From Pyrococcus sp. NA2 (GTDB lineage Archaea > Methanobacteriota_B > Thermococci > Thermococcales > Thermococcaceae): a DNA stretch of 64,000 nucleotides. How positions within the stretch are numbered: the first letter of the stretch is position 1; every line of letters starts with the position of its first letter. Positions 1 through 64,000 of this stretch are shown piece after piece. Position numbers and translations under genes: made by a program. The notes under the pieces are model-generated. The model had not been told where the DNA came from, ran no database searches, and saw only the letters and a list, made by a program, of their open reading frames with translations. The stretch covers positions 1,054,001 through 1,118,000 of the forward strand of contig NC_015474.1 in NCBI RefSeq assembly GCF_000211475.1, read 5' to 3'.

Positions 1-698
1 TGTACTATTCCAAACTTCACTATCTTTTCGTACTCATCTAAAACCTTGCCAAGTATCTCTCCGGCCTCTTCCTTGGTAAGATCGGTATCTTTCAAATCTG
101 CTAACTCAACACCGCTTATGTACTCCATAACTATGGCATGCCTGTTCCATGCTATTGGCTTTGGAACCTTTGCAAATGGGCTAAGTAAGACCAATGCTTC
201 ATGTTCCTTCTTTGCTATTAGCCTAGAGACGTAGAGCCAGCTCTTGTGGTGCTTGTCTGCAAAGACGTCACTATGGTATCCAGCCTTCCTGGCACTCGTT
301 CTCTCTCCTATCCTGTTGAACTTTATAGCAACTTTTTCTCCTGAAGGTGTTATTGCAACATAAACATCTGCGTCCTTTCCAACTCCGATCTGCGTCGTGC
401 TTATGGCCTCGATTATTCCCTTCTTCGCGAAGGCTCTAATGGCCAATGCATCATATCCATGTATCGTTAGCTGATAACCGATGTACCCCATATCGCTCCT
501 TCTAACTACTAAGCTTAGGTTGTCCAACTTTCCTAACCTATAGCTCGCGCTCTCAACGTCCATTCTCGCGAACTTTGCAATTTCCTCGAGGGGGACCCAT
601 CTGTAATACCTCATCTTCAGCTCTACCGCTCTTAAGAGTCTGAAGTCAATATCCTTTAACCTTGGATACGCTTCAAGGGCAAGTAACTTGCTCACCAC
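1..698 (-). CDS. rio2: RIO2-family serine/threonine protein kinase (partial)
   Basis: This is the N-terminal part of an atypical RIO2 kinase, the family that acts in small-subunit ribosome maturation. It runs off the left edge of the window. The first ~85 residues form the winged-helix domain typical of RIO2. Kinase features follow: a flexible P-loop around 'GVGKDADVY', the ATP-binding lysine in 'KVAIKF', and a hinge 'AIVMEYISGVEL'. I translated it by hand from the complement. The start is a GTG (GTG GTG AGC) at 698 placed behind GGAGGTGG. The active-site loop with the catalytic Asp lies outside the window. The gene diverges from the DUF835 gene. Identification is firm from the domain order. 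Confidence 0.92.
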   Translation of the reverse strand, partial: MVSKLLALEAYPRLKDIDFRLLRAVELKMRYYRWVPLEEIAKFARMDVESASYRLGKLDNLSLVVRRSDMGYIGYQLTIHGYDALAIRAFAKKGIIEAISTTQIGVGKDADVYVAITPSGEKVAIKFNRIGERTSARKAGYHSDVFADKHHKSWLYVSRLIAKKEHEALVLLSPFAKVPKPIAWNRHAIVMEYISGVELADLKDTDLTKEEAGEILGKVLDEYEKIVKFGIV

Positions 699-768
699 TT
701 CCCAACCACCTCCTTAGCTTTCTCTAGGATAACGTTAAATATGTCAATGTCTAAACATTACTATTGGT

Positions 769-1836
769 ATGTCGCCAGTTAGTTTGGAAATTGCAATGTT
801 GGTGACTGCCTTCATAAAGCTCCTAGCCGCAACATTCTTACTTAGGGTATATTTTAAAACCAATAGGAGGTCATCCCTCATCTTTGGTTTGGCCTTAATA
901 TTCTATGCCATTAACACTGTCTCAGATTTCTTCGGAAATTACATGGTTAATCAGTTATCCTTGGCAATAGCCTCTGCAATGTTCTTTGCGGCCATGTACT
1001 CGTTGGGAGTTGAGGAAGCAACATTGTCATCTTCAAAGATGTTCCAGCTGAGCGTTTCAATAACCCCAATAATCATTACCCTTTACACATGGCTACTTAA
1101 AGAGCATACGGTGACCTTAGGAGAGTGGGGCATTATAAGTGTAAATTGGGGAATCTCAGGATTTTTTGCTGTCTTGGCGGGTGTAATAGGTCTGGATTTC
1201 AGAAAGATATTCGGCAATAAGGCGCTATGGCTTTCGTTCTCCTTGATTGCAATAGGGGGACATGAGATGGATTATCCATTCCTAAGACCTGTGGCCTGGT
1301 TTGCTCCAATAGGCTTTCTCATGGCGGCATTGTTCGTTTTGGCATTGCTTTATGGGATTCTTCAGGTCTTTGGAAGTGAAGTTTACTTCAAAAAGAGAAT
1401 AGTCGAAAGGCCAACTCAACTCCAATTAAATCCTGGAAGTACCATACTCACCATGGATGGGTTCAAAAAGATAATGCCTGCTCTGGAGAATTTCCCGGTT
1501 TTGGCCTTTATTAGGAATTTGAAACCCTACAAAGACTGGTACGTGTACTTTGTAACGAGAACTAAAGGGGTTGAAAATGCCATAGATCCAACTAACTTAC
1601 CAAAGATACTTGAGTTATCCAAAAAATATTTTCAAAATGTTGAGAATGGGATAGTCGTTATAGACTGTCCAGAGTACCTTTCCATATACAATGGCTTTGA
1701 GAACACCGTAAAATACCTCGCCATGTTAAAGGATTATGCAATAATAAACGACGGAACATTGGTCATAGTAACGAGCAAGGATGCCTGGGATGCCAAGCAA
1801 TGGTCAATATTGACGAATCTTCTCTCTAGCCAGTAG
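769..1836 (+). CDS. DUF835 membrane protein
   Basis: Residues 1-215 contain about seven hydrophobic segments, so this half is an integral membrane domain. The remaining ~140 residues form a soluble DUF835-like domain ('MDGFKKIMPALENFPVLAFIRNL' region through 'IIND..LVIVTSKDAW'). DUF835 proteins are common in Thermococcales and their function is unknown; the fold is thought to resemble RecA/KaiC-type regulatory domains. A TATA-like element (about 736-744) sits ~25 bases before the ATG and no SD is visible, so the mRNA is probably leaderless. The 3' end overlaps the convergent kinase-like gene by 33 bases. A sensory or regulatory role is only a guess. Confidence 0.85.
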   Translation: MSPVSLEIAMLVTAFIKLLAATFLLRVYFKTNRRSSLIFGLALIFYAINTVSDFFGNYMVNQLSLAIASAMFFAAMYSLGVEEATLSSSKMFQLSVSITPIIITLYTWLLKEHTVTLGEWGIISVNWGISGFFAVLAGVIGLDFRKIFGNKALWLSFSLIAIGGHEMDYPFLRPVAWFAPIGFLMAALFVLALLYGILQVFGSEVYFKKRIVERPTQLQLNPGSTILTMDGFKKIMPALENFPVLAFIRNLKPYKDWYVYFVTRTKGVENAIDPTNLPKILELSKKYFQNVENGIVVIDCPEYLSIYNGFENTVKYLAMLKDYAIINDGTLVIVTSKDAWDAKQWSILTNLLSSQ

Positions 1837-2385
1837 TTCCTTCACTTCCCTTTTTAGATCCTCAATACTGCCTTCGTTTAGGATAACATAATCGGCGATA
1901 TCCTTTATTTTCCTAGTCTTGTAGAGATTTTCTTCCCACTCATCGAACTTTAAGAGATCTTCAAGGCTCTTTATCCCCCTGTCCTTGTCAGCTCCTCTCC
2001 TCCTCAATCTTTCAAATCTAATCTCTGGCCTGGCCTCGACATAGATTATAATTCCTCCCATCTCTTTGATGGCCCTTACCTCTTCCAGGGATCTAACTCC
2101 ATCTATTGCTATATTTTTGCACCTCCTTAATTTGTCAACGGCCAACCTTATCAGCACATCTTCCCCATATCTTTCTTTGAGCAATCTTCCGAGTTCTATG
2201 AGGTTCTCCCTCGTTGGCTCTCCCTTAAAATCAATTTCAGGAACCCAGGAGTAATCCTTTGTGTTTCCGGTTATTATATCAATTAGGGGTTCGCTACAGC
2301 TGATCCTACAGAATCCAAACTCCTCCAGGAACTTTGCCACTGTGGTTTTACCTGCAGCTATTTTCCCAGCGATACCTACTATCAT
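1804..2385 (-). CDS. UPF0200 / dephospho-CoA-kinase-like P-loop nucleotide kinase
   Basis: This is a P-loop kinase of the adenylate/dephospho-CoA kinase type, 193 residues. Walker A is 'GIAGKIAAGKTT' at the very N-terminus. A Walker-B-like strand 'IAIDGVRSLEEV' and a lid region rich in Arg ('RFERLRRRGADKDRG') follow. Archaeal UPF0200 proteins share this build; the true archaeal dephospho-CoA kinase is usually the unrelated GTP-dependent DUF359 enzyme, so the substrate here is uncertain. I place the start at the ATG that forms an ATGA overlap with the stop of the upstream gene. An in-frame ATG 15 bases upstream (2400) is possible. It is translationally coupled to the upstream gene and convergent with the DUF835 gene. 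Confidence 0.82.
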   Translation of the reverse strand: MIVGIAGKIAAGKTTVAKFLEEFGFCRISCSEPLIDIITGNTKDYSWVPEIDFKGEPTRENLIELGRLLKERYGEDVLIRLAVDKLRRCKNIAIDGVRSLEEVRAIKEMGGIIIYVEARPEIRFERLRRRGADKDRGIKSLEDLLKFDEWEENLYKTRKIKDIADYVILNEGSIEDLKREVKELLAREKIRQY

Positions 2386-3179
2386 CTCTTCCATCCCCAT
2401 CTTATTATTCTAGCTCCATCCGTTGCCTCCATAAGGCCCTCACCTACTAGCTCAATGACGTACTCGATTAGATCTAACTTATTGAATATTGTTGGTCTTG
2501 ACTCGCCGAAGAGGTATTTCGTCTCGAAATAGCCTATTCTCAGGAATCTCATTGGATTTATCATCACAACCTCATCGGCCTTTGCAGGGAATTTGAACTC
2601 CGAAATCACGATGTCTACATTGTTCTCAAGGGCCAACTCTTTTAAAAATTCTTGATTTGGAAAGAAAAGCTCTCTCAAGGGCCTATCAAGAGGAATATAA
2701 TCAAGCTTTGGAAAAGAGTATCTTATGCCATAATTTAGTCCTCTAAGTCCAAAACTCCTTGTAAATCCGAGAAGGGCTTGTGCATTGAACGTTAAGAATA
2801 CGAGGGCTGTGGAATTTGTGCTTATCTTAGGCCATTTCCTTGGAGGGAACTTCATCTCGGCCCTTATTATTGGGATCAAGAAGTTTAGGCCATGCTCTTC
2901 TGCAAACTCGAGGCTTTTCTCAAGTTGACTTCTTTTCAATAGCAAGTCGAGGGTTGTGTATACGCTTACGAGATCTGCTTCTATAGTTTCTCTCAGCTTT
3001 CCAATAACTAAGCTACTTCCTATGATTACGCTCTTGTCGGCTCTATCGTGGGCTATTATGAAGACCTTTCCCTCGTCGCATCTAACCTCATCTACCTCAA
3101 AGGGGGTTAATGGTAATCCATGTTCTTTCCTAATTTTGACGACGAGCTCTTTAACCTCCTCAACACTAGGGCACGGCAT
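2382..3179 (-). CDS. conserved hypothetical protein with KH-like N-terminal segment
   Basis: A 265-residue soluble protein that I do not recognise with certainty. Residues ~35-70 contain 'FIIAHDRADKSVIIGSSLVIGKLRE', which resembles the GxxG-bearing motif of a KH-type RNA-binding domain and suggests nucleic-acid binding. The middle and C-terminal parts show no catalytic motif I can name. The start ATG at 3179 overlaps the end of the TauE/SafE gene by 14 bases. Its own stop forms an ATGA overlap with the P-loop kinase gene, so the three are probably one transcript. Product and pathway are unknown. Confidence 0.75.
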   Translation of the reverse strand: MPCPSVEEVKELVVKIRKEHGLPLTPFEVDEVRCDEGKVFIIAHDRADKSVIIGSSLVIGKLRETIEADLVSVYTTLDLLLKRSQLEKSLEFAEEHGLNFLIPIIRAEMKFPPRKWPKISTNSTALVFLTFNAQALLGFTRSFGLRGLNYGIRYSFPKLDYIPLDRPLRELFFPNQEFLKELALENNVDIVISEFKFPAKADEVVMINPMRFLRIGYFETKYLFGESRPTIFNKLDLIEYVIELVGEGLMEATDGARIIRWGWKR

Positions 3180-3915
3180 AACCCAGCCCCTTAAGTATCA
3201 TCCTTATCGCAAGTATGACCATTACAATGGCAAATCCCCTTCTGAGTGAACCTGCCTTTGTTCTTTTTGCTATTCTAGCCCCAATTTGTGCTCCTATTAT
3301 GAGACCTGGGACTAAGAGGGGTAACCACTGAAGTTCGACGTTCCCGAGGAGGTAATGTTTTATCGCACTACTCGTTGATGTGAAGATTATGGCAAAGCTT
3401 GATGTGGCTACGGCGTAGTGAATTGGAACACCGAGCCATGTAAGAAACGGAACGTTTATTATTCCACCGCCAACTCCAAGCAATCCACTGATTACTCCGG
3501 AAAAGAATCCGCCAACTGGAACTACCTTCTTATTTATTTCTGCCTTCTCCTTGCCCTCTCCCCTCTTCCTAATCATCCTATAGGCGACAAATATCAATGA
3601 GATCCCAAAGATGACCTTCAGTTTTCCTGGTGATATTATCGAGGTTAACCACGCTCCTATGTAAGCCCCAACGATGGCCGTGCTTGCAAGTAAAATCCCA
3701 ACATCGTAGTATATTCTCCTCTGCCTATGGTATGCGTAGGAGGAGCTTAAGGCCGTGAATATTATACTTGCGCTTGATGTTCCTATGGCGTGATGTATTT
3801 CGACGCCCATCATGTTCAATATTGGAACAAGTAGAAATCCCCCACCTAATCCAAACATCGCTGCCAGTGTTCCTGTTACTATACCGACTATGAAGGATTT
3901 GAGAAAGATTAGCAT
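3166..3915 (-). CDS. TauE/SafE family sulfite/anion exporter
   Basis: A 249-residue integral membrane protein of the TauE/SafE family, which moves sulfite, sulfonates or other small anions across the cytoplasmic membrane. It shows the family's internal duplication: a glycine-rich motif 'GTLAAMFGLGGGFLLVP' in the first half is repeated as 'GVISGLLGVGGGIINVP' in the second. About eight hydrophobic segments are visible. The ATG at 3915 follows a clear SD (AAGGAGGGATTCC). The gene is first in a three-gene overlapping set with the KH-like and P-loop kinase genes. The transported substrate cannot be read from sequence. Confidence 0.9.
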   Translation of the reverse strand: MLIFLKSFIVGIVTGTLAAMFGLGGGFLLVPILNMMGVEIHHAIGTSSASIIFTALSSSYAYHRQRRIYYDVGILLASTAIVGAYIGAWLTSIISPGKLKVIFGISLIFVAYRMIRKRGEGKEKAEINKKVVPVGGFFSGVISGLLGVGGGIINVPFLTWLGVPIHYAVATSSFAIIFTSTSSAIKHYLLGNVELQWLPLLVPGLIIGAQIGARIAKRTKAGSLRRGFAIVMVILAIRMILKGLGYAVP

Positions 3916-3926
3916 GGAATCCCTCC

Positions 3927-4919
3927 TTAGAGCTCGAAGGTTATTGCCTCTATAAGTCTTATCAACTTTTCAAGATCTTCAATGTGGAGCATCTCGACTT
4001 CGCTATGCAGATACCTTATGGGAACGCTAAGAGCTAGAACTTCAGATTTCTCTTGAAAAACTGAAGCATCAGTTCCTCCTCCAGTCACCCCAACTTGGAT
4101 CTCGATGTTGTTCCTGTTTGCTATGTCAAGAACCCTCTTAGCTAAGCCCCTGGAGTATATGGCCGAGTTGTCCACAGCTCTTATCACGGGTCCTTTTCCG
4201 AGGGCAACATCTCCAGTAAGTTCGTTGCAACAGGCGAAGGAATCTATCGCGAATGCATAGTCAGGGGAATACGTATTTGCTAGGAACTTCGCACCTTTTA
4301 ATCCTATCTCCTCCTGGACAGTGAAGGCAAAGATTACCTTCTTGTCAAGTTCATGATCTACCAAGGCCTTTATCGCCTCAATTAGGGCAACAACTCCAAA
4401 TCTATCATCCAAGCTCCTCGTGCTCACGTATCTTCCATTTAGAACTGAGAAATGCTTCTTGAACACTGCAAAGTCTAGTGGCTTGACTAGTTCCAAGGCT
4501 TCTTCCTTACTTTCGGCTCCTATGTCTATAACGAGGTCATACCAGGGAACAACATCTCTTGACCCCCTTAAATTCAGGTGGGGTGGTATGGCTCCAATCA
4601 CCCCATCAACTTTTCCGTTCTCGGTTATGACGTCAACGTGCCTACCATAAAGTAACCTATCATCTATTCCACCTATCTTTCTGAACCTAAGCTTTCCATC
4701 CTCTCTGATTCCAGTTATGAGCAGGCCTATCTCATCCATATGAGCCATGAAGAGAATCTCCTTATCGCCATCACCAAGTTCAACTATCAAGTTTCCGATC
4801 CTGTCAATCTTGTAGTCTGCAAACTCTTTTATCTCTTCTATGATCTTTCCTCTTATCCTTTCTTCATAACCAGATATTCCAGGGATGCTTGTGAACTCCC
4901 TAAGCATCTCCACCAACAT
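3927..4919 (-). CDS. M42 family (TET-type) aminopeptidase
   Basis: A cytosolic cocatalytic metallo-aminopeptidase of the M42 family, 330 residues, the usual TET length. These form dodecameric tetrahedra that trim peptides released by proteasome-type proteases. Metal and catalytic residues are visible: H60 and D62 in 'MAHMDE', D171/D172 in 'SLDDR', the general-base pair E203/E204 in 'QEEIG', D226 in 'AIDS', and a late His in 'RYLHSEVE'. The ATG at 4919 follows GGGGGGT at normal distance. It lies 12 bases downstream of the 2-hydroxyacid dehydrogenase gene on the same strand. Pyrococcus has several TET paralogues with different specificities; I cannot assign which this is. Confidence 0.93.
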   Translation of the reverse strand: MLVEMLREFTSIPGISGYEERIRGKIIEEIKEFADYKIDRIGNLIVELGDGDKEILFMAHMDEIGLLITGIREDGKLRFRKIGGIDDRLLYGRHVDVITENGKVDGVIGAIPPHLNLRGSRDVVPWYDLVIDIGAESKEEALELVKPLDFAVFKKHFSVLNGRYVSTRSLDDRFGVVALIEAIKALVDHELDKKVIFAFTVQEEIGLKGAKFLANTYSPDYAFAIDSFACCNELTGDVALGKGPVIRAVDNSAIYSRGLAKRVLDIANRNNIEIQVGVTGGGTDASVFQEKSEVLALSVPIRYLHSEVEMLHIEDLEKLIRLIEAITFEL

Positions 4920-4931
4920 CTCAATACCCCC

Positions 4932-5933
4932 CTAGAGCATCTTAACGGAGGTTATGGGCCTTACCTTTAGCACTTCTTTATTAACTAGATCCTCCGGAAT
5001 TTCTCCCCTTAGAACCTTTAATAGGTTTTCTACAGCTCTAAATCCCATGTCCTCAAGAACTTCATTTGCCAAACCTGCGTAATGTGGTGTCAAAACAGTC
5101 TCCCATTCAAACCTGAAGAGCTCATGTTCCTTAACTGGCTCATTCTCGAATACATCGGTGGCGAATCCCTTTAGAATGCCCTCTTTGATTGCCTTAACAA
5201 GAGCTTTCTCATCTATTAGAGCTCCCCTTCCAATGTTCACGAGGTACTTTCCTTTGAGCTTTCTGATCCTTTCCTCGTCTATTATATGGTAGGTCTCCTT
5301 TGTTAAAGGAAGGGCCAACACCACTATATCGACGCTCTCTAGCAACTCATCGAGATCCAGGTAAGTTGCTCCAACTTCCCTCTCGATGTCCTTCTTCCTG
5401 GTTCTGGACCAGTAGTAGACTTTAGCTCCAAAAACAGGTAATCTTCTCGCTATGGCTTTTCCTATTGCTCCCATCCCAACTATGCCAACCTTCTTTCCGT
5501 AAAGCGTCTCCACGCTCTTGAAACTCTTCCAGACTTGGGTATGACTCTCCCACTTTCCTTCCCTTATGAACCTATCCGCGTAGTGAATCTTTCTCATTAG
5601 GTTTATCAACAAACCCAATGCAAATTCTGCAACTGCCTCGCTTAGCAATCCAGATACTTTCGTGACGTATACTCCCCTCCTAGTTGCCTCCTCAACGTCA
5701 ACGTGATCATAGCCAGCGGATTGACAGCTTATCACTTTAAGCCTCCTCGCTTCCTCAAGAACTTCCCTGGTTATCCTGGTAACAGGAGCTATTATTATTC
5801 CGTCCAGATCTCTGATGACTTCCTTGAGCTCCTCTTCATTTGGGTAGGGGATTAGGACAACTTGAACGTGTTTTTTGAGCTCGTTTAGGGGGCCACTCTT
5901 CATCTTGAAGAACACTCCGACCTTTGGCTTCAT
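4932..5933 (-). CDS. D-isomer-specific 2-hydroxyacid dehydrogenase
   Basis: An NAD(P)-dependent reductase of 2-oxoacids, 333 residues. The Rossmann motif 'GIVGMGAIG' is at 150-158. The family's catalytic triad is present as R236 in 'NIGRGALID', E265 in 'VFENEP' and H284 in 'LTPHYAG'. It is a paralogue of the glyoxylate reductase at the other end of the window (62402-63406) but lacks that protein's characteristic C-terminal '[14 protein letters not shown]' tail. Substrate is unassigned; glyoxylate, hydroxypyruvate or phosphohydroxypyruvate are the options in the family. The start follows AAAGGTGATTCA, a good SD. Divergent from moaB. Confidence 0.9.
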   Translation of the reverse strand: MKPKVGVFFKMKSGPLNELKKHVQVVLIPYPNEEELKEVIRDLDGIIIAPVTRITREVLEEARRLKVISCQSAGYDHVDVEEATRRGVYVTKVSGLLSEAVAEFALGLLINLMRKIHYADRFIREGKWESHTQVWKSFKSVETLYGKKVGIVGMGAIGKAIARRLPVFGAKVYYWSRTRKKDIEREVGATYLDLDELLESVDIVVLALPLTKETYHIIDEERIRKLKGKYLVNIGRGALIDEKALVKAIKEGILKGFATDVFENEPVKEHELFRFEWETVLTPHYAGLANEVLEDMGFRAVENLLKVLRGEIPEDLVNKEVLKVRPITSVKML

Positions 5934-6003
5934 TGAATCACCTTTAGATTTTCATCGAAAAGAGATATAAGAAAGTTGTCCCACTTCTCTTCTCGGTGGT
6001 GGT

Positions 6004-6513
6004 ATGGGAGTTGAAGAGCATAAGAGGGAAGCTCCAAAGACCTTCAAGTTCGGCGTTATAACTGTGAGCGATAAGGGAAGTAGAGGGGAGAGAAAGGATG
6101 AGGCAGGCCCCTTGATAATTGAGGAACTTTCGAAGCTCGGAGAACAAGTTTACTACAAGATCGTTCCCGATGATAAGATTGAGATACTGCTTGCCCTCTT
6201 TGAGGCGATTTCCAAAGGGGCTGAGGTTGTCATAACAACTGGTGGGACTGGAATAACTTCAAGGGATGTGACGATTGAGAGCGTTAAACCATTATTTGAT
6301 AAGGAGCTTGGCTTTGGCGAGATTTTCAGGGTTAAGAGTTATGAAGAGGTTGGCCATGCCGCGATCCTAACTAGAGCAACTGCTGGAATTATAAGGGGAA
6401 AGAATAGGGTTGTTGCGGTTTTCCTGCTTCCTGGAAGCGTCAATGCGGTGAGGACTGGACTGGAGATAATAAAGAGTGAGGTCTTCCATGTCCTCAAACA
6501 TGCCAGGGAATAA
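6004..6513 (+). CDS. moaB: molybdenum cofactor biosynthesis protein MoaB/MogA family
   Basis: A 169-residue MPT-binding protein of the MoaB/Mog family, which adenylylates molybdopterin before metal insertion; Pyrococcus uses a tungsten cofactor in its aldehyde oxidoreductases. The family signatures are clear: 'ITVSDKGSRGERKDEAG' near residue 20 and 'VVITTGGTGITSRDVT' near residue 80, followed by 'LLPGSVNAVRTGLE'. The ATG at 6004 follows GGTGGTGGT, and a TATA element (AGAGATATAAG) lies ~40 bases upstream. It stands alone, divergent from the dehydrogenase gene. Confidence 0.95.
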   Translation: MGVEEHKREAPKTFKFGVITVSDKGSRGERKDEAGPLIIEELSKLGEQVYYKIVPDDKIEILLALFEAISKGAEVVITTGGTGITSRDVTIESVKPLFDKELGFGEIFRVKSYEEVGHAAILTRATAGIIRGKNRVVAVFLLPGSVNAVRTGLEIIKSEVFHVLKHARE

Positions 6514-6515
6514 TC

Positions 6516-6539
6516 TTTATATTAATTAGGCCGACCTAA
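6516..6539 (+). promoter_or_regulatory. TATA box plus DtxR-like operator upstream of metal-receptor gene
   Basis: A TATA element (TTTATATTA, about 6516-6524) is followed at 6526-6539 by the near-palindrome TTAGG-CCGA-CCTAA. This resembles the TTAGGT...CCTAA half-sites bound by DtxR/IdeR-type metal-responsive repressors. It lies between the TATA box and the expected transcription start, where a bound repressor would block initiation. The link to the downstream metal-binding protein is inference. Confidence 0.55.
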
Positions 6540-6555
6540 CTCAAGGGTGATGGCA

Positions 6556-7530
6556 GTGAGAAAGATAATTGCACTAGTTATGACTTTGATTTTGTTTTCA
6601 CCAATCGTTAAAGCTCAGGAAAAGCCCCTAGTTGTCGTTAGTTTACCTTCAATAGCATCAATCATTCAGGAAGCACTTGGTGAGAGCGTTGAAGTAGTCT
6701 ACTTGGTTCCTCCAGGAGTTGAGCCCCACCAATATCAACTCTCCCCAGAACAGGTCTCCCTCCTTAGGAGGGCTGATGTAATAGTCACAACAGGTCACCT
6801 TCCCGCTGAACTCAAGATTGAAGAGCTTAAAAAGAGTGGGGAGATAAGGGGAGTTGTGCTTGGAATAAAGGACTATGAAAGCTTTGGCTTTAGATACCTG
6901 CCCGAGAGATGGTATGAAGGGAAGAGTAACCCCCATGGAATATGGCTCGATCCAAAGAATGCCCTTGCAATAGCAAAGGCCACAGAACAATCTCTCGTGC
7001 ATCTTTACCCGGAACTCAGTGAAGAGCTGAACGAGAGGATTAAGATATTTGAGACAAAGATAAGGGCAATTGAGATGGCCTATGCGGGTATTTTGAAAGG
7101 CAAGAAAGCCGTTGTTGAATTGCCTTCGCAGCAGTATGCTCTTGAATGGCTTGGAATAGAGGTAATTGAATCGATAAAGCCTGAGGCTGAGATACCAGCT
7201 AAGAGTGTTGACTCTTTAGCTTCAGTAGGGGCTGATCTAGTCGTTTATGATGAGGCAACGCCTGAAAACCTAAAGGACGCATCTAAAAAGCTCTCAGAGA
7301 GGCTAGGAATTCCAATCGCTAACGTAACAGTTCTTTGGGTTGGTAAGAATTATTCGCAGATTTTAGTTGAGAACGCAAGATCCATAGTTAAGGCGATGAG
7401 CAAAGGAAAGGTTACCGTCGTTAGGGAGAGTGGGGGAGGAGTCGTCAAATATTCTCTGGTTTCTCTAGTGGTGGGTGTTGTTGTTGGTATAGCAATTGGG
7501 GTTCTGATAAGGAAATGTCCTGTCCTCTAG
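6556..7530 (+). CDS. metal (Zn/Mn-type) ABC transporter substrate-binding protein, membrane anchored
   Basis: A 324-residue receptor of the ZnuA/TroA cluster. An N-terminal signal ('MRKIIALVMTLILFSPIVKA') precedes the mature domain. The metal ligands typical of the family are plausible at His in 'GVEPHQYQLSP', His in 'TTGHLPAEL' and His in 'NPHGIWLDP'. Unlike most bacterial relatives it ends in a single hydrophobic helix ('SLVSLVVGVVVGIAIGVLI') that would anchor it to the membrane. I chose the GTG at 6556 because it sits 4 bases after GGTGAT, the same spacing seen at other starts here; ATG 6550 is an alternative. No permease or ATPase gene is adjacent, so the partner subunits must be elsewhere. 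Confidence 0.85.
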   Translation: MRKIIALVMTLILFSPIVKAQEKPLVVVSLPSIASIIQEALGESVEVVYLVPPGVEPHQYQLSPEQVSLLRRADVIVTTGHLPAELKIEELKKSGEIRGVVLGIKDYESFGFRYLPERWYEGKSNPHGIWLDPKNALAIAKATEQSLVHLYPELSEELNERIKIFETKIRAIEMAYAGILKGKKAVVELPSQQYALEWLGIEVIESIKPEAEIPAKSVDSLASVGADLVVYDEATPENLKDASKKLSERLGIPIANVTVLWVGKNYSQILVENARSIVKAMSKGKVTVVRESGGGVVKYSLVSLVVGVVVGIAIGVLIRKCPVL

Positions 7531-7572
7531 GTTTTTTAAAGCTCTTCACTTACTAAACTGTGGGGCTGAGTT

Positions 7573-8766
7573 ATGGAGATAGGTGTCGTTGGAAAGCCAA
7601 ACGTTGGTAAATCAACATTCTTCTCAGCAGCAACTCTCGTTGATGTCGAGATAGCCAATTATCCATTCACAACAATAGATGCTAACGTTGGAGTCACTTA
7701 CGTTATAACCGAGCATCCATGCAAGGAACTCGGTTGCAGGCCGAATCCACAGAACTATGAGTACAGAGATGGTCTCGCTCTAATACCTGTGAAAATGATA
7801 GATGTTGCTGGACTTGTCCCTGGGGCTCACGAAGGAAGAGGTTTGGGGAACAAGTTCCTCGACAATCTAAGAATGGCCTCAGTCCTTATTCACGTGGTGG
7901 ATGCAACGGGGAAGACCAATGAAGAGGGGCAACCAACCGATTTTCATGATCCAGTTGAGGACATAGAGTTTCTCGAGAAGGAAATAGACTACTGGATATT
8001 TGGAATTTTAAGCAAAGGATGGGAAAAGTTTGCAAAGAGAATAAAACTCCAGAAGATTAAACTTGAGAGTGCAATAGCTGAGCATCTCAGCGGAATAGGG
8101 GTCACCGAGGATGACGTTTGGAAAGCCATGCACTCACTTAACCTCCCGGATGATCCAACGAAGTGGTCCCAGGAAGACCTTTTGGCCTTCTCCTCCGAGA
8201 TAAGGAAGATAAATAAGCCCATGATAATAGCGGCAAACAAGGCTGATGCTGCCAGTGATGAGCAGATAGAAAGGCTGAAGAAGGAGGGAGAAAAGAGGGG
8301 GTACATTGTGATCCCAACTAGTGCGGCAGCTGAATTAACACTTAGAAAGGCCGCGAAGGCTGGTTTCATAGATTACATTCCTGGAGCTAGCGACTTCAAA
8401 ATATTAAAGGATATGAACGAGAGGCAGAAGAAGGCTCTATTGATGATAAAGGAGAAAGTCCTTGATAGATTTGGCTCAACTGGGGTTCAGGAAGTAATAA
8501 ACAGGGCAGTTTTTGACCTGCTCAAGTTAATACCCGTCTATCCAGTTCAAGATGAAAACAAGCTTACGGATCAGTTCGGCAACATTTTGCCTCATGTTTT
8601 CTTAATGAAAGAAGGTTCAACCCCCAGCGATTTGGCCTACAAGGTTCATACGGATCTTGGAGAAGGCTTCCTCTACGCAATAAACGCTAGAACTAAAAGG
8701 AGAATTGGCGAGGATTACACTCTGCAGTTCAACGACATAATAAAGATAGTTGCCGTGACGAGGTGA
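7573..8766 (+). CDS. ychF: Obg/YchF family redox-regulated NTPase
   Basis: A 397-residue translation-associated P-loop NTPase of the OLA1/YchF group, which binds ribosomes and often prefers ATP. The G1 motif 'GKPNVGKST' is at 7-15, the G3 'DVAGLVPGAHEGRGLG' near residue 78, and the NKxD-position motif 'AANKADA' near residue 220. The C-terminus carries a TGS domain ('DQFGNILPHVFLMKEGST..DLAYKVHTDLGEGF'). Length and domain order match archaeal YchF. It ends one base before the convergent pfdA gene. Confidence 0.95.
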   Translation: MEIGVVGKPNVGKSTFFSAATLVDVEIANYPFTTIDANVGVTYVITEHPCKELGCRPNPQNYEYRDGLALIPVKMIDVAGLVPGAHEGRGLGNKFLDNLRMASVLIHVVDATGKTNEEGQPTDFHDPVEDIEFLEKEIDYWIFGILSKGWEKFAKRIKLQKIKLESAIAEHLSGIGVTEDDVWKAMHSLNLPDDPTKWSQEDLLAFSSEIRKINKPMIIAANKADAASDEQIERLKKEGEKRGYIVIPTSAAAELTLRKAAKAGFIDYIPGASDFKILKDMNERQKKALLMIKEKVLDRFGSTGVQEVINRAVFDLLKLIPVYPVQDENKLTDQFGNILPHVFLMKEGSTPSDLAYKVHTDLGEGFLYAINARTKRRIGEDYTLQFNDIIKIVAVTR

Positions 8767-9210
8767 TCACCTCTTAACCTTGAAGCTCATGGCTTCCTTT
8801 TGCTGTATTTCCTGAGCCTTCTTTGCTACTTCTCCAACCCTCTTCTCTATCTCTGCCAAAGCCTCCTGGGTCTTCTTTATCGCTTCGTCGTACTCCTTGA
8901 TTCTCTTCTCAAGGAATGCTATTGCATCGTCAATGCTCCTCTCAACGGCATAGCCTGATCCAACGCTTACTATTGCGTTATTCTTATCTATGATCATGCC
9001 CTTAAGGAAGGAACCTGCCCCTATGGGAACCAAAATCTCTGGCCTTTCTTCTCCAACCTTCTTTAGATTCTCAAGGGTTTCCCTTACAGTTTGAACCTCG
9101 GCCCTAGCCAAGTTTAGTAGCTCAAGATTCTGAGCCAAAAGTTGGGCCTGGGCCTGAAGAACCTGATATTCGTAAGCAAGCTTTTCCAACTCCTTATTGT
9201 TTTGTGCCAT
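8767..9210 (-). CDS. pfdA: prefoldin subunit alpha
   Basis: The alpha subunit of the archaeal prefoldin jellyfish chaperone (two alpha, four beta), which hands unfolded proteins to the thermosome. Two coiled-coil helices flank a central beta-hairpin region ('[32 protein letters not shown]' region). I use the ATG of 'MAQNNKEL', which lies 4 bases after GGTGAT; upstream in-frame starts at 9216 and 9222 are less well placed. It is the last gene of the rpl39e-rpl31e-eif6-rpl18a-pfdA cluster. The beta subunit is at 12518. Confidence 0.95.
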
Positions 9211-9227
9211 TTTCATCACCAAAAATT

Positions 9228-9461
9228 TTAGAGTTCGAGGCTGAGCCTCCTGACAACTATGTCTTCCGCTTCCTCAGGCTTTATCTCCTTGATCTCCTGG
9301 ATGAATATCTTTCTCCTCTTAACCTTGTGCTTGCTTCCGATGTCGGAATAGACGAGCTCCTTTACGTGCTCTTCCTTTAAAGCCCTGTACTCCTTCGTGA
9401 ACTTGAACTTCTTTCCGTTCTTCTCGAAGTAACCGAGGACGCGGAAGACCTTAACCTCCAT
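9228..9461 (-). CDS. rpl18a: 50S ribosomal protein L18Ae (LX)
   Basis: A 77-residue large-subunit ribosomal protein, the archaeal LX/eL20 family. The N-terminal '[19 protein letters not shown]' and C-terminal '[18 protein letters not shown]' are typical. The start follows GGGGTGGGGAG. It sits 12 bases after eif6 and 17 bases before pfdA in the translation cluster. Confidence 0.95.
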
Positions 9462-9473
9462 CTCCCCACCCCC

Positions 9474-10157
9474 TCACACGAATCCTAAGGCCTCTTCAAT
9501 CTTAACTATCTCAGGTCCAGTGGTTAAGTGTCCAACAACAACACCGTTTGAGTTGGCTAACATACACGTTCCAACGTAGGGGACTCCCATGTTAGCAGTT
9601 CCGACGTAAACATCAACTTTAAACAACTCAGATAACCATTCAAGTTCCTCATCAGTTGTCTCCGGATGAACCAATCCGCCTTTATTTGTAACTACCCCAG
9701 CACTCCCGACGGCATTGAGTCCAGCTATTAGGCCCCTTTCAACCTCAACACCAAGTATGTCCCCTATCTCCTTAGCTTCCTGTCTTGAGAACTTTGCACT
9801 AACCAATGCTCCCTTATCGTTAGTTAGGATTAAATTCCCCAGGGCCGTATACTTTGTTCTAAATGGCACTATCTCGGTCTCTATTCCATATTCCTGGAAC
9901 GCCTTCTTTATTCTCTCTATCTCAGTATCCCAGACGTACCAGGGAACCAGTATTGCCCTTGAATTCCCAGCAGCAAGCGTTCCTATTATCCTGGACTTCA
10001 TTATGCTTGCTTCTATTACTGGAACCTTTAGCACCTCTCTAATGACATCTAGTTTCTTTTCCTGGAGGCCTTCCCTAATTAACACTACCTTATCCGTTGC
10101 TATACCAAATACACCTAAATACGGTGAGTTCTCAAAGTCGAGCCTCTCTATGTGCAT
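9474..10157 (-). CDS. eif6: translation initiation factor 6 (aIF6)
   Basis: A 227-residue anti-association factor that binds the 50S subunit and keeps it from joining 30S prematurely. The length is standard. The pseudo-symmetric five-fold repeat of about 45 residues can be picked out from recurrent segments such as 'SRAILVPWYVWDTEI', 'LGNLILTNDKGALVS', 'AGVVTNKGGLVHPET' and 'MLANSNGVVVGHLT'. It lies 20 bases downstream of rpl31e in the same operon. Confidence 0.96.
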   Translation of the reverse strand: MHIERLDFENSPYLGVFGIATDKVVLIREGLQEKKLDVIREVLKVPVIEASIMKSRIIGTLAAGNSRAILVPWYVWDTEIERIKKAFQEYGIETEIVPFRTKYTALGNLILTNDKGALVSAKFSRQEAKEIGDILGVEVERGLIAGLNAVGSAGVVTNKGGLVHPETTDEELEWLSELFKVDVYVGTANMGVPYVGTCMLANSNGVVVGHLTTGPEIVKIEEALGFV

Positions 10158-10177
10158 CCCTTCCCCTCCACGGGGGA

Positions 10178-10462
10178 TCAGGCAAGGTCAACATACGCTA
10201 CCCTGACCTTACCCTCCTCCCTCTCCTCCTCCTGAACCTTGACCTTAACCCTTAGCTTGCTTGGTGGCTTTTCAATTCCCCTCTCCCATATCTTCTCGTT
10301 TACCTTTGTGCTTATTATCACTTCCTGGGCTTTTGCATGTCTTGCAACGAACTCCCTAACGAACTTAACAGCCCTTGGTGCTCTCTTCCATCTTGGCACT
10401 ATCTTCTTTATCTTCTTTATTGGTATCGTGAATATAACTTCCTCTCCAGGCTTTATTGGCAT
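10178..10462 (-). CDS. rpl31e: 50S ribosomal protein L31e
   Basis: A 94-residue ribosomal protein eL31. The basic core '[19 protein letters not shown]' and the following '[27 protein letters not shown]' region are the family hallmarks. The start follows AGGTGGTGTAG. It begins 10 bases after rpl39e in the conserved archaeal cluster. Confidence 0.96.
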
Positions 10463-10472
10463 CTACACCACC

Positions 10473-10628
10473 TCACTCCTTAAGTTTTGTCCTTCTCCAG
10501 TGTCTCCTCTTGGGGTGTGTCAAAACTCTCCTATTCGTTTTTACTATAACCCAAACGGGAACTCTTCTGTTCTGTTTCATGGCCTTTGCAAGCCTAAGCT
10601 TTTTGGCGAGAGGTTTATTCCTCGCCAT
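10473..10628 (-). CDS. rpl39e: 50S ribosomal protein L39e
   Basis: A 51-residue highly basic protein read by hand from the complement: it begins [20 protein letters not shown] and ends with [11 protein letters not shown]. This is the full length of archaeal eL39. The ATG at 10628 follows a purine-rich GGGAGGGAAGGAAA. A TATA element (CCTTTTAAG complement, near 10692) precedes it, making this the promoter-proximal gene of the cluster that continues through rpl31e, eif6, rpl18a and pfdA. Confidence 0.95.
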
Positions 10629-10743
10629 TTTCCTTCCCTCCCTGGAATTTAGCTAATGAGAATGCCTGTTCACCTTAACAGTGGGCAACTTAAAAGGGTT
10701 TCGTTGTGGAGTATTCATCGGTTGTCCAAATTTTTTGAGGCTA

Positions 10744-10788
10744 AAGTTTAATACCCAATCAAGCTTCAATAATCCTTGATTGGGGGTG
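10744..10788 (+). promoter_or_regulatory. serK promoter with perfect 10-bp inverted repeat abutting the ribosome-binding site
   Basis: A TATA-like AGTTTAATA (about 10745-10753) is followed at once by CCCAATCAAG (10754-10763), an 11-base loop, and CTTGATTGGG (10775-10784). This is a perfect 10-bp inverted repeat. The last GGG is also the first half of the GGGGGTG ribosome-binding site (10782-10788) of serK. In RNA it could form a hairpin that hides part of the SD if transcription starts upstream of 10754. In DNA it could be a repressor operator over the start site. Confidence 0.6.
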
Positions 10789-10794
10789 CAATGG

Positions 10795-11523
10795 ATGGGC
10801 GTTGAGAAGGTTCCAAAATACAATATACCAATCAAGAAGGTTGAGTACGTCTTCATCGAGCTCGACAAGATGAAGCCCCATGAGCAGCTCGTTCAAAGGG
10901 AGCTTGAAGACTTCATAGAGAGCGTCACCGGCTCAGGTATCTTCTGGAAGCCAATGCTCCTAGCAAAGATCCCTGGAACTGATGAGTATCTCATCGTCGA
11001 TGGCCACCATCGTTGGGCTGGCCTTCAGAAGCTCGGTGCAAAGAAGGCCCCCTCAGTTATACTTGACTACTTCAGCGATGATGTTAAGGTCTACACTTGG
11101 TACCCGGCATTCAAGGGGGATCTTAACAAGGTCATAGAGAGGCTCAAGAAAGAGGGTCTCGAGGTAATTGAGGATCCAAACGCCGAAGAAAAGGCTGAAA
11201 AGGGAGAAATAGCCTTTGCTCTAGTTGGAGAGAAGAGCTTTGCAATTCCAGGAGGTCTAGACGAGCAGAAGAAGGTCAGTAAAGTTTTAGACGAGATGGA
11301 TCAAGCTGGAGAGATAGAGCTCGTCTACTATGGTCTAAAGGAGGATGCAAAGGCAGACATGGAGAAGGGTGAAATAGACTATGTCTTCATAAGGAAGGCT
11401 CCGAGCAAGGAGGAGGTAATGGAACTAGTGAAGAGGGGAGAGGTGTTCTCACCAAAGACAACAAGACACGTCCTGCCCTTCATTCCAGATAAGATAGACG
11501 TTAAGCTTGAGGACCTGTTCTAG
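10795..11523 (+). CDS. serK: ADP-dependent L-serine kinase SerK (ParB/Srx-like fold)
   Basis: A 242-residue enzyme of the ParB/sulfiredoxin superfamily. It matches the Thermococcus kodakarensis free-serine kinase, which phosphorylates L-serine with ADP as donor to give O-phosphoserine for cysteine biosynthesis. The ParB-type motif 'VDGHHRWAG' (near residue 65) and the preceding 'LDKMKPHEQ' are visible. The family was earlier annotated as chromosome partitioning protein; the match to SerK over the whole length is better. Start ATG 10795 ('MGVEKVPKY') follows GGGGGTG. The leader holds a strong inverted repeat. Confidence 0.88.
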   Translation: MGVEKVPKYNIPIKKVEYVFIELDKMKPHEQLVQRELEDFIESVTGSGIFWKPMLLAKIPGTDEYLIVDGHHRWAGLQKLGAKKAPSVILDYFSDDVKVYTWYPAFKGDLNKVIERLKKEGLEVIEDPNAEEKAEKGEIAFALVGEKSFAIPGGLDEQKKVSKVLDEMDQAGEIELVYYGLKEDAKADMEKGEIDYVFIRKAPSKEEVMELVKRGEVFSPKTTRHVLPFIPDKIDVKLEDLF

Positions 11524-11571
11524 CGAAACTTGTATATTCTCTTCTTTCCTTTTATTCATCTGGTGGTATTG

Positions 11572-12483
11572 TTGAGGGCATCAAAGCTGGCCGTTAAGAT
11601 ACTCAAAAAGGAAGGAGAAGATGTCTATTACGACCCAATAATCCATGGAAGAACACTGAAGATAGTTGGGATTGATGACGATCCAGTAGAGGTTATGAAC
11701 TACATCCTAACCCAATACAAGGAAAAGGGATACACTCTCATCGCCTTTGACACCTCAGGAAGATTCCCAACTTCTCTCTTTGACAACGTTTTAAGAATAG
11801 AGGAGAACACTCCAGCAGGTCTCGATCCACTGAAGATGGCGAAGGTTGGTTTGATAAGAGATCCCTATTCAGCTGTGACAATAATCCAGACGATATATGA
11901 ACTAGATAGAGCATCGACGGAGAAGCTCTATGCCGACTTCGTAAGGGGAAAGGTAAGTTCGATGAACGATGTTGTTAAGTCGAAGGAAAGCTACGCTGAA
12001 GTGATAAACGAGAGCTACACAGAACTCGATGGAATGCTATTTGAAGGAGAACCAACTAAAATCCCGGAAAATTGTCTCGTTGATCTGAGTGGCCTTAACA
12101 GTATAACATTAACGGGAATTGCTTTTTTGATAATCTCGGCGGTTCTTGAAGACAGGAGGAACGTTGTCTATGGTCTGTATGATGTTGCCGTGCTAACATT
12201 CACGGATGCGGGTAACGCAGGACTTCCTCTCCTAACAAGACCAGCAAGGAGAAGGGTAGCTATACTTGGAACTAGGTATCCACTTGATCAAGTTCTAAGT
12301 ATCCCTGGTCCGCTGCTTCTACTCTATAACGACCCAGATGTTCAGTCAGCAATATACGAGAGCCAGGGAGTTCCTCAGGGGCTTAGAAGATTTGTAAATA
12401 AGGGGGAGGGAGCCTATATAAGAAGGAGCCCAGAGACTATAGAGGTTGAGTTTGGAGAGCTCTTGAGGGAGCAAGGTTCTTAA
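11572..12483 (+). CDS. conserved hypothetical protein, possible HerA/VirB4-like NTPase relic
   Basis: A ~303-residue protein I do not firmly recognise. Starting at TTG 11572 (after GGTGGT) gives 'RASKLAVKILKKEG..'. The segments 'TLIAFDTSGRFPTSLF', 'NCLVDLSGLNSITLTGIAFLIISAVLEDRR' and the end 'LLLLYNDPDVQSAIYESQGVP' recall the late motifs of HerA/FtsK-type ATPases, but there is no Walker A lysine, so ATPase activity is doubtful. No signal peptide or membrane span if the TTG start is right. It lies 48 bases after serK and 34 bases before pfdB. Function unknown. Confidence 0.7.
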   Translation: MRASKLAVKILKKEGEDVYYDPIIHGRTLKIVGIDDDPVEVMNYILTQYKEKGYTLIAFDTSGRFPTSLFDNVLRIEENTPAGLDPLKMAKVGLIRDPYSAVTIIQTIYELDRASTEKLYADFVRGKVSSMNDVVKSKESYAEVINESYTELDGMLFEGEPTKIPENCLVDLSGLNSITLTGIAFLIISAVLEDRRNVVYGLYDVAVLTFTDAGNAGLPLLTRPARRRVAILGTRYPLDQVLSIPGPLLLLYNDPDVQSAIYESQGVPQGLRRFVNKGEGAYIRRSPETIEVEFGELLREQGS

Positions 12484-12517
12484 GGTATTTTAAAAACTCT
12501 ACTCCGGTGGGGCTAAA

Positions 12518-12871
12518 ATGCAGAACATCCCGCCTCAGGTTCAGGCCATGCTAGGCCAACTTGAGAGCTACCAGCAACAACTTCAATTGGTTATTCAGCA
12601 GAAGCAGAAGGTTCAAGCAGATCTAAATGAGGCTAAGAAGGCTCTAGAGGAAATAGAAGCCCTTCCGGATGATGCCCAGATATACAAGACTGTCGGAACG
12701 CTCATAGTGAAGACGACAAAGGAGAGGGCCGTCCAGGAGCTTAAGGAGAAGATAGAGACATTAGAGGTTAGACTCAACGCATTGAGCAGGCAGGAGCAGA
12801 AGATAAACGAGAAGGTCAAGGAGTTGACCCAGAAGATACAGGCCGCCTTGAGACCTCCAACTGCCGGCTGA
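12518..12871 (+). CDS. pfdB: prefoldin subunit beta
   Basis: A 117-residue beta subunit of archaeal prefoldin. Long N- and C-terminal amphipathic helices flank the hairpin 'DAQIYKTVGTLIVKTTKE', the family signature. The ATG follows GGTGGGGCTAAA and a TTTTAAAA promoter-like element lies ~25 bases upstream. It leads an operon with DUF3194, a DHH phosphoesterase, a zinc protein, a tRNA-binding protein and a cupin. Confidence 0.96.
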   Translation: MQNIPPQVQAMLGQLESYQQQLQLVIQQKQKVQADLNEAKKALEEIEALPDDAQIYKTVGTLIVKTTKERAVQELKEKIETLEVRLNALSRQEQKINEKVKELTQKIQAALRPPTAG

Positions 12872-12897
12872 CCTCTTCTTTTTTGAGGTGTAACATC

Positions 12898-13254
12898 ATG
12901 AGGAAAGTAGTCCACATAGGATTACCCAAGCTCAGCGAGGAGGAGTTGATAGAGATAGGGGACATAGCCCAGAGGGTTATAATTAACTACATATTTGAAC
13001 ATCTAGCGAAGAGCGAAGTTCGTGATATGGAGGTAACCGCCAGGATAAACCAAGGAGAAACCCTTGACCTCGAGCTTGAGGTCTACATTGAAGTTCCAAT
13101 TTTCGTCAAGGTTGATGTTGAATCCCTAATAGATGAGGCCATAGATAAGGCCTATGAAGTTGTTGAGAGACACTTGAGAAAGCTTGCCAAGGGGAAAGAT
13201 AATGAAGGGAGAGAGAAAGCTAAAGAAGTTCCTAATGAGCCTCAGAAGGGATGA
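12898..13254 (+). CDS. DUF3194 family protein
   Basis: A 118-residue acidic, soluble protein of the archaeal DUF3194 family, often found beside pfdB. Family members are conserved in Thermococcales and methanogens without known activity. Visible features are an N-terminal helix with 'LSEEELIEIGDIAQRVIINYIFEHL' and a beta-rich middle 'LDLELEVYIEVPIFVKVDVE'. The ATG follows GAGGTG plus 7 bases. Its 3' end overlaps the DHH gene by 53 bases in another frame. Confidence 0.82.
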   Translation: MRKVVHIGLPKLSEEELIEIGDIAQRVIINYIFEHLAKSEVRDMEVTARINQGETLDLELEVYIEVPIFVKVDVESLIDEAIDKAYEVVERHLRKLAKGKDNEGREKAKEVPNEPQKG

Positions 13255-14194
13255 AAATATAATTCTCCTATGCCACCATAATGCTGATCCCGATTCTCTC
13301 GGCTCTGCGATAGCATTCTCGAACTTTCTCCTTCACCTCGGCTTTAAGAATGTTAGAATTGGGGTCGCCCAGAGCATAGCGAGCTATTCTCGAAGGCTCG
13401 TCCAATTTTCAAGGGTTCCAATAGAGAGAAATCCCAGGATCGAGGAGAGCATCGTATTTATATTTGACACGTCATCCCTTGAGCAACTTGAGCCCATAGA
13501 GATACCGCTAACGTCCAAAATCATCGTTATAGATCACCACGTTGAAAAAGAGGACTCAATACCCGCTGAGATATCAATTATAGATCCAACGAGGACGTCG
13601 ACGGCTGAAATAGTGTGGGAGCTTTTTAAGAAGTTCAAGTTCAGTGATGAGGAATCGGCCAAGCTGTTACTCGCTGGAATAATCTCGGACACTTCCAACT
13701 TTAGATACTCAAATGCGAAAACGTTCAAGACGGTTGCCGAGATTCTCGACCTCTATAAATTCTCCATCGGCGAGATTTCCCATCTCGTCTCACCCGTGAG
13801 CGATGAGAACATAGACCAGTCGAAGAGGATAGCCATACTCAAGGCCTGCCAAAGGATGGAGATACATAAGGTTAAGAAGTTCGTTATCGTAACTTCGAAG
13901 GTCTCAGCTTACGAGGCTCTAGCCTGCAAAGTCTTCCTACAGCTAGGTGCCGACGTTGCGATAGTTGGAAGCGAAAAGGATGGGGTTAGAATATCAGCTA
14001 GGGCGAAGGAGCATTTAGTTAAGAAGGGCCTTCACCTCGGAAAGCTCATGGAGAGAGTGGGCCCGATAATAGAGGGATCTGGAGGAGGCCATCCTGGGGC
14101 CGCCGGGGCGAATGGAAAGAGGAATTTGGATGAGGCAATAAAGTTCCTAGTTAAGGAGGTTCAAAAGTTCTTGAAGGGGGTTGAAGATGGCTAG
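13202..14194 (+). CDS. DHH-family phosphoesterase (RecJ/NrnA-like)
   Basis: A 330-residue DHH/DHHA1 phosphoesterase, the class that includes nanoRNases, RecJ-like exonucleases and cyclic-dinucleotide hydrolases. The N-terminal metal site is 'HHNADPDSLGSA', the DHH motif is 'VIDHHVEKED', and the DHHA1 substrate-binding motif is 'GSGGGHPGAAGA'. Start ATG 13202 lies inside the preceding gene, behind GGGGAAAGATA; an upstream in-frame start at 13184 is less likely. The stop overlaps the start of the zinc protein gene (ATGGCTAG). The substrate cannot be set from sequence. Confidence 0.88.
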   Translation: MKGERKLKKFLMSLRRDENIILLCHHNADPDSLGSAIAFSNFLLHLGFKNVRIGVAQSIASYSRRLVQFSRVPIERNPRIEESIVFIFDTSSLEQLEPIEIPLTSKIIVIDHHVEKEDSIPAEISIIDPTRTSTAEIVWELFKKFKFSDEESAKLLLAGIISDTSNFRYSNAKTFKTVAEILDLYKFSIGEISHLVSPVSDENIDQSKRIAILKACQRMEIHKVKKFVIVTSKVSAYEALACKVFLQLGADVAIVGSEKDGVRISARAKEHLVKKGLHLGKLMERVGPIIEGSGGGHPGAAGANGKRNLDEAIKFLVKEVQKFLKGVEDG

Positions 14195-14516
14195 GTGTCC
14201 GATCTGTGGTGCTCCCCTCAACTGGAACGAGCTAATAGAGCAGATGCTCAAGCTGGGGAATGCCGAGGAGATAATGAAGGATAGGAATGAGTTTCTTAAG
14301 TCTTTCGAATCCTTCGTTTTCAAGTGCCCCAGCTGTAATGAGGAGTTCGAGGGGAAGTACCTTCCGAGTGATGAGGCCGAGAAGGTCTTTGAGTTGATAA
14401 ACGACTTTAAAGGTTCCATAGACTGGGAGAAGAAAAAGGTGAGGATAAGGCTGAACAATCTGCTTGCCCTTGAGAAGATGCTCGAGGAGTGGGACAAGAG
14501 GGTCAAGGGGGTGTGA
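14187..14516 (+). CDS. small zinc-ribbon protein
   Basis: A 109-residue protein with two CxxC pairs, 'CPICGAP' near the N-terminus and '[10 protein letters not shown]' near residue 50, which would form one zinc ribbon split by a helical insert. The C-terminal half is helical and charged. No catalytic motif is seen; nucleic-acid or ribosome binding is the usual inference for such proteins. The start overlaps the stop of the DHH gene, and the next gene begins 2 bases after its stop, so the block is translationally coupled. Confidence 0.78.
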
Positions 14517-14518
14517 AG

Positions 14519-15244
14519 ATGTGGGACACGAGTAAGGATTACAGGTTACTAGTTGCCGAAAAGTCCGTTGAGCTGTTCCTGAGAACCATAGAGGGGGCGA
14601 AGTTCAGGGGGCAGTGGGATAAGAAGAGGGCCGTACAGCTCGCCAAGGAGATGCTCCCGGATATTCAAGCTTTAAGGTACAGCTACGTCGATCCTGAAGA
14701 GCTCGTTGAGATGCCCCAGATGAAGTCCCTAAAGGAGAAAGCCCAGGAAATAATAGAGGCCCTCGGCGGCGAGGACTGGCACAGGAAGTTTTTAGCTCAG
14801 GCTGGAAAGGATGAGAGGGAGAAGGTTGAGGAGCAGGTGGCGAAGATAAAGTTCTTCCTGAACACCATCCTGGGCCTCGATAGGAGACTTAAGCTCGGGA
14901 AGATAAACGATCCCGTCATAGGGGTTGACATAGTTGTTGGGGAAGTCATGAGCGTCGGGAAGCATCCAAGGGCCGATAAGCTACTGGTAACTAACGTCAA
15001 CATAGGCGAGAGGGCCATAACCGTTGTCACGAACGACTTGAGCGTCAAGGAGGGGAACAGGGTTGCCGTGGCTCTCTTACCTCCAAGGGTCTTCTTCGGA
15101 GTTGTAAGCGAGGGAATGTTCCTGGGAGCTGAGGAAGGGGTTCTGAAGGACGTGAAGGGAGAGATCGGTGGACTTCCAAAGGGAATCCCGCTTGAAGCTT
15201 TAAATGAGACGAGGAACATGGTCGAAGCGTTCCTGAAGGGATGA
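14519..15244 (+). CDS. tRNA-binding (EMAP/Trbp-like OB) domain protein
   Basis: A 241-residue protein. The C-terminal ~120 residues form a tRNA-binding OB fold like the C-terminal extension of MetRS and Trbp111: '[27 protein letters not shown]' and '[11 protein letters not shown]' are the signature strands. The N-terminal half is helical and not assigned. The ATG at 14519 lies just after the stop of the zinc protein gene, behind GGGGGTGTGAAG. The context (prefoldin, ribosome-linked genes) suggests a translation-linked role, but the RNA partner is unknown. Confidence 0.85.
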
Positions 15245-15247
15245 TGT

Positions 15248-15586
15248 ATGAGGGCTGAGATAAAGGAGAGGATAGACAGGGGGCCGTACGTTAAGTATCC
15301 CATCTTCGAGGGTGAATTGCCTGAGGGGAGCTATGCTCAGATAGTTGAGATAAAGCCAAGGGAGAGGGTTGGCAAGCACTATCACAGGGAACAGTACGAG
15401 CTCTTCTACATAATAGAAGGAAGGGCAAGGCTTGGGATTGGCGAGGAGGAGTACTTGGCGGGCCCAGGAGATATCTACCTGGTTAAGCCGGGAACGATTC
15501 ACTGGGTCGTCAACGACTCTGAGAAACCATTTAAGTTACTCGTTGTTAAGCTGAACTTCAAGGGCGACGATACGGTTTGGTTGTAG
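15248..15586 (+). CDS. cupin domain protein
   Basis: A 112-residue single-domain cupin. Motif 1 is 'GKHYHREQYELFYIIEG', supplying two His and a Glu as metal ligands, and motif 2 is 'GDIYLVKPGTIHWVVN', supplying the third His. Small cupins may be isomerases, dioxygenases or sugar-binding proteins, so the activity is open. It starts 3 bases after the preceding stop and closes the pfdB operon. Confidence 0.88.
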   Translation: MRAEIKERIDRGPYVKYPIFEGELPEGSYAQIVEIKPRERVGKHYHREQYELFYIIEGRARLGIGEEEYLAGPGDIYLVKPGTIHWVVNDSEKPFKLLVVKLNFKGDDTVWL

Positions 15587-15597
15587 TTCAAGCTAAA

Positions 15598-15935
15598 TCA
15601 AACAATCCTAACTCGGCTAGAAACTCTCCCGGTGTCAAAAACTTTAAACCTACAAACTTCATTTCCATCTTCATCTTCGATTATTATCTCTTTTGTCGTA
15701 GGATCCCTTAGGTTAATAATGTCCTTATTATCCAAGGTTATCACGAAGTCAACGCCCGCGTCACATGCAATGGACAGAACTTCATTATCCTTCAATATAA
15801 CCTTAACTCTTTAGTTATCAACATCACGTATGGCCGAAACCTAGCAAGTTCATCAGGAATCTTCTCGCAAAGTATCTCTGGATTTTATTACTACTCAATT
15901 TAGCCACTAACCTCTCGACCATTTTTCCACATTTT
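15598..15935 (-). pseudogene. decayed PIN-domain (VapC-like) toxin gene
   Basis: The intact 3' part (15598-15795) encodes 'LKDNEVLSIACDAGVDFVITLDNKDIINL', the conserved late motif of PIN-domain ribonucleases. Upstream the similarity continues only by changing frame: 'PDELARFRPYVMLITKE' ends at a stop, and an earlier piece 'MVERLVAKLSSNK' is in yet another frame. I read this as at least two frameshifts. The acidic residues of the N-terminal half of the active site are lost, so the product would be inactive. Confidence 0.6.
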
Positions 15936-15938
15936 CAA

Positions 15939-16193
15939 TCACCTCTTGAAGCTCCTCCTCAATTGGAGAGGTGTTGGGTTTTGTGACAATACTAGTTCAA
16001 CCACGTCTTCCGAGAGGTAAATTATTATCTTGTCAAACATCTCAAATAGGATCTTCTGTAGGGCATAATTAATGAAATCAGAACGATCCTTGAACAGTCC
16101 AAGCTCAACAAGGGCCTCGATCTGCTTGTCAACAAACTCTGGGATTCTAACACTAATTATTTTAATAGGGTTCCTCCCTTTTTGTTTTGTCAC
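15939..16193 (-). CDS. ribbon-helix-helix (antitoxin-like) protein, possibly truncated
   Basis: An 84-residue protein starting at GTG 16193 (behind GGAGGGATTGAAACT). 'PIKIISVRIPEFVDKQIEALVELGLFKDRSDFINYALQKIL' is a ribbon-helix-helix DNA-binding domain as in archaeal antitoxins. The normal C-terminal toxin-binding tail is probably cut by a frameshift: the final ten residues are out of register, while a neighbouring frame reads 'SPIEEELQEVIENVEKW'. Together with the broken PIN gene downstream it is a dying VapBC-like module. Confidence 0.65.
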   Translation of the reverse strand: MTKQKGRNPIKIISVRIPEFVDKQIEALVELGLFKDRSDFINYALQKILFEMFDKIIIYLSEDVVELVLSQNPTPLQLRRSFKR

Positions 16194-16404
16194 AGTTTCA
16201 ATCCCTCCGTGTGTTTGCGTTATGTGATACATTTGTAATACAATTGAAAAGCATTGCCTTCCAAACTTCAAAGATAAGTCCAGGAGTTGAGAAGAACTTC
16301 CTAAACTCACGCAAGGGAAAATGTAAAGCTTTCTATGAACTCAACGCTATAATTTTCCAGAATTTAAGAAAATTTTTCAATATTAAGGATTATTACTTGA
16401 AAAT

Positions 16405-16498
16405 TTTTCGTTAAGTTTTGTTAAGGTTAAAAACTTAACGAAAGTCAGGTTTTCGTTAAGTTTTGAGGGTTAATGAAATTTAACGAATGACATTAACG
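16405..16498. repeat. cluster of TTCGTTAAG direct/inverted repeats
   Basis: Four to five copies of one motif lie in ~95 bases: TTTTCGTTAAGTTTT at 16405-16419, its inverse AAAAACTTAACGAAA at 16429-16443, the direct form again at 16450-16464, then weaker inverse forms TTTAACGAA (16479-16487) and TTAACG (16493-16498). Core centres are 25, 20, 25 and 13 bases apart. The spacing of about two helical turns suggests a protein-binding array. No gene runs through it: the gap from 16194 to 16643 otherwise holds nothing I can call. Confidence 0.7.
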
Positions 16499-16643
16499 TG
16501 CAAATTTTAGCCTTGACTAACTAAAATGTTCCTTAAAGCTTTATCTTGTGGTTTAACGCCTCTCTTTAGATTTTGTAACTATGTGTAACGCAGTGTGAGA
16601 GTATCGAGAGAAGGTTAAAAGAGCTTGAGCAAATTGTCAAGTT

Positions 16644-17516
16644 TTAAACCTCTATAACCTTCCCGGCGTGAAGCTTCTCAAAGCCCTCCCCGAACTCCTT
16701 GGCAAAGAGCGCTTCCGCCCTAAGCCCGGTGCAGTGGCCAGCGTAGACCTTCTCAACCCTAATCTCCTTGAGGGCCTCAACGGTTTTCCTAATCCTATCA
16801 TCGCTCGCATCTATGAGATGAAAGCCACCAATTACTGCGTAAACCCTTTTGATGCCACTTATCCTCATTGCCTTCTTAACCATGCTGACTATTCCAGGAT
16901 GGGAGCATCCCCCGATGACGACGAGTCCCTTCCCTGTGTTAACGGCAAGCCCAATCTCATCACTGACTTCGTCCTCAACTACCCTTCCATTCTCAAGCTT
17001 GTACAGCTTTATCGTCGTGCTCCTCTCAAACTCGACCTTCTCCTCCTTAGATATCTCTCCCAGGGTGAAGACTCCTGGGGCCAACCTTATAGGATCCCTG
17101 CTGAGAATCCAAATGCCACCAAGCTTCTCAATCTCCTCTTTGGTTCCACCTCTAAGCGGTGGGATTCCCGCGTAGATGAACTCGGGCTCCATGGAGAAGC
17201 TAACCTTAAATATCTCCGGGTGCGCGAATATGGGTACCTCCTTGTTCATCTCCTTGACTATCCCAAGCAGGCCTCCGGTGTGGTCGAAGTGGCTGTGCGA
17301 TAGCACTATCATGTCGATTTCCCTGGGACTAATGCTAAGGAGCTTCATGTTGAAGAGTATTGGCTCTGCGTACGATGCGGTGTCGAAGAGTATCCTCTTG
17401 CCCTCGACTTCAATTAAGAAGGAGACCCCGTGCTGAGCTAGAAACGGGCTGTTGTATCCGGCATAATCATCCGCAAGCGTGTATATCCTCAACTTCTTAG
17501 CTTCGCCAACTTCCAT
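16644..17516 (-). CDS. MBL-fold metallo-hydrolase (dihydropterin-RFAP synthase-like)
   Basis: A 290-residue metallo-beta-lactamase-fold protein. The zinc motif is 'LSHSHFDHTGG' (HxHxDH), with later ligands in 'GGCSHPG' and 'GGFHL'. The layout resembles archaeal proteins annotated as dihydropteroate-type synthases (7,8-dihydropterin-6-methyl-4-ribofuranosylaminobenzene phosphate synthase), an enzyme of methanopterin-type cofactor synthesis, but MBL substrates are not safely predicted. The ATG at 17516 follows GGAGATGATAGC. Longer in-frame versions would run through tRNA-Gly and are artefacts. Confidence 0.85.
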   Translation of the reverse strand: MEVGEAKKLRIYTLADDYAGYNSPFLAQHGVSFLIEVEGKRILFDTASYAEPILFNMKLLSISPREIDMIVLSHSHFDHTGGLLGIVKEMNKEVPIFAHPEIFKVSFSMEPEFIYAGIPPLRGGTKEEIEKLGGIWILSRDPIRLAPGVFTLGEISKEEKVEFERSTTIKLYKLENGRVVEDEVSDEIGLAVNTGKGLVVIGGCSHPGIVSMVKKAMRISGIKRVYAVIGGFHLIDASDDRIRKTVEALKEIRVEKVYAGHCTGLRAEALFAKEFGEGFEKLHAGKVIEV

Positions 17517-17590
17517 GCTATCATCTCCTTCATTTAAGGAAGCAACGAAAATCTTATAAACCCACCCTTGAAGAGTAGATAACGGCCCGT

Positions 17591-17668
17591 GCGGTGGTAG
17601 TCTAGCCTGGCCTAGGACGCCACCCTGCCAAGGTGGAGACCCGGGTTCAAATCCCGGCCACCGCACCA
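17591..17668 (+). tRNA. tRNA-Gly(GCC)
   Basis: The acceptor stem GCGGTGG pairs with CCACCGC. The anticodon loop is CTGCCAA (anticodon GCC), and the T arm carries GGTTCAAATCC. The 3' CCA is encoded. A TATA element (TCTTATAAAC) lies ~35 bases upstream. Stems were checked by eye. Confidence 0.95.
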
Positions 17669-17772
17669 TACTTTTCTTCTCCATGAGGAGCCCACCCTTG
17701 GCTGAGTTGTGATGAGGCCTCGTGGGTGCCGAGAGGAAGGTTTTATAAGTCAACCTAACTAGATACATCTGA

Positions 17773-17850
17773 GCCCCGGTGGCCTAGCCTGGATAGGGCG
17801 CGAGGCTGCGGACCTCGAGGTCCGGGGTTCAAATCCCCGCCGGGGCGCCA
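17773..17850 (+). tRNA. tRNA-Arg(GCG)
   Basis: The acceptor stem GCCCCGG pairs with CCGGGGC. The anticodon arm CGAGG-CTGCGGA-CCTCG gives anticodon GCG (Arg, CGC codons). The T arm has GGTTCAAATCC. CCA is encoded. A TATA element (GTTTTATAAG) is ~33 bases upstream. Confidence 0.95.
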
Positions 17851-18586
17851 TCTTAGTTATTTTCTGCTGGCTAAGTTGTACTTGTTGCCTTAGAATAATT
17901 GGGGAGATTAACCTTTATTGTTTTCCTAGGAACAGAGGGTCTTTCTTATCCTTTTATTGTTCTCCAGAGAACATAAAAGCAATATTAAATTTGAATATAA
18001 AGTCAAGAGCCTGATTGAGCGACCTATGAGAAATTAGTGTTTGAAGCAACGCCTTGTCTCTATGCAGTTGAATTTTAGTGACTCCTGTATGCAGGACACA
18101 TTTTTGCAAGCCATAATTTTCTATAAAAAACAGAACCAGGACAGTGTCTATGACTAAGGTTGTGGAGAAATTATAGATGCGAAAGGGTCTTCTCTGCGGT
18201 GAGTCCACGAGGGATTCATTCCCCGGAGATTGTGTTAGTGCTGGACTTAGACCATCCATCCTTCTCAGTTCACTATGGCGGGACAACACCCACAGAGCCT
18301 CGTTCATAAACTTCATCAATTAGCGTTTGATTATGGGAATTGGAGCCCAAACACTTGTAAAGGATGACGAGTTGGAGTATGAAAGTTTAGGAAAATATCA
18401 TTTTGTTAAATTTGCGTTCTAACTAAGCGAGGCTTCATGCTAATGCAGCTATTGCTCTCTCAGGTTCCAAAACAAAGTTCTCAAAAACAACTTAGGTTAC
18501 CCACTAAGGTACCGAGCAACTGCATGCAGGGAGATTTTGCCCGATAGTGTTATATCCCTATCTCTCAAACTAATTCTGGTGATATT
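17851..18586. other. 736-bp stretch without a convincing gene
   Basis: Nothing here has both good coding character and a proper start. A minus-strand reading of 121 codons (17954-18319) lacks an SD and has a mixed composition. On the plus strand a short run starting at 18334 (MGIGAQTLVKDDELEYESLG and so on, 29 codons) looks protein-like and may be a gene fragment. The last ~40 bases are the ahcY promoter (GTGTTATATCCC, ~18548-18559). The region may be a graveyard of decayed genes between tRNA-Arg and ahcY. Confidence 0.5.
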
Positions 18587-19852
18587 ATGAACTGCACGAA
18601 GGATTACTGCGTTAAGGACATAACCTTAGCTCCAGAGGGAATGAAGAAGATCGAGTGGGTCTCTCGCTTCATGCCTGTTCTTCAACACATAAGGAAGGAG
18701 TTCGAGGAGAAGAAGCCCTTCAAGGGGGTTAGAATTGCAGCAACCCTTCATCTTGAGATGAAGACCGCCTTCCTTTTACTGACACTAAAGGCTGGAGGTG
18801 CTGAGGTCTCAGCTACAGCCAGCAACCCGCTCTCCACTCAAGACGACGTGGTTGCTGCTTTGGCAAAGGAGGGTATCAAAGTTTACGCTATAAGGGGCGA
18901 GAGCAAGGAGGAGTACTATGAGTTCATGAACAGGGCCTTGGACATAAGGCCCAACATAATAATCGACGATGGTGCCGACATGGTCGCTCTGGTTCACAAG
19001 GAAAGAACCGAGCTTTTAGACGAGATATGGGGAGCGAGCGAGGAGACAACTACTGGAGTGATAAGGTTAAGGGCCATGGAGAGGGACAAAGTGCTGAAAT
19101 TCCCCGTTATAGCTGTCAACGACTCTTACATGAAGTACCTCTTTGACAACCGCTATGGAACTGGACAGTCAACCTGGGATGGAATAATGAGGGCAACAAA
19201 CCTTCTAATAGCTGGTAAGAACGTGGTCGTGGTTGGTTACGGTTGGTGCGGTAGAGGAATAGCCATGAGGGCAAGGGGCCTGGGTGCAAACGTCATAGTC
19301 GTTGAGGTAGATCCTATAAAAGCTCTAGAGGCTAGGATGGATGGCTTCATGGTTATGAGCATGAAGGAGGCGGCAAAGATAGGGGACATCTTCGTCACGG
19401 CAACTGGAAACATAAAGTGCATACGCAGGGAGCACTTCGAGCTGATGAAGGATGGAGCGATAATGGCCAACGCAGGCCACTTCGATGTTGAGATATGGAA
19501 GCCCGATCTAGAGGAGTTGGCGGTTGAGATAAGCAATCCGAGGCCAAATATAACAGAATATAAACTTAAGGACGGTAGAAGGCTTTACTTGTTGGCAGAT
19601 GGAAGGCTAGTAAACTTGGTGGCTGCCGACGGTCATCCAGCGGAGATAATGGACATGAGCTTCGCTTTGCAGGCGAAGGCTGCGGAGTACATAAAGGACA
19701 ACCACGAGAGGCTTGAACCTAAGGTCTATGTGCTTCCCAGGGAGATCGATGAGATGGTTGCCAGGATAAAGCTTCAGTCAATGGGTATAAGCATAGAGGA
19801 GCTCACCGAGGAGCAGAAGAAATATCTAGAGAGCTGGGAGCATGGCACCTGA
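18587..19852 (+). CDS. ahcY: adenosylhomocysteinase (SAH hydrolase)
   Basis: Splits S-adenosylhomocysteine into adenosine and homocysteine, clearing the product of methyltransferases. It has 421 residues. The NAD-binding Rossmann motif is '[10 protein letters not shown]' and the catalytic region '[12 protein letters not shown]' and '[24 protein letters not shown]' is typical. The C-terminus 'YLESWEHGT' lacks the KPxxYRY tail of bacterial and eukaryotic enzymes, as usual in archaea. The ATG follows GGTGATATT. It overlaps trmO by 11 bases. Confidence 0.96.
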
Positions 19853-20210
19853 AGTTTTTCCAGTTGGTTACATAAGAAAAGGTCGAATAGTCGAGATCTT
19901 GCCTGAGTTCACTGAGGCGATGGAGGGTCTAAAGGAGGGAGATATGATAAAGCTAATCCTCTGGTTCCATAAGAGTGATACTCCAGAAAAGAGAAGAACA
20001 CTCAAGGTTCATCCATACGGTGATCCTAGGAATCCGCTGAGGGGAGTATTTGCAACTCGCTCTCCAATAAGGCCAAATCCAATAGCGATATACACGGTGA
20101 GGATCAAGAGAATAGAGGGAAACAAGATATACATTGACGAGATAGATGCCTTTGAGGGAACACCTGTACTTGACATTAAAATTTTCGTCAAGCACTTGGA
20201 CTGTCCTTGA
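19842..20210 (+). CDS. trmO: TrmO/YaeB family tRNA (t6A37-N6)-methyltransferase
   Basis: A 122-residue protein of the TrmO (UPF0066/TsaA-like) family, which transfers a methyl group from SAM to N6 of t6A37 in tRNA. Family motifs are 'PVGYIRKGR' near the start, 'LILWFHKSD', and '[26 protein letters not shown]' in the SAM-binding beta barrel. It is a single-domain version without the bacterial C-terminal extension. It overlaps the upstream SAH hydrolase gene, a logical pairing because SAH is the reaction product. Confidence 0.9.
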
Positions 20211-20252
20211 GCACCAAACATTTATTTTATTTATCCTACTTTATGGTTAGGG

Positions 20253-21011
20253 ATGAGCATGGATGAGGAGTTCGACATAAGGGAGGCACTCGCGAATGGC
20301 GAGCATTTGGAGAAAATACTAATAATGGCAAAGTACGATGAGGAAGTTCTAAAGAAGCTGATAGAGTTACTTGATGATGACCTATGGACCGTGGCAAAGA
20401 ATGCCCTCTCGATAATAATGGTTATAGCAAGATCTAGGGAGGAACTTTACAAACCTCTTGTCAAGAAGCTGTTCGCTCTCTTAAAGAAGAGCGAAGCTGT
20501 CCCATTAACCCAGGAAATAGCTAGGGCCTTTGGACAGCTTGCAAAGGAGAAGCCCGAGTTGATAAGATCAATGATACCAGTTCTCTTCGCAAACTACAGA
20601 ATAGGTGATGAGAAGACGAGGATAAACGTTAGTTATGCCCTTGAGGAGATAGCAAAGGCCAATCCAATGTTGATGTCAACGATAGCAAAGGACTTTGCCA
20701 ATATGTTATCCTCGAAGAGAAGAGAGGAGAAGCTCGTCGCTTTGAGCTTCATAGAGGCTATGGGCGAGAATAGCTTTAGATACGTCAATCCATTCTTACC
20801 GAGGATAATCTCATTGCTTCACGATGAAGATGAGATAGTAAGGGCAAGTGCAGTTGAGGCTCTTGTTCACCTGGCCACACTTAACGATAAGCTCAGGAAG
20901 GTCGTCATAAAGAGACTTGAGGAGATGGACGATCAGAGCTATCTCGTCAACAAGGTCATAAAAGAGGGCCTTTCTAGGTTGTTGTTATTGGAGAGTCACT
21001 CTTCTCCCTGA
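20253..21011 (+). CDS. HEAT-repeat protein
   Basis: A 252-residue all-helical protein built of HEAT-like repeats, for example '[21 protein letters not shown]', '[21 protein letters not shown]', consistent with a protein-interaction scaffold. No catalytic motif. Start ATG 20253 or ATG 20259 (both in 'MSMDEE'); the SD is weak in either case. A TATA-like TTTATTTTATTTA lies ~30 bases upstream. The 3' end overlaps the convergent coiled-coil gene by 16 bases. Confidence 0.8.
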
Positions 21012-21946
21012 GTTTCTTCCATGAGCATCTTGACAGCCTTTGTTATCCTTTCAAGATCCTTCTTCAACTTCTCATTTTCCCTTTTCAGCTCTTCATTTTC
21101 CTTAACTAAATTCTCCATTGTCTTTGCAAGTTCCTCAACCTTTGACTTGGGAATGTAATTGTTTTCTATTATTCTGAGGGCCTCCTTGATATCGTAACTT
21201 CCGGTTATCTTAGCCAATCTTACCCTAATCTCCTTTATCTCCTCTGCAAGCTTCCCATACTCGCTGACTTTCTTTTCAATCTCCTCCACCTCTTTTACGC
21301 TCTCCTGCATCTTTGAAAGCTTTTCCCTTAACTCCTTGATTATTCTTTCTCTGTTCTCAAGCCTCCTCTTAAGCTCGACGTTCTCCCTAACGAGGGAATC
21401 ATACTTTGTTATAAACTCTTTAATTATTCCTGGGTTCAGGTGAGCACCCTCTTTTACCTTTTCTTCAACGAGTTCCTCTATCTTTTTCTCTAGGCTGTTC
21501 ATGAGCCTTTTCTCTAGACTTTCAGCTATCTCAACAGGAAACGACAGCATCCTCTCCTCAAGTTCACTTATTCTAGGGAGAACTCTCTCGACATTTGTTA
21601 CGACGACGGTTCTCTTATCGAGCTCGTCAACTAGATCCTTAATAGCCTTTATCTCCTTTTCAACTCTCTTAAAGTTATTTTCAGTCTCCGTTTTTAAGGA
21701 GTCTAGCTTTGAGGAGAGGTTATATATCCTCTCGCTCAGCTCTTCAATATTCAAGTTAATCTCCCTCTTCAGGGCAACGAGGGACATTAATGCGAGAATT
21801 GAATAATCTCCCAGTCTTTCGGAGTCAGCAAGTGCATTCTTAACGCTTTCCCACTCCTTAAGCTCTTTTAACCCCTCAATTACCTCAGGGTAGTGCTCCT
21901 GAAGAAAGGCCCATGTAACCCTTCCCTCCTTTTTGCCTCTGAACAT
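20996..21946 (-). CDS. long coiled-coil protein
   Basis: A 316-residue protein that is mostly heptad coiled coil from about residue 60 to the end (for example '[19 protein letters not shown]', '[20 protein letters not shown]'). The N-terminal ~55 residues ('[23 protein letters not shown]') form a small non-coiled domain. There is no signal peptide or membrane span. It could be a structural or SMC-like accessory protein, but nothing fixes the role. Convergent with the HEAT-repeat gene. Confidence 0.75.
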
Positions 21947-22109
21947 GTTCTCTCCCCTATTTTTTAAATATCTTTAACATTATATTTAAGGTTTCTCTTG
22001 ATTTGTTGGATAGTTCCCAGTTGAAGATTGCCCAACACCTCAACGAAATATTTATTAGTTCTCCATGCATTATAATATTTGGGCAAAAAATACTCAAGGG
22101 TGATGTCCA

Positions 22110-22436
22110 GTGCCACCAGTAATTGACCCCCATGTATTACGATCACTCCACAGGAGTGAACTGAGGAGAAGGATTCTTCAGTACCTTTATGAAATCTATC
22201 CTTCTGCGACTTACCTTAGCGAGATAGCTAGAGTCGTTGGTTCTGACCCTTCTAATGTGAGGGGGGCTCTAGTTGGTTTGGGGAATCGTTACAATGGTGA
22301 GAGCTCCCTCGTTTATCTTGGCCTTGTTGAGGAGATTAGGAATAATGGGTTCAAATACTACAGATTAACCGAATATGGGAAGAAAGTTGTTGAGATGTTG
22401 AAGGATTACCAAGCCTACTACAGAAAGTTCATGTGA
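22110..22436 (+). CDS. earA: EarA-like archaellum operon transcription regulator (wHTH)
   Basis: A 108-residue winged-helix protein. The HTH is 'TYLSEIARVVGSDPSNVRGALVGLG', followed by the wing 'LVYLGLVEEIRNNGFKYYRLTEYGKKV'. Its composition and its place just upstream of the archaellum genes match EarA, the activator of fla transcription described in Methanococcus and Pyrococcus. The start is GTG 22110, five bases after GGTGAT. It overlaps nothing and is followed 10 bases later by the methyltransferase gene. Palindromic TACATA-type boxes, the reported EarA target sequence, lie before the first flagellin gene. Confidence 0.82.
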   Translation: MPPVIDPHVLRSLHRSELRRRILQYLYEIYPSATYLSEIARVVGSDPSNVRGALVGLGNRYNGESSLVYLGLVEEIRNNGFKYYRLTEYGKKVVEMLKDYQAYYRKFM

Positions 22437-22446
22437 GGTGTTAGCA

Positions 22447-23409
22447 ATGAGACTTGAAGAGCTAATAAGAACCGTTGATGCGAACATAAACCACATGATA
22501 AGTTTAAGTGTCCTTAACCTAGCCCAGCTTGGGATAAAGTATGGAATATTCAAGATAGTTGCCTCAAGGCCAAGCTACAATGAGCTGCTGTCTCAGATAA
22601 GGGTTCCTAACAAGCCATTGCTCAAGAGATTGGTTGAACATCTTAAGGCTTTGGGAATAATTGAGGAAACTCCAAACAGTCTTATCTTGAATGGCTTCTC
22701 TTACGTCTTGAAGTTCCCAAAGGAAGATTACATGTTACTTCTCTCAGACTGGATACCAATTTGGGAGGAAATATACAAGATGATAGACTTTGCGTTAATC
22801 TCTTACAATCATCCATACGTTCTCATGGACTTCGACAAGGATGCCGATTTCTGGGACATAAGGTTGTCCTCATCGTTCCATAGTGTTTACAGGGAGGGAA
22901 TTCTTAGGTTAGGAGAGATAAGGGAAGACAGCTATGTCCTTGACTTGGGCTGTGGTTCGGTATCTCCCGTCTACTTTGGAAAGTTCATAAGTGAGGATGG
23001 AAAGTACCTAGGAATTGATTATTCACCGGGATTGCTCGAGATAGCTAGGAGCAGAGTTGAGAGAGAAGGACTGCCCGTTGAGCTGAAGGAGATGGATGTA
23101 GCTTTAATAAAGCCTAGAACTAGGTATGACGTTGCCATAATGAGCTTCCTCCTTGAGTACGTGGAGAACAGGAGGGAAGTCCTAAGGAAGGTATTGGATG
23201 CGTTGAACTCTGGAGGAAAGCTGATAATAGTTGATGCCTTCAGGGATGAATTCGAGAACATTGAGGCAATGGAATTCTTTGAGGGATTGAATAGTTCCTT
23301 CGTTGGCTATCCGGCTAGAGGTGAAATTAAGAGGTTAATCCTAGAAGAGGGCTTTGACGTTAGCTTCGAGGATTATGGTAAGAGCTTCCTCGTCGTTAAG
23401 AAGCTTTGA
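22447..23409 (+). CDS. SAM-dependent methyltransferase of the archaellum locus (wHTH-methyltransferase)
   Basis: A 320-residue protein of the O-methyltransferase type. It has an N-terminal winged-helix/dimerisation part ('VASRPSYNELLSQIRVPNKPLLKRLVEHL') and a class I SAM-binding domain with motif I 'VLDLGCGSVSP' near residue 165 and 'YLGIDYSPGLLEIAR' after it. ATG 22447 follows GAGGTG with a 6-base spacer; GTG 22438 is less likely. A methyltransferase in this position has been noted with the P. furiosus archaellum operon. The substrate (flagellin, its glycan, or a lipid) is unknown. A T-rich run follows its stop. Confidence 0.8.
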   Translation: MRLEELIRTVDANINHMISLSVLNLAQLGIKYGIFKIVASRPSYNELLSQIRVPNKPLLKRLVEHLKALGIIEETPNSLILNGFSYVLKFPKEDYMLLLSDWIPIWEEIYKMIDFALISYNHPYVLMDFDKDADFWDIRLSSSFHSVYREGILRLGEIREDSYVLDLGCGSVSPVYFGKFISEDGKYLGIDYSPGLLEIARSRVEREGLPVELKEMDVALIKPRTRYDVAIMSFLLEYVENRREVLRKVLDALNSGGKLIIVDAFRDEFENIEAMEFFEGLNSSFVGYPARGEIKRLILEEGFDVSFEDYGKSFLVVKKL

Positions 23410-23427
23410 TTCTTTCTTCCTTTTGTA
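23410..23427 (+). terminator. T-rich terminator after the methyltransferase gene
   Basis: The stop is followed by a pyrimidine-rich, T-rich run (TTCTTTCTTCCTTTTG), the usual signal for archaeal termination. It separates the earA-methyltransferase unit from the flagellin promoter. Confidence 0.5.
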
Positions 23428-23436
23428 GTATTAACC

Positions 23437-23506
23437 TACATATGTAGCTACACATGTACTTCAATTTTTACAAGCACTTCCACACACAAAAAATGGATTT
23501 ATATCC
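23437..23506 (+). promoter_or_regulatory. archaellum promoter with two TACATA palindromes
   Basis: TACATATGTA (23437-23446) is a perfect palindrome and TACACATGTA (23449-23458) a close copy; centres are 12 bases apart. TACATA is the reported EarA recognition hexamer. A BRE/TATA element GGATTTATATCC (23495-23506) follows ~40 bases later, and transcription should start near 23530, ahead of the SD AGGAGGTG at 23539. Confidence 0.7.
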
Positions 23507-23553
23507 AGCTATTTTTAGAAGATATTGAAAAACTTCCAAGGAGGTGCTGGGCA

Positions 23554-24204
23554 GTGCCAAGAAGGGGTGCGATTGGTATTGGTACCCTTATAGTGTTTAT
23601 TGCCATGGTGTTAGTGGCTGCAGTGGCTGCAGCAGTGCTCATTAACACAAGTGGCTACCTCCAACAGAAGAGCCAAGCAACTGGAAGAGAAACCACTGAA
23701 GAGGTAGCCAGCGGAATAAAAGTAGAAAGGATTATCGGAAAGACCGATAGTAACAAGGAGTACATCCAGTACCTTGCTATATACGTCAGTCCAAATGCTG
23801 GTTCAGCTGGCATAGATCTCAAGAACACCAAGATAATAATCAGTAATGGAACTGTGCAGGCTGTTCTCAGCTACAATTCAAACGCCTACACAGATGGAGT
23901 TGTTTCAGACGTATTCAATACAAGCCTAGGTGCATGGAACAACCTGAATAATCCTACTACCGAGTTTGGTATCATTGTCCTCCAGGATGCTGATGACTCA
24001 GTTAAACAGAATTATCCAACTCTTAACAAGGGAGATCTTGTAGTTCTTACAGTACAAGTGGGTAACAATGGTGTCTTCGGAGCTAATGGTATTAAACCGA
24101 GAACTAAGATAATCGGCAAGGTAGTTCCTGAGTTCGGCGCTCCAGGAGTTATCGAGTTCACAACCCCAAGCACATATACTGATGAGGTTATGACCTTGCA
24201 GTGA
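23554..24204 (+). CDS. flaB: archaellin (flagellin) 1
   Basis: A 216-residue archaellin, the filament subunit of the archaellum. A class III prepilin leader 'MPRRG' is followed by the hydrophobic polymerisation helix '[24 protein letters not shown]'; cleavage by the prepilin peptidase FlaK is expected after G5. The C-terminal domain is a beta sandwich with NxS/T sequons. GTG start at 23554 behind AGGAGGTGCTGGGCA. It is the first gene after the regulated promoter. Its 5' 159 bases and a 59-base 3' block are identical to the next gene. Confidence 0.95.
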
Positions 24205-24383
24205 GGAGGTGAGAAAATGAGGAAGGGTGCGATTGGTATTGGTACCCTTATAGTGTTTATTGCCATGGTGTTAGTGGCTGCAGTGGCTGCAGCAGTGCTC
24301 ATTAACACAAGTGGCTACCTCCAACAGAAGAGCCAAGCAACTGGAAGAGAAACCACTGAAGAGGTAGCCAGCGGAATAAAAGT
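23565..24383 (+). repeat. exact 159-bp repeat shared by the first two flagellin genes
   Basis: Bases 23565-23723 are identical to 24225-24383 (offset exactly 660). A second identical block of 59 bases is 24121-24179 versus 24817-24875. Between them the genes differ strongly. The third and fourth flagellin genes encode almost the same N-terminus but with many synonymous changes. Confidence 0.9.
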
Positions 24384-24900
24384 TGTCAGCGTGTATGGTT
24401 ATGCTCCATACAGTTCAACAAGTGGAACATATGGGAACATTACTAGATTGGCAATTTACGTTACTCCAAATGCTGGTTCAGCTGGCATAGACCTCAAGAA
24501 CACAAGAATACTGCTCTCAGATGGTAGGATAGAGGCCTCTCTAGCTTACGACCCAGACACAATACAAGATGCCTACACGAATGCTTCAGTTAGCAACATC
24601 TTTAGCGAGACTATTGGAAGTGGAAGTGAGCTATTCAATTGGAGCAAGCTTGATGCTACTCACTTTGGTATTATCGTGATTCAGGATGCCGATAACTCAG
24701 TAAAGGAGAACTATCCAACTCTCAACAAGGGAGATATCGTAGTTTTGGCAGTTAATGCCGAAAAGGTATTCTCAACAACAAGTGGTATTCCACCAAGGAC
24801 TAAGATAACAGGAGAAGTAGTTCCTGAGTTCGGCGCTCCAGGAGTTATCGAGTTCACAACCCCAAGCACATATACCGAGAGCACTATGGAACTTCAGTAA
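24217..24900 (+). CDS. flaB: archaellin (flagellin) 2
   Basis: A 227-residue archaellin with leader 'MRKG' and mature start '[10 protein letters not shown]'. The N-terminal ~53 residues and the C-terminal ~20 residues are the same as in archaellin 1, while the middle is distinct ('[19 protein letters not shown]'). The ATG lies 12 bases after the previous stop, behind GAGGAGGTGAGAAA. Sequons such as N-I-T and N-A-S suggest glycosylation of the surface domain. It is followed by a T-rich gap before archaellin 3. Confidence 0.95.
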
Positions 24901-24929
24901 CTTCTTAGCCTTCTTTCCGTTAACTTCTT

Positions 24930-24950
24930 ACATCTTTTTTATTTTTCTTG
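24930..24950 (+). terminator. T-rich partial terminator inside the flagellin cluster
   Basis: The 73-base gap between archaellins 2 and 3 contains CATCTTTTTTATTTTTCTTG, a strong T-run of the kind that stops archaeal RNA polymerase. It could make a short abundant mRNA for archaellins 1-2 and leave less read-through for the rest of the operon. Confidence 0.55.
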
Positions 24951-24973
24951 ATTAACCAACGGGGGGTGATACC

Positions 24974-25621
24974 TTGAGAAAAGGAGCAATAGGCATTGGA
25001 ACATTGATAGTCTTCATTGCGATGGTATTGGTGGCTGCAGTAGCTGCAGGAGTTATCATAGGAACTGCAGGTTATCTACAACAGAAAGCCCAGGCTGCTG
25101 GTAGGCAGACAACTCAAGAAGTCGCCAGCGGTATAAAAATAGTGAATGTCTATGGGCATGTGAATACAACTCCCCCAAGCAATGGAACCATAGTTAAGAT
25201 GGCAATCCTCATAACTCCAAATGCAGGGAGCTCTGGCATTGATCTAAGCAATGTTAAAGTTGTCCTCAGTGATGGAAAGAGGTTGGCCGTCTATAACTAC
25301 AGTGGTTACCTTTACACTGGCAAGATACTTGACCTCTTCAATCTGTCTGAGGCTTGGGATAAAGCGAAGAATGGAAGCTTTGCAATAGCCGTCATAAATG
25401 ATATAGGATCACAGATGGAAGACACTCATCCAACGTTAGAGTGGGGGGACACGGTTGCATTACTACTGAGGACAGATGACGTGTTCACGTATGAAGGCAA
25501 GGGAGGTATTGGACCTTCAACTAAGATCGTTGGCAAGGTAATTCCGGATGCAGGTGCCGCGGGGGTTATAGACTTCACAACTCCATCAACCTTCGGATAC
25601 AATGTTATAGAACTACAGTGA
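24974..25621 (+). CDS. flaB: archaellin (flagellin) 3
   Basis: A 215-residue archaellin with leader 'MRKG' from a TTG start behind GGGGGGTGATACC. The N-terminal helix carries '[30 protein letters not shown]', slightly different from archaellins 1-2. It shares the motif '[14 protein letters not shown]' and the C-terminal '[10 protein letters not shown]'. It may have its own, weaker transcription or depend on read-through past the upstream T-run. Likely a minor or basal filament subunit, by inference. Confidence 0.93.
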
Positions 25622-25631
25622 GGTGGTCTAG

Positions 25632-26405
25632 ATGAGGAGGGGTGCGATAGGTATTGGAACGCTCATCGTGTTCATTGCCATGGTGTTGGTGGCCGCAGTA
25701 GCAGCGGGAGTCTTGATAACTACAAGTGGTTATCTACAACAGAAGGCCATGGCAACTGGTAGGCAGACAACTCAAGAAGTCGCCAGCGGTATAAAGGTTC
25801 TCGGCATCTATGGTTACATTAACGGAACACCTCCAGGAAGCAATATTACCAGACTTGCAATATACGTTGCCCCCAACGCTGGTAGCTCTGGAATTGACTT
25901 GGCCCATGCTAAGATAATAATAAGCAATGGTAAGAAGATGGCTGTGTATAGATATTATAAGTCAGACCTCGACAAGAATGAGAGTGCAAGTTACTTCCAC
26001 TATGTCGGGGACATCTCAGACGTATTTGCCTACAACCTGAGCAAGGAGCCCTATGGAACTACTCAAATAACCAGCTATAACACCAATAATTCCGTTGAGG
26101 CAGTATGGGAGAACCTCTACTTTGCGTACAAGAACAGTACAAAGATACTGTTTGGCATTGTCGTAGTTCAGGATGAGGACAACTCGCTAGAGCCTGCAGA
26201 TCATCCAACCTTAAGCTGGGGTGACAAGGCTGCTTTGGTTCTATGGCTAACCCCATTTGACAACGACAATAACCCAGGAAATGGATTTGGTTTACCTCCG
26301 GCCACTAAAGTTACAGGTAAGGTAATTCCTGAGAATGGTGCTGGAGGTGTCATAGACTTTGTAACCCCAGCGACATACACCTATAACCTAATAGAACTCC
26401 AGTGA
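25632..26405 (+). CDS. flaB: archaellin (flagellin) 4
   Basis: A 257-residue archaellin, the longest of the four, with leader 'MRRG' and the standard N-terminal helix. The extra length is a ~40-residue insert in the outer domain ('[22 protein letters not shown]' region and beyond) containing several sequons. The ATG follows GAGGTGGTCTAG and it starts 10 bases after archaellin 3. The distal position next to flaC is where hook-like or minor flagellins sit in other euryarchaea; that role here is inference. Confidence 0.93.
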
Positions 26406-26415
26406 GGTGAGGGTC

Positions 26416-26898
26416 ATGGCCCTCGACTTCCTTGCTTCACTATTCAAGAGGAAAAAGAAAGAGGAAGAAAGGAGAGAGGAAGCATTCGAGGAGGTAAATG
26501 TAGAAGAGCTTGAGAGCAGGGTTGAAGAGAGGCAACAAAATGAACAGATTGAGCAGATAATGGAGAGGCTTAACGACATAGAGAATGATCTTCCAAGAAT
26601 AAAGATAAGCATCGACAACATCAAGAAGCAGATCCAAGAGATAAGGGAGGAAATAGAGAGGCTCGACAAGACTATAAAGGACATAATGATGCTTTACGAA
26701 GTTGTTTCTCAGGAGATAAACCCATTCAAAGAGCAACTCTCCCAGGAATCTTCGCTAAGCAGTGAAATCCAGGAGCTCAAGAAGCAGATAGAAGAGTTGA
26801 GGATGGAGCTGGCTCAAGTCAAGAATGACATTAAGGTCTTAGCTGGCTATGGCGTTGACCTCGATGCGATACTATACGAGGTGCTCGCGGAGGTGTGA
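26416..26898 (+). CDS. flaC: archaellum accessory protein FlaC
   Basis: A 160-residue soluble FlaC, part of the euryarchaeal FlaC/D/E complex that links the motor to chemotaxis input through CheF. The N-terminus is basic and charged ('FLASLFKRKKKEEERREE'), followed by coiled coil ('IEQIMERLNDIENDLPRIKISIDNIKKQIQEI'). ATG 26416 is preceded by GAGGTGAGGGTC; an upstream GTG at 26407 overlaps the SD and is less likely. Confidence 0.9.
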   Translation: MALDFLASLFKRKKKEEERREEAFEEVNVEELESRVEERQQNEQIEQIMERLNDIENDLPRIKISIDNIKKQIQEIREEIERLDKTIKDIMMLYEVVSQEINPFKEQLSQESSLSSEIQELKKQIEELRMELAQVKNDIKVLAGYGVDLDAILYEVLAEV

Positions 26899-26901
26899 GG
26901 C

Positions 26902-28116
26902 ATGGAGATGGGCTACATAACAGACGCAGAGATAAACGCCAAGCTCGCAGAACTTAAGGGCAAGGTTCCAAGTGTTGTCATCAACGAGCTAAGGGAAAAG
27001 CTAATGGCAAAGAAGGATACGCTAACTCCAAAGCAACTTGACGAGATAATAAAGAGGGTTCTTGATGCTTATGGAAGTCAGGCTGCCAAGTATGAGCAGA
27101 TAAGCAAGAGGGTTGACGAGCTCGGCAAAAAATTGAGTGAACTAAGCAATCAACTTTCAAGACTTGTTGAGGCATTGGAGGAGAAGAGGTTTGCCGTTCA
27201 TGAAAAGAAGGCTGAGACAATAGCTGAGAAGGCTGCTGAAGTTACGGAGAAGGTTGAGAAGATTGAAGAATTGCTTGAAGAGAAACCGGAGGAAAAACCT
27301 GAGTTGACGAAGAAGCTCGAGGAGATACATAAGAAGCTTGAGAAGATAGATGAGAAGTTAGCCGGAGAGAAGCTTGAAGAGGCCAAGAAGAAAGTTGAAG
27401 AGTTGGAAGAAAGGATTGAGAGAGGTGAAGAAGTTACCGCTGAAGAAGTTAGTGAGTTAGAGGAGAGGGTAGAGGAGTTAGAAGCTGAAGCTGCTAAGCC
27501 CGTTGAAATTGTTGAGGAGGAGAAGGTTGAGGAGGAAGTTGTTAAGCCTGAAGAGATAGTTGTTGAAGAAGAAAAACCTCCTGTTGAGGTTGTTGAAGAA
27601 GAAAAACCTGAAGAAGTTGTTATTGGGGAGGAAAAACCTTCTGAAGTTGTTGAAGAAGAAAAGAAGGAAGAAGTGGAGGTGGATAAAATGGCTGAAAAGA
27701 TGAAGATACCAGAGGACATAGCGAGCATACTCTTCGAGGAAGAACCAAAGAAGGCAAGGCTTGAGGAGATACCCGAGGACGTTGTCTCCATAATGATAGC
27801 CTTGAAGTGGCTTGGATTCCTCATCGACAGGGTCGGTATACAGAACCTCGAGAAAGTCCTTGAGTTCTACTACGAGATAGGCTGGATAAGTGAGAAAGTT
27901 CTAAACCAGCTCCTGAGGTTCGCTAGAGGAACGAGGCCACACCACAGGGATCCAGAGTGGAAGCCCGCTGAAAAGTTAACAGTCCAAGACCACTTGATAA
28001 GCCTACTCTTCATCGAGAGACTGAGGGGTCTAAGGATAACTAGAGACGTCCTTGACAAGCTAGAAAGGGAGGTGAAGATGCTGGAAAAGACCCTTGATGA
28101 GTTCTACGGGGTTTGA
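26902..28116 (+). CDS. flaD: archaellum accessory protein FlaD
   Basis: A 404-residue FlaD. Residues 1-110 are helical; 110-185 are coiled coil; 195-262 are a highly acidic, repetitive Glu/Val/Lys/Pro linker ('VVEEEKPEEVVIGEEKPSEVVE'); and 263-404 form the conserved FlaD/E domain ('IPEDIASILFEEEPKKARLEEIPEDVVSIMIALKWLGFLI'). The product sits on the cytoplasmic side as part of the FlaC/D/E scaffold. Start behind GGAGGTGTGAGGC. A strong internal SD plus in-frame ATG at 27688 could make the C-terminal domain alone. Confidence 0.92.
   Translation: MEMGYITDAEINAKLAELKGKVPSVVINELREKLMAKKDTLTPKQLDEIIKRVLDAYGSQAAKYEQISKRVDELGKKLSELSNQLSRLVEALEEKRFAVHEKKAETIAEKAAEVTEKVEKIEELLEEKPEEKPELTKKLEEIHKKLEKIDEKLAGEKLEEAKKKVEELEERIERGEEVTAEEVSELEERVEELEAEAAKPVEIVEEEKVEEEVVKPEEIVVEEEKPPVEVVEEEKPEEVVIGEEKPSEVVEEEKKEEVEVDKMAEKMKIPEDIASILFEEEPKKARLEEIPEDVVSIMIALKWLGFLIDRVGIQNLEKVLEFYYEIGWISEKVLNQLLRFARGTRPHHRDPEWKPAEKLTVQDHLISLLFIERLRGLRITRDVLDKLEREVKMLEKTLDEFYGV
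27675..27690 (+). promoter_or_regulatory. internal ribosome-binding site and in-frame ATG inside flaD
   Basis: GGAGGTGGAT (27675-27684) lies 3 bases before ATG 27688, which is codon 263 of flaD, exactly at the border between the acidic linker and the FlaD/E domain. Initiation here would give a 142-residue (~16 kDa) FlaE-like protein. Confidence 0.6.
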
Positions 28117-28132
28117 CCTGGAGGGGTAGCCA

Positions 28133-28600
28133 TTGGGATTCAGCGTTTCAGCAAGTGCAGCGATAATCTTTATCTCTTTTTTAGTGTCCCTTGGGACAAT
28201 ATACATAGTATGGGAGAACAGTTACTCGGAGGTGCAGGCCGCTAGGGAGTTTTGGTATTCGCTCCGCAACTCCCAGCTTCACTTTAACGTTGGCAACGTT
28301 ACGGTCTCCCCTTACAATACTACTCATGTTTATGTTAACTTCACATATCTCGGCCAAACCCTTGATGGTAAGATAGATGTCCTTCATAATGGGATTTATG
28401 TTTCATCAGTTGATGTTTCCTATTTAATCCCTGGCGAGAGCTACAGTATTATCGTCCCTGGAGCGGACACGAGTGGGAGCTTAAATCACCTAACACTTGC
28501 TTTCGATAATGGTTGCATCACTCTCGTAGCATATTATTACAATGGAGCTGCTTACACAATTAACTCCGTTTCAATCCAATGCCCCTTGGAGGTGAGCTAA
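28133..28600 (+). CDS. flaF: archaellum stator-associated protein FlaF
   Basis: A 155-residue FlaF: one N-terminal membrane helix ('SASAAIIFISFLVSLGTIYIVW') followed by an extracytoplasmic beta-sandwich domain ('VGNVTVSPYNTTHVYVNFTYLGQTLDG'). FlaF/FlaG sit in the pseudo-periplasm and contact the S-layer to hold the motor. TTG start at 28133 behind GGAGGGGTAGCCA. The stop TAA overlaps the flaG ATG by one base (TAATG). Confidence 0.9.
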   Translation: MGFSVSASAAIIFISFLVSLGTIYIVWENSYSEVQAAREFWYSLRNSQLHFNVGNVTVSPYNTTHVYVNFTYLGQTLDGKIDVLHNGIYVSSVDVSYLIPGESYSIIVPGADTSGSLNHLTLAFDNGCITLVAYYYNGAAYTINSVSIQCPLEVS

Positions 28601-29079
28601 TGACAGCTGGAGGTCCAGCAAGCGAACTAATAATGTTCATCGTTGCAGTGATCGTTGCAGGTAGTGTGGCTGGTGCTTTAGCTTACGTTACAAATGATCT
28701 AGCTAATAGTATGAAGGATAGGGGTGTAATGTTGGCTGACAGCCTAAGGATAGACTTCGCGATAATAAACGATCCCAGCAAAGTTCCCGTCAGTGGGACT
28801 GGCCCATACACGTACAAGTTCTACATCAAAAACATAGGGAAGGATAAGATTCCTTTCACAGCAGATACAGTCCAAGTATTCATAGATGGTAACCTCATTT
28901 CTCCTTCCAACCTCACGTTCACCGATACGGCTGGGAATGCAATAACATACCTTAATCCAGGGGAGGTTGGAGTCATTCAAGTGACCCTTGGCTCTGCCCT
29001 AGACACAGCTAGTTACCATAGGATTCAAGTTGTCCTTGATAACGGAAAGAGGAGAGTTTTAGTGTTCAAGGTAGGCTAA
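28600..29079 (+). CDS. flaG: archaellum stator-associated protein FlaG
   Basis: A 159-residue FlaG with an N-terminal membrane helix ('ELIMFIVAVIVAGSVAGALAYV') and an extracellular beta-rich domain ('YTYKFYIKNIGKDKIPF', 'TYLNPGEVGVIQVTL'). It pairs with FlaF at the S-layer. The ATG at 28600 shares a base with the flaF stop and follows GGAGGTGAGCTA. Confidence 0.9.
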   Translation: MTAGGPASELIMFIVAVIVAGSVAGALAYVTNDLANSMKDRGVMLADSLRIDFAIINDPSKVPVSGTGPYTYKFYIKNIGKDKIPFTADTVQVFIDGNLISPSNLTFTDTAGNAITYLNPGEVGVIQVTLGSALDTASYHRIQVVLDNGKRRVLVFKVG

Positions 29080-29093
29080 AGGAGGGACCAAAA

Positions 29094-29792
29094 ATGGTCG
29101 AGGAGCTACTAAAGATAGAACTTAAGGGCGATGAGCTACATCGCCGTCTTGGTGGAGGAATTCCGGCAGGAACTATCATGCTCATAGAGGGCGACAGGGG
29201 TACCGGTAAATCAATAATCTCTCAGAGGCTTTTATACGGATTCCTAATGAATGGCTACACCTGCTCATACGTTTCAAGCCAATACACAACTGTTGAGTAT
29301 ATAAAACAGATGATGTCGATAAGCTACGATGTTATCCCTTTCCTGATCAGGAAAAAGCTGGTCTTCGTGTCGCTTTACCCTTTACTTAGTGGAGTTAGTG
29401 AGGAGAGAAAGTTCCTGAGTAGATTACTTGGAGAGCCAAGGCTTTGGGAGCAAGATGTGGTTGTTATAGATTCATTTTCATCCGTGCTCTCGCGAGAGCA
29501 GGATGTTAAAGCTGTGAGAAATTTCCTAATGTACATAAAAAAGTTGTCAAGCTTGGGAAAGGTCATAATCTTAACGGCAAACCCCGAGGAGCTCTCGCGA
29601 GATGTTATGTTCCTGCTTGAGGAAGCCTCCACGCTACTCATGAGGCTCAACGTTAGGGTCTTCGGTGGTGACCTAAAGAATTCAGCGACGATAGTGAAGT
29701 ACAACAATGCCAAGGGGGTGTTTCAGAAGATAATACCGTTTAGGGTTGAGCCGAAGGTTGGATTGGTAGTAGAGATAGCGGCGGTGGTGTGA
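29094..29792 (+). CDS. flaH: archaellum RecA-like ATPase FlaH
   Basis: A 232-residue KaiC/RecA-fold protein that binds ATP and docks on the FlaI hexamer, regulating assembly or rotation. Walker A 'GDRGTGKS' is at 33-40 and Walker B 'VVVIDSFSS' near residue 123; no clear catalytic Glu follows Walker B, as is usual for FlaH. The start follows GGAGGGACCAAAA. The next gene, flaI, begins immediately after its stop. Confidence 0.94.
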   Translation: MVEELLKIELKGDELHRRLGGGIPAGTIMLIEGDRGTGKSIISQRLLYGFLMNGYTCSYVSSQYTTVEYIKQMMSISYDVIPFLIRKKLVFVSLYPLLSGVSEERKFLSRLLGEPRLWEQDVVVIDSFSSVLSREQDVKAVRNFLMYIKKLSSLGKVIILTANPEELSRDVMFLLEEASTLLMRLNVRVFGGDLKNSATIVKYNNAKGVFQKIIPFRVEPKVGLVVEIAAVV

Positions 29793-29793
29793 T

Positions 29794-31407
29794 ATGGCCG
29801 AGGCAGTTTCAGAGACACTTGAAGAAGCAATGCGCAGGAATCCTCATCTTAGGAAGTACGTTGAGGAGTTTAGGAGGAGATATGGTAAGGTGCCCGAGTT
29901 TCACGTTCAATTAACGACTGAGATGAGGGATATACCTTATCCAAACATAATTTATCCGGTCGGAGATCCAATATTCATTCACATTTACGGTGATCCTCAG
30001 ACCGAAACTCAGTACATAGTCATTGAGCCTAGAATTGAGAATAGGGAGGAAGAGGAAAAGTACAGGTTGATAAAGGATAGGATCCTGGAGCTTGCTCCTG
30101 GAAGGGAGATTCCAGAAGAGCAGGAAGAGTTTGAGAGATTCCTTGATTCACTTTTCGAAGAGGCAGTTCTGTCCCTGGTGAAAGGTAGGAGGGGATTAAC
30201 AATAACAAAGGAGGAGATGGAGAAGTTCCGCTATCTTATAAAGCGAGACATAATTGGTATAGGCCCCCTCGAGCCCATAGCCAGAGATCCCTACCTCGAG
30301 GATATTCACATAATAGGAGCTAACTACGTATCTGTCGTTCACAAGATATTCCAGCACTTGCCTACTAACATAAAGTGGAAGGATAACATAGAGCTGGCAG
30401 ATTATCTGAAGAATCTTTCAGAGAGAATTGGAAGGCCCGTGAGTGATAGGAATCCTATAGTAGATGGAACCCTTCCAGATGGATCACGTATAAACATAAT
30501 CTACTCCCCAGACATATCCTTGAAGGGTCCAAGTGCAACCATAAGAAAGTTCGCAGCGACTCCACTCAGCATAACCCAGCTAATAGCATGGGGAACGATG
30601 AGCGCTGAAATAGCGGCTTACCTCTGGCTGGCCATAGAATACGGTATGAGCATATTCGTCTGTGGTGAGACTGCTTCAGGTAAAACAACAACTTTAAACG
30701 CTATAATACCATTCATCAAGCCAGGCTCAAAGGTGTTCACCGCTGAAGATACACCGGAGGTTCAAGTTCCGCATCCAACTTGGCAGAGATTGGTGACCAG
30801 GGAGAGAGGCCCGGAGGAGAGCAGGGTTACCCTGTTCGACCTTTTGAAAGCTGCCTTGAGATCAAGGCCGAACTACATAATAGTCGGTGAGATTAGAGGT
30901 GCGGAGGGTAACATAGCTTTCCAAGCTATGCAGACTGGTCACCCTGTTATGAGCACCTTCCACGCAGGTGATATTAAGAAGATGATACAGCGTTTCACTG
31001 GTTCTCCAATTAACGTTCCCATAACCTTCATAGATAATCTCAACATAGCTCTCTTCCAACAGGCTGTCTACGTTAAGGGTAAGTTCCTGAGGAGGGTCAT
31101 CACGGTAGTTGAGATAGAGGGTTACTATGAGGAACTTGGTGGAGTTGCAACCAGAAATGTTTTCGAGTGGGATCCGGTTAATGACAGGCATATATTCAGA
31201 GGTATGAACAACTCCTACATCTTGGAGAACAAAATAGCTGAGATAGCCGGTTATGAGGATCCGAAGGCGATTTATGATGAACTCTTCCTTAGAGCTAGGA
31301 TTCTTCAGAGGATGGTTGAGCTTAGGATATTCAACTATTGGGACGTTTACAGGGAGATCAAGGCCTTCTACCAGAGGGGTCTCGAAGGATTGAGCTTTAG
31401 GATCTGA
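29794..31407 (+). CDS. flaI: archaellum motor ATPase FlaI
   Basis: A 537-residue type II/IV secretion-superfamily ATPase that powers both filament assembly and rotation. It has an N-terminal domain of ~250 residues, Walker A 'CGETASGKTT' near residue 290, the Asp box 'VFTAEDTPEVQ', Walker B 'YIIVGEIRG' and the His box 'GHPVMSTFHAGD'. Full length for the family. It partners with FlaH and the membrane platform FlaJ encoded next. Confidence 0.96.
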   Translation: MAEAVSETLEEAMRRNPHLRKYVEEFRRRYGKVPEFHVQLTTEMRDIPYPNIIYPVGDPIFIHIYGDPQTETQYIVIEPRIENREEEEKYRLIKDRILELAPGREIPEEQEEFERFLDSLFEEAVLSLVKGRRGLTITKEEMEKFRYLIKRDIIGIGPLEPIARDPYLEDIHIIGANYVSVVHKIFQHLPTNIKWKDNIELADYLKNLSERIGRPVSDRNPIVDGTLPDGSRINIIYSPDISLKGPSATIRKFAATPLSITQLIAWGTMSAEIAAYLWLAIEYGMSIFVCGETASGKTTTLNAIIPFIKPGSKVFTAEDTPEVQVPHPTWQRLVTRERGPEESRVTLFDLLKAALRSRPNYIIVGEIRGAEGNIAFQAMQTGHPVMSTFHAGDIKKMIQRFTGSPINVPITFIDNLNIALFQQAVYVKGKFLRRVITVVEIEGYYEELGGVATRNVFEWDPVNDRHIFRGMNNSYILENKIAEIAGYEDPKAIYDELFLRARILQRMVELRIFNYWDVYREIKAFYQRGLEGLSFRI

Positions 31408-31417
31408 GGTGATTGGA

Positions 31418-33133
31418 ATGGAAAAAGAGAAGATCAGCATATTCGTGAAGGCAGACATAGATCCAAAGGATTACATAAGGAGAATATTGCTCCCTGGAAT
31501 AATTGGTTCAGGAGTTCTTTTCATTGCAATAGGTTTGTTTACAAGATTGATACAACTTCCAAGGGGACTCGTCTTCTTCATGTATCTAATCCCCGTCATA
31601 ATAGCAATCTACGTTGCAGCCTATCCATATCTCTCGGCCGACTCAAAAAGGTTGTCGATAAACTCGAAGCTCCCCTACTTCATAACTTACTTCGCCGTCC
31701 TCTCAACTAGTGAGATTGGGAGAACAGATATATTGAAGGTTCTTGCGAGTGACCCTAAGTTAGGAGCAATAGCCAGTGAGATGAAGAAGGTTTACATAAT
31801 AGTTGATAAGCTTCACAGGTCATTGCCGGAGGCTCTTAGGTTCCTGGCTAGGAGAACTCCTAGTAAGGTTTTTGCAGATTTCCTGGACAGATTAGCATAC
31901 TCGCTTGACAGTGGTGTTGAACTTAAGGACTACCTATTCCAGGAACAGCAAACGGTGATGGATGATTATCAAACCTTCTATGAGGGGGCTCTTTATGACT
32001 TGGACATATTCAAGGAGATCTATGAGTCAATAATAATAGCTATAGTGTTCGCTGGAGCCTTCATGATAATAGGTCCCATAATCACGGGTCAAAACATAGG
32101 TAGGTTGGCTCTCTACTTGGCCTTCCTAATCTTGGCAGCTGAGGTTGGATCCCTCCTAGTTATAAAGTACAGGATGCCAGAGGATCCAATCTGGGCTGAG
32201 AAGAGAGTTGAAACACCGAGGGATCGTAGAATTAGGAAGGCCCTGCTGATATCCGTAATGCTGATCCCAATTATATTCCTTGTCTATCTAATCTTGATAA
32301 GGCCAAGGTTTAACATTCCGACACCCTTCGTGATAGCCCTTGCTCTTACCCCCTTAGCCTACGCTGGTAACGTCGTGAGGAAAGAGGAGGCGATGATCTT
32401 CAGGAAGGACGAGAATTTCCCAGCCTTCATAAGGAGTTTGTCGTCATCTCTAGCTGCGAGTGGTGCCTCCTTACTTCTTGTTCTTAAGTACCTCAGTGCC
32501 CATGACTTTGGAACGCTCACAGATGATATAAGGGCCCTCTACAGAAGGTTGGCGGTTAGAATAGATTCCGTTAGGGCCTGGGACTTCTTCATAGCTGAAA
32601 CCGGTAGTTGGCTCATAGGAATATTTTCCGAGATATTCAGGGAGAGCCTAAGACTTGGTGCGGAACCAGATTACGTTGGAAAGGTGATAAGTAGGAACTT
32701 CGAGAGACTTGTGAGGTTGAGGAGGAAGAGAATTCAGAGCGTTTCAAACTTTATAGGTATAATCCTTGGACTATCTGGTGCATTCGCGTTCTCCCTGGCC
32801 GCCTCATTTCAGGTTGCCGTTACGATAAACTCGATATTCAGTAAGTTCCAAGTTCCAAGCCAATACATAGGTGAGATAATCCATCTTATCCCTCCAAGTG
32901 GCATAAGGCTTCTCGATATCTCTCTCCTTTTAATCATGATACTTCACTCACTTCTCTCGGCTTTAGCCATAAAGATTGCTGATGGAGGTAATTTACTTGC
33001 TTCCCTTTACTACTTCGTAATACTTCTCTGGGTGTTCGCCTTTGGAATGTACATAGGACAGGTTTTGATGGCCAGATTTATGAGCGTTGGAGGAGGTGGA
33101 CTAATACTACACTTCCTGGGGGGATTTGGATGA
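31418..33133 (+). CDS. flaJ: archaellum membrane platform protein FlaJ
   Basis: A 571-residue polytopic membrane protein of the GspF/PilC/TadC superfamily, the platform on which FlaI acts. Hydrophobic helices occur near the N-terminus ('GIIGSGVLFIAIGLF'), in the middle (two groups) and at the C-terminus, with two cytoplasmic basic domains ('LRFLARRTPSKVFADFLDRLAYSLDSG'; 'FERLVRLRRKRIQSVSNFIG'). ATG 31418 follows GAGGTGATTGGA. Its stop overlaps the next gene's ATG by 4 bases. Confidence 0.95.
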   Translation: MEKEKISIFVKADIDPKDYIRRILLPGIIGSGVLFIAIGLFTRLIQLPRGLVFFMYLIPVIIAIYVAAYPYLSADSKRLSINSKLPYFITYFAVLSTSEIGRTDILKVLASDPKLGAIASEMKKVYIIVDKLHRSLPEALRFLARRTPSKVFADFLDRLAYSLDSGVELKDYLFQEQQTVMDDYQTFYEGALYDLDIFKEIYESIIIAIVFAGAFMIIGPIITGQNIGRLALYLAFLILAAEVGSLLVIKYRMPEDPIWAEKRVETPRDRRIRKALLISVMLIPIIFLVYLILIRPRFNIPTPFVIALALTPLAYAGNVVRKEEAMIFRKDENFPAFIRSLSSSLAASGASLLLVLKYLSAHDFGTLTDDIRALYRRLAVRIDSVRAWDFFIAETGSWLIGIFSEIFRESLRLGAEPDYVGKVISRNFERLVRLRRKRIQSVSNFIGIILGLSGAFAFSLAASFQVAVTINSIFSKFQVPSQYIGEIIHLIPPSGIRLLDISLLLIMILHSLLSALAIKIADGGNLLASLYYFVILLWVFAFGMYIGQVLMARFMSVGGGGLILHFLGGFG

Positions 33134-35040
33134 AGAGGATCCTAGTCCTATTACTCCTAACATTAATGCTTCCCTTGGCCTCGGCATCAACTTACATAGG
33201 TTGGCTTGGTGTTGGAGAGAAAATAAGCTATGGTGACAATACGATTGAGATCGAGGACATCGGGGTAGATGGAAAAGTGCTTCTCGTCTTAGTGACCGAG
33301 GGTAAAATGCGTTACATCTCCTTGAAACCCGGAGAGAAAGCTGTGGTAAATAATATTAGTGTTAAAGTGGAGAGAGTGTTCTTGACAAATGAACCAATGG
33401 CCTACCTTAACATTACCTTTCCCCCAATACTTGTTAACCAAAGCATTGTGATTGGTAAGTACATCATGAAAGTTAAGGATGTTACCGCAGATTCGGTAAA
33501 GATAGCTATAAACGGGAAGGTATACACTGCTCCATCCTCAATTAAGCTTGATAATTATGAAATCTCAATCTCTCCCAGACCAGTAATATTCTCGGATTGG
33601 CTTAAAGTTGGAGAGAGCTTCACATATGAAGATTATGTTATCAAAGTAGTAGGTTCAACAACTATAAGTGTTGGTAATGAGTCAAGAGATGCGCTAATTT
33701 TAAAATTTGGTAAAAAATTTGCTACAAAGAAGTTCATAATACCGGAAGGTGAATCGGCTTTAATGGGACCTTTCATAGTTAAAGTCGTTAGGTCCATATG
33801 TGAAATACGAAATTACGCCTGTAACCTTGTTGCATACCTCAACATCATGCTGAGAGGCGTTAATGTGTCAGTTTTATATGACCCCTCAAGGATAGTTTGG
33901 GTGTATGAGGGTAAAGGATTCGTCGTTGGTCCAATGATAGTGACCCTGGAGGGAGTTACTGGTAACCTCGGATACGTAAGCATAATGAACAATTGTTGGG
34001 ATAGGCTCAAATCTGGAACCTTAAGGGCGAATCCATTTGTGATCCAAGGAATTGGATACGATGGACTAATGACGGGGATACTAGAGATTGGTAGCGATAG
34101 CAAAGGAAAGAAGGCAAAATTCATAGTTTTCTACAACGAAGAAAAGGAGAAGCCAAGGTATCTAGCATTTCTCAACGTAACAATCGAAGCCCCAACTACA
34201 GCAACGTTGTTCGTTCCATTCAATGTGACGGTGAGAATAAAAAATGAGGGTCTTAGCAAAGTGTTTGGGATAATATTAACGTTCAAGAGTAGTGAACATG
34301 TTAAGCTCATTGGAAGAAACAGGGTTTGTATAGACTCCCTTGACCCTGGAAAGAGTGTTGAGTTTAAGTTCACGCTCGTTCCTCTTAGACGAGGCAATGT
34401 AAACGTTGGAAGAGCAATTGTCAAAGCCCCAATTCCATATCCACTTGCCTGTGGAGGTCTAACTCTTGTAACGTTTTATTCGAACTCCCCAATCGTTCAG
34501 ATTGCCCCGGCTAACTTTACGATTCTCTTGGATTATAATAAGACGGCAACAGTTGGAATTCCATTTGATGTGGATATCTCCATCTTTGAGCCCTTCTATG
34601 GGAATGTAACCCTCAAACTTCCACCGAGCATGGGTCTACTTTACCATGGTGAACTCTTACAAGGAAATGTTGTGATTCCAGCAAGGAATGAGAGCCTGAA
34701 GCTAGTTGCTGTAACTCCAGGAAATTATACAATTCCAGTGATCTTGAGTTCAAACGGCATTGAACTTTCAAGAGAGAATATCAAGATTAAGGTTGTGGGA
34801 AAGAAATGTCAGGCCAGTATTGTGACAATAACAAGAACGAAGAATGTTGGTAACTTCACGGAGACTGTAACTCAGACAATTGAGAGAACTTTGAGCAAGG
34901 TAACAACGAAGACCATAACAAAAACCACCACAACTACGGTTGAAAAGAAGTCCTGGAGCTTGGTACCGTTCTTGATTGGATTCGTTGCTGGAGTTGGAAT
35001 TATAATGTTGATCGCGTGGATAATGGCTAGGTCCTCTTGA
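33130..35040 (+). CDS. secreted, C-terminally anchored surface protein coupled to flaJ
   Basis: A 636-residue extracellular protein. It has a signal peptide ('MKRILVLLLLTLMLPLASAS'), two tandem ~150-residue repeats that begin 'YIGWLGVGEKISYGDNTIEIEDI' and 'FSDWLKVGESFTYEDYVIKVV' (an S-layer-related sandwich), then CARDB/COG1361-like Ig domains, a Thr-rich stalk ('KVTTKTITKTTTTTVEKK') and a final membrane helix. Many NxS/T sequons point to glycosylation. Its ATG overlaps the flaJ stop, so it is translated with the archaellum operon. A role at the S-layer/archaellum interface is inferred from this alone. Confidence 0.8.
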   Translation: MKRILVLLLLTLMLPLASASTYIGWLGVGEKISYGDNTIEIEDIGVDGKVLLVLVTEGKMRYISLKPGEKAVVNNISVKVERVFLTNEPMAYLNITFPPILVNQSIVIGKYIMKVKDVTADSVKIAINGKVYTAPSSIKLDNYEISISPRPVIFSDWLKVGESFTYEDYVIKVVGSTTISVGNESRDALILKFGKKFATKKFIIPEGESALMGPFIVKVVRSICEIRNYACNLVAYLNIMLRGVNVSVLYDPSRIVWVYEGKGFVVGPMIVTLEGVTGNLGYVSIMNNCWDRLKSGTLRANPFVIQGIGYDGLMTGILEIGSDSKGKKAKFIVFYNEEKEKPRYLAFLNVTIEAPTTATLFVPFNVTVRIKNEGLSKVFGIILTFKSSEHVKLIGRNRVCIDSLDPGKSVEFKFTLVPLRRGNVNVGRAIVKAPIPYPLACGGLTLVTFYSNSPIVQIAPANFTILLDYNKTATVGIPFDVDISIFEPFYGNVTLKLPPSMGLLYHGELLQGNVVIPARNESLKLVAVTPGNYTIPVILSSNGIELSRENIKIKVVGKKCQASIVTITRTKNVGNFTETVTQTIERTLSKVTTKTITKTTTTTVEKKSWSLVPFLIGFVAGVGIIMLIAWIMARSS

Positions 35041-35953
35041 GTTCCCAATACTCATAGAGGACCTGCCCATCTATTACTCCATATATGTTTATTCCGTCAG
35101 TCTCATAGTGAATTATTGGACTTCCAACTATTCCGGCTATCTTCTTTAGACTCTTCATGTCTTCAACTATTACCCTCTCGGTTATTCCCGTTGGCCTCGC
35201 CTCTATGGCATTCCACTTCTTCTTCCTGGGCTCCCAGGTAATTAATGCTAGGATTCCAAATCCCAATGTCACAAGTGGAAATACAATTCTTGCCTTGGAA
35301 ACCGGCATTCCCAGGAAGTAGAAATCTTCCTTAACGGTTTTAACGATGTTGTTTCTCTTCTTAAGCTCCGTATTGTCTATGTAAGTTAAGCCACTTGCGG
35401 GATCGTTTATGATGGGCATTTCCTGAAGGAAAGTCTTGTTTCCTCTTTTCACTTCTGCGAGGATTTTAAGCTCATAGTTAAGCCTTGGAAGATCAAGTCC
35501 CTCACTTATCTTATCCCTTCTTGAGTTAACATCCGTCAAGTTTACATCGAAGTCTTTAATGAACATGCCATTTGAGAGCGAACCCGTGTATTTGAACAGG
35601 GTCTCATTCACGAGATATATCCTTCCCTTTCCCTTTGTAACATAAAAGGAGACGAGGCCTTCTAATGTGTAGTTTCCCTCTTCCCTTGGCGTAACCCTGT
35701 ACTTGTATTCCGCAAGTATGTAATCGGTTATCCTTGTTGGATAGTACTCCAACGAGGCGAACTCTCCATAGACGGTTGCGTTTGTGAAGTGCGCCTTATG
35801 CGTTAATATACCCTCTTCAGTTACGACACCTACAAGGATATGCCTATCAAATGATTCCGGCTTTGAGTAGGCAAATATTGATAGGGCCAGAAAGATCACG
35901 AACAGGCCTATAAAGGCATAGGATAATTTCTTCTTTTTCTTTTTAATCCTCAT
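35027..35953 (-). CDS. DUF5305 family membrane protein
   Basis: A 308-residue protein with an N-terminal membrane helix after a Lys-rich stretch, an extracellular beta-rich domain of ~190 residues ('ILVGVVTEEGILTHKAHFTNATVYGE'), a second helix ('ARIVFPLVTLGFGILALI') and a short cytoplasmic tail. This is the DUF5305 layout, found in archaea near TasA/SipW-like genes. Start behind AGGAGGAAAAAGA. It is the last gene of the minus-strand filament operon and overlaps the convergent surface-protein gene by 14 bases. Confidence 0.8.
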   Translation of the reverse strand: MRIKKKKKKLSYAFIGLFVIFLALSIFAYSKPESFDRHILVGVVTEEGILTHKAHFTNATVYGEFASLEYYPTRITDYILAEYKYRVTPREEGNYTLEGLVSFYVTKGKGRIYLVNETLFKYTGSLSNGMFIKDFDVNLTDVNSRRDKISEGLDLPRLNYELKILAEVKRGNKTFLQEMPIINDPASGLTYIDNTELKKRNNIVKTVKEDFYFLGMPVSKARIVFPLVTLGFGILALITWEPRKKKWNAIEARPTGITERVIVEDMKSLKKIAGIVGSPIIHYETDGINIYGVIDGQVLYEYWELKRT

Positions 35954-36338
35954 TCTTTTTCCTCCTGTGGCAGGGGCAGTTAACCCTTATATTTGCCCCT
36001 CCTCTATCCCAGGTTGCCGTTACAGTGTAATTTCTTCCTGGGATGATGGGGATCACCTTCTCATGACCCGGATCTATTCTCCCTATATCAACCCAACATT
36101 CGTGGTCACAGATGTTCCAGCTAAGATTCACATATATTGGGTAGTCTAAGTTATTCTCAATTGAGATCGCTGGAACGAGGCAACATGTTGTGATGCATTG
36201 CACATCTATGAACGGATCGTCGCCATAACCGACTACCACGTCTCTCTCAATTTCCATTCTATTGAAAGTCGATGAGCTACCAATGTTCATTGCAACCAGT
36301 GCCAGTGCTATTAACAGAATTCCAATTAGCCTTTTCAT
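35943..36338 (-). CDS. small secreted Cys-rich protein of the filament operon
   Basis: A 131-residue protein with a hydrophobic N-terminal segment ('LIGILLIALALVAMNIGSSS') and an extracellular beta domain holding seven Cys, including 'CITTCC', 'CDHEC' and 'CPC'. Paired cysteines suggest disulfides. The pattern 'FNRMEIERDVVVGYGDDPFIDV' echoes the N-terminus of the DUF1102 proteins upstream ('ASRDVTVAIVSDDNELIDL'), so it may be a related minor subunit or cap. ATG 36338 lies behind GGAGATTTTGAAA, overlapping region with the signal peptidase stop. Confidence 0.7.
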   Translation of the reverse strand: MKRLIGILLIALALVAMNIGSSSTFNRMEIERDVVVGYGDDPFIDVQCITTCCLVPAISIENNLDYPIYVNLSWNICDHECWVDIGRIDPGHEKVIPIIPGRNYTVTATWDRGGANIRVNCPCHRRKKNED

Positions 36339-36340
36339 TT

Positions 36341-37330
36341 TCAAAATCTCCTCAGGGGTATGTATTCGGGCTCACCCAGGAAGGGTTTTAGCATAATTAA
36401 ACCTACAAACACCAGGAATCCTTCAAGGAGTAATGGCAAATATGCGTTCTCACCATGAAGCCTTTCTATAACGCTTGTCGGTAGTATTGGGTAGTAGGAG
36501 TAAACCCTGATGCTTTCCGTGTATATCCTCGTTTCCTCGGGTACATGGATGGTTACCTTGATCTTCCTCTCCTCCTCTCCTGGCAACTTAAACGCCTCTT
36601 TCTTGACTCCCTTTCCTTCCACTATGAAGATCATTGGTATCTTAGCATAGTTCTTTACCGTAACATTCTCACTGAACGTACTCCCTGGGAGGTACCATCC
36701 CTCTCGCTGTCCTCCCGCAAGGGTAGATGCATAGGTTATCCCTATCTCTCTCCATGACATTGAGGCAGTGAACACTATTCCAATGGACAGGAGCGCTGCT
36801 ATTAACACATAAATTACGCCTGTATCAACAACTTTTCTTCTCCTCTTTTTCCTTTTCCTCTCTTTATCTCCACTGACTCCAATTATGGCTCCTCCAACTA
36901 GGGCTAGGCCTATTGCTAGGTAGTGAGAGTTCTTTGACTGTAGGTATTTTCCAACTCTAGGTATCTTAATTGGCCTTCCCCCAATTGTTATTACCTTCCC
37001 TATTATTTGATCCCTTTTTATTGGTGGGTTTTTATCATCTTGCTGATCGGTGGCAACGTTGTTGTCTCCCTTCGTTATGTAACCCTCACTCGTTATTGCG
37101 TAAATCCTGTGAACGGTCCACTTCCCGGAGAGGTTGAAGACTACTATATCTCCAACATCACCCTTTGAGAGTGGGTTTATGAAGAAGACGTCCCACCTAT
37201 TTATAGTAGGAGTCATGCTGTCAGAGTAAGCATAGGAAACGAATACGGGCCTCCCCATTATGAACCCTGCTATTGAGGGGACGAATATTCCCAACAATAG
37301 CAGGTCGAACACTATGTCGGAGGCCCTCAT
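36341..37330 (-). CDS. SipW/Sec11-type signal peptidase I fused to a C-terminal extracellular domain
   Basis: A 329-residue protein. The first ~150 residues are a type I signal peptidase with catalytic Ser in 'SDSMTP', His in 'TVHRIY' (Ser-His type of archaea, ER and SipW) and Asp in 'GDNN'. After a basic stretch ('KERKRKKRRRK') come a membrane helix, a ~100-residue beta domain ('GSTFSENVTVKNYAKIPMIFIVEGKG') and a last helix. The extra domain is unusual and may hold filament precursors. ATG 37330 follows GGGTGATGAAA. It sits directly after the DUF1102 genes, its probable substrates. Confidence 0.85.
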   Translation of the reverse strand: MRASDIVFDLLLLGIFVPSIAGFIMGRPVFVSYAYSDSMTPTINRWDVFFINPLSKGDVGDIVVFNLSGKWTVHRIYAITSEGYITKGDNNVATDQQDDKNPPIKRDQIIGKVITIGGRPIKIPRVGKYLQSKNSHYLAIGLALVGGAIIGVSGDKERKRKKRRRKVVDTGVIYVLIAALLSIGIVFTASMSWREIGITYASTLAGGQREGWYLPGSTFSENVTVKNYAKIPMIFIVEGKGVKKEAFKLPGEEERKIKVTIHVPEETRIYTESIRVYSYYPILPTSVIERLHGENAYLPLLLEGFLVFVGLIMLKPFLGEPEYIPLRRF

Positions 37331-37367
37331 TTTCATCACCCAAAATGTTGAAGGAGCAAAGGCTCCT

Positions 37368-37895
37368 TCAGCCTACACAAGCACCTGCAACTGCGTTTAT
37401 TTCAATCTGTATCTGCTGCTCTCCAGTTAGTCCAGTGTTGTTGAATATCATACCAACTGGAACGGGGTCTCCGTGATAGACCGTAAAGCTTATCTGCGTG
37501 TCGGGCCCAGCTATTGGGCTGTCGTAGTCCCCAGCGAACACTTCAACTGGAGCTTCAGCTTTTATGGTCACACATATTGGATAGTCTCCATTCTCGTTTT
37601 CCCAAAGCTCGTTACTAACCTCGAACATTTCCTCAAAGACATATATACTGTCGGTGCTCAACCCATCTCCATAGCCTGGGTAGTTGGGGTTGTTGGGCGA
37701 TATCTCTACGGTCAGCTTTCCATTGTTTAAGTAAGCGTAGGGTTGTGTTGGTGTTAGGTCAATTAGCTCGTTGTCGTCACTCACTATCGCTACGGTAACA
37801 TCTCTACTAGCTTCAAAGTACCTGAAATTGGCTCCAGCGCCAACTGCCAACATAAGCCCTGCAAGGAACAGGGCAATTCCAAACAACTTATTCAT
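37368..37895 (-). CDS. DUF1102 / TasA-AbpA-like secreted filament subunit 2
   Basis: A 175-residue secreted protein. The signal helix 'GIALFLAGLMLAVGAGA' is followed by 'NFRYFEASRDVTVAIVSDDNELIDLTP', the N-terminal segment that in TasA/camelysin-type proteins supplies the donor strand. It aligns closely with the neighbouring paralogue (for example 'NPNYPGYGDG' in both). Two late Cys residues could form a disulfide. The start follows GGAGGTATGAAAG. A structural subunit of an extracellular fibre is the best guess. Confidence 0.75.
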   Translation of the reverse strand: MNKLFGIALFLAGLMLAVGAGANFRYFEASRDVTVAIVSDDNELIDLTPTQPYAYLNNGKLTVEISPNNPNYPGYGDGLSTDSIYVFEEMFEVSNELWENENGDYPICVTIKAEAPVEVFAGDYDSPIAGPDTQISFTVYHGDPVPVGMIFNNTGLTGEQQIQIEINAVAGACVG

Positions 37896-37909
37896 CTTTC
37901 ATACCTCCT

Positions 37910-38509
37910 TCACGGAATAGGCTGTCCACAGTTGCCAGCTAGATACGCTGGCTCTGTGCCGAGCCTGTAAGCCTTTATTATCAACTTTCCATTCCAATAA
38001 TCTCCTGGTGAGTCTCCGTTTGCTGATAGGTCCATTCCTATCTTCACCATATCTCCCGGCTGAACAACAAAGCATACCCAGTCTCTCGCTGAATCGCTTG
38101 CGCTTGCGGGAGTTCCGTCGTAGGCTGAATATACATTCCTGTCTGCTCCGTAGAGTTCAATGTGTGAGTTCGTTGACTTGATTTCCACAACTATGGACAC
38201 GTCTTCCCATAGGTGGTTGCTAACTCCGAAAACCTCGTCGAAGTTGTACTCTGAGGCTGGGCTTATCCCATCTCCATAGCCTGGGTAATTGGGGTTGCTA
38301 GGTGAGAAGTCTATGACTAACTTTCCCGTAGTCTGGTTTATGTAGGAGTATGGTTGAACTGGTGTCAGGTCAATCAACTCAGTGTCGTCGGTAACTATGT
38401 CCCAATGGACGCTTCTGCTTGCGTTGTAGTCACTAAAGTTGGCCCCTACTCCAAGTACGAGGCCAAAAGCGGCCAAAAGGCCGAATATGGCAATTAAGTA
38501 CCTATTCAC
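37910..38509 (-). CDS. DUF1102 / TasA-AbpA-like secreted filament subunit 1
   Basis: A 199-residue secreted protein starting at GTG 38509 ('NRYLIAIFGLLAAFGLVLGVGA' signal; SD GGAGATG). The mature start 'NFSDYNASRSVHWDIVTDDTELIDLTP' and the block 'SPSNPNYPGYGDGISP' match the paralogue 14 bases downstream. An upstream in-frame ATG at 38542 is possible. It is the first gene after a promoter (TATA complement near 38575) and a short inverted repeat in the leader, so it is probably the most expressed of the operon. Confidence 0.75.
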   Translation of the reverse strand: MNRYLIAIFGLLAAFGLVLGVGANFSDYNASRSVHWDIVTDDTELIDLTPVQPYSYINQTTGKLVIDFSPSNPNYPGYGDGISPASEYNFDEVFGVSNHLWEDVSIVVEIKSTNSHIELYGADRNVYSAYDGTPASASDSARDWVCFVVQPGDMVKIGMDLSANGDSPGDYWNGKLIIKAYRLGTEPAYLAGNCGQPIP

Positions 38510-38533
38510 TTTTTCCATCTCCTGCTTAGTTTC

Positions 38534-38585
38534 GAGCCCCATATGCGAGGCTCAAACTCAAGTAGGGCAAAAATAGTATATAGGT
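38534..38585 (-). promoter_or_regulatory. promoter of the filament operon with inverted repeat
   Basis: Reading the complement, CTATATACTA (TATA, about 38573-38582) precedes GAGCC-(10 bases)-GGCTC at 38534-38553. The repeat lies between the promoter and the GTG start and could be an operator or RNA hairpin. Confidence 0.4.
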
Positions 38586-38615
38586 AGTTGGAGATTTAGC
38601 CCTGGTAATCCCTGA

Positions 38616-39074
38616 TTACCTAGTGGATATCCAATGAAAAATTGCCAAGGCTAGGAGTAATAACGAAAATATTGTACCTTCAGAGCTTGCTATGATAAGA
38701 GAAGCTAACAAAGTTAATGAAGAGAAAAAGAGGTAAGCTAAGGGCCACAAATTTCTCTCAACTCTGCCGTTCTTTATTGTGATGAATGTGCTAACCTCGG
38801 ATGGCATGTTCATGAGGTAAACTTTGCCCCTCTTGACGTTAACTATTCCCTCCCTTTGCAACTTTGGGAGGTGAGTCTGGACAAGGCTCACATAGACGCT
38901 TTTCCTATGTCTCCTACTCTCGTTTTTTTCAGCTCTGCAGATATAATTCACGAGCTCGCTTATGTCTGCTTCATTTCCATGCTTTCGAAGATACTCTATC
39001 ACCATCAATCTCCTATCGTTACCAAGAATAGTTGAGGATTGAGATTGAATTAACTTAGTCCAAAGAGTTATCAC
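38616..39074 (-). CDS. membrane-tethered wHTH regulator (DUF7344-like)
   Basis: A 152-residue protein. Residues 15-85 are a winged helix of the type seen in haloarchaeal DUF7344 ('GNDRRLMVIEYLRKHG', 'RRHRKSVYVSLVQTHLPKLQREGIVNVKRG'). The C-terminus has two membrane helices ('WPLAYLFFSSLTLLASLIIA', 'FSLLLLALAIFHWI'). GTG 39074 follows GGTGGT. A TATA complement (TTAATATATAATG) is at ~39112. It reads in the same direction as the DUF1102 genes 107 bases downstream and is their likely regulator. Confidence 0.75.
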   Translation of the reverse strand: MITLWTKLIQSQSSTILGNDRRLMVIEYLRKHGNEADISELVNYICRAEKNESRRHRKSVYVSLVQTHLPKLQREGIVNVKRGKVYLMNMPSEVSTFITIKNGRVERNLWPLAYLFFSSLTLLASLIIASSEGTIFSLLLLALAIFHWISTR

Positions 39075-39238
39075 TTCTACCACCACAAATCTTATTATTT
39101 TGCTCCTTCATTATATATTAACTTTTTGCTCTCAAAATTTGAGGATTTTTAGGGCGTAAATTAGTTTAGAAAAGCCTAATAAGCCTCTTATGAACCGTAA
39201 AGCTTAAAAATGGTATATATCGAGTGAAAAATGGGCGT

Positions 39239-39314
39239 AGCCCCGTGGTGTAGCGGCCAAGCATGCGGGACTCTGGATCCCGCGACCGGGGTTCGAATCC
39301 CCGCGGGGCTACCA
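39239..39314 (+). tRNA. tRNA-Gln(CTG)
   Basis: The acceptor AGCCCCG pairs with CGGGGCT. The anticodon arm GCGGGA-CTCTGGA-TCCCGC gives anticodon CTG. The T loop is GTTCGAATC. CCA is encoded. It marks the left border of the accessory island. Confidence 0.95.
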
Positions 39315-39721
39315 TACAACTCCACAATTTCCCTAAACATGGCTTTCATTGCTCTGTTGAACGATTCCATGAAGACTTCTAGATTTTCTGACAAATACTG
39401 CTCTCTGAATCTTCTTCATGGTGGGTCGCGAGACCATCATATTGCCCCATCACCCAGTCGTCCTACTCATGTGACCAATGTAAGTTAGCATCCAAGAACT
39501 CGCCTGCAGTTCTGTTTAGCTTGGTTTCTCTGAGGGCCCGTTATATGTGTAAACTTTGTAACGGGTAGGCTTCCCCACTTCCGTCTTCATTATAGGACTT
39601 TCAGGGGGAGCGGTAACTCCCCACATCTTCAGCAGTCCCCATTCGGGCTTAGAACCCCACATATCGGGGACTGTCAAGCCAACATAAACATACCGTAAAA
39701 GCATTTAAAAGACAAAAGAAC
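39315..39721. other. gene-poor stretch after tRNA-Gln with one short unassigned reading frame
   Basis: About 400 bases hold no firm gene. On the minus strand 39516-39704 encodes 62 residues with Trp- and Pro-rich composition ('VPDMWGSKPEWGLLKMWGV'), no SD and no hydrophobic segment. It reads like the C-terminal tail of a lost protein, possibly a transposon protein, but I cannot show that. A second minus-strand run beside the tRNA ('SENLEVFMESFNRAMKAMFRE') looks protein-like and then reads into the tRNA gene. Confidence 0.4.
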
Positions 39722-39946
39722 CTAAATGCTCCACTTGCTGTCATCTACAAACCAGCCCAACGCAAGCGACATTGCTATAAATAGTGCGAAAACTGCTACG
39801 AACTCATATTCCCGTTCCATTGATTTCAAGATTTTCCCTGAAGTGTCAGGCAACTCTTTGGCAACATATCTTAGCATCCCATAAACGAGATTTGCGATTA
39901 TTGTGGTAACCGCAACGAAGAAGCTACTCCAGCGCTCTTCTGTCAA
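39722..39946 (-). CDS. small membrane protein (hypothetical)
   Basis: A 74-residue protein with a central segment 'SSFFVAVTTIIANLVYGML' and a second helix 'FVAVFALFIAMSLALGWFV'. The TTG at 39946 follows GAGGTGAAACAA, the same context as the start of the next small gene upstream (GAGGTGAAGCTC-ATG), which argues that the two belong together; GTG 39955 is the alternative. I know no family. Small two-helix proteins of this kind occur in mobile elements and toxin systems. Confidence 0.5.
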   Translation of the reverse strand: MTEERWSSFFVAVTTIIANLVYGMLRYVAKELPDTSGKILKSMEREYEFVAVFALFIAMSLALGWFVDDSKWSI

Positions 39947-40039
39947 TTGTTTCACCTCACCTTCTCTGCGGGTTGGAAGCCTCGCTCTTTAGAGTGGGTA
40001 GGAAAGGCCGAAACTTTTTATCCTCCATCTTCTAGAAGC

Positions 40040-40125
40040 ACGGGCAACCGTGGGGAGGGTGTCCCTTTGGGAACCCCCACCCCTCAGGGCGAGGAGGAGG
40101 TCAGGTACCTCTCCCGAGCACCAAA
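40040..40125 (+). ncRNA. candidate GC-rich structured RNA
   Basis: A TATA-like ACTTTTTATCC (40013-40023) is followed ~25 bases later by GC-rich sequence with nested foldable parts: CACGG-GCAA-CCGTG (a 5-bp stem with a GNRA tetraloop), then GGGTGTCCC-TTT-GGGAACCCCC within GGGG/CCCC, then GGAGGT-CAGGT-ACCTC. High GC in an AT-rich hyperthermophile genome is the known mark of structured RNAs. The 3' part overlaps the end of the minus-strand membrane protein gene. No family is recognised. Confidence 0.4.
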
Positions 40126-40368
40126 GATATCAACCAATGCCTCAGCAACTCCGTACAGCGGAATAATCATTCCCAACCCTGCCAACAAAACGCTCAACAA
40201 CTTGATGAATCCAAGTGGGTCATCAGAAATCCCGAGCGTTTGGAGAAGGTAAGTGTGAACGCCCTTGACAAGTAAGTAGTACAGCCAGAGCGGGCTCACC
40301 ATTGCCATCTCAACGAGTATCCAAATAAACTCTTCGAGGAATCTCAGATCATCCTTGAAGTCCCTCAT
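40084..40368 (-). CDS. small membrane protein (hypothetical)
   Basis: A 94-residue protein with an acidic N-terminus ('RDFKDDLRFLEEF') and two long hydrophobic helices ('IWILVEMAMVSPLWLYYLLV', 'FIKLLSVLLAGLGMIIPLYGVA'). ATG 40368 follows GAGGTGAAGCTC. It lies on the same strand as the 74-residue membrane protein, with the GC-rich structured segment between them. No homologue is known to me. Its place between tRNA-Gln and the defence relic suggests accessory DNA. Confidence 0.5.
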   Translation of the reverse strand: MRDFKDDLRFLEEFIWILVEMAMVSPLWLYYLLVKGVHTYLLQTLGISDDPLGFIKLLSVLLAGLGMIIPLYGVAEALVDIFGARERYLTSSSP

Positions 40369-40436
40369 GAGCTTCACCTCTACTATCGCTCGTCTTCGAA
40401 AGCCATTTAATCAATCCCGTAATTAAAGTTACAAGT

Positions 40437-41225
40437 GCGAGGCGTTTCATTGAGACCACTGAGTTTCCCGTGCGAGAAATCAACGAGAAGAGTAAGAAGG
40501 AGAAGGGCTCAGCTCGGTCTCCGTACTGGGAGATGATGTTTTACTGAACGAGAAAACCGCTCGTAGGTTCGCGCGCCGTGATAGCTGGCTCACTCTCACC
40601 TGAGGATATCGACCCCGAGAAGTTCAAAGAGGCCATCAGGCTGTGATCAAACATGAGGCTCTTCTTGAGATATTCCATCTCCTCCCAGAAGAGTTCGAAA
40701 AAGAGAAAATTAAGGCGAGGATTCCCGTCAGAATACTAGGCAAATTTGGAATAGATGAGAATGAACTGGCAATTCCCTCCGAGGAAGAGTTAATTCTATC
40801 TCAGAGAAACTTTCTCCCAACGGAAAGCATAATTGAGGCTAAGAAAAAAGCTATGGAACTTGTTATGAAGCCCGAAAGAGAATACCTACTTCAAAAGTAT
40901 GGAGAGGACACGGAAGGAGAGTTATGGAAAGTCGAGGACGTTTCTCTCCACCCCCATTATGATGTTAAGGTTCAAGAATTGGGTGAAGGCATGACGAAAT
41001 TTATTGGGGTTAAAGGACATCTCCCATTCATTTTTCATGCCGAGTTGACAACCATGGAAAGAGAGTTTGCCGAAACTCATCCCAATGAATATAGGTGTAT
41101 ATAGTGGCCAACCTTAGGAAGAGACCCATGATACTGAAGATACACAGACCATTTTCACAAAGGAAGGTACAAGGCATATCTGGTGATTCTTGATGCCTCA
41201 GGTATGGTCGAAAAAGAGCTCGAGT
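40437..41225 (+). pseudogene. deletion relic of a second DUF1156-methylase ... helicase cassette
   Basis: Bases 40437-40642 translate as a DUF1156 methylase N-terminus ('RRFIETTEFPVREINEKSKK', 'ARSPYWEMMFY', a TGA, then 'TRKPLVGSRAVIAGSLSPED'), matching residues 1-65 of the intact methylase at 44159 ('ARPPYWEMVFWWTRKPLIGARAIIAASLLPDD'). From 40643 the sequence switches to the C-terminal domain of the helicase ('SQRNFLPTESIIEAKKKAME', 'VEDVSLHPHYDV', 'GVKGHLPFIFHAELT'), matching the end of the intact helicase. A stop at 41102 and a later frameshift break it again ('IVANLRKRPMILKI'). About 9 kb of a paralogous cassette has been deleted between the two ends. Confidence 0.85.
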
Positions 41226-41370
41226 GAAAGAAAAGAGCTTAATCAAGGTTAAGTTCAGAAGGTAAAGTGTTGACTTGTGAGACCACTGGGTTCAGAACTT
41301 CACTTGATTGGAGCACAAAATAGTCTCAAAAATCCAAACGTTTTTATTATGTAGTTTGTAATTTTAAGAC

Positions 41371-42321
41371 ATGACACTCACAAAGGCAGAGCTCAGAGTG
41401 CTCTTGGCAATAGCGTCAGGGCCAATTACACTCAAAGAGTTAGCCAGTAAAATGAACCTCTCCAAGAGCACTCTCTCTATTATCCTGCACTCTCTCGAAC
41501 GAAAGGGACTCATTAATATCGAAGGAAAAAGACCGCTCAAAGCCAAACTCGCCGATAACAAGCCAACCCAGCTCCTAAGAAAAATCCTATTGATGCTCCC
41601 TAAAAACTGGACTCTCAAGGTCCTCAGTGGAAGTAGTCTCAAAATGCTCTCGGCTCTCAAAGTTGAGGAACCTCAATCCCCCTGGCTTGTTCAGCTCAAG
41701 GCTAACGTGAGCAGAGCAACACTCCATAGAGTTCTCAACGAGCTCATGGAAATGCTCATCGTTGGGAAAAAGAAAGATGGATACTTCGTCAGCGAACGTT
41801 TTGCAGTCCTCAAAGACTTCGCCGACGAGTATTTCTATCTCCAGAACTCCACTAGGACTAAAGAGTTCAACGAAAAGGCCGTCCTCGCGTGGAGTGGGGT
41901 TGAAGAACTCATTCTTGCAACGGAAACGTTCAAAGGGAAATGCTTTGGAGACTTTCAGCTCACCGGACTGGCTCGTTTCTCTGACTACGGTTTGCCTTTA
42001 ATTTCCTCGGGTGTTTACCACTACTACTGGCCGGCCAAGGAGCTTGAACTTGAAGAAATCGTTATCCATGCCCTAAAGATGGGCTACGATGCAAGGGAGC
42101 TCCTTTACGTCATTGTTCTTTTGAAAGCCCACCCGTTCAGTAAAGAGCGACTCAAACGCTTGGCTGCTAAATTTGAAGTATCCCCCATTGTGGAGGATAT
42201 TCTTGAGTTTCTCCAAGGGGAGGCCAAGTCTTATCCATTCCCCTCGCGGGAAGAAGTTGAAGAGCTTTGTAAGAGGTACTTTGGAGGTTGTGAAGGTGAT
42301 AGCGAGGGAAAGACTGATTAG
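41371..42321 (+). CDS. wHTH regulator, probable antitoxin of a nucleotidyltransferase pair
   Basis: A 316-residue protein. The N-terminus is a MarR-like winged helix ('ITLKELASKMNLSKSTLSIILHSLERKGLI'), and a second HTH-like stretch occurs near residue 110 ('ANVSRATLHRVLNELMEM'). The C-terminal 170 residues are a helical domain of unknown class. A TATA (TTTTTATTATG, ~41340-41350) lies ~25 bases before the ATG and there is no SD, so the mRNA is leaderless. The end overlaps the nucleotidyltransferase gene by 26 bases, as in AbiE-type toxin-antitoxin operons. Confidence 0.7.
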   Translation: MTLTKAELRVLLAIASGPITLKELASKMNLSKSTLSIILHSLERKGLINIEGKRPLKAKLADNKPTQLLRKILLMLPKNWTLKVLSGSSLKMLSALKVEEPQSPWLVQLKANVSRATLHRVLNELMEMLIVGKKKDGYFVSERFAVLKDFADEYFYLQNSTRTKEFNEKAVLAWSGVEELILATETFKGKCFGDFQLTGLARFSDYGLPLISSGVYHYYWPAKELELEEIVIHALKMGYDARELLYVIVLLKAHPFSKERLKRLAAKFEVSPIVEDILEFLQGEAKSYPFPSREEVEELCKRYFGGCEGDSEGKTD

Positions 42322-43009
42322 GGAGTTAGAACTTATTGATGAAAAGGCAATGTTGATGAATTCCAGTGAAATTGACCTCTACCTTATTGGCGGTGGAAAC
42401 TTGGCCTTAAGGGGGATAAAGCCCGCAACGGCCGATATTGATGTTGTCGTTAAAGATCATCGGACTTTAATGGCTCTTGAGAATGTTCTCATAAATCCTT
42501 CTCCAAAGTTCCGGACGAGTGGCGGGCTTGTTGTCTATTTGAAGGTCTTTGGTCATGAGTATGAGAAAAAACTAGGTGCAGATGCAGTTTACCAAAAGGT
42601 TGATCCAGAAATGGGAGACTTCAACCTCGACGTCTTTGTAAAACGGGTTATGAGAGGAATTCAGTTAAGTGAGGGGGCAGTAGTGCCTGAAGAGTTTCAA
42701 AAACTCAAAAGCTCAGAGTTCATCTCGTCTCGGTTGAGGATGTGTTTTCTGTTCAAGGGAGTCACGTCATTGGGCCGCTCGAAGGACATAGATGACATTT
42801 TAAGACTTCTTGAGCTCGGAGTTTATTTTGATGTGGTCTTGACGGAGATAGAGGTTCAAAGGAAGCTTCTTGAAGTGGAGACTTTTGAGAGATTGATGTA
42901 CATTCTTTTTAAGAAAATCAAGCTTGTCCAGAAGATTCTTGAGGAAAAAGGCGTGAGAAGCCGTGGTTTGGATTACTTCATAGATCAACTAAAAGGCTAC
43001 TTGGAGTAA
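42296..43009 (+). CDS. minimal nucleotidyltransferase (AbiEii/DUF6036-like), probable toxin
   Basis: A 237-residue protein with a DNA polymerase-beta-type nucleotidyltransferase core: 'LYLIGGGNLALRGIKPATADIDVVVKD' gives the GG...DxD metal motif. The rest is helical. The start is GTG 42296, eight bases after GGAGG and inside the end of the wHTH gene; GTG 42290 is an alternative. Coupled wHTH + nucleotidyltransferase genes are the plan of AbiE-type systems, in which the nucleotidyltransferase blocks growth upon phage infection. That function is inferred from layout. Confidence 0.7.
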   Translation: MIARERLIRELELIDEKAMLMNSSEIDLYLIGGGNLALRGIKPATADIDVVVKDHRTLMALENVLINPSPKFRTSGGLVVYLKVFGHEYEKKLGADAVYQKVDPEMGDFNLDVFVKRVMRGIQLSEGAVVPEEFQKLKSSEFISSRLRMCFLFKGVTSLGRSKDIDDILRLLELGVYFDVVLTEIEVQRKLLEVETFERLMYILFKKIKLVQKILEEKGVRSRGLDYFIDQLKGYLE

Positions 43010-43124
43010 AAGTTTTGAATTCAAAAAGTTCTCAAATACCAAACTAGCATAAAGCGAGAAAAATGAACAAGGTTAAAGTGTTAAAAAAAGTTCATGGAAC
43101 CGGGGTAAGTAGTGGAGCGCATTA

Positions 43125-43214
43125 ATGTTGTATCTTGTGGTGTTTGCCGTTTCATCTTCTGTTTTCTACGTTTCCGCAGAACTGAATAGTATTGAAAGTG
43201 GCTTAAGAAAATAA
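43125..43214 (+). CDS. possible 29-residue membrane peptide or gene fragment
   Basis: ATG 43125 opens a 29-codon frame with a hydrophobic core ('LYLVVFAVSSSVFYVSAEL') and a charged tail. No SD precedes it. It may be the C-terminal scrap of a lost membrane protein. The surrounding 43010-43220 gap holds nothing else. Confidence 0.2.
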   Translation: MLYLVVFAVSSSVFYVSAELNSIESGLRK

Positions 43215-43220
43215 AAACTC

Positions 43221-43649
43221 TCAGAGGAGGTTTTCAATAAGCCTGTAATCCTCCTCCGGAATTTCCCTCATGGCCTTGCCCATGAGGTGGCCACTCCACT
43301 TCTTCTTGTTCTTTATGAAGTTCAGCTTCGGAATCAGGGGTTTAAACTTCACTTCCCCGATCTTTATCGGCCTTATCTTCACCCTTATCGGATAACTCTC
43401 TCCTGGGGTATGGGACTTGAATATCCTTGTGGAGTCATTGTAGGGCTCGCTCGCGACCTCAAAGATACCAACTATCATAGGCTCTAGAACTTCGCCTTTC
43501 CTGTTTTCCTGCTTTACGTAGAATACCAGCTTATCTCCTGGCTTGACCCTCCTTATAGTGTTTTCGTGCCTCTTAGGCACGCCCCAAACGTTCTTCTCTC
43601 TAATAACTTTCCAATTATCTCTACTGGTTATGCACAACCAGTATCTCAT
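43221..43649 (-). CDS. EVE-domain protein (UPF0310)
   Basis: A 142-residue EVE (PUA-like) domain protein: '[27 protein letters not shown]', '[13 protein letters not shown]' and the hydrophobic cage region '[13 protein letters not shown]' are the family pattern. EVE domains read modified bases in DNA or RNA and often occur with restriction or defence genes. The ATG overlaps the stop of the second PUA-like gene (ATGA). The pair is divergent from the defence operon and shares its intergenic region. Confidence 0.85.
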
Positions 43650-44086
43650 TGCTCGGCCCTCCTCAAGATCTCTTCGTACTCATCCCTCTTAATATACCTT
43701 CCGGAGACAACGACGAACCTCTTCGGCTTGACCTTCTTCTTGTACTTCCTCACGTTCTTGAGCTTGATCACTAGCCATTCCCTCGACCTTCCTCCCCTAG
43801 TCTGCCACCTCTTCCTGTCCCTCTCGTACTTTCTAAGTTCATCTGGAGTTAGGAAGAGCTCGTCCTTGTACTTCCTTATTATCTCTTCGACGTTCGTAAA
43901 GTGCTCGACGCTCTCGATCTCTGCCTCCCCTTGGAATCCTTGGTCTTCCCTCGAGGCGTAGAAGATGAGCTTCATTCCGGGCTTGACCCTTAAGGTGGCC
44001 GGCTTCACGAAAACCCTCTTTCCGCCCTTGAGTATCCTATCAAGGAGTTGCTTGGGAACAGGAAAGGTCACCCCAACAATATCCAT
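43646..44086 (-). CDS. DUF365/PUA-like (ASCH/EVE-related) protein
   Basis: A 146-residue protein with a PUA-like fold: '[36 protein letters not shown]' near the N-terminus and a very basic C-terminus ('[30 protein letters not shown]'). This looks like the archaeal DUF365 family, related to EVE/ASCH domains. ATG 44086 follows GGGATGGACT; GTG 44098 is possible. It is coupled to the EVE gene, making a two-protein set of predicted modified-base or RNA binders beside a DNA methylase. Confidence 0.75.
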
Positions 44087-44158
44087 AGTCCATCCCACTA
44101 TTCCTTGGAGGGATTAAATTTTATACCTTCCCCTTGCGAAATAATTTGGGGGTTAAAC
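44087..44158. promoter_or_regulatory. divergent promoter of the EVE pair and defence operon
   Basis: A 72-base gap. On the plus strand AATTTTATACC (about 44117-44127) is a good TATA box ~30 bases before the methylase ATG, and GGGGGTTAAAC supplies the SD. The minus-strand promoter must overlap it, so expression of the two units may be linked. Confidence 0.5.
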
Positions 44159-47100
44159 ATGAGGCTAATAGAGAGCTTGAAGTTTCCCCTCTTTAAGGTA
44201 AACAAGATGAGCGAAAAGGAGAAGGGGCCCGCTAGGCCCCCCTATTGGGAAATGGTCTTCTGGTGGACGAGGAAGCCTCTAATTGGAGCTAGGGCTATAA
44301 TAGCCGCATCCCTCCTTCCGGATGATGTTGATGTTAGCAGGTTCGAGACGGCTATTGGATTGAACCAGAGCACACCTCACAGGGTCAATCCCAGGATACC
44401 GCCAGAGTGGGAGAAGTACTTCAGGGGAAAGAAGCTTCTGGATCCGTTCGCGGGCTTCGGCTCAATTCCCCTGGAAGCTTTGAGGTTAGGCTTGAACGTG
44501 ACGGCCGTAGAACTTTTACCAGTAGCTTATGTCTTCCTAAAGGCTATCCTGGAGTATCCCAGGAAGTTTGGAAAGCCCCTTGTCAAGGACGTTGAGAGGT
44601 GGGGCAACTGGATTACTGAACAACTGAAGAAGGATCCTGAGATTGGGGAGCTATACGATGATGACGTTGCGGTTTACATTGGAACTTGGGAAGTTAAGTG
44701 CCCACACTGCGGGAGGTGGACTCCTGCTATAGGCAACTACTGGTTAGCAAGGGTAAAGGACGGGAAGAGGTACAAGAGGCTAGCTTACATGGTTCCTGAG
44801 AGGAGATGTGATGATGTCGAAATAAGGATAATCGACCTGAACGAGATAATCGGCGACGTTTCAAATGCTGAGGTCAAGGGGAACGACATAATCTTCCAGG
44901 GAAGGGTTTACATTGAGAAGGTTAGGAAGGCTCTAGGGGATGGAAAGCTTAGGGAGGGGGACGTTAAGATAGACGGTGATAAGGTAATCTTCAGGGTTCC
45001 CTCTCCGAACATTGAAGCGAGGAAGAGCCAGCTCACGTGCTTGGCCTGTGGCAACGTTATAAAGTACGCCGATGAAAGCGGAAGGCACTACACAAAGAAG
45101 CCCAAGGGAATTGAGACTGAGTTCTACGTGAAGTTTGCCTTGAGGAAGTATCATGAGGGTGACGAGAGGTTTGCGAGGCAGAGGTTGCTTGTGAAGGTTA
45201 AGGTTAAAGATAAGGACTTGATTTTTGAGCCAGCCAGTAGAGAGGACAACGAGAAGCTGTGGAGGGCGAAGGAGAAGGTTAATGAGTTGATCGAGAGGAA
45301 GGATCCAGATGTGCCGAGTGAGCAGATACCTCTTTATGAAAATCGACGTATTACTCCAATTCTCGGAGCAGAAAAATGGTACCAATTTTTCAATCCCCGC
45401 CAACTCCTCACGCTGATTAAGATTGTAAGGCTAATCCGCGAGGTTGGGAAGAGGGTTGAGGAGGAGAAGCTCAGGGAGGGTTGGGACGAGGAGAGGGCCT
45501 TTGAATATGCGGAGGCTGTTGCGACGTATTTGAGCATGGCGATGTTGAAATATGCATATTACGATTCAGTTGTCACTAGGTGGGATTCCACATGGTGGAA
45601 GATTGGAGAAACTATGTCTACAAGAGGAATCGCAATGAATTGGAACTGGACTGAAAGTCCTTGGTTTGGGGAGTTTGGAGGGTTAATAAAAACACTGCCC
45701 GCGTTATCTAGGGCTCTTAACTACCTCATTACCGCCCTCGCCTCCTCAATCCAGAAGACCCTCACCGACTTCACGAAGACCAACACCGTGAAAGTCCTCC
45801 AGGGCGACGCGACCTCTCTCAATCTCGGTGAGAAGTTCGACGTCATCGTAACCGACCCGCCGTACGCCGATGATGTCCCATACACCGAGCTGAGCGACTT
45901 TTACTACGTCTGGCTCAAGCGCGCTTTGAGCGACTCTGATGGAAAGAAATTGATTCCAAGGTTCCACAAGACGGCCTTCTTCAAGAAGGTTGGGCAAAAG
46001 TGGGTTGAAATTAAAACACAATGGCAGGAATTTGCGAAGAAGGAGGTCTCCATGGATCCCCAAAGATTCGGAAATAAAGAAATCGCACAACAACACTTCG
46101 AAAACCTCTTTAGCCAGGCATTCGTTGCAATGCGTGAGCACCTAAAAGATGATGGCCTTTTAGTTACTTACTATGCCCACACAGATCCAGAAAGCTGGCT
46201 AACGCTCCTGAACGCTGGCTGGAGAAGAGCTGGGCTCCAGATAGTCAGGGCATTCCCACTATCAACTGAATCATCCACAAGCATAGTGAAGAGGGGGAAG
46301 CTAAGCTTAGACACTTCAATAGTGGTTGTGTGGAGGAAGCCGAGTGAGAGGAGGAAGGTGGACATATTCGAGCTGAGCAATGTAATAGCCGAGAAGTCCA
46401 AGGAATCCGCAAAGCTCTACATGAAGTACGGTTACAAGGGCCTTGACCTGCTCTACGGAGTAATGACGTCAATCCTCGAGGAGGTCACGAGATACGGAGA
46501 GGTCACGTCTCCAAAGGGCCCGCTCTCAACGAGGGAGATACTTGAGAGGCACGTTTATCCCGCAACGATTAGGGGAATAGTTGAGGCTATCGCCGACGTT
46601 AAGGGGAAGATATCATCAAACGAGGGCCTGTTCTACTCGGCATACAAGGTTCTCTTCGGCAATGCATCCCTGGGGGCCAATGATATAATACTTCTCAACC
46701 TAGCGACCTTCACGAATGCGAAGTTGCTTGTAAAGAGCAAGATTCTAAAGGAAGGAACTTCGTCGAGCAAGAAGGAGTTTAAGCTGTACTCACCAGATCT
46801 TATTGGAGAAACTGTCCTTGAGCCGAAGGGATTCCAGATCTTCCTCAAGGAGAAGGGCCTAAACCCCCAGGATCCGAATCCGAGGAATTCCATAGATGTC
46901 CTTCACCTGCTCGAGTACTACTCCCTCCTTGGAAGGGAAGTTCTCCAGGATAGGATTGAGGAGTTGAGAAGGAAGAATCCATCCTGGGTTGAGGAGGCAA
47001 TTGCGATGGCAAGGCTGATATCTTCCTACTACAAAACGGTCTATTCCCAGATGTTCTCACCCCTGGGTGTAGTGGTTAAGGATGAGAGGGCAGTTGAAGG

Positions 47101-47179
47101 TGAGCTGAAGAAGGATGGCCACTACGAGGTAGTTCTTATGAGCAGGCTCGTCAGGACTTTGGGAGGTGGTTCGATTTGA
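44159..47179 (+). CDS. DUF1156 DNA methyltransferase (defence operon)
   Basis: A 1006-residue DNA amino-methylase. After the DUF1156 N-terminus ('RPPYWEMVFWWTRKPLIGARA') come SAM motif I 'DPFAGFGSIPLEALRLG' (from residue 95), two CxxC knuckles ('CPHCGRW' near 181 and 'CLACGN' near 294) and the catalytic motif DPPY at ~566 ('VTDPPYADDVPY'), so N6-adenine or N4-cytosine is the target. ATG 44159 lies behind GGGGG; longer versions run into the divergent promoter. Its stop overlaps the next gene's TTG (ATTTGA). It would mark host DNA in a helicase-methylase-ATPase system. Confidence 0.9.
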   Translation: MRLIESLKFPLFKVNKMSEKEKGPARPPYWEMVFWWTRKPLIGARAIIAASLLPDDVDVSRFETAIGLNQSTPHRVNPRIPPEWEKYFRGKKLLDPFAGFGSIPLEALRLGLNVTAVELLPVAYVFLKAILEYPRKFGKPLVKDVERWGNWITEQLKKDPEIGELYDDDVAVYIGTWEVKCPHCGRWTPAIGNYWLARVKDGKRYKRLAYMVPERRCDDVEIRIIDLNEIIGDVSNAEVKGNDIIFQGRVYIEKVRKALGDGKLREGDVKIDGDKVIFRVPSPNIEARKSQLTCLACGNVIKYADESGRHYTKKPKGIETEFYVKFALRKYHEGDERFARQRLLVKVKVKDKDLIFEPASREDNEKLWRAKEKVNELIERKDPDVPSEQIPLYENRRITPILGAEKWYQFFNPRQLLTLIKIVRLIREVGKRVEEEKLREGWDEERAFEYAEAVATYLSMAMLKYAYYDSVVTRWDSTWWKIGETMSTRGIAMNWNWTESPWFGEFGGLIKTLPALSRALNYLITALASSIQKTLTDFTKTNTVKVLQGDATSLNLGEKFDVIVTDPPYADDVPYTELSDFYYVWLKRALSDSDGKKLIPRFHKTAFFKKVGQKWVEIKTQWQEFAKKEVSMDPQRFGNKEIAQQHFENLFSQAFVAMREHLKDDGLLVTYYAHTDPESWLTLLNAGWRRAGLQIVRAFPLSTESSTSIVKRGKLSLDTSIVVVWRKPSERRKVDIFELSNVIAEKSKESAKLYMKYGYKGLDLLYGVMTSILEEVTRYGEVTSPKGPLSTREILERHVYPATIRGIVEAIADVKGKISSNEGLFYSAYKVLFGNASLGANDIILLNLATFTNAKLLVKSKILKEGTSSSKKEFKLYSPDLIGETVLEPKGFQIFLKEKGLNPQDPNPRNSIDVLHLLEYYSLLGREVLQDRIEELRRKNPSWVEEAIAMARLISSYYKTVYSQMFSPLGVVVKDERAVEGELKKDGHYEVVLMSRLVRTLGGGSI

Positions 47180-50100
47180 AGTACGAGGTTTGGGATGATG
47201 TTCTCGATGAGAGCTTGGATGAGCACTCGGCTCCAGAGTTAGGTGACGTGGTAACTGGCAAGGCCCACAAAATTTACACTGACCCCAAGGAGTTCTTCAA
47301 GAGAACCTACTTTACGCGCCCAATGCTCGAAATCCTGGAGCACGTTCTCAAGACGTTTAAGGGAGAGGAGAGGCAGAACGTATTCCTAATCTATTCCCTC
47401 TTCGGTGGTGGGAAGACGCACACAATGCTGACCATCTACCACGCTTTCAAGGATCCTGGGGCCCTAAAGGATGAAGAGGTTCTTAGGTATTACGACCCTG
47501 AAAAAAGGAAGAGGATAAGTGATATAGCTGACACAATTTCGTCCCTCCGGGACGTGATTATAATCCCGATCTACGGGAAAGGTGAGCTACCAAGGCCCAG
47601 GAAGCCGAAGGGCAATATAAGGACGCTGTGGGGTTACATGGCAGACCTACTTGGAGAGTACGAGAAGATTAGGGTTGAAGATGAGACATTGACCAGCCCG
47701 ACTCCAGATCTAATAAGGGAGATAATCGGGGGGAGGAAGGTTCTCTTCCTGATAGATGAGATAGTCGACTACGTCGATAACCTTCGAAAGTCCGCGGATG
47801 AGGAGGAGAGGAACTACTCAAGGAACGTGAGCAAATTCTTGGATCACCTTGCAACGGCCCTTCTCGGCTCTAACTCCGTTTTAATCGTGACCCTTCCAAT
47901 GGATGAGGAAGGAGGGATCATCAAGACAGAGAAGGAGTACGACAGGGAGGTCATCCTTGAGATAAGGAGGGCTCTGAGGAGGGTCGGCGGAACCAGGATG
48001 TACTCGCCGGTTAAGACAGAGGAGGATGAAAACGAGCTCGTTGAGATACTCAAGAGGAGGATATTCAAGAGGATAAGTGAGGATGAGAAGGCAAGGGTAC
48101 TGTCACGGCTGGGGAAGGCCTACTCAAACGAGGAGATATTCGGGAGGGAGGCGAGGGTCGAGGAAGTTAGGAAGAGCTATCCCTTCCACCCGGAGTACGT
48201 AAATGTCCTTAGGACGATAATAGAGAGGGTTGGCCTCCAAAGGACGAGGGACTTAATTAGGATAACCAGGATAGTCGTGAGGGGGATACTCAAGGAGGAG
48301 CCTTCCCTTATTATGCCCCACCACATAAACCTGGACGACGATAAGATAAAGGGAAGCTTCTTCTCGGAGAGCACGATATACGGTGACTACTGGACGGTCT
48401 ATGAGAGCGATGTCAAGGAGAATAAACTCAAGGGCTTTTCCAATCCAGAGCTCGCGAGGCTAATCCTGACCTACGTCTTCCTGAAGACCTATCCATACGA
48501 TTCCCCAACATCCCTCCCGGAGTTCCCGACGCCCAAGAGGATAGCTTGGGGAGTTTACGAGCCGAAGCTCTTCGAGGAGAAGGGCTGGAGCATTGTTGAG
48601 ATAAGGGATGCGGTTGATGAGATCAGGGAGAGCGTCAAGTTCATGTACTTAAACAAGAAGGATCCGTACCTATGGTTCTGGAGGGTTGCGAACGTATCCC
48701 AGATGGTCAACAGTAAGGTTGAGGAGCTTCTAGAATCAAGGGCTGGAGAGGTCGTCCAAGAGCTAGTTAAGATGGTTCAGAGGTTCGTGAAGGAGAGGAA
48801 GGGCCTTAGAGGTAGGGGATCGAAGATCGAGGATCACGTGACCTTCTTCAAGAACAATAACATAGTAGTGGGCAGGGAACCCCAGGAGTTCTACGATACT
48901 CCAGAGTACAAGCTCATGGTTCTCGTTAGGGATGACGTTGACGAGGACACCTTGAGGAGAATAATCTTCATGCACGGAGGAGGGGCGAGGACTTACAGGA
49001 ACACGATAGTCGTTGTGTATCCCTCAGAGAATGGAATAGACGAGATGATGAAGACCTTGGCAGTTGCAATGGCCTGTGACGAGGTTAAGAGGAGCATCAG
49101 GGAGAAGTTCGGGAAGTATGGAAAGGACGTCGTGAACATACAGATGAGCATGGTTGAGGAGATAAAGAGGAAGGCCCTTGAGGATCTAGAGAATCAGATG
49201 GTTCAATACTTCAGGATGGTTGCCTATCCGGATAAGTATGGCCCTAGGGTTGTCCAGGCCCAGGCCTCATCGAAATCAGTGATCGAGAACGTTTACTCAG
49301 CCCTAGTCAGCCACGGCAAGATAGTTGATGACTTCGACTTCGATTGGCTCGTGGAGAGGCTCAGCGAGGTCAACGTGAACATCTTGAGGCCGGAGGGTTA
49401 TCCGGTTTCTGAGTTGGTCTACTTGATAATGAGCAATCCTGCGCTTCCAATGGTTAGCGTTGAAGCCCTATTCGAGGCCATAAGGGAGGCCGTGAGAAAC
49501 CTCGAAATAGGAATCGAGAGGAAAGGAACAATATACTTCAAGAGGATATACAAAGAGGTTCCAAAGGGAGAGGAGGAGGGCGATCCCCCTGGAGCGATAA
49601 AGATGGAGGATGTAATCCTTCCAAGGGAGGAAGCACTCAACAGGCAGGTCGCGGAGATACTCAAGAATGAGAGCGAGGAGGTCAGGAGAAAGGGAGGGAT
49701 GGATTACAAGGTGAGGAAGTGGTACGAGGTGTATCTACCAAACTCGACCCATGGAATCCCCCTGAGGACGATAGTTGAGGAGGGAAGGGTAAAGGAGGAG
49801 TACCTTGACCACGTTCTCCAGGGTTATATAGTTGAGAGGGTTGAGGAGGTTCCAGTGACGAGGGGAGAGTTCTACTTGGAGGTTAGTGACGGCATAGTCA
49901 AGGGTAAGCCGGGAGATGTAGTTACGCTCGAGGTAAAGATCAAGCCCGTTGGAAGGGAACCCTTCAAGGTTGAGCTTAGACCCAGCATTGGAGAGCTAGA
50001 TTCTTACGAGGTTGAGCTCGAGAACGGCGAGGAGAGAGCTGTAACTTGGACGATAGTAGTTCCTAGCGAGAGAACTATAGCGGTAATTGAGGGGAGGAGC

Positions 50101-50493
50101 GAATCTAAGGAGAGGAAGGTCGAAGTTACCATAATCCCAGCTATGGAGGAGGAGATAATTGAGGTCAACGAAGTCAAAGAGGAGCACAAGGGGTACGTTC
50201 TAACCGAGATACGTGACATAGGAAGCGTTGACGAGCTAGAGCTTATTCCAATGGAGGGAAAGGTAAGTGGGAGCATGAGGATAGAGAGGCCCTTCTGGGA
50301 ATCTAGGTTCGAGGGCTTGGACTTAGAGGTTGCCAAGTACATCCTAAAGGAGGTAGAGGAGGTTTTAGGATCGAAGGCTCACCTGGATGTTAGGGTTATC
50401 GGAGAGGCGGTTATAGATGACCTACTCTTTGAAAAGCTGAGGGCCCTCAACGGAAAGGTTACCTTCAGGATCAAGAAGGGTGAAGGGGAATGA
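47176..50493 (+). CDS. DUF499 family ATPase (defence operon)
   Basis: An 1105-residue ATPase of the DUF499 family. Walker A is 'SLFGGGKTHT' (K80), Walker B 'VLFLIDEIVDYV' near residue 190. The AAA-type core occupies ~1-450; the rest is helical, with a late beta domain ('EFYLEVSDGIVKGKPGDVVTLEVKIKP', near 900). TTG start behind GGAGGTGGTTCGA, overlapping the methylase stop. DUF499 ATPases occur with DUF1156 methylases and SNF2 helicases in predicted antiviral islands. Its exact step is unknown; it may be the motor or sensor of the complex. Confidence 0.9.
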   Translation: MKYEVWDDVLDESLDEHSAPELGDVVTGKAHKIYTDPKEFFKRTYFTRPMLEILEHVLKTFKGEERQNVFLIYSLFGGGKTHTMLTIYHAFKDPGALKDEEVLRYYDPEKRKRISDIADTISSLRDVIIIPIYGKGELPRPRKPKGNIRTLWGYMADLLGEYEKIRVEDETLTSPTPDLIREIIGGRKVLFLIDEIVDYVDNLRKSADEEERNYSRNVSKFLDHLATALLGSNSVLIVTLPMDEEGGIIKTEKEYDREVILEIRRALRRVGGTRMYSPVKTEEDENELVEILKRRIFKRISEDEKARVLSRLGKAYSNEEIFGREARVEEVRKSYPFHPEYVNVLRTIIERVGLQRTRDLIRITRIVVRGILKEEPSLIMPHHINLDDDKIKGSFFSESTIYGDYWTVYESDVKENKLKGFSNPELARLILTYVFLKTYPYDSPTSLPEFPTPKRIAWGVYEPKLFEEKGWSIVEIRDAVDEIRESVKFMYLNKKDPYLWFWRVANVSQMVNSKVEELLESRAGEVVQELVKMVQRFVKERKGLRGRGSKIEDHVTFFKNNNIVVGREPQEFYDTPEYKLMVLVRDDVDEDTLRRIIFMHGGGARTYRNTIVVVYPSENGIDEMMKTLAVAMACDEVKRSIREKFGKYGKDVVNIQMSMVEEIKRKALEDLENQMVQYFRMVAYPDKYGPRVVQAQASSKSVIENVYSALVSHGKIVDDFDFDWLVERLSEVNVNILRPEGYPVSELVYLIMSNPALPMVSVEALFEAIREAVRNLEIGIERKGTIYFKRIYKEVPKGEEEGDPPGAIKMEDVILPREEALNRQVAEILKNESEEVRRKGGMDYKVRKWYEVYLPNSTHGIPLRTIVEEGRVKEEYLDHVLQGYIVERVEEVPVTRGEFYLEVSDGIVKGKPGDVVTLEVKIKPVGREPFKVELRPSIGELDSYEVELENGEERAVTWTIVVPSERTIAVIEGRSESKERKVEVTIIPAMEEEIIEVNEVKEEHKGYVLTEIRDIGSVDELELIPMEGKVSGSMRIERPFWESRFEGLDLEVAKYILKEVEEVLGSKAHLDVRVIGEAVIDDLLFEKLRALNGKVTFRIKKGEGE

Positions 50494-50933
50494 GCGAGGG
50501 AGTGCTCTACATGGTCAAGCTCAAGTACATAGAGAAGGCGAAGCTAGCGGTAAAGAGGGAGCAGAAGCTCGCCGAATTCCTCCCTGTGTTTCTAACTGGA
50601 GGTCAGAAGATTCCTGGGAAGGTTGAGGTAAGAACAAGGGTTTACCTTCCAGAGTTCCTTGAGTTTGCTGAGGATCTCGGATGGGAGGTAAAGAAGAGGT
50701 ACCTAACCACGGAGGATGACTACGCTTACCTTAGGTTGCTAGTTTATGCCGTGGCGATGTCGGTCATTAAGGATCCGGTCAAGTGGGATCAGCTGAAGGC
50801 CCACGTTCTATCCATGGAGGCGATACCCCTTAGGTACTGGTCCTCTAAGTTCAGGAACGTTTATTGGAAGTACAAGAATAGAGGAAAGCTATCCTACGTG
50901 GCTAGGAGGTTCCTGGAGGTGGAGCTAATTTGA
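50490..50933 (+). CDS. 147-residue protein of the defence operon
   Basis: A 147-residue basic, mostly helical protein with no motif I recognise ('VRTRVYLPEFLEFAEDLGWEVKKRYLTTEDD', 'RYWSSKFRNVYWKYKNRGK'). It is locked into the operon: its ATG overlaps the DUF499 stop by 4 bases and its stop overlaps the helicase TTG (ATTTGA). It could be a DNA-binding or specificity subunit, which is only a guess. The name DUF3780 is used for a small protein in related operons; I cannot confirm that match. Confidence 0.7.
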   Translation: MSEGVLYMVKLKYIEKAKLAVKREQKLAEFLPVFLTGGQKIPGKVEVRTRVYLPEFLEFAEDLGWEVKKRYLTTEDDYAYLRLLVYAVAMSVIKDPVKWDQLKAHVLSMEAIPLRYWSSKFRNVYWKYKNRGKLSYVARRFLEVELI

Positions 50934-53824
50934 ACTTACCCGAGGCAATCCTGAGGGAGTTCCTCCTGCACTCCCCAGACCTCTTTTACCTATCCCTTGC
51001 GAGGCCTGGGAGGAGGAAGATAAGGCCTTTCCTTCACCAACTTCAACCCCTTTACCACGCCATGGTTCATAGGCCAATTAGGATTTTCATAGCTGATGAG
51101 ATCGGGCTGGGAAAAACGATTCAAGCCCTTGCAATAGCTAGATACCTTAACCTTAAGGGGGAGGCTAAGAGGATCTTAATACTCGTTCCAAAGATACTGA
51201 GGGAGCAGTGGAGGGAGGAGATTGAGAGGATCGGTGTAAGACCAATAGTCATCGAGAGTGGGGAGGAAGTCGAGGAGAAGCTTAAGAGGGATGGCTTCTT
51301 CGTGGTTTCCATAGACCTTGCAAAGATGTACAGTCACAGGGAGAAATTCCTTAGGAAGGATTGGGATCTGGTTATAGTGGACGAGGCCCACAACGTGACG
51401 ATTGGAACCCAAAGGTACGATTTCGTGAAGGAACTCATCGGTAGGAGGGAGGACCTGAACGTAATATTCCTCTCAGCAACGCCCCACAGGGGGGATTCCA
51501 AGGACTACCTTGCAAGACTCTTACTCCTCGATCCCACCCTTGTAGATGACTATCAAAGGCTTGACTCACCGGAGTTCTACAGGAGAACCATGGGGACTAT
51601 AGTATTCAGGAGGACGAAGCAGTTGGTGAACAAGCTTGAGGGTAAGGAGATATTCAAGAGGTGCCACTTTAGGGCAGTTGTCGTTGGAATAACCGAGGAG
51701 GAGAAGGAGTACTTTAGGAAGTTAAATGACGTTCTGTACGATCTCATCAAGAACGCCCAGAAGAATTCGCCGATAGCCCTTTTAGCAATTCTCGTGAATA
51801 AAAGGGCATCTTCCAGCTACTCCTCCGCCATGAAGACGCTCAGTAAGATAGTTGAGAGCCACTACTTGAAAAGGGAGGCAAATCCGGAAAGGGTTCAGGA
51901 GTACATAGAGAAGCTCTTTGGTCTTGGGTACGATGACATTGACCTTGAGAGCTTTTCGGAGTACGATGAGATAGTTGAGAAGATAATTGGGGAGTACTCG
52001 GCTGTTCTTCGAGAGAAGCAGGTTAAAGAGTTTAAGGAGCTACTTGACCTTCTCAAGAGGATAAGGGTCGACAGTAAGATCGAGGTCGTGGCAAACATCG
52101 TTAAGAATCACGTTGAGAAGGGTGAGAAGGTTATAGTTTTCACGGAGTTCAAGGACACGCTCGAGTACCTTAGGAGCAAACTCTCTAGATTAGTGGGATT
52201 GAATGAGGACGAAGTTTCAATTCTGCATGGGGGAATGTCCTCGGATAAAATTAGGGAAGAAATTAGAAAGTTCGAGAGGAATGGGAAGTTGTTGATCTCT
52301 ACAGATGTTGCCTCGGAGGGGCTGAACCTTCAGATCGCGAGTGTTCTAATAAACTACGAGGCTCCCTGGACGCCGATAAAGATCGAGCAGAGGGTCGGTA
52401 GGGTTTGGAGGATAGATCAGGAGAAGGATGTTAAGGCCTACACCATATTTCTCGACACCGAGGTTGACATGTACGTTCTCAACAACCTCTACGAGAGGAT
52501 AATGAACATTAGGGAAGTTCTTGGAGAAGGGCCCAGGATCGGATTACCAGTTCCAGGGGAGAGGATACTCGAGGGGGACTTCGAAACCCTATGGAAGGAC
52601 ATCCCCGAAGAGTTCGAGAGTGGCGAGAAGGTGAGCGAATACGACATAGGGTACGCCATACTTAGGAGGGATATAGAAGGATATAGAAAGGCCATCTTGA
52701 ACACGTTAAAGATTCTGAGGCAGAACATAAGGGGGGCCGTTCTTCAGGAGAGAATCGAGAGTATAAGGAGGGACCTTGAAGCGATAGCCGATGAAAGGAT
52801 TGAGGAGATAGTGAAAAGATACGTTAGAGAGTTGATGGGGAAGAACGTTCCCGATGTATCTCCGATACTCCACAGGATTATGTTGAGTGGTGACGAGTTT
52901 AGAAAAGGGCTTAGGGTTGGAGTTAAGAAAGGAAAGGGAGAGCTTTTCTCCATTAAGCTCGTAAGGAATGGAAAAGAACTGCACAGGTTCCCTATCATGG
53001 TGGTTGACGGAGAGGTCATCTATGGGGCTAAGCTACTTGAGAGGCTAATAGACATCCTCAAGGATGGGTACGTAATTCTAGGCGATTCCGAATCCCATTC
53101 GAGCTACGAGGCTAGGGTGATAACAATAGGTAGAGACGTGATATACAAGGTTCGCGAGAAGTACAAGAGGTACGATAGATGGCTCAAGAGGAAAGGGCTG
53201 AAGAGGGGTAACTTATTCGCCGAAACGATGATAATTCCAGAGAAGGTTATTGAGTTTGAGCCCATAGGGGACAAGCTAGAGATCGCCAAGATAATCCCCA
53301 TTCAGGTGCTCGAGCTTTTGAACTTCTCGGAGGACGATGTTAGCTTACCAACGAGGAACGATCTTATGCTTCTCGAGAGGAACTTTGTCCCCTTGGAGGA
53401 TATCCTTAGAGCTGAAAGGAAGGCGATGGAAATTGTAATTGAGATCGAGAAGAAAAGGATGAGGGAGAAGTATGGAGACGTTGGATGGGAAGTTAGAGAT
53501 GTGTCACTCCACGAGCACTACGACGTGCTAGTTAGGACTCCCGAGGGTGAGAAGTACATTGAGGTCAAGGGTCATCTTCCGTTCCTCCTTCAAGCCGAAC
53601 TCACAGAAGCTGAGGTTAGGTTTGCGAGGGAGCACGAGGAAAATTATTGGCTCTACATAGTTGCAAACTTGAGGAAGAGGCCAGTTATCTTAAAGATTTT
53701 TAAACCCTTCAGCAATCCAAGGGTGCTACTCGTTAAAGATGGGGAGGACGTTGATGTTACGAAATTAGTCAAGGCAAATGTGAGGGAGAAGGGAAGGTTT
53801 TTGTTCTCATTGACATCGAGTTAA
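50930..53824 (+). CDS. SNF2-like DNA helicase with C-terminal DUF3883 domain (defence operon)
   Basis: A 964-residue superfamily 2 helicase. Motif I 'DEIGLGKTIQ' (K62), motif II 'DEAH' at 151-154, motif III 'LSATPHRGD', motif V 'STDVASEGLNLQIA' and motif VI 'QRVGRVWRID' are all intact. The C-terminal ~110 residues are a DUF3883 domain ('VRDVSLHEHYDVLV', 'YIEVKGHLPFLLQAELTEAE'), a possible PD-(D/E)XK-like nuclease or DNA-binding fold (D and ExK present). TTG start overlapping the previous stop. It is the expected effector of the system. The TATA box of tRNA-Leu overlaps its stop. Confidence 0.92.
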   Translation: MNLPEAILREFLLHSPDLFYLSLARPGRRKIRPFLHQLQPLYHAMVHRPIRIFIADEIGLGKTIQALAIARYLNLKGEAKRILILVPKILREQWREEIERIGVRPIVIESGEEVEEKLKRDGFFVVSIDLAKMYSHREKFLRKDWDLVIVDEAHNVTIGTQRYDFVKELIGRREDLNVIFLSATPHRGDSKDYLARLLLLDPTLVDDYQRLDSPEFYRRTMGTIVFRRTKQLVNKLEGKEIFKRCHFRAVVVGITEEEKEYFRKLNDVLYDLIKNAQKNSPIALLAILVNKRASSSYSSAMKTLSKIVESHYLKREANPERVQEYIEKLFGLGYDDIDLESFSEYDEIVEKIIGEYSAVLREKQVKEFKELLDLLKRIRVDSKIEVVANIVKNHVEKGEKVIVFTEFKDTLEYLRSKLSRLVGLNEDEVSILHGGMSSDKIREEIRKFERNGKLLISTDVASEGLNLQIASVLINYEAPWTPIKIEQRVGRVWRIDQEKDVKAYTIFLDTEVDMYVLNNLYERIMNIREVLGEGPRIGLPVPGERILEGDFETLWKDIPEEFESGEKVSEYDIGYAILRRDIEGYRKAILNTLKILRQNIRGAVLQERIESIRRDLEAIADERIEEIVKRYVRELMGKNVPDVSPILHRIMLSGDEFRKGLRVGVKKGKGELFSIKLVRNGKELHRFPIMVVDGEVIYGAKLLERLIDILKDGYVILGDSESHSSYEARVITIGRDVIYKVREKYKRYDRWLKRKGLKRGNLFAETMIIPEKVIEFEPIGDKLEIAKIIPIQVLELLNFSEDDVSLPTRNDLMLLERNFVPLEDILRAERKAMEIVIEIEKKRMREKYGDVGWEVRDVSLHEHYDVLVRTPEGEKYIEVKGHLPFLLQAELTEAEVRFAREHEENYWLYIVANLRKRPVILKIFKPFSNPRVLLVKDGEDVDVTKLVKANVREKGRFLFSLTSS

Positions 53825-53861
53825 CTTTATAAACCTCCATATTTTTAGCAAGAAAGTGAGT

Positions 53862-53949
53862 GCGGGGGTTGCCGAGCCTGGTCAAAGGCGGGGGACTCAA
53901 GATCCCCTCCCGTAGGGGTTCCGGGGTTCAAATCCCCGCCCCCGCACCA
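53862..53949 (+). tRNA. tRNA-Leu(CAA)
   Basis: An 88-base class II tRNA with a long variable arm (CTCCCGTAGGGGTT region). The acceptor GCGGGGG pairs with CCCCCGC. The anticodon loop CTCAAGA gives CAA. CCA is encoded. The TATA element (ACTTTATAAACC) lies at the helicase stop. It closes the accessory island on the right. Confidence 0.95.
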
Positions 53950-54062
53950 CATGTTCTTCTGAATGTCTAAGGGTAAATTAAGGCCCTATTACAACTTCTC
54001 TTGAATGTAGTCCGCTAAATGAGTCTATGTTCTTTATTACACCAACCTCTACCAAGGGTAGC

Positions 54063-54094
54063 TTTTAAATAGTTGAAACGTGAGTATTATACTC

Positions 54095-54095
<1 letters not shown>
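54063..54095 (+). promoter_or_regulatory. promoter with perfect 15-bp palindrome at the DUF234 ATPase start
   Basis: TTTTAAAT (54063-54070) is a TATA box. TGAGTAT-T-ATACTCA at 54081-54095 is a perfect palindrome with one central base. It covers the predicted transcription start and the first base of the ATG, so a bound dimer would block initiation; autoregulation is plausible. Confidence 0.6.
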
Positions 54096-56906
<2,811 letters not shown>

Positions 56907-56913
<7 letters not shown>

Positions 56914-57374
56914 CCTATGCCGAGTAGCTCCCTAACCTTTATCGATATTATCCCAACTCTTGGGAATACGAAGAGCGCCTTAGCTTCCACCGCATATGCC
57001 GGAACGCAGTCGAGCACTCCGTCTGTAGTATAATAGAGATCGGGCACTGGATTGTGATCTCCCCATGTTATGAAGCACAGTTCTCTCTTTCCGTTAATAT
57101 ATATCGTCTTTATTCCCCTTACCCTGTGTATAATTGGATACCTTGAGATAGCACTTTTATAAACTATAACATCTCCCACTTTGATCTCTTCTGGCTTAAC
57201 TCCTTTCAACAAAACGACATCTCCCCTGTAAAATACGGGCTCCATGGAGCCACTGACAACGACGACCAGAGGTGTTTTTGTATGGAGTGCTATCCTCAAG
57301 CCGAAGTATATTGCGAAAGTTAAGAGCACGATTAAGATAGTTGAAATTATCTCTTTTGTTGTTTTTTCATCCAT
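56907..57374 (-). CDS. archaeal signal peptidase I (Sec11-type)
   Basis: A 155-residue membrane peptidase that removes signal peptides from exported proteins. An N-terminal helix ('ISTILIVLLTFAIYFGLRIAL') leads to catalytic Ser43 in 'VSGSMEP', His83 in 'IIHRV' and Asp106 in 'WGDHNPVPD', the Ser-His-Asp set of archaeal and ER enzymes. ATG 57374 follows GGAGGCACTGAA. It overlaps the end of the DUF531 gene by 28 bases. This looks like the general peptidase; the fused one at 36341 is locus-specific. Confidence 0.88.
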
Positions 57375-57904
57375 TTCAGTGCCTCCATAATTGTTGCTAT
57401 CCTCGCGGGTATTATACCTATTGCAGTGCAAGTTTCAAAACTCACTCCCATGCCATCCGTTATGTCCAAGTGGTACTTAGCAATTTTAAAGGCTTCCTTT
57501 GGAAGTCCATGCCTTCCAAGCCCTATAAGGAATATGAAGCTCTTTCCCCTTAGGGCCATCTCTGCTATTTCAATTGTCTTGACAACTTTCTCTCTTGAGG
57601 GTTTTGATGTTGTAGCAACTATCTCCCCAAATTGAGGTGGGAATCCCCTCTTTGGAAAGTCCAATAAGTGGAACTTTCCCGAGTTCGCAAGTTCTATCAA
57701 ATATCTTCCTCCCCCTCCGATCGTCGTGTTACTGGCAACTTCCTCAGCAATCTCCTTTTCGTCCTTCTCCTCAAATGGAAAGCCTATCAGGGCCAAGTGA
57801 AAATTGAATGCATAAGCAACAGGGGCAGCCCTAGCTATTGCCCTAAGGTGGGCTTCATGAATTCTCCTCGTATCGTAGGTGTTGTAAAGTCCAATGGTTA
57901 GCAT
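57347..57904 (-). CDS. DUF531 family protein (SPOUT-like fold)
   Basis: A 185-residue protein of the archaeal DUF531 family, related in pattern to SPOUT RNA methyltransferases: 'GLYNTYDTRRIHEAHLRAIARAA', then 'FIFLIGLGRHGLPKEAFKIAKYHLDITDGMGVSFETCTAIGIIPARIA' at the C-terminal knot region. The likely role is RNA methylation, unproven. The ATG is preceded directly by CAGGTG. Divergent from the helical-repeat gene, with only ~50 bases between starts. Confidence 0.78.
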   Translation of the reverse strand: MLTIGLYNTYDTRRIHEAHLRAIARAAPVAYAFNFHLALIGFPFEEKDEKEIAEEVASNTTIGGGGRYLIELANSGKFHLLDFPKRGFPPQFGEIVATTSKPSREKVVKTIEIAEMALRGKSFIFLIGLGRHGLPKEAFKIAKYHLDITDGMGVSFETCTAIGIIPARIATIMEALKWMKKQQKR

Positions 57905-57956
57905 CACCTGTCTTAAAATCAATCATTTTTTATACTTTGACTTCCAATTAGTAAAT

Positions 57957-58988
57957 ATGAAAGTTGAGGATATAGTATTATTGGCACGGATGGGAGTAAT
58001 TGATAGGGCGATAGAGGAGATACACAAACTTAAGGATCCCTTAGAGAGGGTAATAGCATTAAGTAGGGTTGGCGAGACAATAAAAGACGAGAACCTTCTT
58101 GAGGACGCACTCTATATTGTTAAGCGTTCAATAAAGGATGTAGGGGATAAGGTGTTTGGATATTCTGAAATTGGCGTTGCCTATTCAAGATTAGGGAATA
58201 GGGAATCTGCACTAGAATGCTTTAAGAATGCCCTTAAACTCTTAGGTAGGTTGGAAGATTACGAAGCCGGAATTGTAGGAATGTCTCTGGGTGCTAAGCT
58301 TGCCTTGGCGGGTTTCTATGAGATATCCCTGGATGTCTTTGATTTTGTCTTTGATTCTATAATTGAACTTGAGATTGATGTCCTCGAGAAGACTGACCTA
58401 ATAATGAAGCTTGGTGAGGTGTTAGAGGATGTCGGGGATACCCTTCCATCGATGGAGGCCTTGAAGTTTTACGAGAGAGCCTACTATATCTTCGAGAACC
58501 TTAGAATGGGTGAGAGAGCAAGAACAATAGAGAAAAAGATGGAAGTCGCAAGAACATTAAGGATCTCCGGATTTCCTGAGGTCAGAAAGTTGGCCCTAGA
58601 GGGACAATTCAGGGATGTTCTGAATATCCTTGAGAGACTAACAGGTGGTAAAAGGATCATAGGGATTCTCGAGCTCTCCCTTTGGGCAAAGAAGATAGAG
58701 AGTCATGAAAGGTTTAAGTTAAGTGATGTCGCCCTTGAGGAGTTGAAAACGGTGGATATCTCTGATGAGGAGAAGGTGGAAGTTGTAAAGTTGCTTTCTA
58801 GGCTTGAGTTATTTGAAAGTGCATTCGATATTGCTAGGGAAATATCCAATGGTAAGGCAAGAGACGAGGCTCTATATAACCTAGCTAAGGAGTTAATTAA
58901 TGCTGGAGAAAGAGAGTTTGCTTCCAAAGTAATTTCCTTAATTGAGAGTCAAGATTTAAAGGAGGTTCTCGCTAGAGAGATGCGGTGA
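57957..58988 (+). CDS. TPR-like helical-repeat protein
   Basis: A 343-residue all-helical protein with degenerate TPR-like repeats ('KVFGYSEIGVAYSRLGNRESALECFKNALKLL', 'ALYNLAKELINAGEREFASKVI'). No signal or membrane helix. A TATA element (TTTTTATACTT, ~57927-57937) lies ~25 bases before ATG 57957 with no SD, so translation is probably leaderless. It resembles the partial gene at the right edge (63467). A scaffold role is inferred. Confidence 0.75.
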   Translation: MKVEDIVLLARMGVIDRAIEEIHKLKDPLERVIALSRVGETIKDENLLEDALYIVKRSIKDVGDKVFGYSEIGVAYSRLGNRESALECFKNALKLLGRLEDYEAGIVGMSLGAKLALAGFYEISLDVFDFVFDSIIELEIDVLEKTDLIMKLGEVLEDVGDTLPSMEALKFYERAYYIFENLRMGERARTIEKKMEVARTLRISGFPEVRKLALEGQFRDVLNILERLTGGKRIIGILELSLWAKKIESHERFKLSDVALEELKTVDISDEEKVEVVKLLSRLELFESAFDIAREISNGKARDEALYNLAKELINAGEREFASKVISLIESQDLKEVLAREMR

Positions 58989-58993
58989 AATTA

Positions 58994-59839
58994 ATGGATG
59001 AAACCAGGAAGGCTGAACTAATTTTGTTGGGTCTCTCGGCGATTTGGGGAACTACCTTTCCGGTTATCAAGCTGGGAATTAAGGATTATCCTCCGTTAAC
59101 GTTTGTAACGTTTAGGTTCCTTATAGGATCTATTTTGTTGGCTCTATTGTTAAGAAAAAGCATAAATAGGAGGCAGATTGTTCCAGGTCTCCTCATTGGC
59201 CTTTCAATATTTGCTGGATTCGGATTCCAAGTTGTTGGACTGAAGTACACGACTGCTTCAAATTCTGCCTTCATAACATCCCTCTACATGGTCTTCACTC
59301 CATTCGTTGCCATGTTTCTCCTTAAGAGCAAGATAGCTAAGATAGATGTCATGGCTTTGATTCTTGCACTCTTCGGGACATATCTCATCTCAGGTGCAAC
59401 CTTGAAGTTGAATTATGGTGATATGCTCACGACTCTTGCGGCATTTAGCTTTGCATTTCAGATAGTTCTCATAGAATATTTCAAAGATCTTGGTCTTGGT
59501 TTAGCTTTCTGGCAAATATTCTGGAACTTCATTTTCTCTCTCGTTTATTCTTTGCTCTTTGAAGGACTTCCCCTTCCAAGGGAGAGCTCAACGATATTCG
59601 CAATTCTATACACGGCTGTAGTTGCAACGGCATTCGCCTTTTTGCTTCAGGTTAAGTATCAACCAAAGATAGAATCACATAGGGCTGCGATACTCTATTC
59701 GGCCGAACCAGTTTTTGGTCATCTCTTTTCCTTCATGATTTTAGGGGAAGTCTTAAAATTCAGCGGGTACGTTGGGGCCTTATTAATACTCTCAGCGATA
59801 TGGCTCGAGATCTGGAGAGAAAAGTTAATTAAAGGTTGA
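58994..59839 (+). CDS. EamA/DMT family transporter
   Basis: A 281-residue polytopic membrane protein with ten hydrophobic helices in two EamA repeats ('LSAIWGTTFPVIKLGIKDYPPLTFVTFRF' begins the first; 'ALFGTYLISG' marks the link to the second). DMT transporters export amino acids or other metabolites; the substrate is not readable. ATG 58994 follows GGTGAAATTA and begins 6 bases after the previous stop, so it is co-transcribed with the helical-repeat gene. Confidence 0.9.
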   Translation: MDETRKAELILLGLSAIWGTTFPVIKLGIKDYPPLTFVTFRFLIGSILLALLLRKSINRRQIVPGLLIGLSIFAGFGFQVVGLKYTTASNSAFITSLYMVFTPFVAMFLLKSKIAKIDVMALILALFGTYLISGATLKLNYGDMLTTLAAFSFAFQIVLIEYFKDLGLGLAFWQIFWNFIFSLVYSLLFEGLPLPRESSTIFAILYTAVVATAFAFLLQVKYQPKIESHRAAILYSAEPVFGHLFSFMILGEVLKFSGYVGALLILSAIWLEIWREKLIKG

Positions 59840-59866
59840 GACTATGAATATACTGGTGATACCGTT

Positions 59867-61738
59867 ATGACTTCTATCGAATGGGATGAAAAGACATTTA
59901 CAAAATTTGCCTACTTGAGTGACCCAAGAACAAAAGGGAACTTGGTTGCATACGTTCTCACTAAGGCGAACTTGGATTCGAACAAGTATGAGAACACGGT
60001 GGTTATAGAGAATCTCGAAGATGGGAGTAGGAAGTTCATAGAAGATGCCTCAATGCCAAGAATCTCCCCAGATGGGAAAAAGATAGCCTTCATGAGATTC
60101 AACGAGGAGAAGAAGACCGCTCAGATATGGGTGGCTGACATAAAGACATTGAGCGCGAAGAAGGTTCTCGAGGCCAAGAACATAAGATCCCTGGAATGGA
60201 ACCAGGATTCCAGGAGGTTACTTATTATAGGCTTCAAGAGGAGGGACGATGAGGATTTCATCTTCGAGGACGACGTTCCGGCGTGGTTCGACAATATGGG
60301 CTTCTTCGACGGCGAGAAAACAACGTTCTGGATAGTTGATACCGAGGCCGAGGAGGTTATAGAGCAGTTCGAGAAGCCGAGATTTTCTAGCGGTGTTTGG
60401 CACGGAGATGCGATAGTCGTTAACGTTCCCTACAGGGACACCATACCGAGGTACTTCAAGTACTGGAACATCTACCTCTGGAAGGATGGGGAGGAGGAGA
60501 AGCTCTTCGAGAAGGTTTCGTTCTACGCAATAGATTCAGATGGCAAGAGAATCCTTCTCTATGGGAAGCCAGAGAAGAAGTACATCAGTGAGCATGACAA
60601 GCTTTACATCTACGATGATGGTGAAGTTAGGGGAATAATCGATCACATCGACAGGGAAGCTGGCCAGGCCAAGATAAAGGATGGTAAAGTTTACTTCACA
60701 CTCTTTGAGGAGGGAAGTGTTAACCTATACCTCTGGGATGGGGAAGTCAAGGATGTAGCAAAGGGGAAGCATTGGATCGTGGGCTTTGACGTTGATGAGA
60801 AGCTCGTTTATCTTAAAGAGACAGCTACTAGACTTGCAGAACTTTACCTGTGGGATGGTGAGGAGAGGCAGTTGACGGACTACAATGGATTGATATTCAG
60901 CAAGCTCAAGACGTTTGAACCTAGGCATTTCCGCTACAAGAGCCTTGACCTTGAAATAGACGGCTGGTACATAAAACCGGAGGTGAAGGAGGGCGAGAAA
61001 GCTCCAGTCATAGTCTTCGTTCACGGTGGTCCAAAGGGAATGTATGGGTACTATTTCAAGTATGAGATGCAACTCATGGCAAGCAAGGGCTACTACATAG
61101 TCTTCGTTAATCCAAGGGGTAGCAATGGTTACAGCGAGGACTTTGCCCTGAGGGTCTTGGAAAGGACTGGCTTGGAAGACTTCCAGGACATCCTCAACGG
61201 TATAGAGGAATTCTTTAAGCTGGAGCCTCAGGCTGATAGAGAAAGGGTTGGAATAACGGGCATAAGTTATGGTGGCTTCATGACGAACTGGGCGTTAACG
61301 CAGAGCGAACTCTTCAAGGCTGGAATAAGTGAGAATGGGATCAGCTACTGGTTGACAAGCTACGCATTCTCAGACATAGGCTTGTGGTTCGACAAGGAGG
61401 TCATTGGAGAGAACCCACTTGAGAATGAAAATTACAGGAAGTTGAGCCCACTGTTCTACGCTAAGAACGTGAAGGCCCCCCTATTGTTAATACACTCACT
61501 TGAGGATTACCGCTGTCCACTTGACCAGAGCTTGATGTTCTACCACGTCCTGAAGGATCTTGGAAAGGAGGTCTACATTGCGATATTCAAGAGAGGTGCT
61601 CACGGTCACAGCATCAGAGGAAGCCCAAGACACAGAATGAAGAGGTACAAGCTCTTCATTGAGTTCTTTGAGAGAAAGCTCAAGAAGTACGAGGAAGGCT
61701 TCGAGGTGGAAAAGATACTTAAGGGAGAAGGGAAGTGA
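59867..61738 (+). CDS. acylaminoacyl peptidase / S9 prolyl oligopeptidase family
   Basis: A 623-residue cytosolic serine peptidase: an N-terminal beta propeller (~1-350) and a C-terminal alpha/beta hydrolase. The nucleophile Ser is in 'GISYGGF', the Asp in 'HSLEDYRCP' and the His in 'RGAHGHSIRG'. It corresponds to the Pyrococcus acylaminoacyl (acylpeptide) hydrolase. The ATG follows GGTGATACCGTT. It precedes pyrrolidone-carboxylate peptidase by 14 bases; both remove blocked N-termini, a sensible pair for peptide use. Confidence 0.93.
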   Translation: MTSIEWDEKTFTKFAYLSDPRTKGNLVAYVLTKANLDSNKYENTVVIENLEDGSRKFIEDASMPRISPDGKKIAFMRFNEEKKTAQIWVADIKTLSAKKVLEAKNIRSLEWNQDSRRLLIIGFKRRDDEDFIFEDDVPAWFDNMGFFDGEKTTFWIVDTEAEEVIEQFEKPRFSSGVWHGDAIVVNVPYRDTIPRYFKYWNIYLWKDGEEEKLFEKVSFYAIDSDGKRILLYGKPEKKYISEHDKLYIYDDGEVRGIIDHIDREAGQAKIKDGKVYFTLFEEGSVNLYLWDGEVKDVAKGKHWIVGFDVDEKLVYLKETATRLAELYLWDGEERQLTDYNGLIFSKLKTFEPRHFRYKSLDLEIDGWYIKPEVKEGEKAPVIVFVHGGPKGMYGYYFKYEMQLMASKGYYIVFVNPRGSNGYSEDFALRVLERTGLEDFQDILNGIEEFFKLEPQADRERVGITGISYGGFMTNWALTQSELFKAGISENGISYWLTSYAFSDIGLWFDKEVIGENPLENENYRKLSPLFYAKNVKAPLLLIHSLEDYRCPLDQSLMFYHVLKDLGKEVYIAIFKRGAHGHSIRGSPRHRMKRYKLFIEFFERKLKKYEEGFEVEKILKGEGK

Positions 61739-61752
61739 TGGAGGATTCTTGA

Positions 61753-62382
61753 ATGAAAGTTCTAATAACAGGCTTTGAGCCCTTCGGAGGGGACGATAAG
61801 AATCCGACGAGCGAGATAGCTGAAACATTAAATGGAAAGAAGATTGGAGATGCCGAGGTGGTTTCCTTCGTCCTTCCAGTATCTTTTAAGAGGGCCAGGG
61901 AAAAGCTGATCAAAATACTCGATGAAGTTAAGCCCGACATAGCCATAAGCCTCGGTTTGGCACCAGGGAGAACTCACATATCAGTTGAAAGGGTGGCGAT
62001 CAACATAATAGATGCCAGAATTCCAGACAATGATGGAGAGCAACCTAAGGACGAGCCAATAGTTGAAGGAGGACCAGTGGCATACTTCGCTACCATACCT
62101 ACTAGGGAGATAGTGGAAGAGATGAAGAGAAATGGAATTCCCGCAGTGCTCTCCTACACGGCTGGAACTTACCTTTGTAATTTTGTGATGTACTTAACTT
62201 TGCATACATCAGCAACCAAGGGTTATCCTAAAAAAGCGGGCTTCATTCACGTTCCCTACACACCAGATCAGGTTCTTGAGAAGAGGAACACTCCAAGCAT
62301 GTCCCTTGATTTAGAAATTAAAGGAGTGGAAATAGCGATAAAGGTTGCTCAGAGCGCGCTACACTCATCACAACTCAGGTAG
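61753..62382 (+). CDS. pcp: pyrrolidone-carboxylate peptidase
   Basis: A 209-residue cysteine peptidase (C15) that removes N-terminal pyroglutamate. Catalytic residues are E79 in 'SVERVAINI', C142 in 'TYLCNF' and H166 in 'GFIHVPY'. The N-terminal signature '[16 protein letters not shown]' is intact. Same length as the Pyrococcus enzymes. In an operon with the acylaminoacyl peptidase, convergent with gyaR. Confidence 0.96.
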
Positions 62383-62401
62383 GGATGGAGTTCATCATCG
62401 C

Positions 62402-63406
62402 TTATTCGAATCCTGGCTTTCTGATTTTTATAACTTCTCTGTTTACTAAGGTCGGTGGGATCTCACCTCTCTTAAAGGCTATTAGGTTCCTTGCAACGAG
62501 CTCGGCCATGCCCTCCCTAGCTCCAAAGCTCGCGCTTCCTATGTGTGGAGTCAGGACAACGTTGTCAAGACTGAAGAGTTCCTCATCGTAGTAAGGTTCC
62601 TCCTCAAATACATCTAATCCAGCTCCAGCTATCCATCTCTCCTTCAACGCCCTAATTAAAGCCTTTGTATCTACAACCTTCCCCCTTGCCACGTTAATCA
62701 ATATTGCGTTCCTCTTCATCAGTTTAAGCCTCTCCTCGTTTATCATGTACATAGTTTCTTTAGTTAGGGGGACCGCAAGGACTACGAAATCACTTTCTCT
62801 AAGTAGTTCCTCCAAAGGCTTGAATTCGGCGTTGAGTTCTCTCTCAGCCTCAGGCTTCCTCGTCCTTGAGTAGTATAGGATTCTCATGTTGAAGCCCTTG
62901 GCCCTCCTAGCTATAGCTTGTCCTATTCTCCCAAACCCTATTATCCCTATTGTCCTCCCATAGACATCGTAACCTAGGAACCACTTTGGATGCCATGCAA
63001 CTCCCCTCCTCTTCCACTCTCCGCTCCTGACGAACTTATCCCCCTTAACAACGTGCCTTGCCGTGGCTAAGAGCAGGGCAAAGGCTAGGTCAGCTGTTGC
63101 ATCTGTTAGAACATCCGGAGTGTTCGTAACGTATATCCCCCTTTTGGTGGCCTCTTCAACGTCGATATTATCGTAGCCAACTGCATAGTTCGCTATTATT
63201 CTAAGCCTTGGGGCGTTGTCAAGAACTTCTCTGTCTATCTTCTCGCTTAGCATTGTTACCAGGGCATCAACATCTCTAACCTTTCTCAACAACACATCCC
63301 TGGGAATCTCCTTTTCATCTTCCCAAACTTCAACATCAAATTCCTCCTCAAGCATCTTTATTCCAACTTCAGGTATCTCCCTCGTTATCAGTACTTTTGG
63401 CCTCAT
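62402..63406 (-). CDS. gyaR: glyoxylate reductase
   Basis: A 334-residue NAD(P)H-dependent glyoxylate/hydroxypyruvate reductase. The Rossmann motif is '[15 protein letters not shown]', and the catalytic triad is R241 ('NVARGKVVD'), E270 ('VFEEEP') and H288 ('LTPHIGS'). It agrees over its length with the Pyrococcus enzyme as I recall it. ATG 63406 is preceded by GGTGAAACCC; an in-frame TTG at 63418 lies upstream of the SD and is unlikely. Paralogue of the dehydrogenase at 4932. Confidence 0.95.
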
Positions 63407-63466
63407 GGGTTTCACCAATTAGAGCTTGGCAGATTCCTTAAAAAGCATGAAGGAGATATTGAGCTG

Positions 63467-64000
63467 ATGATAGGTGATCTCCTGAAGGTCAGGAAGTTAC
63501 TTGAGGAGGGGGAGATTGAGAGAGCAATAAGAGTTGCTGATGAAATTGAAGATGCTTATTGGAGATCATATGCTCTTAAGTGGATAGCCCAGGAGTTGGC
63601 TAAAGAAAATCCTGAAAAGGCTAGGGAAGTTGCAATGTCAATTCCAATAAGTTCCCTTAGAAGGGATGCCCTTCTCTACGTGGTTTATGAGCTGGCTGAA
63701 AGCGGTGAATTCAGGGAGGCGATACTTACAGCTAAGGCAATTAAGGATGCATACACCAAGAAGAAAGCCTTAAGGAAGATAAGCAATGAAGTAGCCGAAG
63801 TCTTGAAGAAGAGCAATGTTCTCGAGATAAGCCTTAGCGAGCTGGGGATAGATGAAGAGGACATACCCCTTCTTGAGCCTCTTCCCGAAGGCATTAGATA
63901 CGAAAAGGGTAAGTTAATCCTAACCAAGGACGTCTCCATAGTTAAAGGAGTTGAAATTGAGTCTAAAGACGTTGTTGAGGTGAGTGGGGCTAAAACTGGA
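63467..64000 (+). CDS. TPR-like helical-repeat protein (partial)
   Basis: The gene is cut by the right edge; 178 codons are visible. Read by hand from ATG 63467 ('MIGDLLKVRKLLEEGEIERA'), preceded by GGAGATATT. The first ~130 residues are short helical repeats ('ALKWIAQELAKENPEKAREVA', 'LYVVYELAESGEFREAILTAKAI'), like the protein at 57957. A beta-rich segment then begins ('GIRYEKGKLILTKDVSIVKG'), so a second domain of another kind follows. Divergent from gyaR. Function unknown. Confidence 0.75.
   Translation, partial: MIGDLLKVRKLLEEGEIERAIRVADEIEDAYWRSYALKWIAQELAKENPEKAREVAMSIPISSLRRDALLYVVYELAESGEFREAILTAKAIKDAYTKKKALRKISNEVAEVLKKSNVLEISLSELGIDEEDIPLLEPLPEGIRYEKGKLILTKDVSIVKGVEIESKDVVEVSGAKTG

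Follow-up and report, generated by a model that had tools for sequence, protein, structure and literature searches.

Does Pyrococcus sp. NA2 carry genes for a surface fibre other than its archaellum? The question is raised by a compact group of genes on the minus strand of the window (the whole 64,000-nucleotide stretch analysed here), which the preliminary description read as a filament operon of TasA/AbpA type lying beside the archaellum operon. The present analysis indicates that the product of this group is very probably a thin surface fimbria, not of type IV, that belongs to the archaeal Taf/AbpA (TasA-like) kind and is akin to fibres known from biofilms. The features concerned are as follows.

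33130–35040, plus strand: 636-aa secreted protein, product of the last gene of the archaellum operon; convergent with the DUF5305 gene (14-bp overlap)
35027–35953, minus strand: DUF5305-type membrane-anchored protein (PF17231, 21.6 bits, below the 29-bit cut-off)
35943–36344, minus strand: small secreted Cys-rich protein, a divergent one-domain DUF1102 relative by profile comparison
36341–37339, minus strand: ER-type (Ser-His) signal peptidase with a membrane-tethered beta-sandwich (TIGR02228, 57.1 bits, cut-off 51.85)
37368–37895, minus strand: DUF1102-A, predicted fimbrial subunit (PF06510, E 5.9e-55)
37910–38542, minus strand: DUF1102-B, predicted fimbrial subunit (PF06510, E 7.6e-55)
38616–39086, minus strand: wHTH transcription regulator DUF7344 (PF24035, E 1.5e-17) with C-terminal membrane segments
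56907–57431, minus strand: second, housekeeping-type signal peptidase I (174-aa ORF; TIGR02228, 153.3 bits)

The minus-strand unit had been placed at 35027–39074, and all the genes named for it are present: a membrane wHTH protein (with hydrophobic C-terminal stretches), two DUF1102 paralogues, a Ser-His signal peptidase and a DUF5305 protein, the last below the family cut-off in the window and above it in a Thermococcus homologue (locus L036, 40.8 bits). The span is 35027–39086 and the gene list was incomplete, as the small Cys-rich gene at 35943–36344 was missing from it. An inner GTG at 39074 is an alternative start for the wHTH gene. The genes are packed as in an operon, with gaps of 14 bp (DUF1102-B/A) and 28 bp (DUF1102-A/peptidase), and overlaps of 4 bp (peptidase/small protein) and 11 bp (small protein/DUF5305). 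Their order is constant across Thermococcaceae, with counterparts in haloarchaea, and DUF1102 occurs in 87 of 94 Thermococcaceae genomes. Since the complete set is kept in 20/20 Thermococcaceae regions compared, it is not a chance assembly, and an origin from a mobile element is without support in the viral contig data, as a scan of these found no relatives of the operon proteins.

The archaellum operon runs on the plus strand from the archaellins at 23554 to the 636-aa gene, which has the position of P. furiosus PF0329 beside flaJ (PMC4263178, in the accessible portion) and is not part of the fimbria system. The two operons had been described as back-to-back; they actually meet tail-to-tail. 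Their adjacency holds within the window's genus and fails beyond it, being found in five of the 20 Thermococcaceae regions, all five in that genus, which makes proximity to the archaellum genes a feature at genus level.

Structure prediction had been proposed in the preliminary description as a check on the filament reading, and the outcome agreed with it. The AlphaFold2 model of mature DUF1102-A (pLDDT 83.8) is a pilin-type beta-sandwich with the N-terminus outside the fold and the first six mature residues below 50. In fold comparison, the first rank was taken by the Pyrobaculum calidifontis AbpA pilus (7ueg; Z 8.1, rmsd 2.7 over 111 residues) and the second by the Natrinema Tafi pilus (9p0a; Z 8.0). 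Further matches were FimA (Z 7.1), which was also the best Foldseek match (E 3.5e-4), the donor-strand filament subunit of the Sulfolobus acidocaldarius threads (Saci_0406, 7pnb; Z 6.9) and the Hyper2 tube (Z 5.9); TasA was not among the fold matches listed. The margin is thin, since an unrelated beta-sandwich scored Z 7.8 against 8.1 for AbpA. AbpA is thus the best match in fold, yet its identity is 12%, and a PDB sequence search with both DUF1102 proteins (48% identical to each other) and their profile returned nothing credible, AbpA included.

Profile comparison leads to the haloarchaeal Taf fimbriae. A haloarchaeal TafE-like profile, which itself finds the solved Natrinema pilin 9p0a (E 2.4e-31), matches DUF1102 with a probability of 97.5% (E 7.2e-12, 171 columns), or 90.8% over 141 columns when signal peptides are left out; control comparisons gave 0.3%. 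The NCBIfam TafA model (NF052520) responds in 28/49 DUF1102 members (best E 1.5e-6), but no member is known to attain the 190-bit cut-off of that equivalog, the top DUF1102 score seen being 27 bits and the window proteins scoring 13 or none. TafA proper against DUF1102 without signal peptides was weak (37.5%), and a TafA search of the window's own genome gave no match, with the positive control silent as well.

Gene neighbourhoods point the same way. The DUF7344 wHTH, present in all 20 Thermococcaceae regions, and an operon-type signal peptidase bearing the added beta-domain occur in 8/8 haloarchaeal Taf-type loci inspected, including all five with TafA above its curated cut-off; in locus L120, TafC, TafE and TafF exceed theirs. 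With Taf, as represented by the Tafi pilus of Natrinema sp. J7-2, the operon has in common homologous subunits of similar fold, the regulator and peptidase, and a Phe at P2' of the predicted cleavage site. There are also differences: the N-termini of haloarchaeal subunits contain a twin-arginine motif (judged by eye to be Tat-type) that is missing from the thermococcal ones, TafC and TafF matches were not found among the scanned operon proteins of the window, and DUF5305, a member of the Thermococcaceae operon, was matched in two of the eight haloarchaeal loci (one marginal). The nearest kin of the operon is Taf rather than TasA. The core of the original proposal is thus upheld by the fold ranking together with the Taf profile and neighbourhood links.

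One resemblance to TasA lies in the N-termini. DUF1102-A has a predicted cleavage at A22|N23, with Phe24 at P2' and a predicted mature start NFRYFEASR..., and in DUF1102-B the signal peptide is followed by NFSDYNASR.... Phe stands at P2', two residues past the predicted cleavage, in 124/139 DUF1102 and 44/48 small-protein sequences. A looser scan found it in 57/67 family members against 11/48 other ORFs with a hydrophobic N-terminus, an uncurated control that may include spurious frames; the 100% Phe of the conservation alignment holds by construction, as its cleavage-site pattern demands Phe. In TasA, too, the P2' residue is Phe and cleavage is by the Ser-His peptidase SipW (PMC10269814), and F29 of TasA belongs to the donor strand (PMC9674648), according to the accessible portions of both papers. 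The camelysin/TasA family model PF12389 hardly responds: it picks up 2/49 DUF1102 members (best E 0.16), short of the gathering score, and none of the window proteins. The N-terminal segment of DUF1102 is conserved, and residues 23 to about 41 of DUF1102-A are a candidate donor strand. Some species have a third DUF1102 paralogue that lacks both the cleavage site and the donor segment.

That the operon has its own signal peptidase was correctly noted, the gene adjoining DUF1102-A. Ser39 and His75 are invariant in 20 aligned sequences, and the catalytic part resembles SipA (4n31, Z 10.7). The SipW equivalog model reaches 23.7 bits where its cut-off is 190; nevertheless the SipW-type arrangement is found here, with a dedicated ER-type Ser-His peptidase beside substrates with an aromatic P2' (predicted cleavage), and the locus is like Bacillus subtilis TasA-TapA-SipW also in having an accessory partner protein. 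Unlike SipW, the operon peptidase carries an added C-terminal beta-domain, which sits between membrane helices (model pLDDT about 90–95). Its fold matches were MSP/VAP (Z about 5) and the Caf1M chaperone (Z 4.2), values that, going by the models, are at the level of the common Ig arrangement. The idea that this domain is itself of DUF1102/TasA type found no support in profile comparison (DUF1102 16.4%, TafE-like 0.6%, TafA 0.1%, small protein 11.3%). The housekeeping-type signal peptidase I of the window, at 174 aa, is too short for an added domain and is listed as context.

The extra domain is a candidate assembly factor. It could be speculated, tentatively, that the peptidase, through its fused Ig/PapD-like beta-sandwich, both processes and assembles the subunits of archaeal donor-strand fimbriae as one machine. 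Having cut the subunit, such a protein would immediately shield the exposed groove or donor strand or pass it on, and so do alone the job of the Gram-negative chaperone and usher; the same device would serve Thermococci, Archaeoglobi and haloarchaea, and the third DUF1102 paralogue, without a cleavage site, might form a membrane-held base of the fibre.

For the small protein, an iterated profile drifted into DUF1102 (209 matches). Each locus was therefore labelled according to its best score, and profile comparison served as a second test of the kinship, giving 98.6% over 137 columns and 96.6% without signal peptides. A PDB search with its profile returned nothing credible. Counterparts in most other genera are 270–480 aa long, and some of them also contain a DUF11-type domain.

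The locus is best interpreted as coding for a donor-strand fimbria, on account of the AbpA/Tafi fold, the TafE homology, the common regulator and peptidase, and the P2' Phe. DUF1102-B, DUF1102-A and the small protein would be exported with cleavable signal peptides, as their sequences suggest, and cut by the operon's peptidase. Homology and the unfolded N-terminus of the model suggest that each freed N-terminus would then enter the incomplete beta-sandwich of the next subunit as a donor strand, head to tail. The DUF1102 proteins would be the polymerising subunits, with the small Cys-rich protein a candidate adapter or tip. More speculatively, anchoring or assembly of the fibre may fall to the beta-domain that the peptidase holds at the membrane and to the DUF5305 protein, itself a candidate anchor or assembly factor. 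The membrane wHTH is probably the regulator of the operon.

It is also conceivable, though unlikely, that the DUF1102 proteins, though secreted and of TasA fold, stay unpolymerised and form a surface coat, an S-layer-associated lattice or part of an extracellular matrix, and that the peptidase only matures them. Self-complemented TasA is a stable monomer (PMC9674648, in the accessible portion), a strand at model residues 11–17 may self-complement, and archaella are the only filaments mentioned in the available part of a cryo-tomography account of P. furiosus. Against this, the two closest solved structures are both filament subunits, the N-terminal segment is conserved with its first residues unfolded in the model, and the peptidase and regulator are common to a fimbria locus. 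A tube or cannula-like network in place of a thin fimbria is very improbable, as the tube protein 9bab that suggests it ranks well under AbpA and Tafi, and the gene content fits a Taf locus. Almost no weight can be given to the reading of DUF1102 as a secreted, camelysin-like protease that is matured by a peptidase of its own. The faint PF12389 response speaks for it; no recognisable protease-family match was found, and the neighbourhood is typical of fimbriae.

No description of the operon came up among the papers listed for Taf/Tafi, TasA-like or bundling archaeal pili, nor did the papers searched contain any mention of DUF1102, or of two of PF0324–PF0328 together with Pyrococcus. If the fimbria reading is true, nearly every Thermococcaceae species has a fibre besides the archaellum. 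Adhesion and cell–cell contacts of P. furiosus are credited to archaella. DUF1102, DUF5305 and DUF7344 would gain a testable role. For the archaeal threads, the accessible text of PMC9715654 reports the assembly pathway as unknown and calls finding the machinery paramount, whereas here a peptidase with an extra domain lies in the operon itself. The fused signal peptidase, common to haloarchaeal Taf loci, would be a concrete candidate for such machinery, and Thermococcaceae have genetic systems.

The candidate operon (window 35027–39086, minus strand) lies in a genome that is a single contig of 1.86 Mb. In order of transcription it encodes a wHTH protein of the DUF7344 family with membrane segments at its C-terminus, DUF1102-B, DUF1102-A (48% identical to DUF1102-B), a signal peptidase, a small, secreted, Cys-rich protein and a DUF5305-type membrane protein. 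From the gene coordinates, the last five genes are spaced by 14 bp and 28 bp and then overlap by 4 and 11 bp, which suggests a single transcript. The gene for the wHTH protein, the presumed regulator of the operon, is upstream and ends 73 bp before DUF1102-B, a gap in which a TATA-like stretch can be seen by eye. Features in the surroundings are:

window 39239–39314, plus strand: tRNA-Gln (CTG), directly upstream of the wHTH gene on the opposite strand
window 23554–26405, plus strand: four archaellin-like genes in tandem, ahead of other archaellum genes

PF06510 (DUF1102) has matches in 87 of the 94 genomes in the window's family (72/74 of those of good quality) and in 88 of 115 genomes of the phylum, and matched none of 14 control genomes. 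All 20 Thermococcaceae regions picked for the presence of DUF1102, from six genera, carry the whole set of wHTH, at least two DUF1102 proteins, peptidase, small protein and DUF5305. It is also complete in 8 of 22 loci from named genome contigs (including records titled Archaeoglobi, Archaeoglobus, Geoglobus and Thermococcus), several of the remainder being short contigs; six Archaeoglobi-type loci (L032–L034, L042, L050, L051) have no recognised wHTH, flanking sequence being present. Archaellum genes lie next to the operon in five of the 20 regions, every one of them from the window's genus; no region of another genus has them there. A universal need for the operon is argued against by two family members, G025 and G040 (98–99% complete), that lack a PF06510 match, and by two others, G028 and G080, with DUF1102 fragments only. 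G028 still has operon remnants (G028:C1:1041618-1043630), namely shortened DUF1102 pieces and a peptidase frame interrupted by several stops, which suggest recent loss.

An alignment of 49 sequences (window, Thermococcus-type and Archaeoglobi-type) was used to model mature DUF1102-A; the structure is nearly all beta (mean pLDDT 83.8, pTM 0.80), with pLDDT below 50 at mature residues 1–6. Foldseek gave E. coli FimA as its top hit (E 3.5e-4) and found AbpA, the Pyrobaculum calidifontis bundling pilus (7ueg), at E 1.6e-2 and probability 0.99. In VIA-align the best match was AbpA, at Z 8.1 (rmsd 2.7 over 111 residues), with the Natrinema Tafi pilus next at Z 8.0 (rmsd 3.0 over 114 residues). An unrelated axoneme protein followed (Z 7.8), and FimA (7.1), the thread of Sulfolobus (6.9) and the Hyper2 tube (5.9) ranked lower. 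The modelled fold agrees with the TasA/AbpA kind proposed in the preliminary description, but little Z separates these matches from unrelated sandwiches, so fold alone is not proof. The AbpA and Tafi alignments both omit the N-terminal segment, starting at model residue 19 or 20; subunits would be expected to exchange strands.

Homology to Taf proteins points the same way. The NCBIfam TafA and TafE profiles match 28 (best E 1.5e-6) and 10 of 49 DUF1102 members, all scores seen being far below the cut-offs. Among 344 sampled genomes from the phylum of G292, TafA occurs in 53 and DUF1102 in 54; G292 itself has two operon-type loci (L126, L127), one with a DUF1102 protein of 522 aa. Eight haloarchaeal loci were examined: all five with TafA over the cut-off (L120–L124), the next best (L125), and L132 and L133, both from genomes with TafA as well as DUF1102 matches. 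All eight have a DUF7344 wHTH and an operon-type signal peptidase, whose match extends through the C-terminal beta-domain in seven; the exception is L132, where the second piece is limited to profile positions 221–290. L120 proteins exceed the cut-offs of TafC, TafE and TafF. A TafE-like profile of nine sequences, of which the L120 member alone had been checked against TafE, matches the Natrinema pilin 9p0a (E 2.4e-31), and reached a probability of 97.5% against the DUF1102 profile over 171 columns, or 90.8% over 141 columns without signal peptides. Control comparisons stayed at 0.3%, except one that aligned solely in the hydrophobic N-terminal region and gave 28.9%. TafA proper gave 91.6% over 41 columns and 37.5% without signal peptides.

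The profile of the small protein reached 98.6% against DUF1102 (96.6% over 114 columns without signal peptides); the protein is probably a fimbrial subunit of divergent sequence, an adapter or tip. It measures 123–148 aa in the window's genus and some Archaeoglobi and 270–480 aa in most other genera, some members having a DUF11 match. Several genera carry a third DUF1102 paralogue directly before the peptidase gene, absent in regions of the window's genus; examples, with others similar, are:

L032:8513-8962, third DUF1102 paralogue
L039:8637-9134, third DUF1102 paralogue
L061:6008-6526, third DUF1102 paralogue

It has neither the NFRxYxADR segment nor a predicted cleavage site, which would fit retention in the membrane.

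A predicted cleavage-site pattern (small residue, any, small residue, any, Phe) stands near the N-terminus of 124 of the 139 distinct DUF1102 sequences and of 44 of the 48 from small proteins. By inspection, 14 of the 15 DUF1102 misses are the third paralogue without the segment, and the remaining one begins too far upstream. A less strict scan found the pattern in 57/67 family members against 11/48 other ORFs with a hydrophobic N-terminus. Passages of two papers describe TasA as having Phe at P2' and being cut by the Ser-His enzyme SipW (PMC10269814), and F29 as a donor-strand residue (PMC9674648). The DUF1102 subunits are probably cleaved at the predicted site. The genome has two TIGR02228 matches:

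window 56928–57362: housekeeping-type signal peptidase, 153.3 bits
operon signal peptidase, 59.2 bits

Ser39 and His75 of the operon enzyme, kept in 20/20 aligned sequences, are the putative catalytic pair from the family pattern. In fold, the catalytic part is close to signal peptidases, among them the pilus-associated homologue SipA (Z 10.7). In G073 the gene is split into two overlapping frames (L066:4772-5838), a frameshift or sequencing error; L127 has a similar split.

Residues 195–280 of the peptidase form a six-stranded domain between membrane helices (pLDDT about 90–95) holding the strongly conserved segment STLAGGQREGWYLPGS. It matches MSP/VAP domains at Z about 5 and, at Z 4.2, the chaperone Caf1M, which reflects a common arrangement only, and profile comparison gave no tie to fimbrial subunits. 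Among the matches listed from 298 sampled relatives, the whole enzyme was found in the window's family, G292 and the family of G108–G112, and the others inspected mainly covered the catalytic part; this distribution, with the haloarchaeal loci, ties the fusion to fimbria-type loci. The added domain may assemble the fibre, a reading that is possible but less likely than not.

The predicted filament operon is upheld as a predicted donor-strand fimbria, nearest to the Taf/AbpA kind, by gene set, conservation, homology, fold class and shared neighbourhood. Passages in PMC4263178 and PMC5517150 credit adhesion and cell–cell contacts of P. furiosus to archaella, and a second fibre, if present, would be worth separating from these functions.

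Follow-up and report, generated by a model that had tools for sequence, protein, structure and literature searches.

The closest described system to the locus reported here is the DUF499-centred BREX-related (BR) type 1 system, earlier known as Hma, to which this gene set belongs by the account given in the part of PMC12839542 that treats such systems. An archaeal operon of COG1743, DUF499 and SWI2/SNF2-nuclease genes, with EVE proteins, was noted in 2020 in a passage of PMC7641849, and in the relevant parts of both sources the C-terminal domain of the helicase is viewed as a restriction-type nuclease.

We analysed a stretch of 64,000 nucleotides (hereafter the window) from Pyrococcus sp. NA2 (contig NC_015474.1, positions 1,054,001 to 1,118,000), and compared it with 94 genomes of the family, its own included (G000), the other 93 being searched for relatives. 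The window holds an intact cassette and, upstream of it, a relic of a second one (Table 1). By the sequence features tested, the intact cassette qualifies as a type 1 BR/Hma system: its AAA+ ATPase matches DUF499 (PF04465, 1025 bits), its N6-methylase has a DUF1156 N-terminus (PF06634, E = 2.5e-10) and matches HmaB (E = 3e-56), and its Snf2 helicase joins SNF2/Helicase_C to a C-terminal NOV_C (DUF3883) domain in Pfam, as restriction-type nuclease. No PLD/HKD match was returned by Pfam for this helicase, an N-terminal HKD being a type 2 trait, and none to DUF3780 (type 2) or PglZ (type 3) for the genes of the cassette that were scanned. The intact cassette is likely the one working now, and the relic is a former, decayed member of this same known kind of system, the DUF499-centred BREX-related type 1 (Hma). 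A third, distant locus of the genome, at 1.44 Mb (L071; G000 C1:1441332-1443425), carries a DUF1156 methylase together with a gene of ATPase size and an Snf2 helicase that has NOV_C; neither half of the relic is closest to it.

Table 1. Features of the tRNA-bounded segment, in window coordinates (aa, amino acid).
Feature	Position	Strand	Basis
tRNA-Gln(CTG), left border of variable segment	39239..39314	+	ARAGORN; adjoins tRNA-Leu in five relatives
Intact ORF (97 aa) probably encoding a small membrane protein, transcribed divergently from relic methylase	40084..40377	-	71% aa identity to same-place ORF of G067 cassette
Former methylase promoter/leader, still alignable	40378..40438	+	DNA alignment with G067
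16-bp gap, start-codon region of methylase gone	40438/40439	+	DNA alignment with G067
Remnant of DUF1156 methylase N-terminus (some 68 codons)	40439..40643	+	84% aa identity to G067, 57% to intact neighbour
TGA replacing Trp invariant in 14/14 intact homologues	40545..40547	+	
Deletion junction, exact base not fixed; 9.2 kb of G067 missing	40640..40657	+	
Helicase C-terminal (NOV_C/DUF3883 nuclease) remnant, to own stop	40658..41265	+	64% aa identity to G067, 46% to intact neighbour; PF13020 E = 5e-7
Glu to Gly in invariant E-V-K (ExK) motif of nuclease	41006..41008	+	Alignment with intact cassettes
1-bp deletion and TAG replacing Trp	41091..41094	+	Alignment
Frame-changing insertion, about 4 bp, near 41158	41156..41161	+	Alignment
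31-bp deletion just ahead of C-terminus	41222..41223	+	Alignment
wHTH gene and overlapping nucleotidyltransferase-like gene, a separate element that lies after the relic and before the intact cassette	41371..43009	+	Related wHTH genes at other loci of many Thermococcaceae
EVE-domain and DUF365 genes accompanying the intact cassette	43221..44098	-	Pfam; beside most cassettes examined
Intact cassette: DUF1156 methylase, DUF499 ATPase, 147-aa ORF, Snf2 helicase with C-terminal nuclease	44159..53824	+	Pfam, PADLOC, intact homologues
tRNA-Leu(CAA), right border of variable segment	53862..53949	+	ARAGORN, synteny

Identity of the relic

When the proteins of the intact operon were compared with the window, only the first and the last gave significant matches to the segment. 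Residues 2-68 of the methylase (44159) match 40443-40643 with 57% identity (E = 1.8e-19, 86 bits), while the C-terminus of the helicase (50930) matches 40511-41092 with 37% identity (E = 3e-27, 111 bits) and again, past a frameshift, 41023-41169 (E = 9e-6). Chance similarity is ruled out, the best score from 500 shuffles of the region being 26 bits. These matches bear out the first-pass annotation, which had read the segment as the N-terminus of a DUF1156 methylase and then, from about 40643, the DUF3883 C-terminus of the helicase, that is, as the first and last genes of the operon 3 kb downstream. It had also described a single stretch, and both parts are indeed there, but they lie in different reading frames, with a TGA directly after the junction (40644-40646) ending that of the methylase. 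The borders it gave have shifted outward on both sides: the helicase remnant does not end at 41225 and continues to the gene's own stop (TAA, 41263-41265), and homology to the related cassette of a Thermococcus MAG (G067) begins at about 40101 rather than 40437, taking in the divergent gene for a small membrane protein.

Aligned with the intact products and with the DUF1156 and DUF3883 proteins of the 94 genomes, both halves find their place in these families, and G067 (contig JALTBN010000053.1, L057) is clearly nearest to both. Its cassette is complete on one contig and colinear with both ends of the relic and with the small divergent gene, and is 9.2 kb longer inside; window positions 40101-40640 align to 3993-4548 of the G067 locus with 79% DNA identity, and about 40660-41223 to 13755-14315 with 66%, a finer alignment continuing to the helicase stop. 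A fused gene conserved elsewhere, also considered, was rejected: the form occurs in 0 of the other 93 family genomes, and the genus offers no other full-length DNA match. With a probability of roughly 0.9, we consider the segment to be a pseudogene made of the outer ends and the small gene of a G067-lineage, Hma-like cassette, with the whole history of deletion and decay set out below.

The 97-aa ORF occurs in two of the 94 genomes, this one and G067, and none of the other cassettes examined has it alongside; because of this distribution it most likely travelled together with the G067-type cassette lineage. No match was found when it was sought on plasmids. Its predicted product is probably a membrane protein, and it is a rather doubtful proposition that this is a lineage-specific BR accessory or regulator that outlived its operon and has since taken on a different role, perhaps one connected with the second cassette. 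A second small membrane-type ORF (39722-39955) adjoins tRNA-Gln and has a 47% match near the cassette of G086.

Proposed formation of the relic

We suggest that a cassette of the G067 lineage would have been acquired laterally into the spacer between tRNA-Gln and tRNA-Leu, that one deletion would then have removed about 9.2 kb, from approximately methylase codon 72 to helicase codon ~797, and that small lesions would have decayed the ends that were left. The same spacer would also have received, probably later, another cassette, this one of the P. abyssi lineage. No short repeats were found at the junction near 40643, and within the G067 sequence the sole match is one of 7 bp that does not lie at the breakpoints.

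That a single deletion of a single cassette made the relic is something we infer, and the two halves do differ in composition and divergence. Silent-site divergence from G067 is 0.51 (pS) in the 5′ methylase half and 0.85 in the 3′ helicase half (Fisher 2e-5), and GC3 is 66 and 41, respectively, so that a single history leading back to G067 may not apply to both halves. These differences are what could be expected if the halves came from two cassettes joined by recombination or by successive insertions, an origin that we nevertheless regard as unlikely, given that the two halves have nearest relative, order and orientation in common, that protein identities of 84% (methylase) and 64% (helicase) are an ordinary pair for the family, and that intact cassettes show similar discordance at silent sites. 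Between the cassettes of G015 and G027, for instance, the methylase and helicase values are 0.30 and 0.79, and between those of G015 and G039 they are 0.64 and 0.20; the discordance among these three (L069, L063, L067) points to gene exchange between cassettes. Since intact cassettes show the same discordance, the difference between the halves is most simply read as the outcome of exchange between cassettes that preceded the deletion.

Decay and probable loss of function

Set against G067 and other intact cassettes, the relic carries at least seven inactivating lesions (Table 1), the 9.2-kb internal deletion relative to G067 being one of them. A deletion of about 9 kb and a nonsense codon in place of Trp had been proposed at first to explain the relic; both are present, and the other lesions come on top of them. 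The start is lost, there are premature stops and frameshifts, and the internal genes are missing, as in a pseudogene; of a complete methylase, ATPase and helicase only the two ends are left. Most likely, the relic has no function. Among invariant methylase sites 5 of 34 are changed, a raised count, and relative-rate tests detect faster protein change in the methylase half only, with most but not every outgroup. For the helicase half these tests gave no significant speed-up, and for this reason the rate of decay is not counted as proof.

Within the PDB, the modelled C-terminus of the intact helicase (mean pLDDT 86) comes closest to Holliday junction resolvases, a group of PD-(D/E)XK nucleases, at a moderate level (E ~0.01, TM 0.3-0.5); a profile of the nuclease region gave no useful match to the sequences of solved structures. 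Because the resolvase-like fold of the model agrees with the published view of a restriction-type nuclease, the Glu of the E-V-K motif, mutated in the relic, is probably a catalytic residue. The 153-aa open frame at 40643-41104, with its GTG start, 153 open codons and NOV_C match, could be taken for a live stand-alone nuclease-domain gene, which is very improbable in view of the Gly now at this invariant position, of the C-terminus frameshifted away, and of the finding that such a short open form is present in 0 of 93 other genomes. Degeneration of such cassettes recurs in the family: in G007 a solitary piece of helicase C-terminus (L058 8802-9743) has TAG stops in place of Trp at two positions, and the helicase of G028 is frameshifted.

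The tRNA-bounded spacer and its two cassettes

Separate maximum-likelihood trees were built for the two retained stretches. The relic and G067 form a clade with support of 87/94 in the methylase tree and 100/99 in the helicase tree, and the intact neighbour joins G001, P. abyssi, which we take to be strain GE5, with support of 99/95 and 92/89, respectively. As the relic is thus sister to G067 while the intact neighbour groups with P. abyssi, it is a separately descended cassette and not a copy of the neighbour, as the first-pass annotation had held in calling it diverged rather than a recent partial copy. A recent partial duplication of the neighbour, for which the same gene ends in the same order 3 kb apart might speak, can be dismissed almost entirely, being contradicted by the separate supported clades in the trees of both halves, by identities that are only 57% and 46% with the neighbour but 84% and 64% with G067, and by the lack of the small membrane gene beside every other cassette examined.

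Both cassettes lie in one 14.5-kb insert between the two tRNA genes, which are 60-170 bp apart in G002, G003, G004, G005 and G007. Besides the intact cassette and the relic, the insert contains two small membrane-type ORFs, the wHTH-nucleotidyltransferase pair and the genes for EVE and DUF365. The corresponding gap of P. abyssi is filled by 14.9 kb of unrelated genes, its own cassette being elsewhere; this spacer is a repeated insertion site. Among the genes in the P. abyssi spacer (G001 C1, L072, L073) are glycosyltransferase-like and surface-type ones. An integrative element at a tRNA gene would be recognizable by duplication of the tRNA end, but a search of 39150-54100 found no direct repeat in which the 3′ end of the tRNA recurs at the opposite border, nor were there repeats marking the ends of the island.

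The wHTH and nucleotidyltransferase-like genes between the two cassettes are possibly a mobile, AbiE-like toxin-antitoxin pair, a guess from the gene types. Homologues of the wHTH gene, 50-68% identical, occur at other loci in many Thermococcaceae, and P. abyssi has a fossil of it with stops (G001 C1:1522486-1522741). An ATPase-like gene adjoining tRNA-Leu (54080-55504) is intact here and is split by frame changes in P. abyssi.

Replacement of one system by a relative at the same spot, as originally proposed, is borne out in its location, since a single tRNA-bounded insert holds both, but not in its order: that the relic arrived before the intact cassette is again what we infer. The comparison turned up no relative that carries a full cassette at the relic's spot. 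It is a familiar fact that defence genes turn over in islands, so that the value of the locus is that of a clear case and not of a new principle. It is clean in that two lineages of one system type, each of its own descent, share one spacer, one dead and one intact, and an intact outside relative, G067, lets the dead cassette be read against it. It shows one way in which such a cassette dies, with the core gone and the outer ends left, and also that the tRNA-Gln/tRNA-Leu spacer takes different cargo in different species.

Among its nearest counterparts, the G067 cassette (JALTBN010000053.1) shares with the relic its colinear order, small divergent membrane-protein gene included, and differs in being complete, in another genome and between different outer flanking genes. 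The G007 remnant is likewise the lone helicase C-terminus of such a cassette, but it belongs to the intact neighbour's lineage, lies at another locus, and no methylase end was found with it. With BR type 1/Hma, as described in the pertinent part of PMC12839542, both the intact cassette and that of the relic's donor type share the DUF1156 N6-methylase, the DUF499 ATPase and the Snf2 helicase with its C-terminal restriction-type nuclease, whereas the relic keeps only the start of the methylase, about 68 codons, and the tail of the helicase; these Thermococcales cassettes also carry an ORF of 147-175 aa that this part of the description does not name. The COG1743-DUF499-SWI2/SNF2-nuclease-EVE operon, in the corresponding passage of PMC7641849, has the same gene set plus stand-alone EVE genes and fits the intact neighbour well, a decayed copy being a feature of the relic that this passage does not include. 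The relic and its neighbour are thus a clear local record of the loss of a defence system, not a new kind of system.
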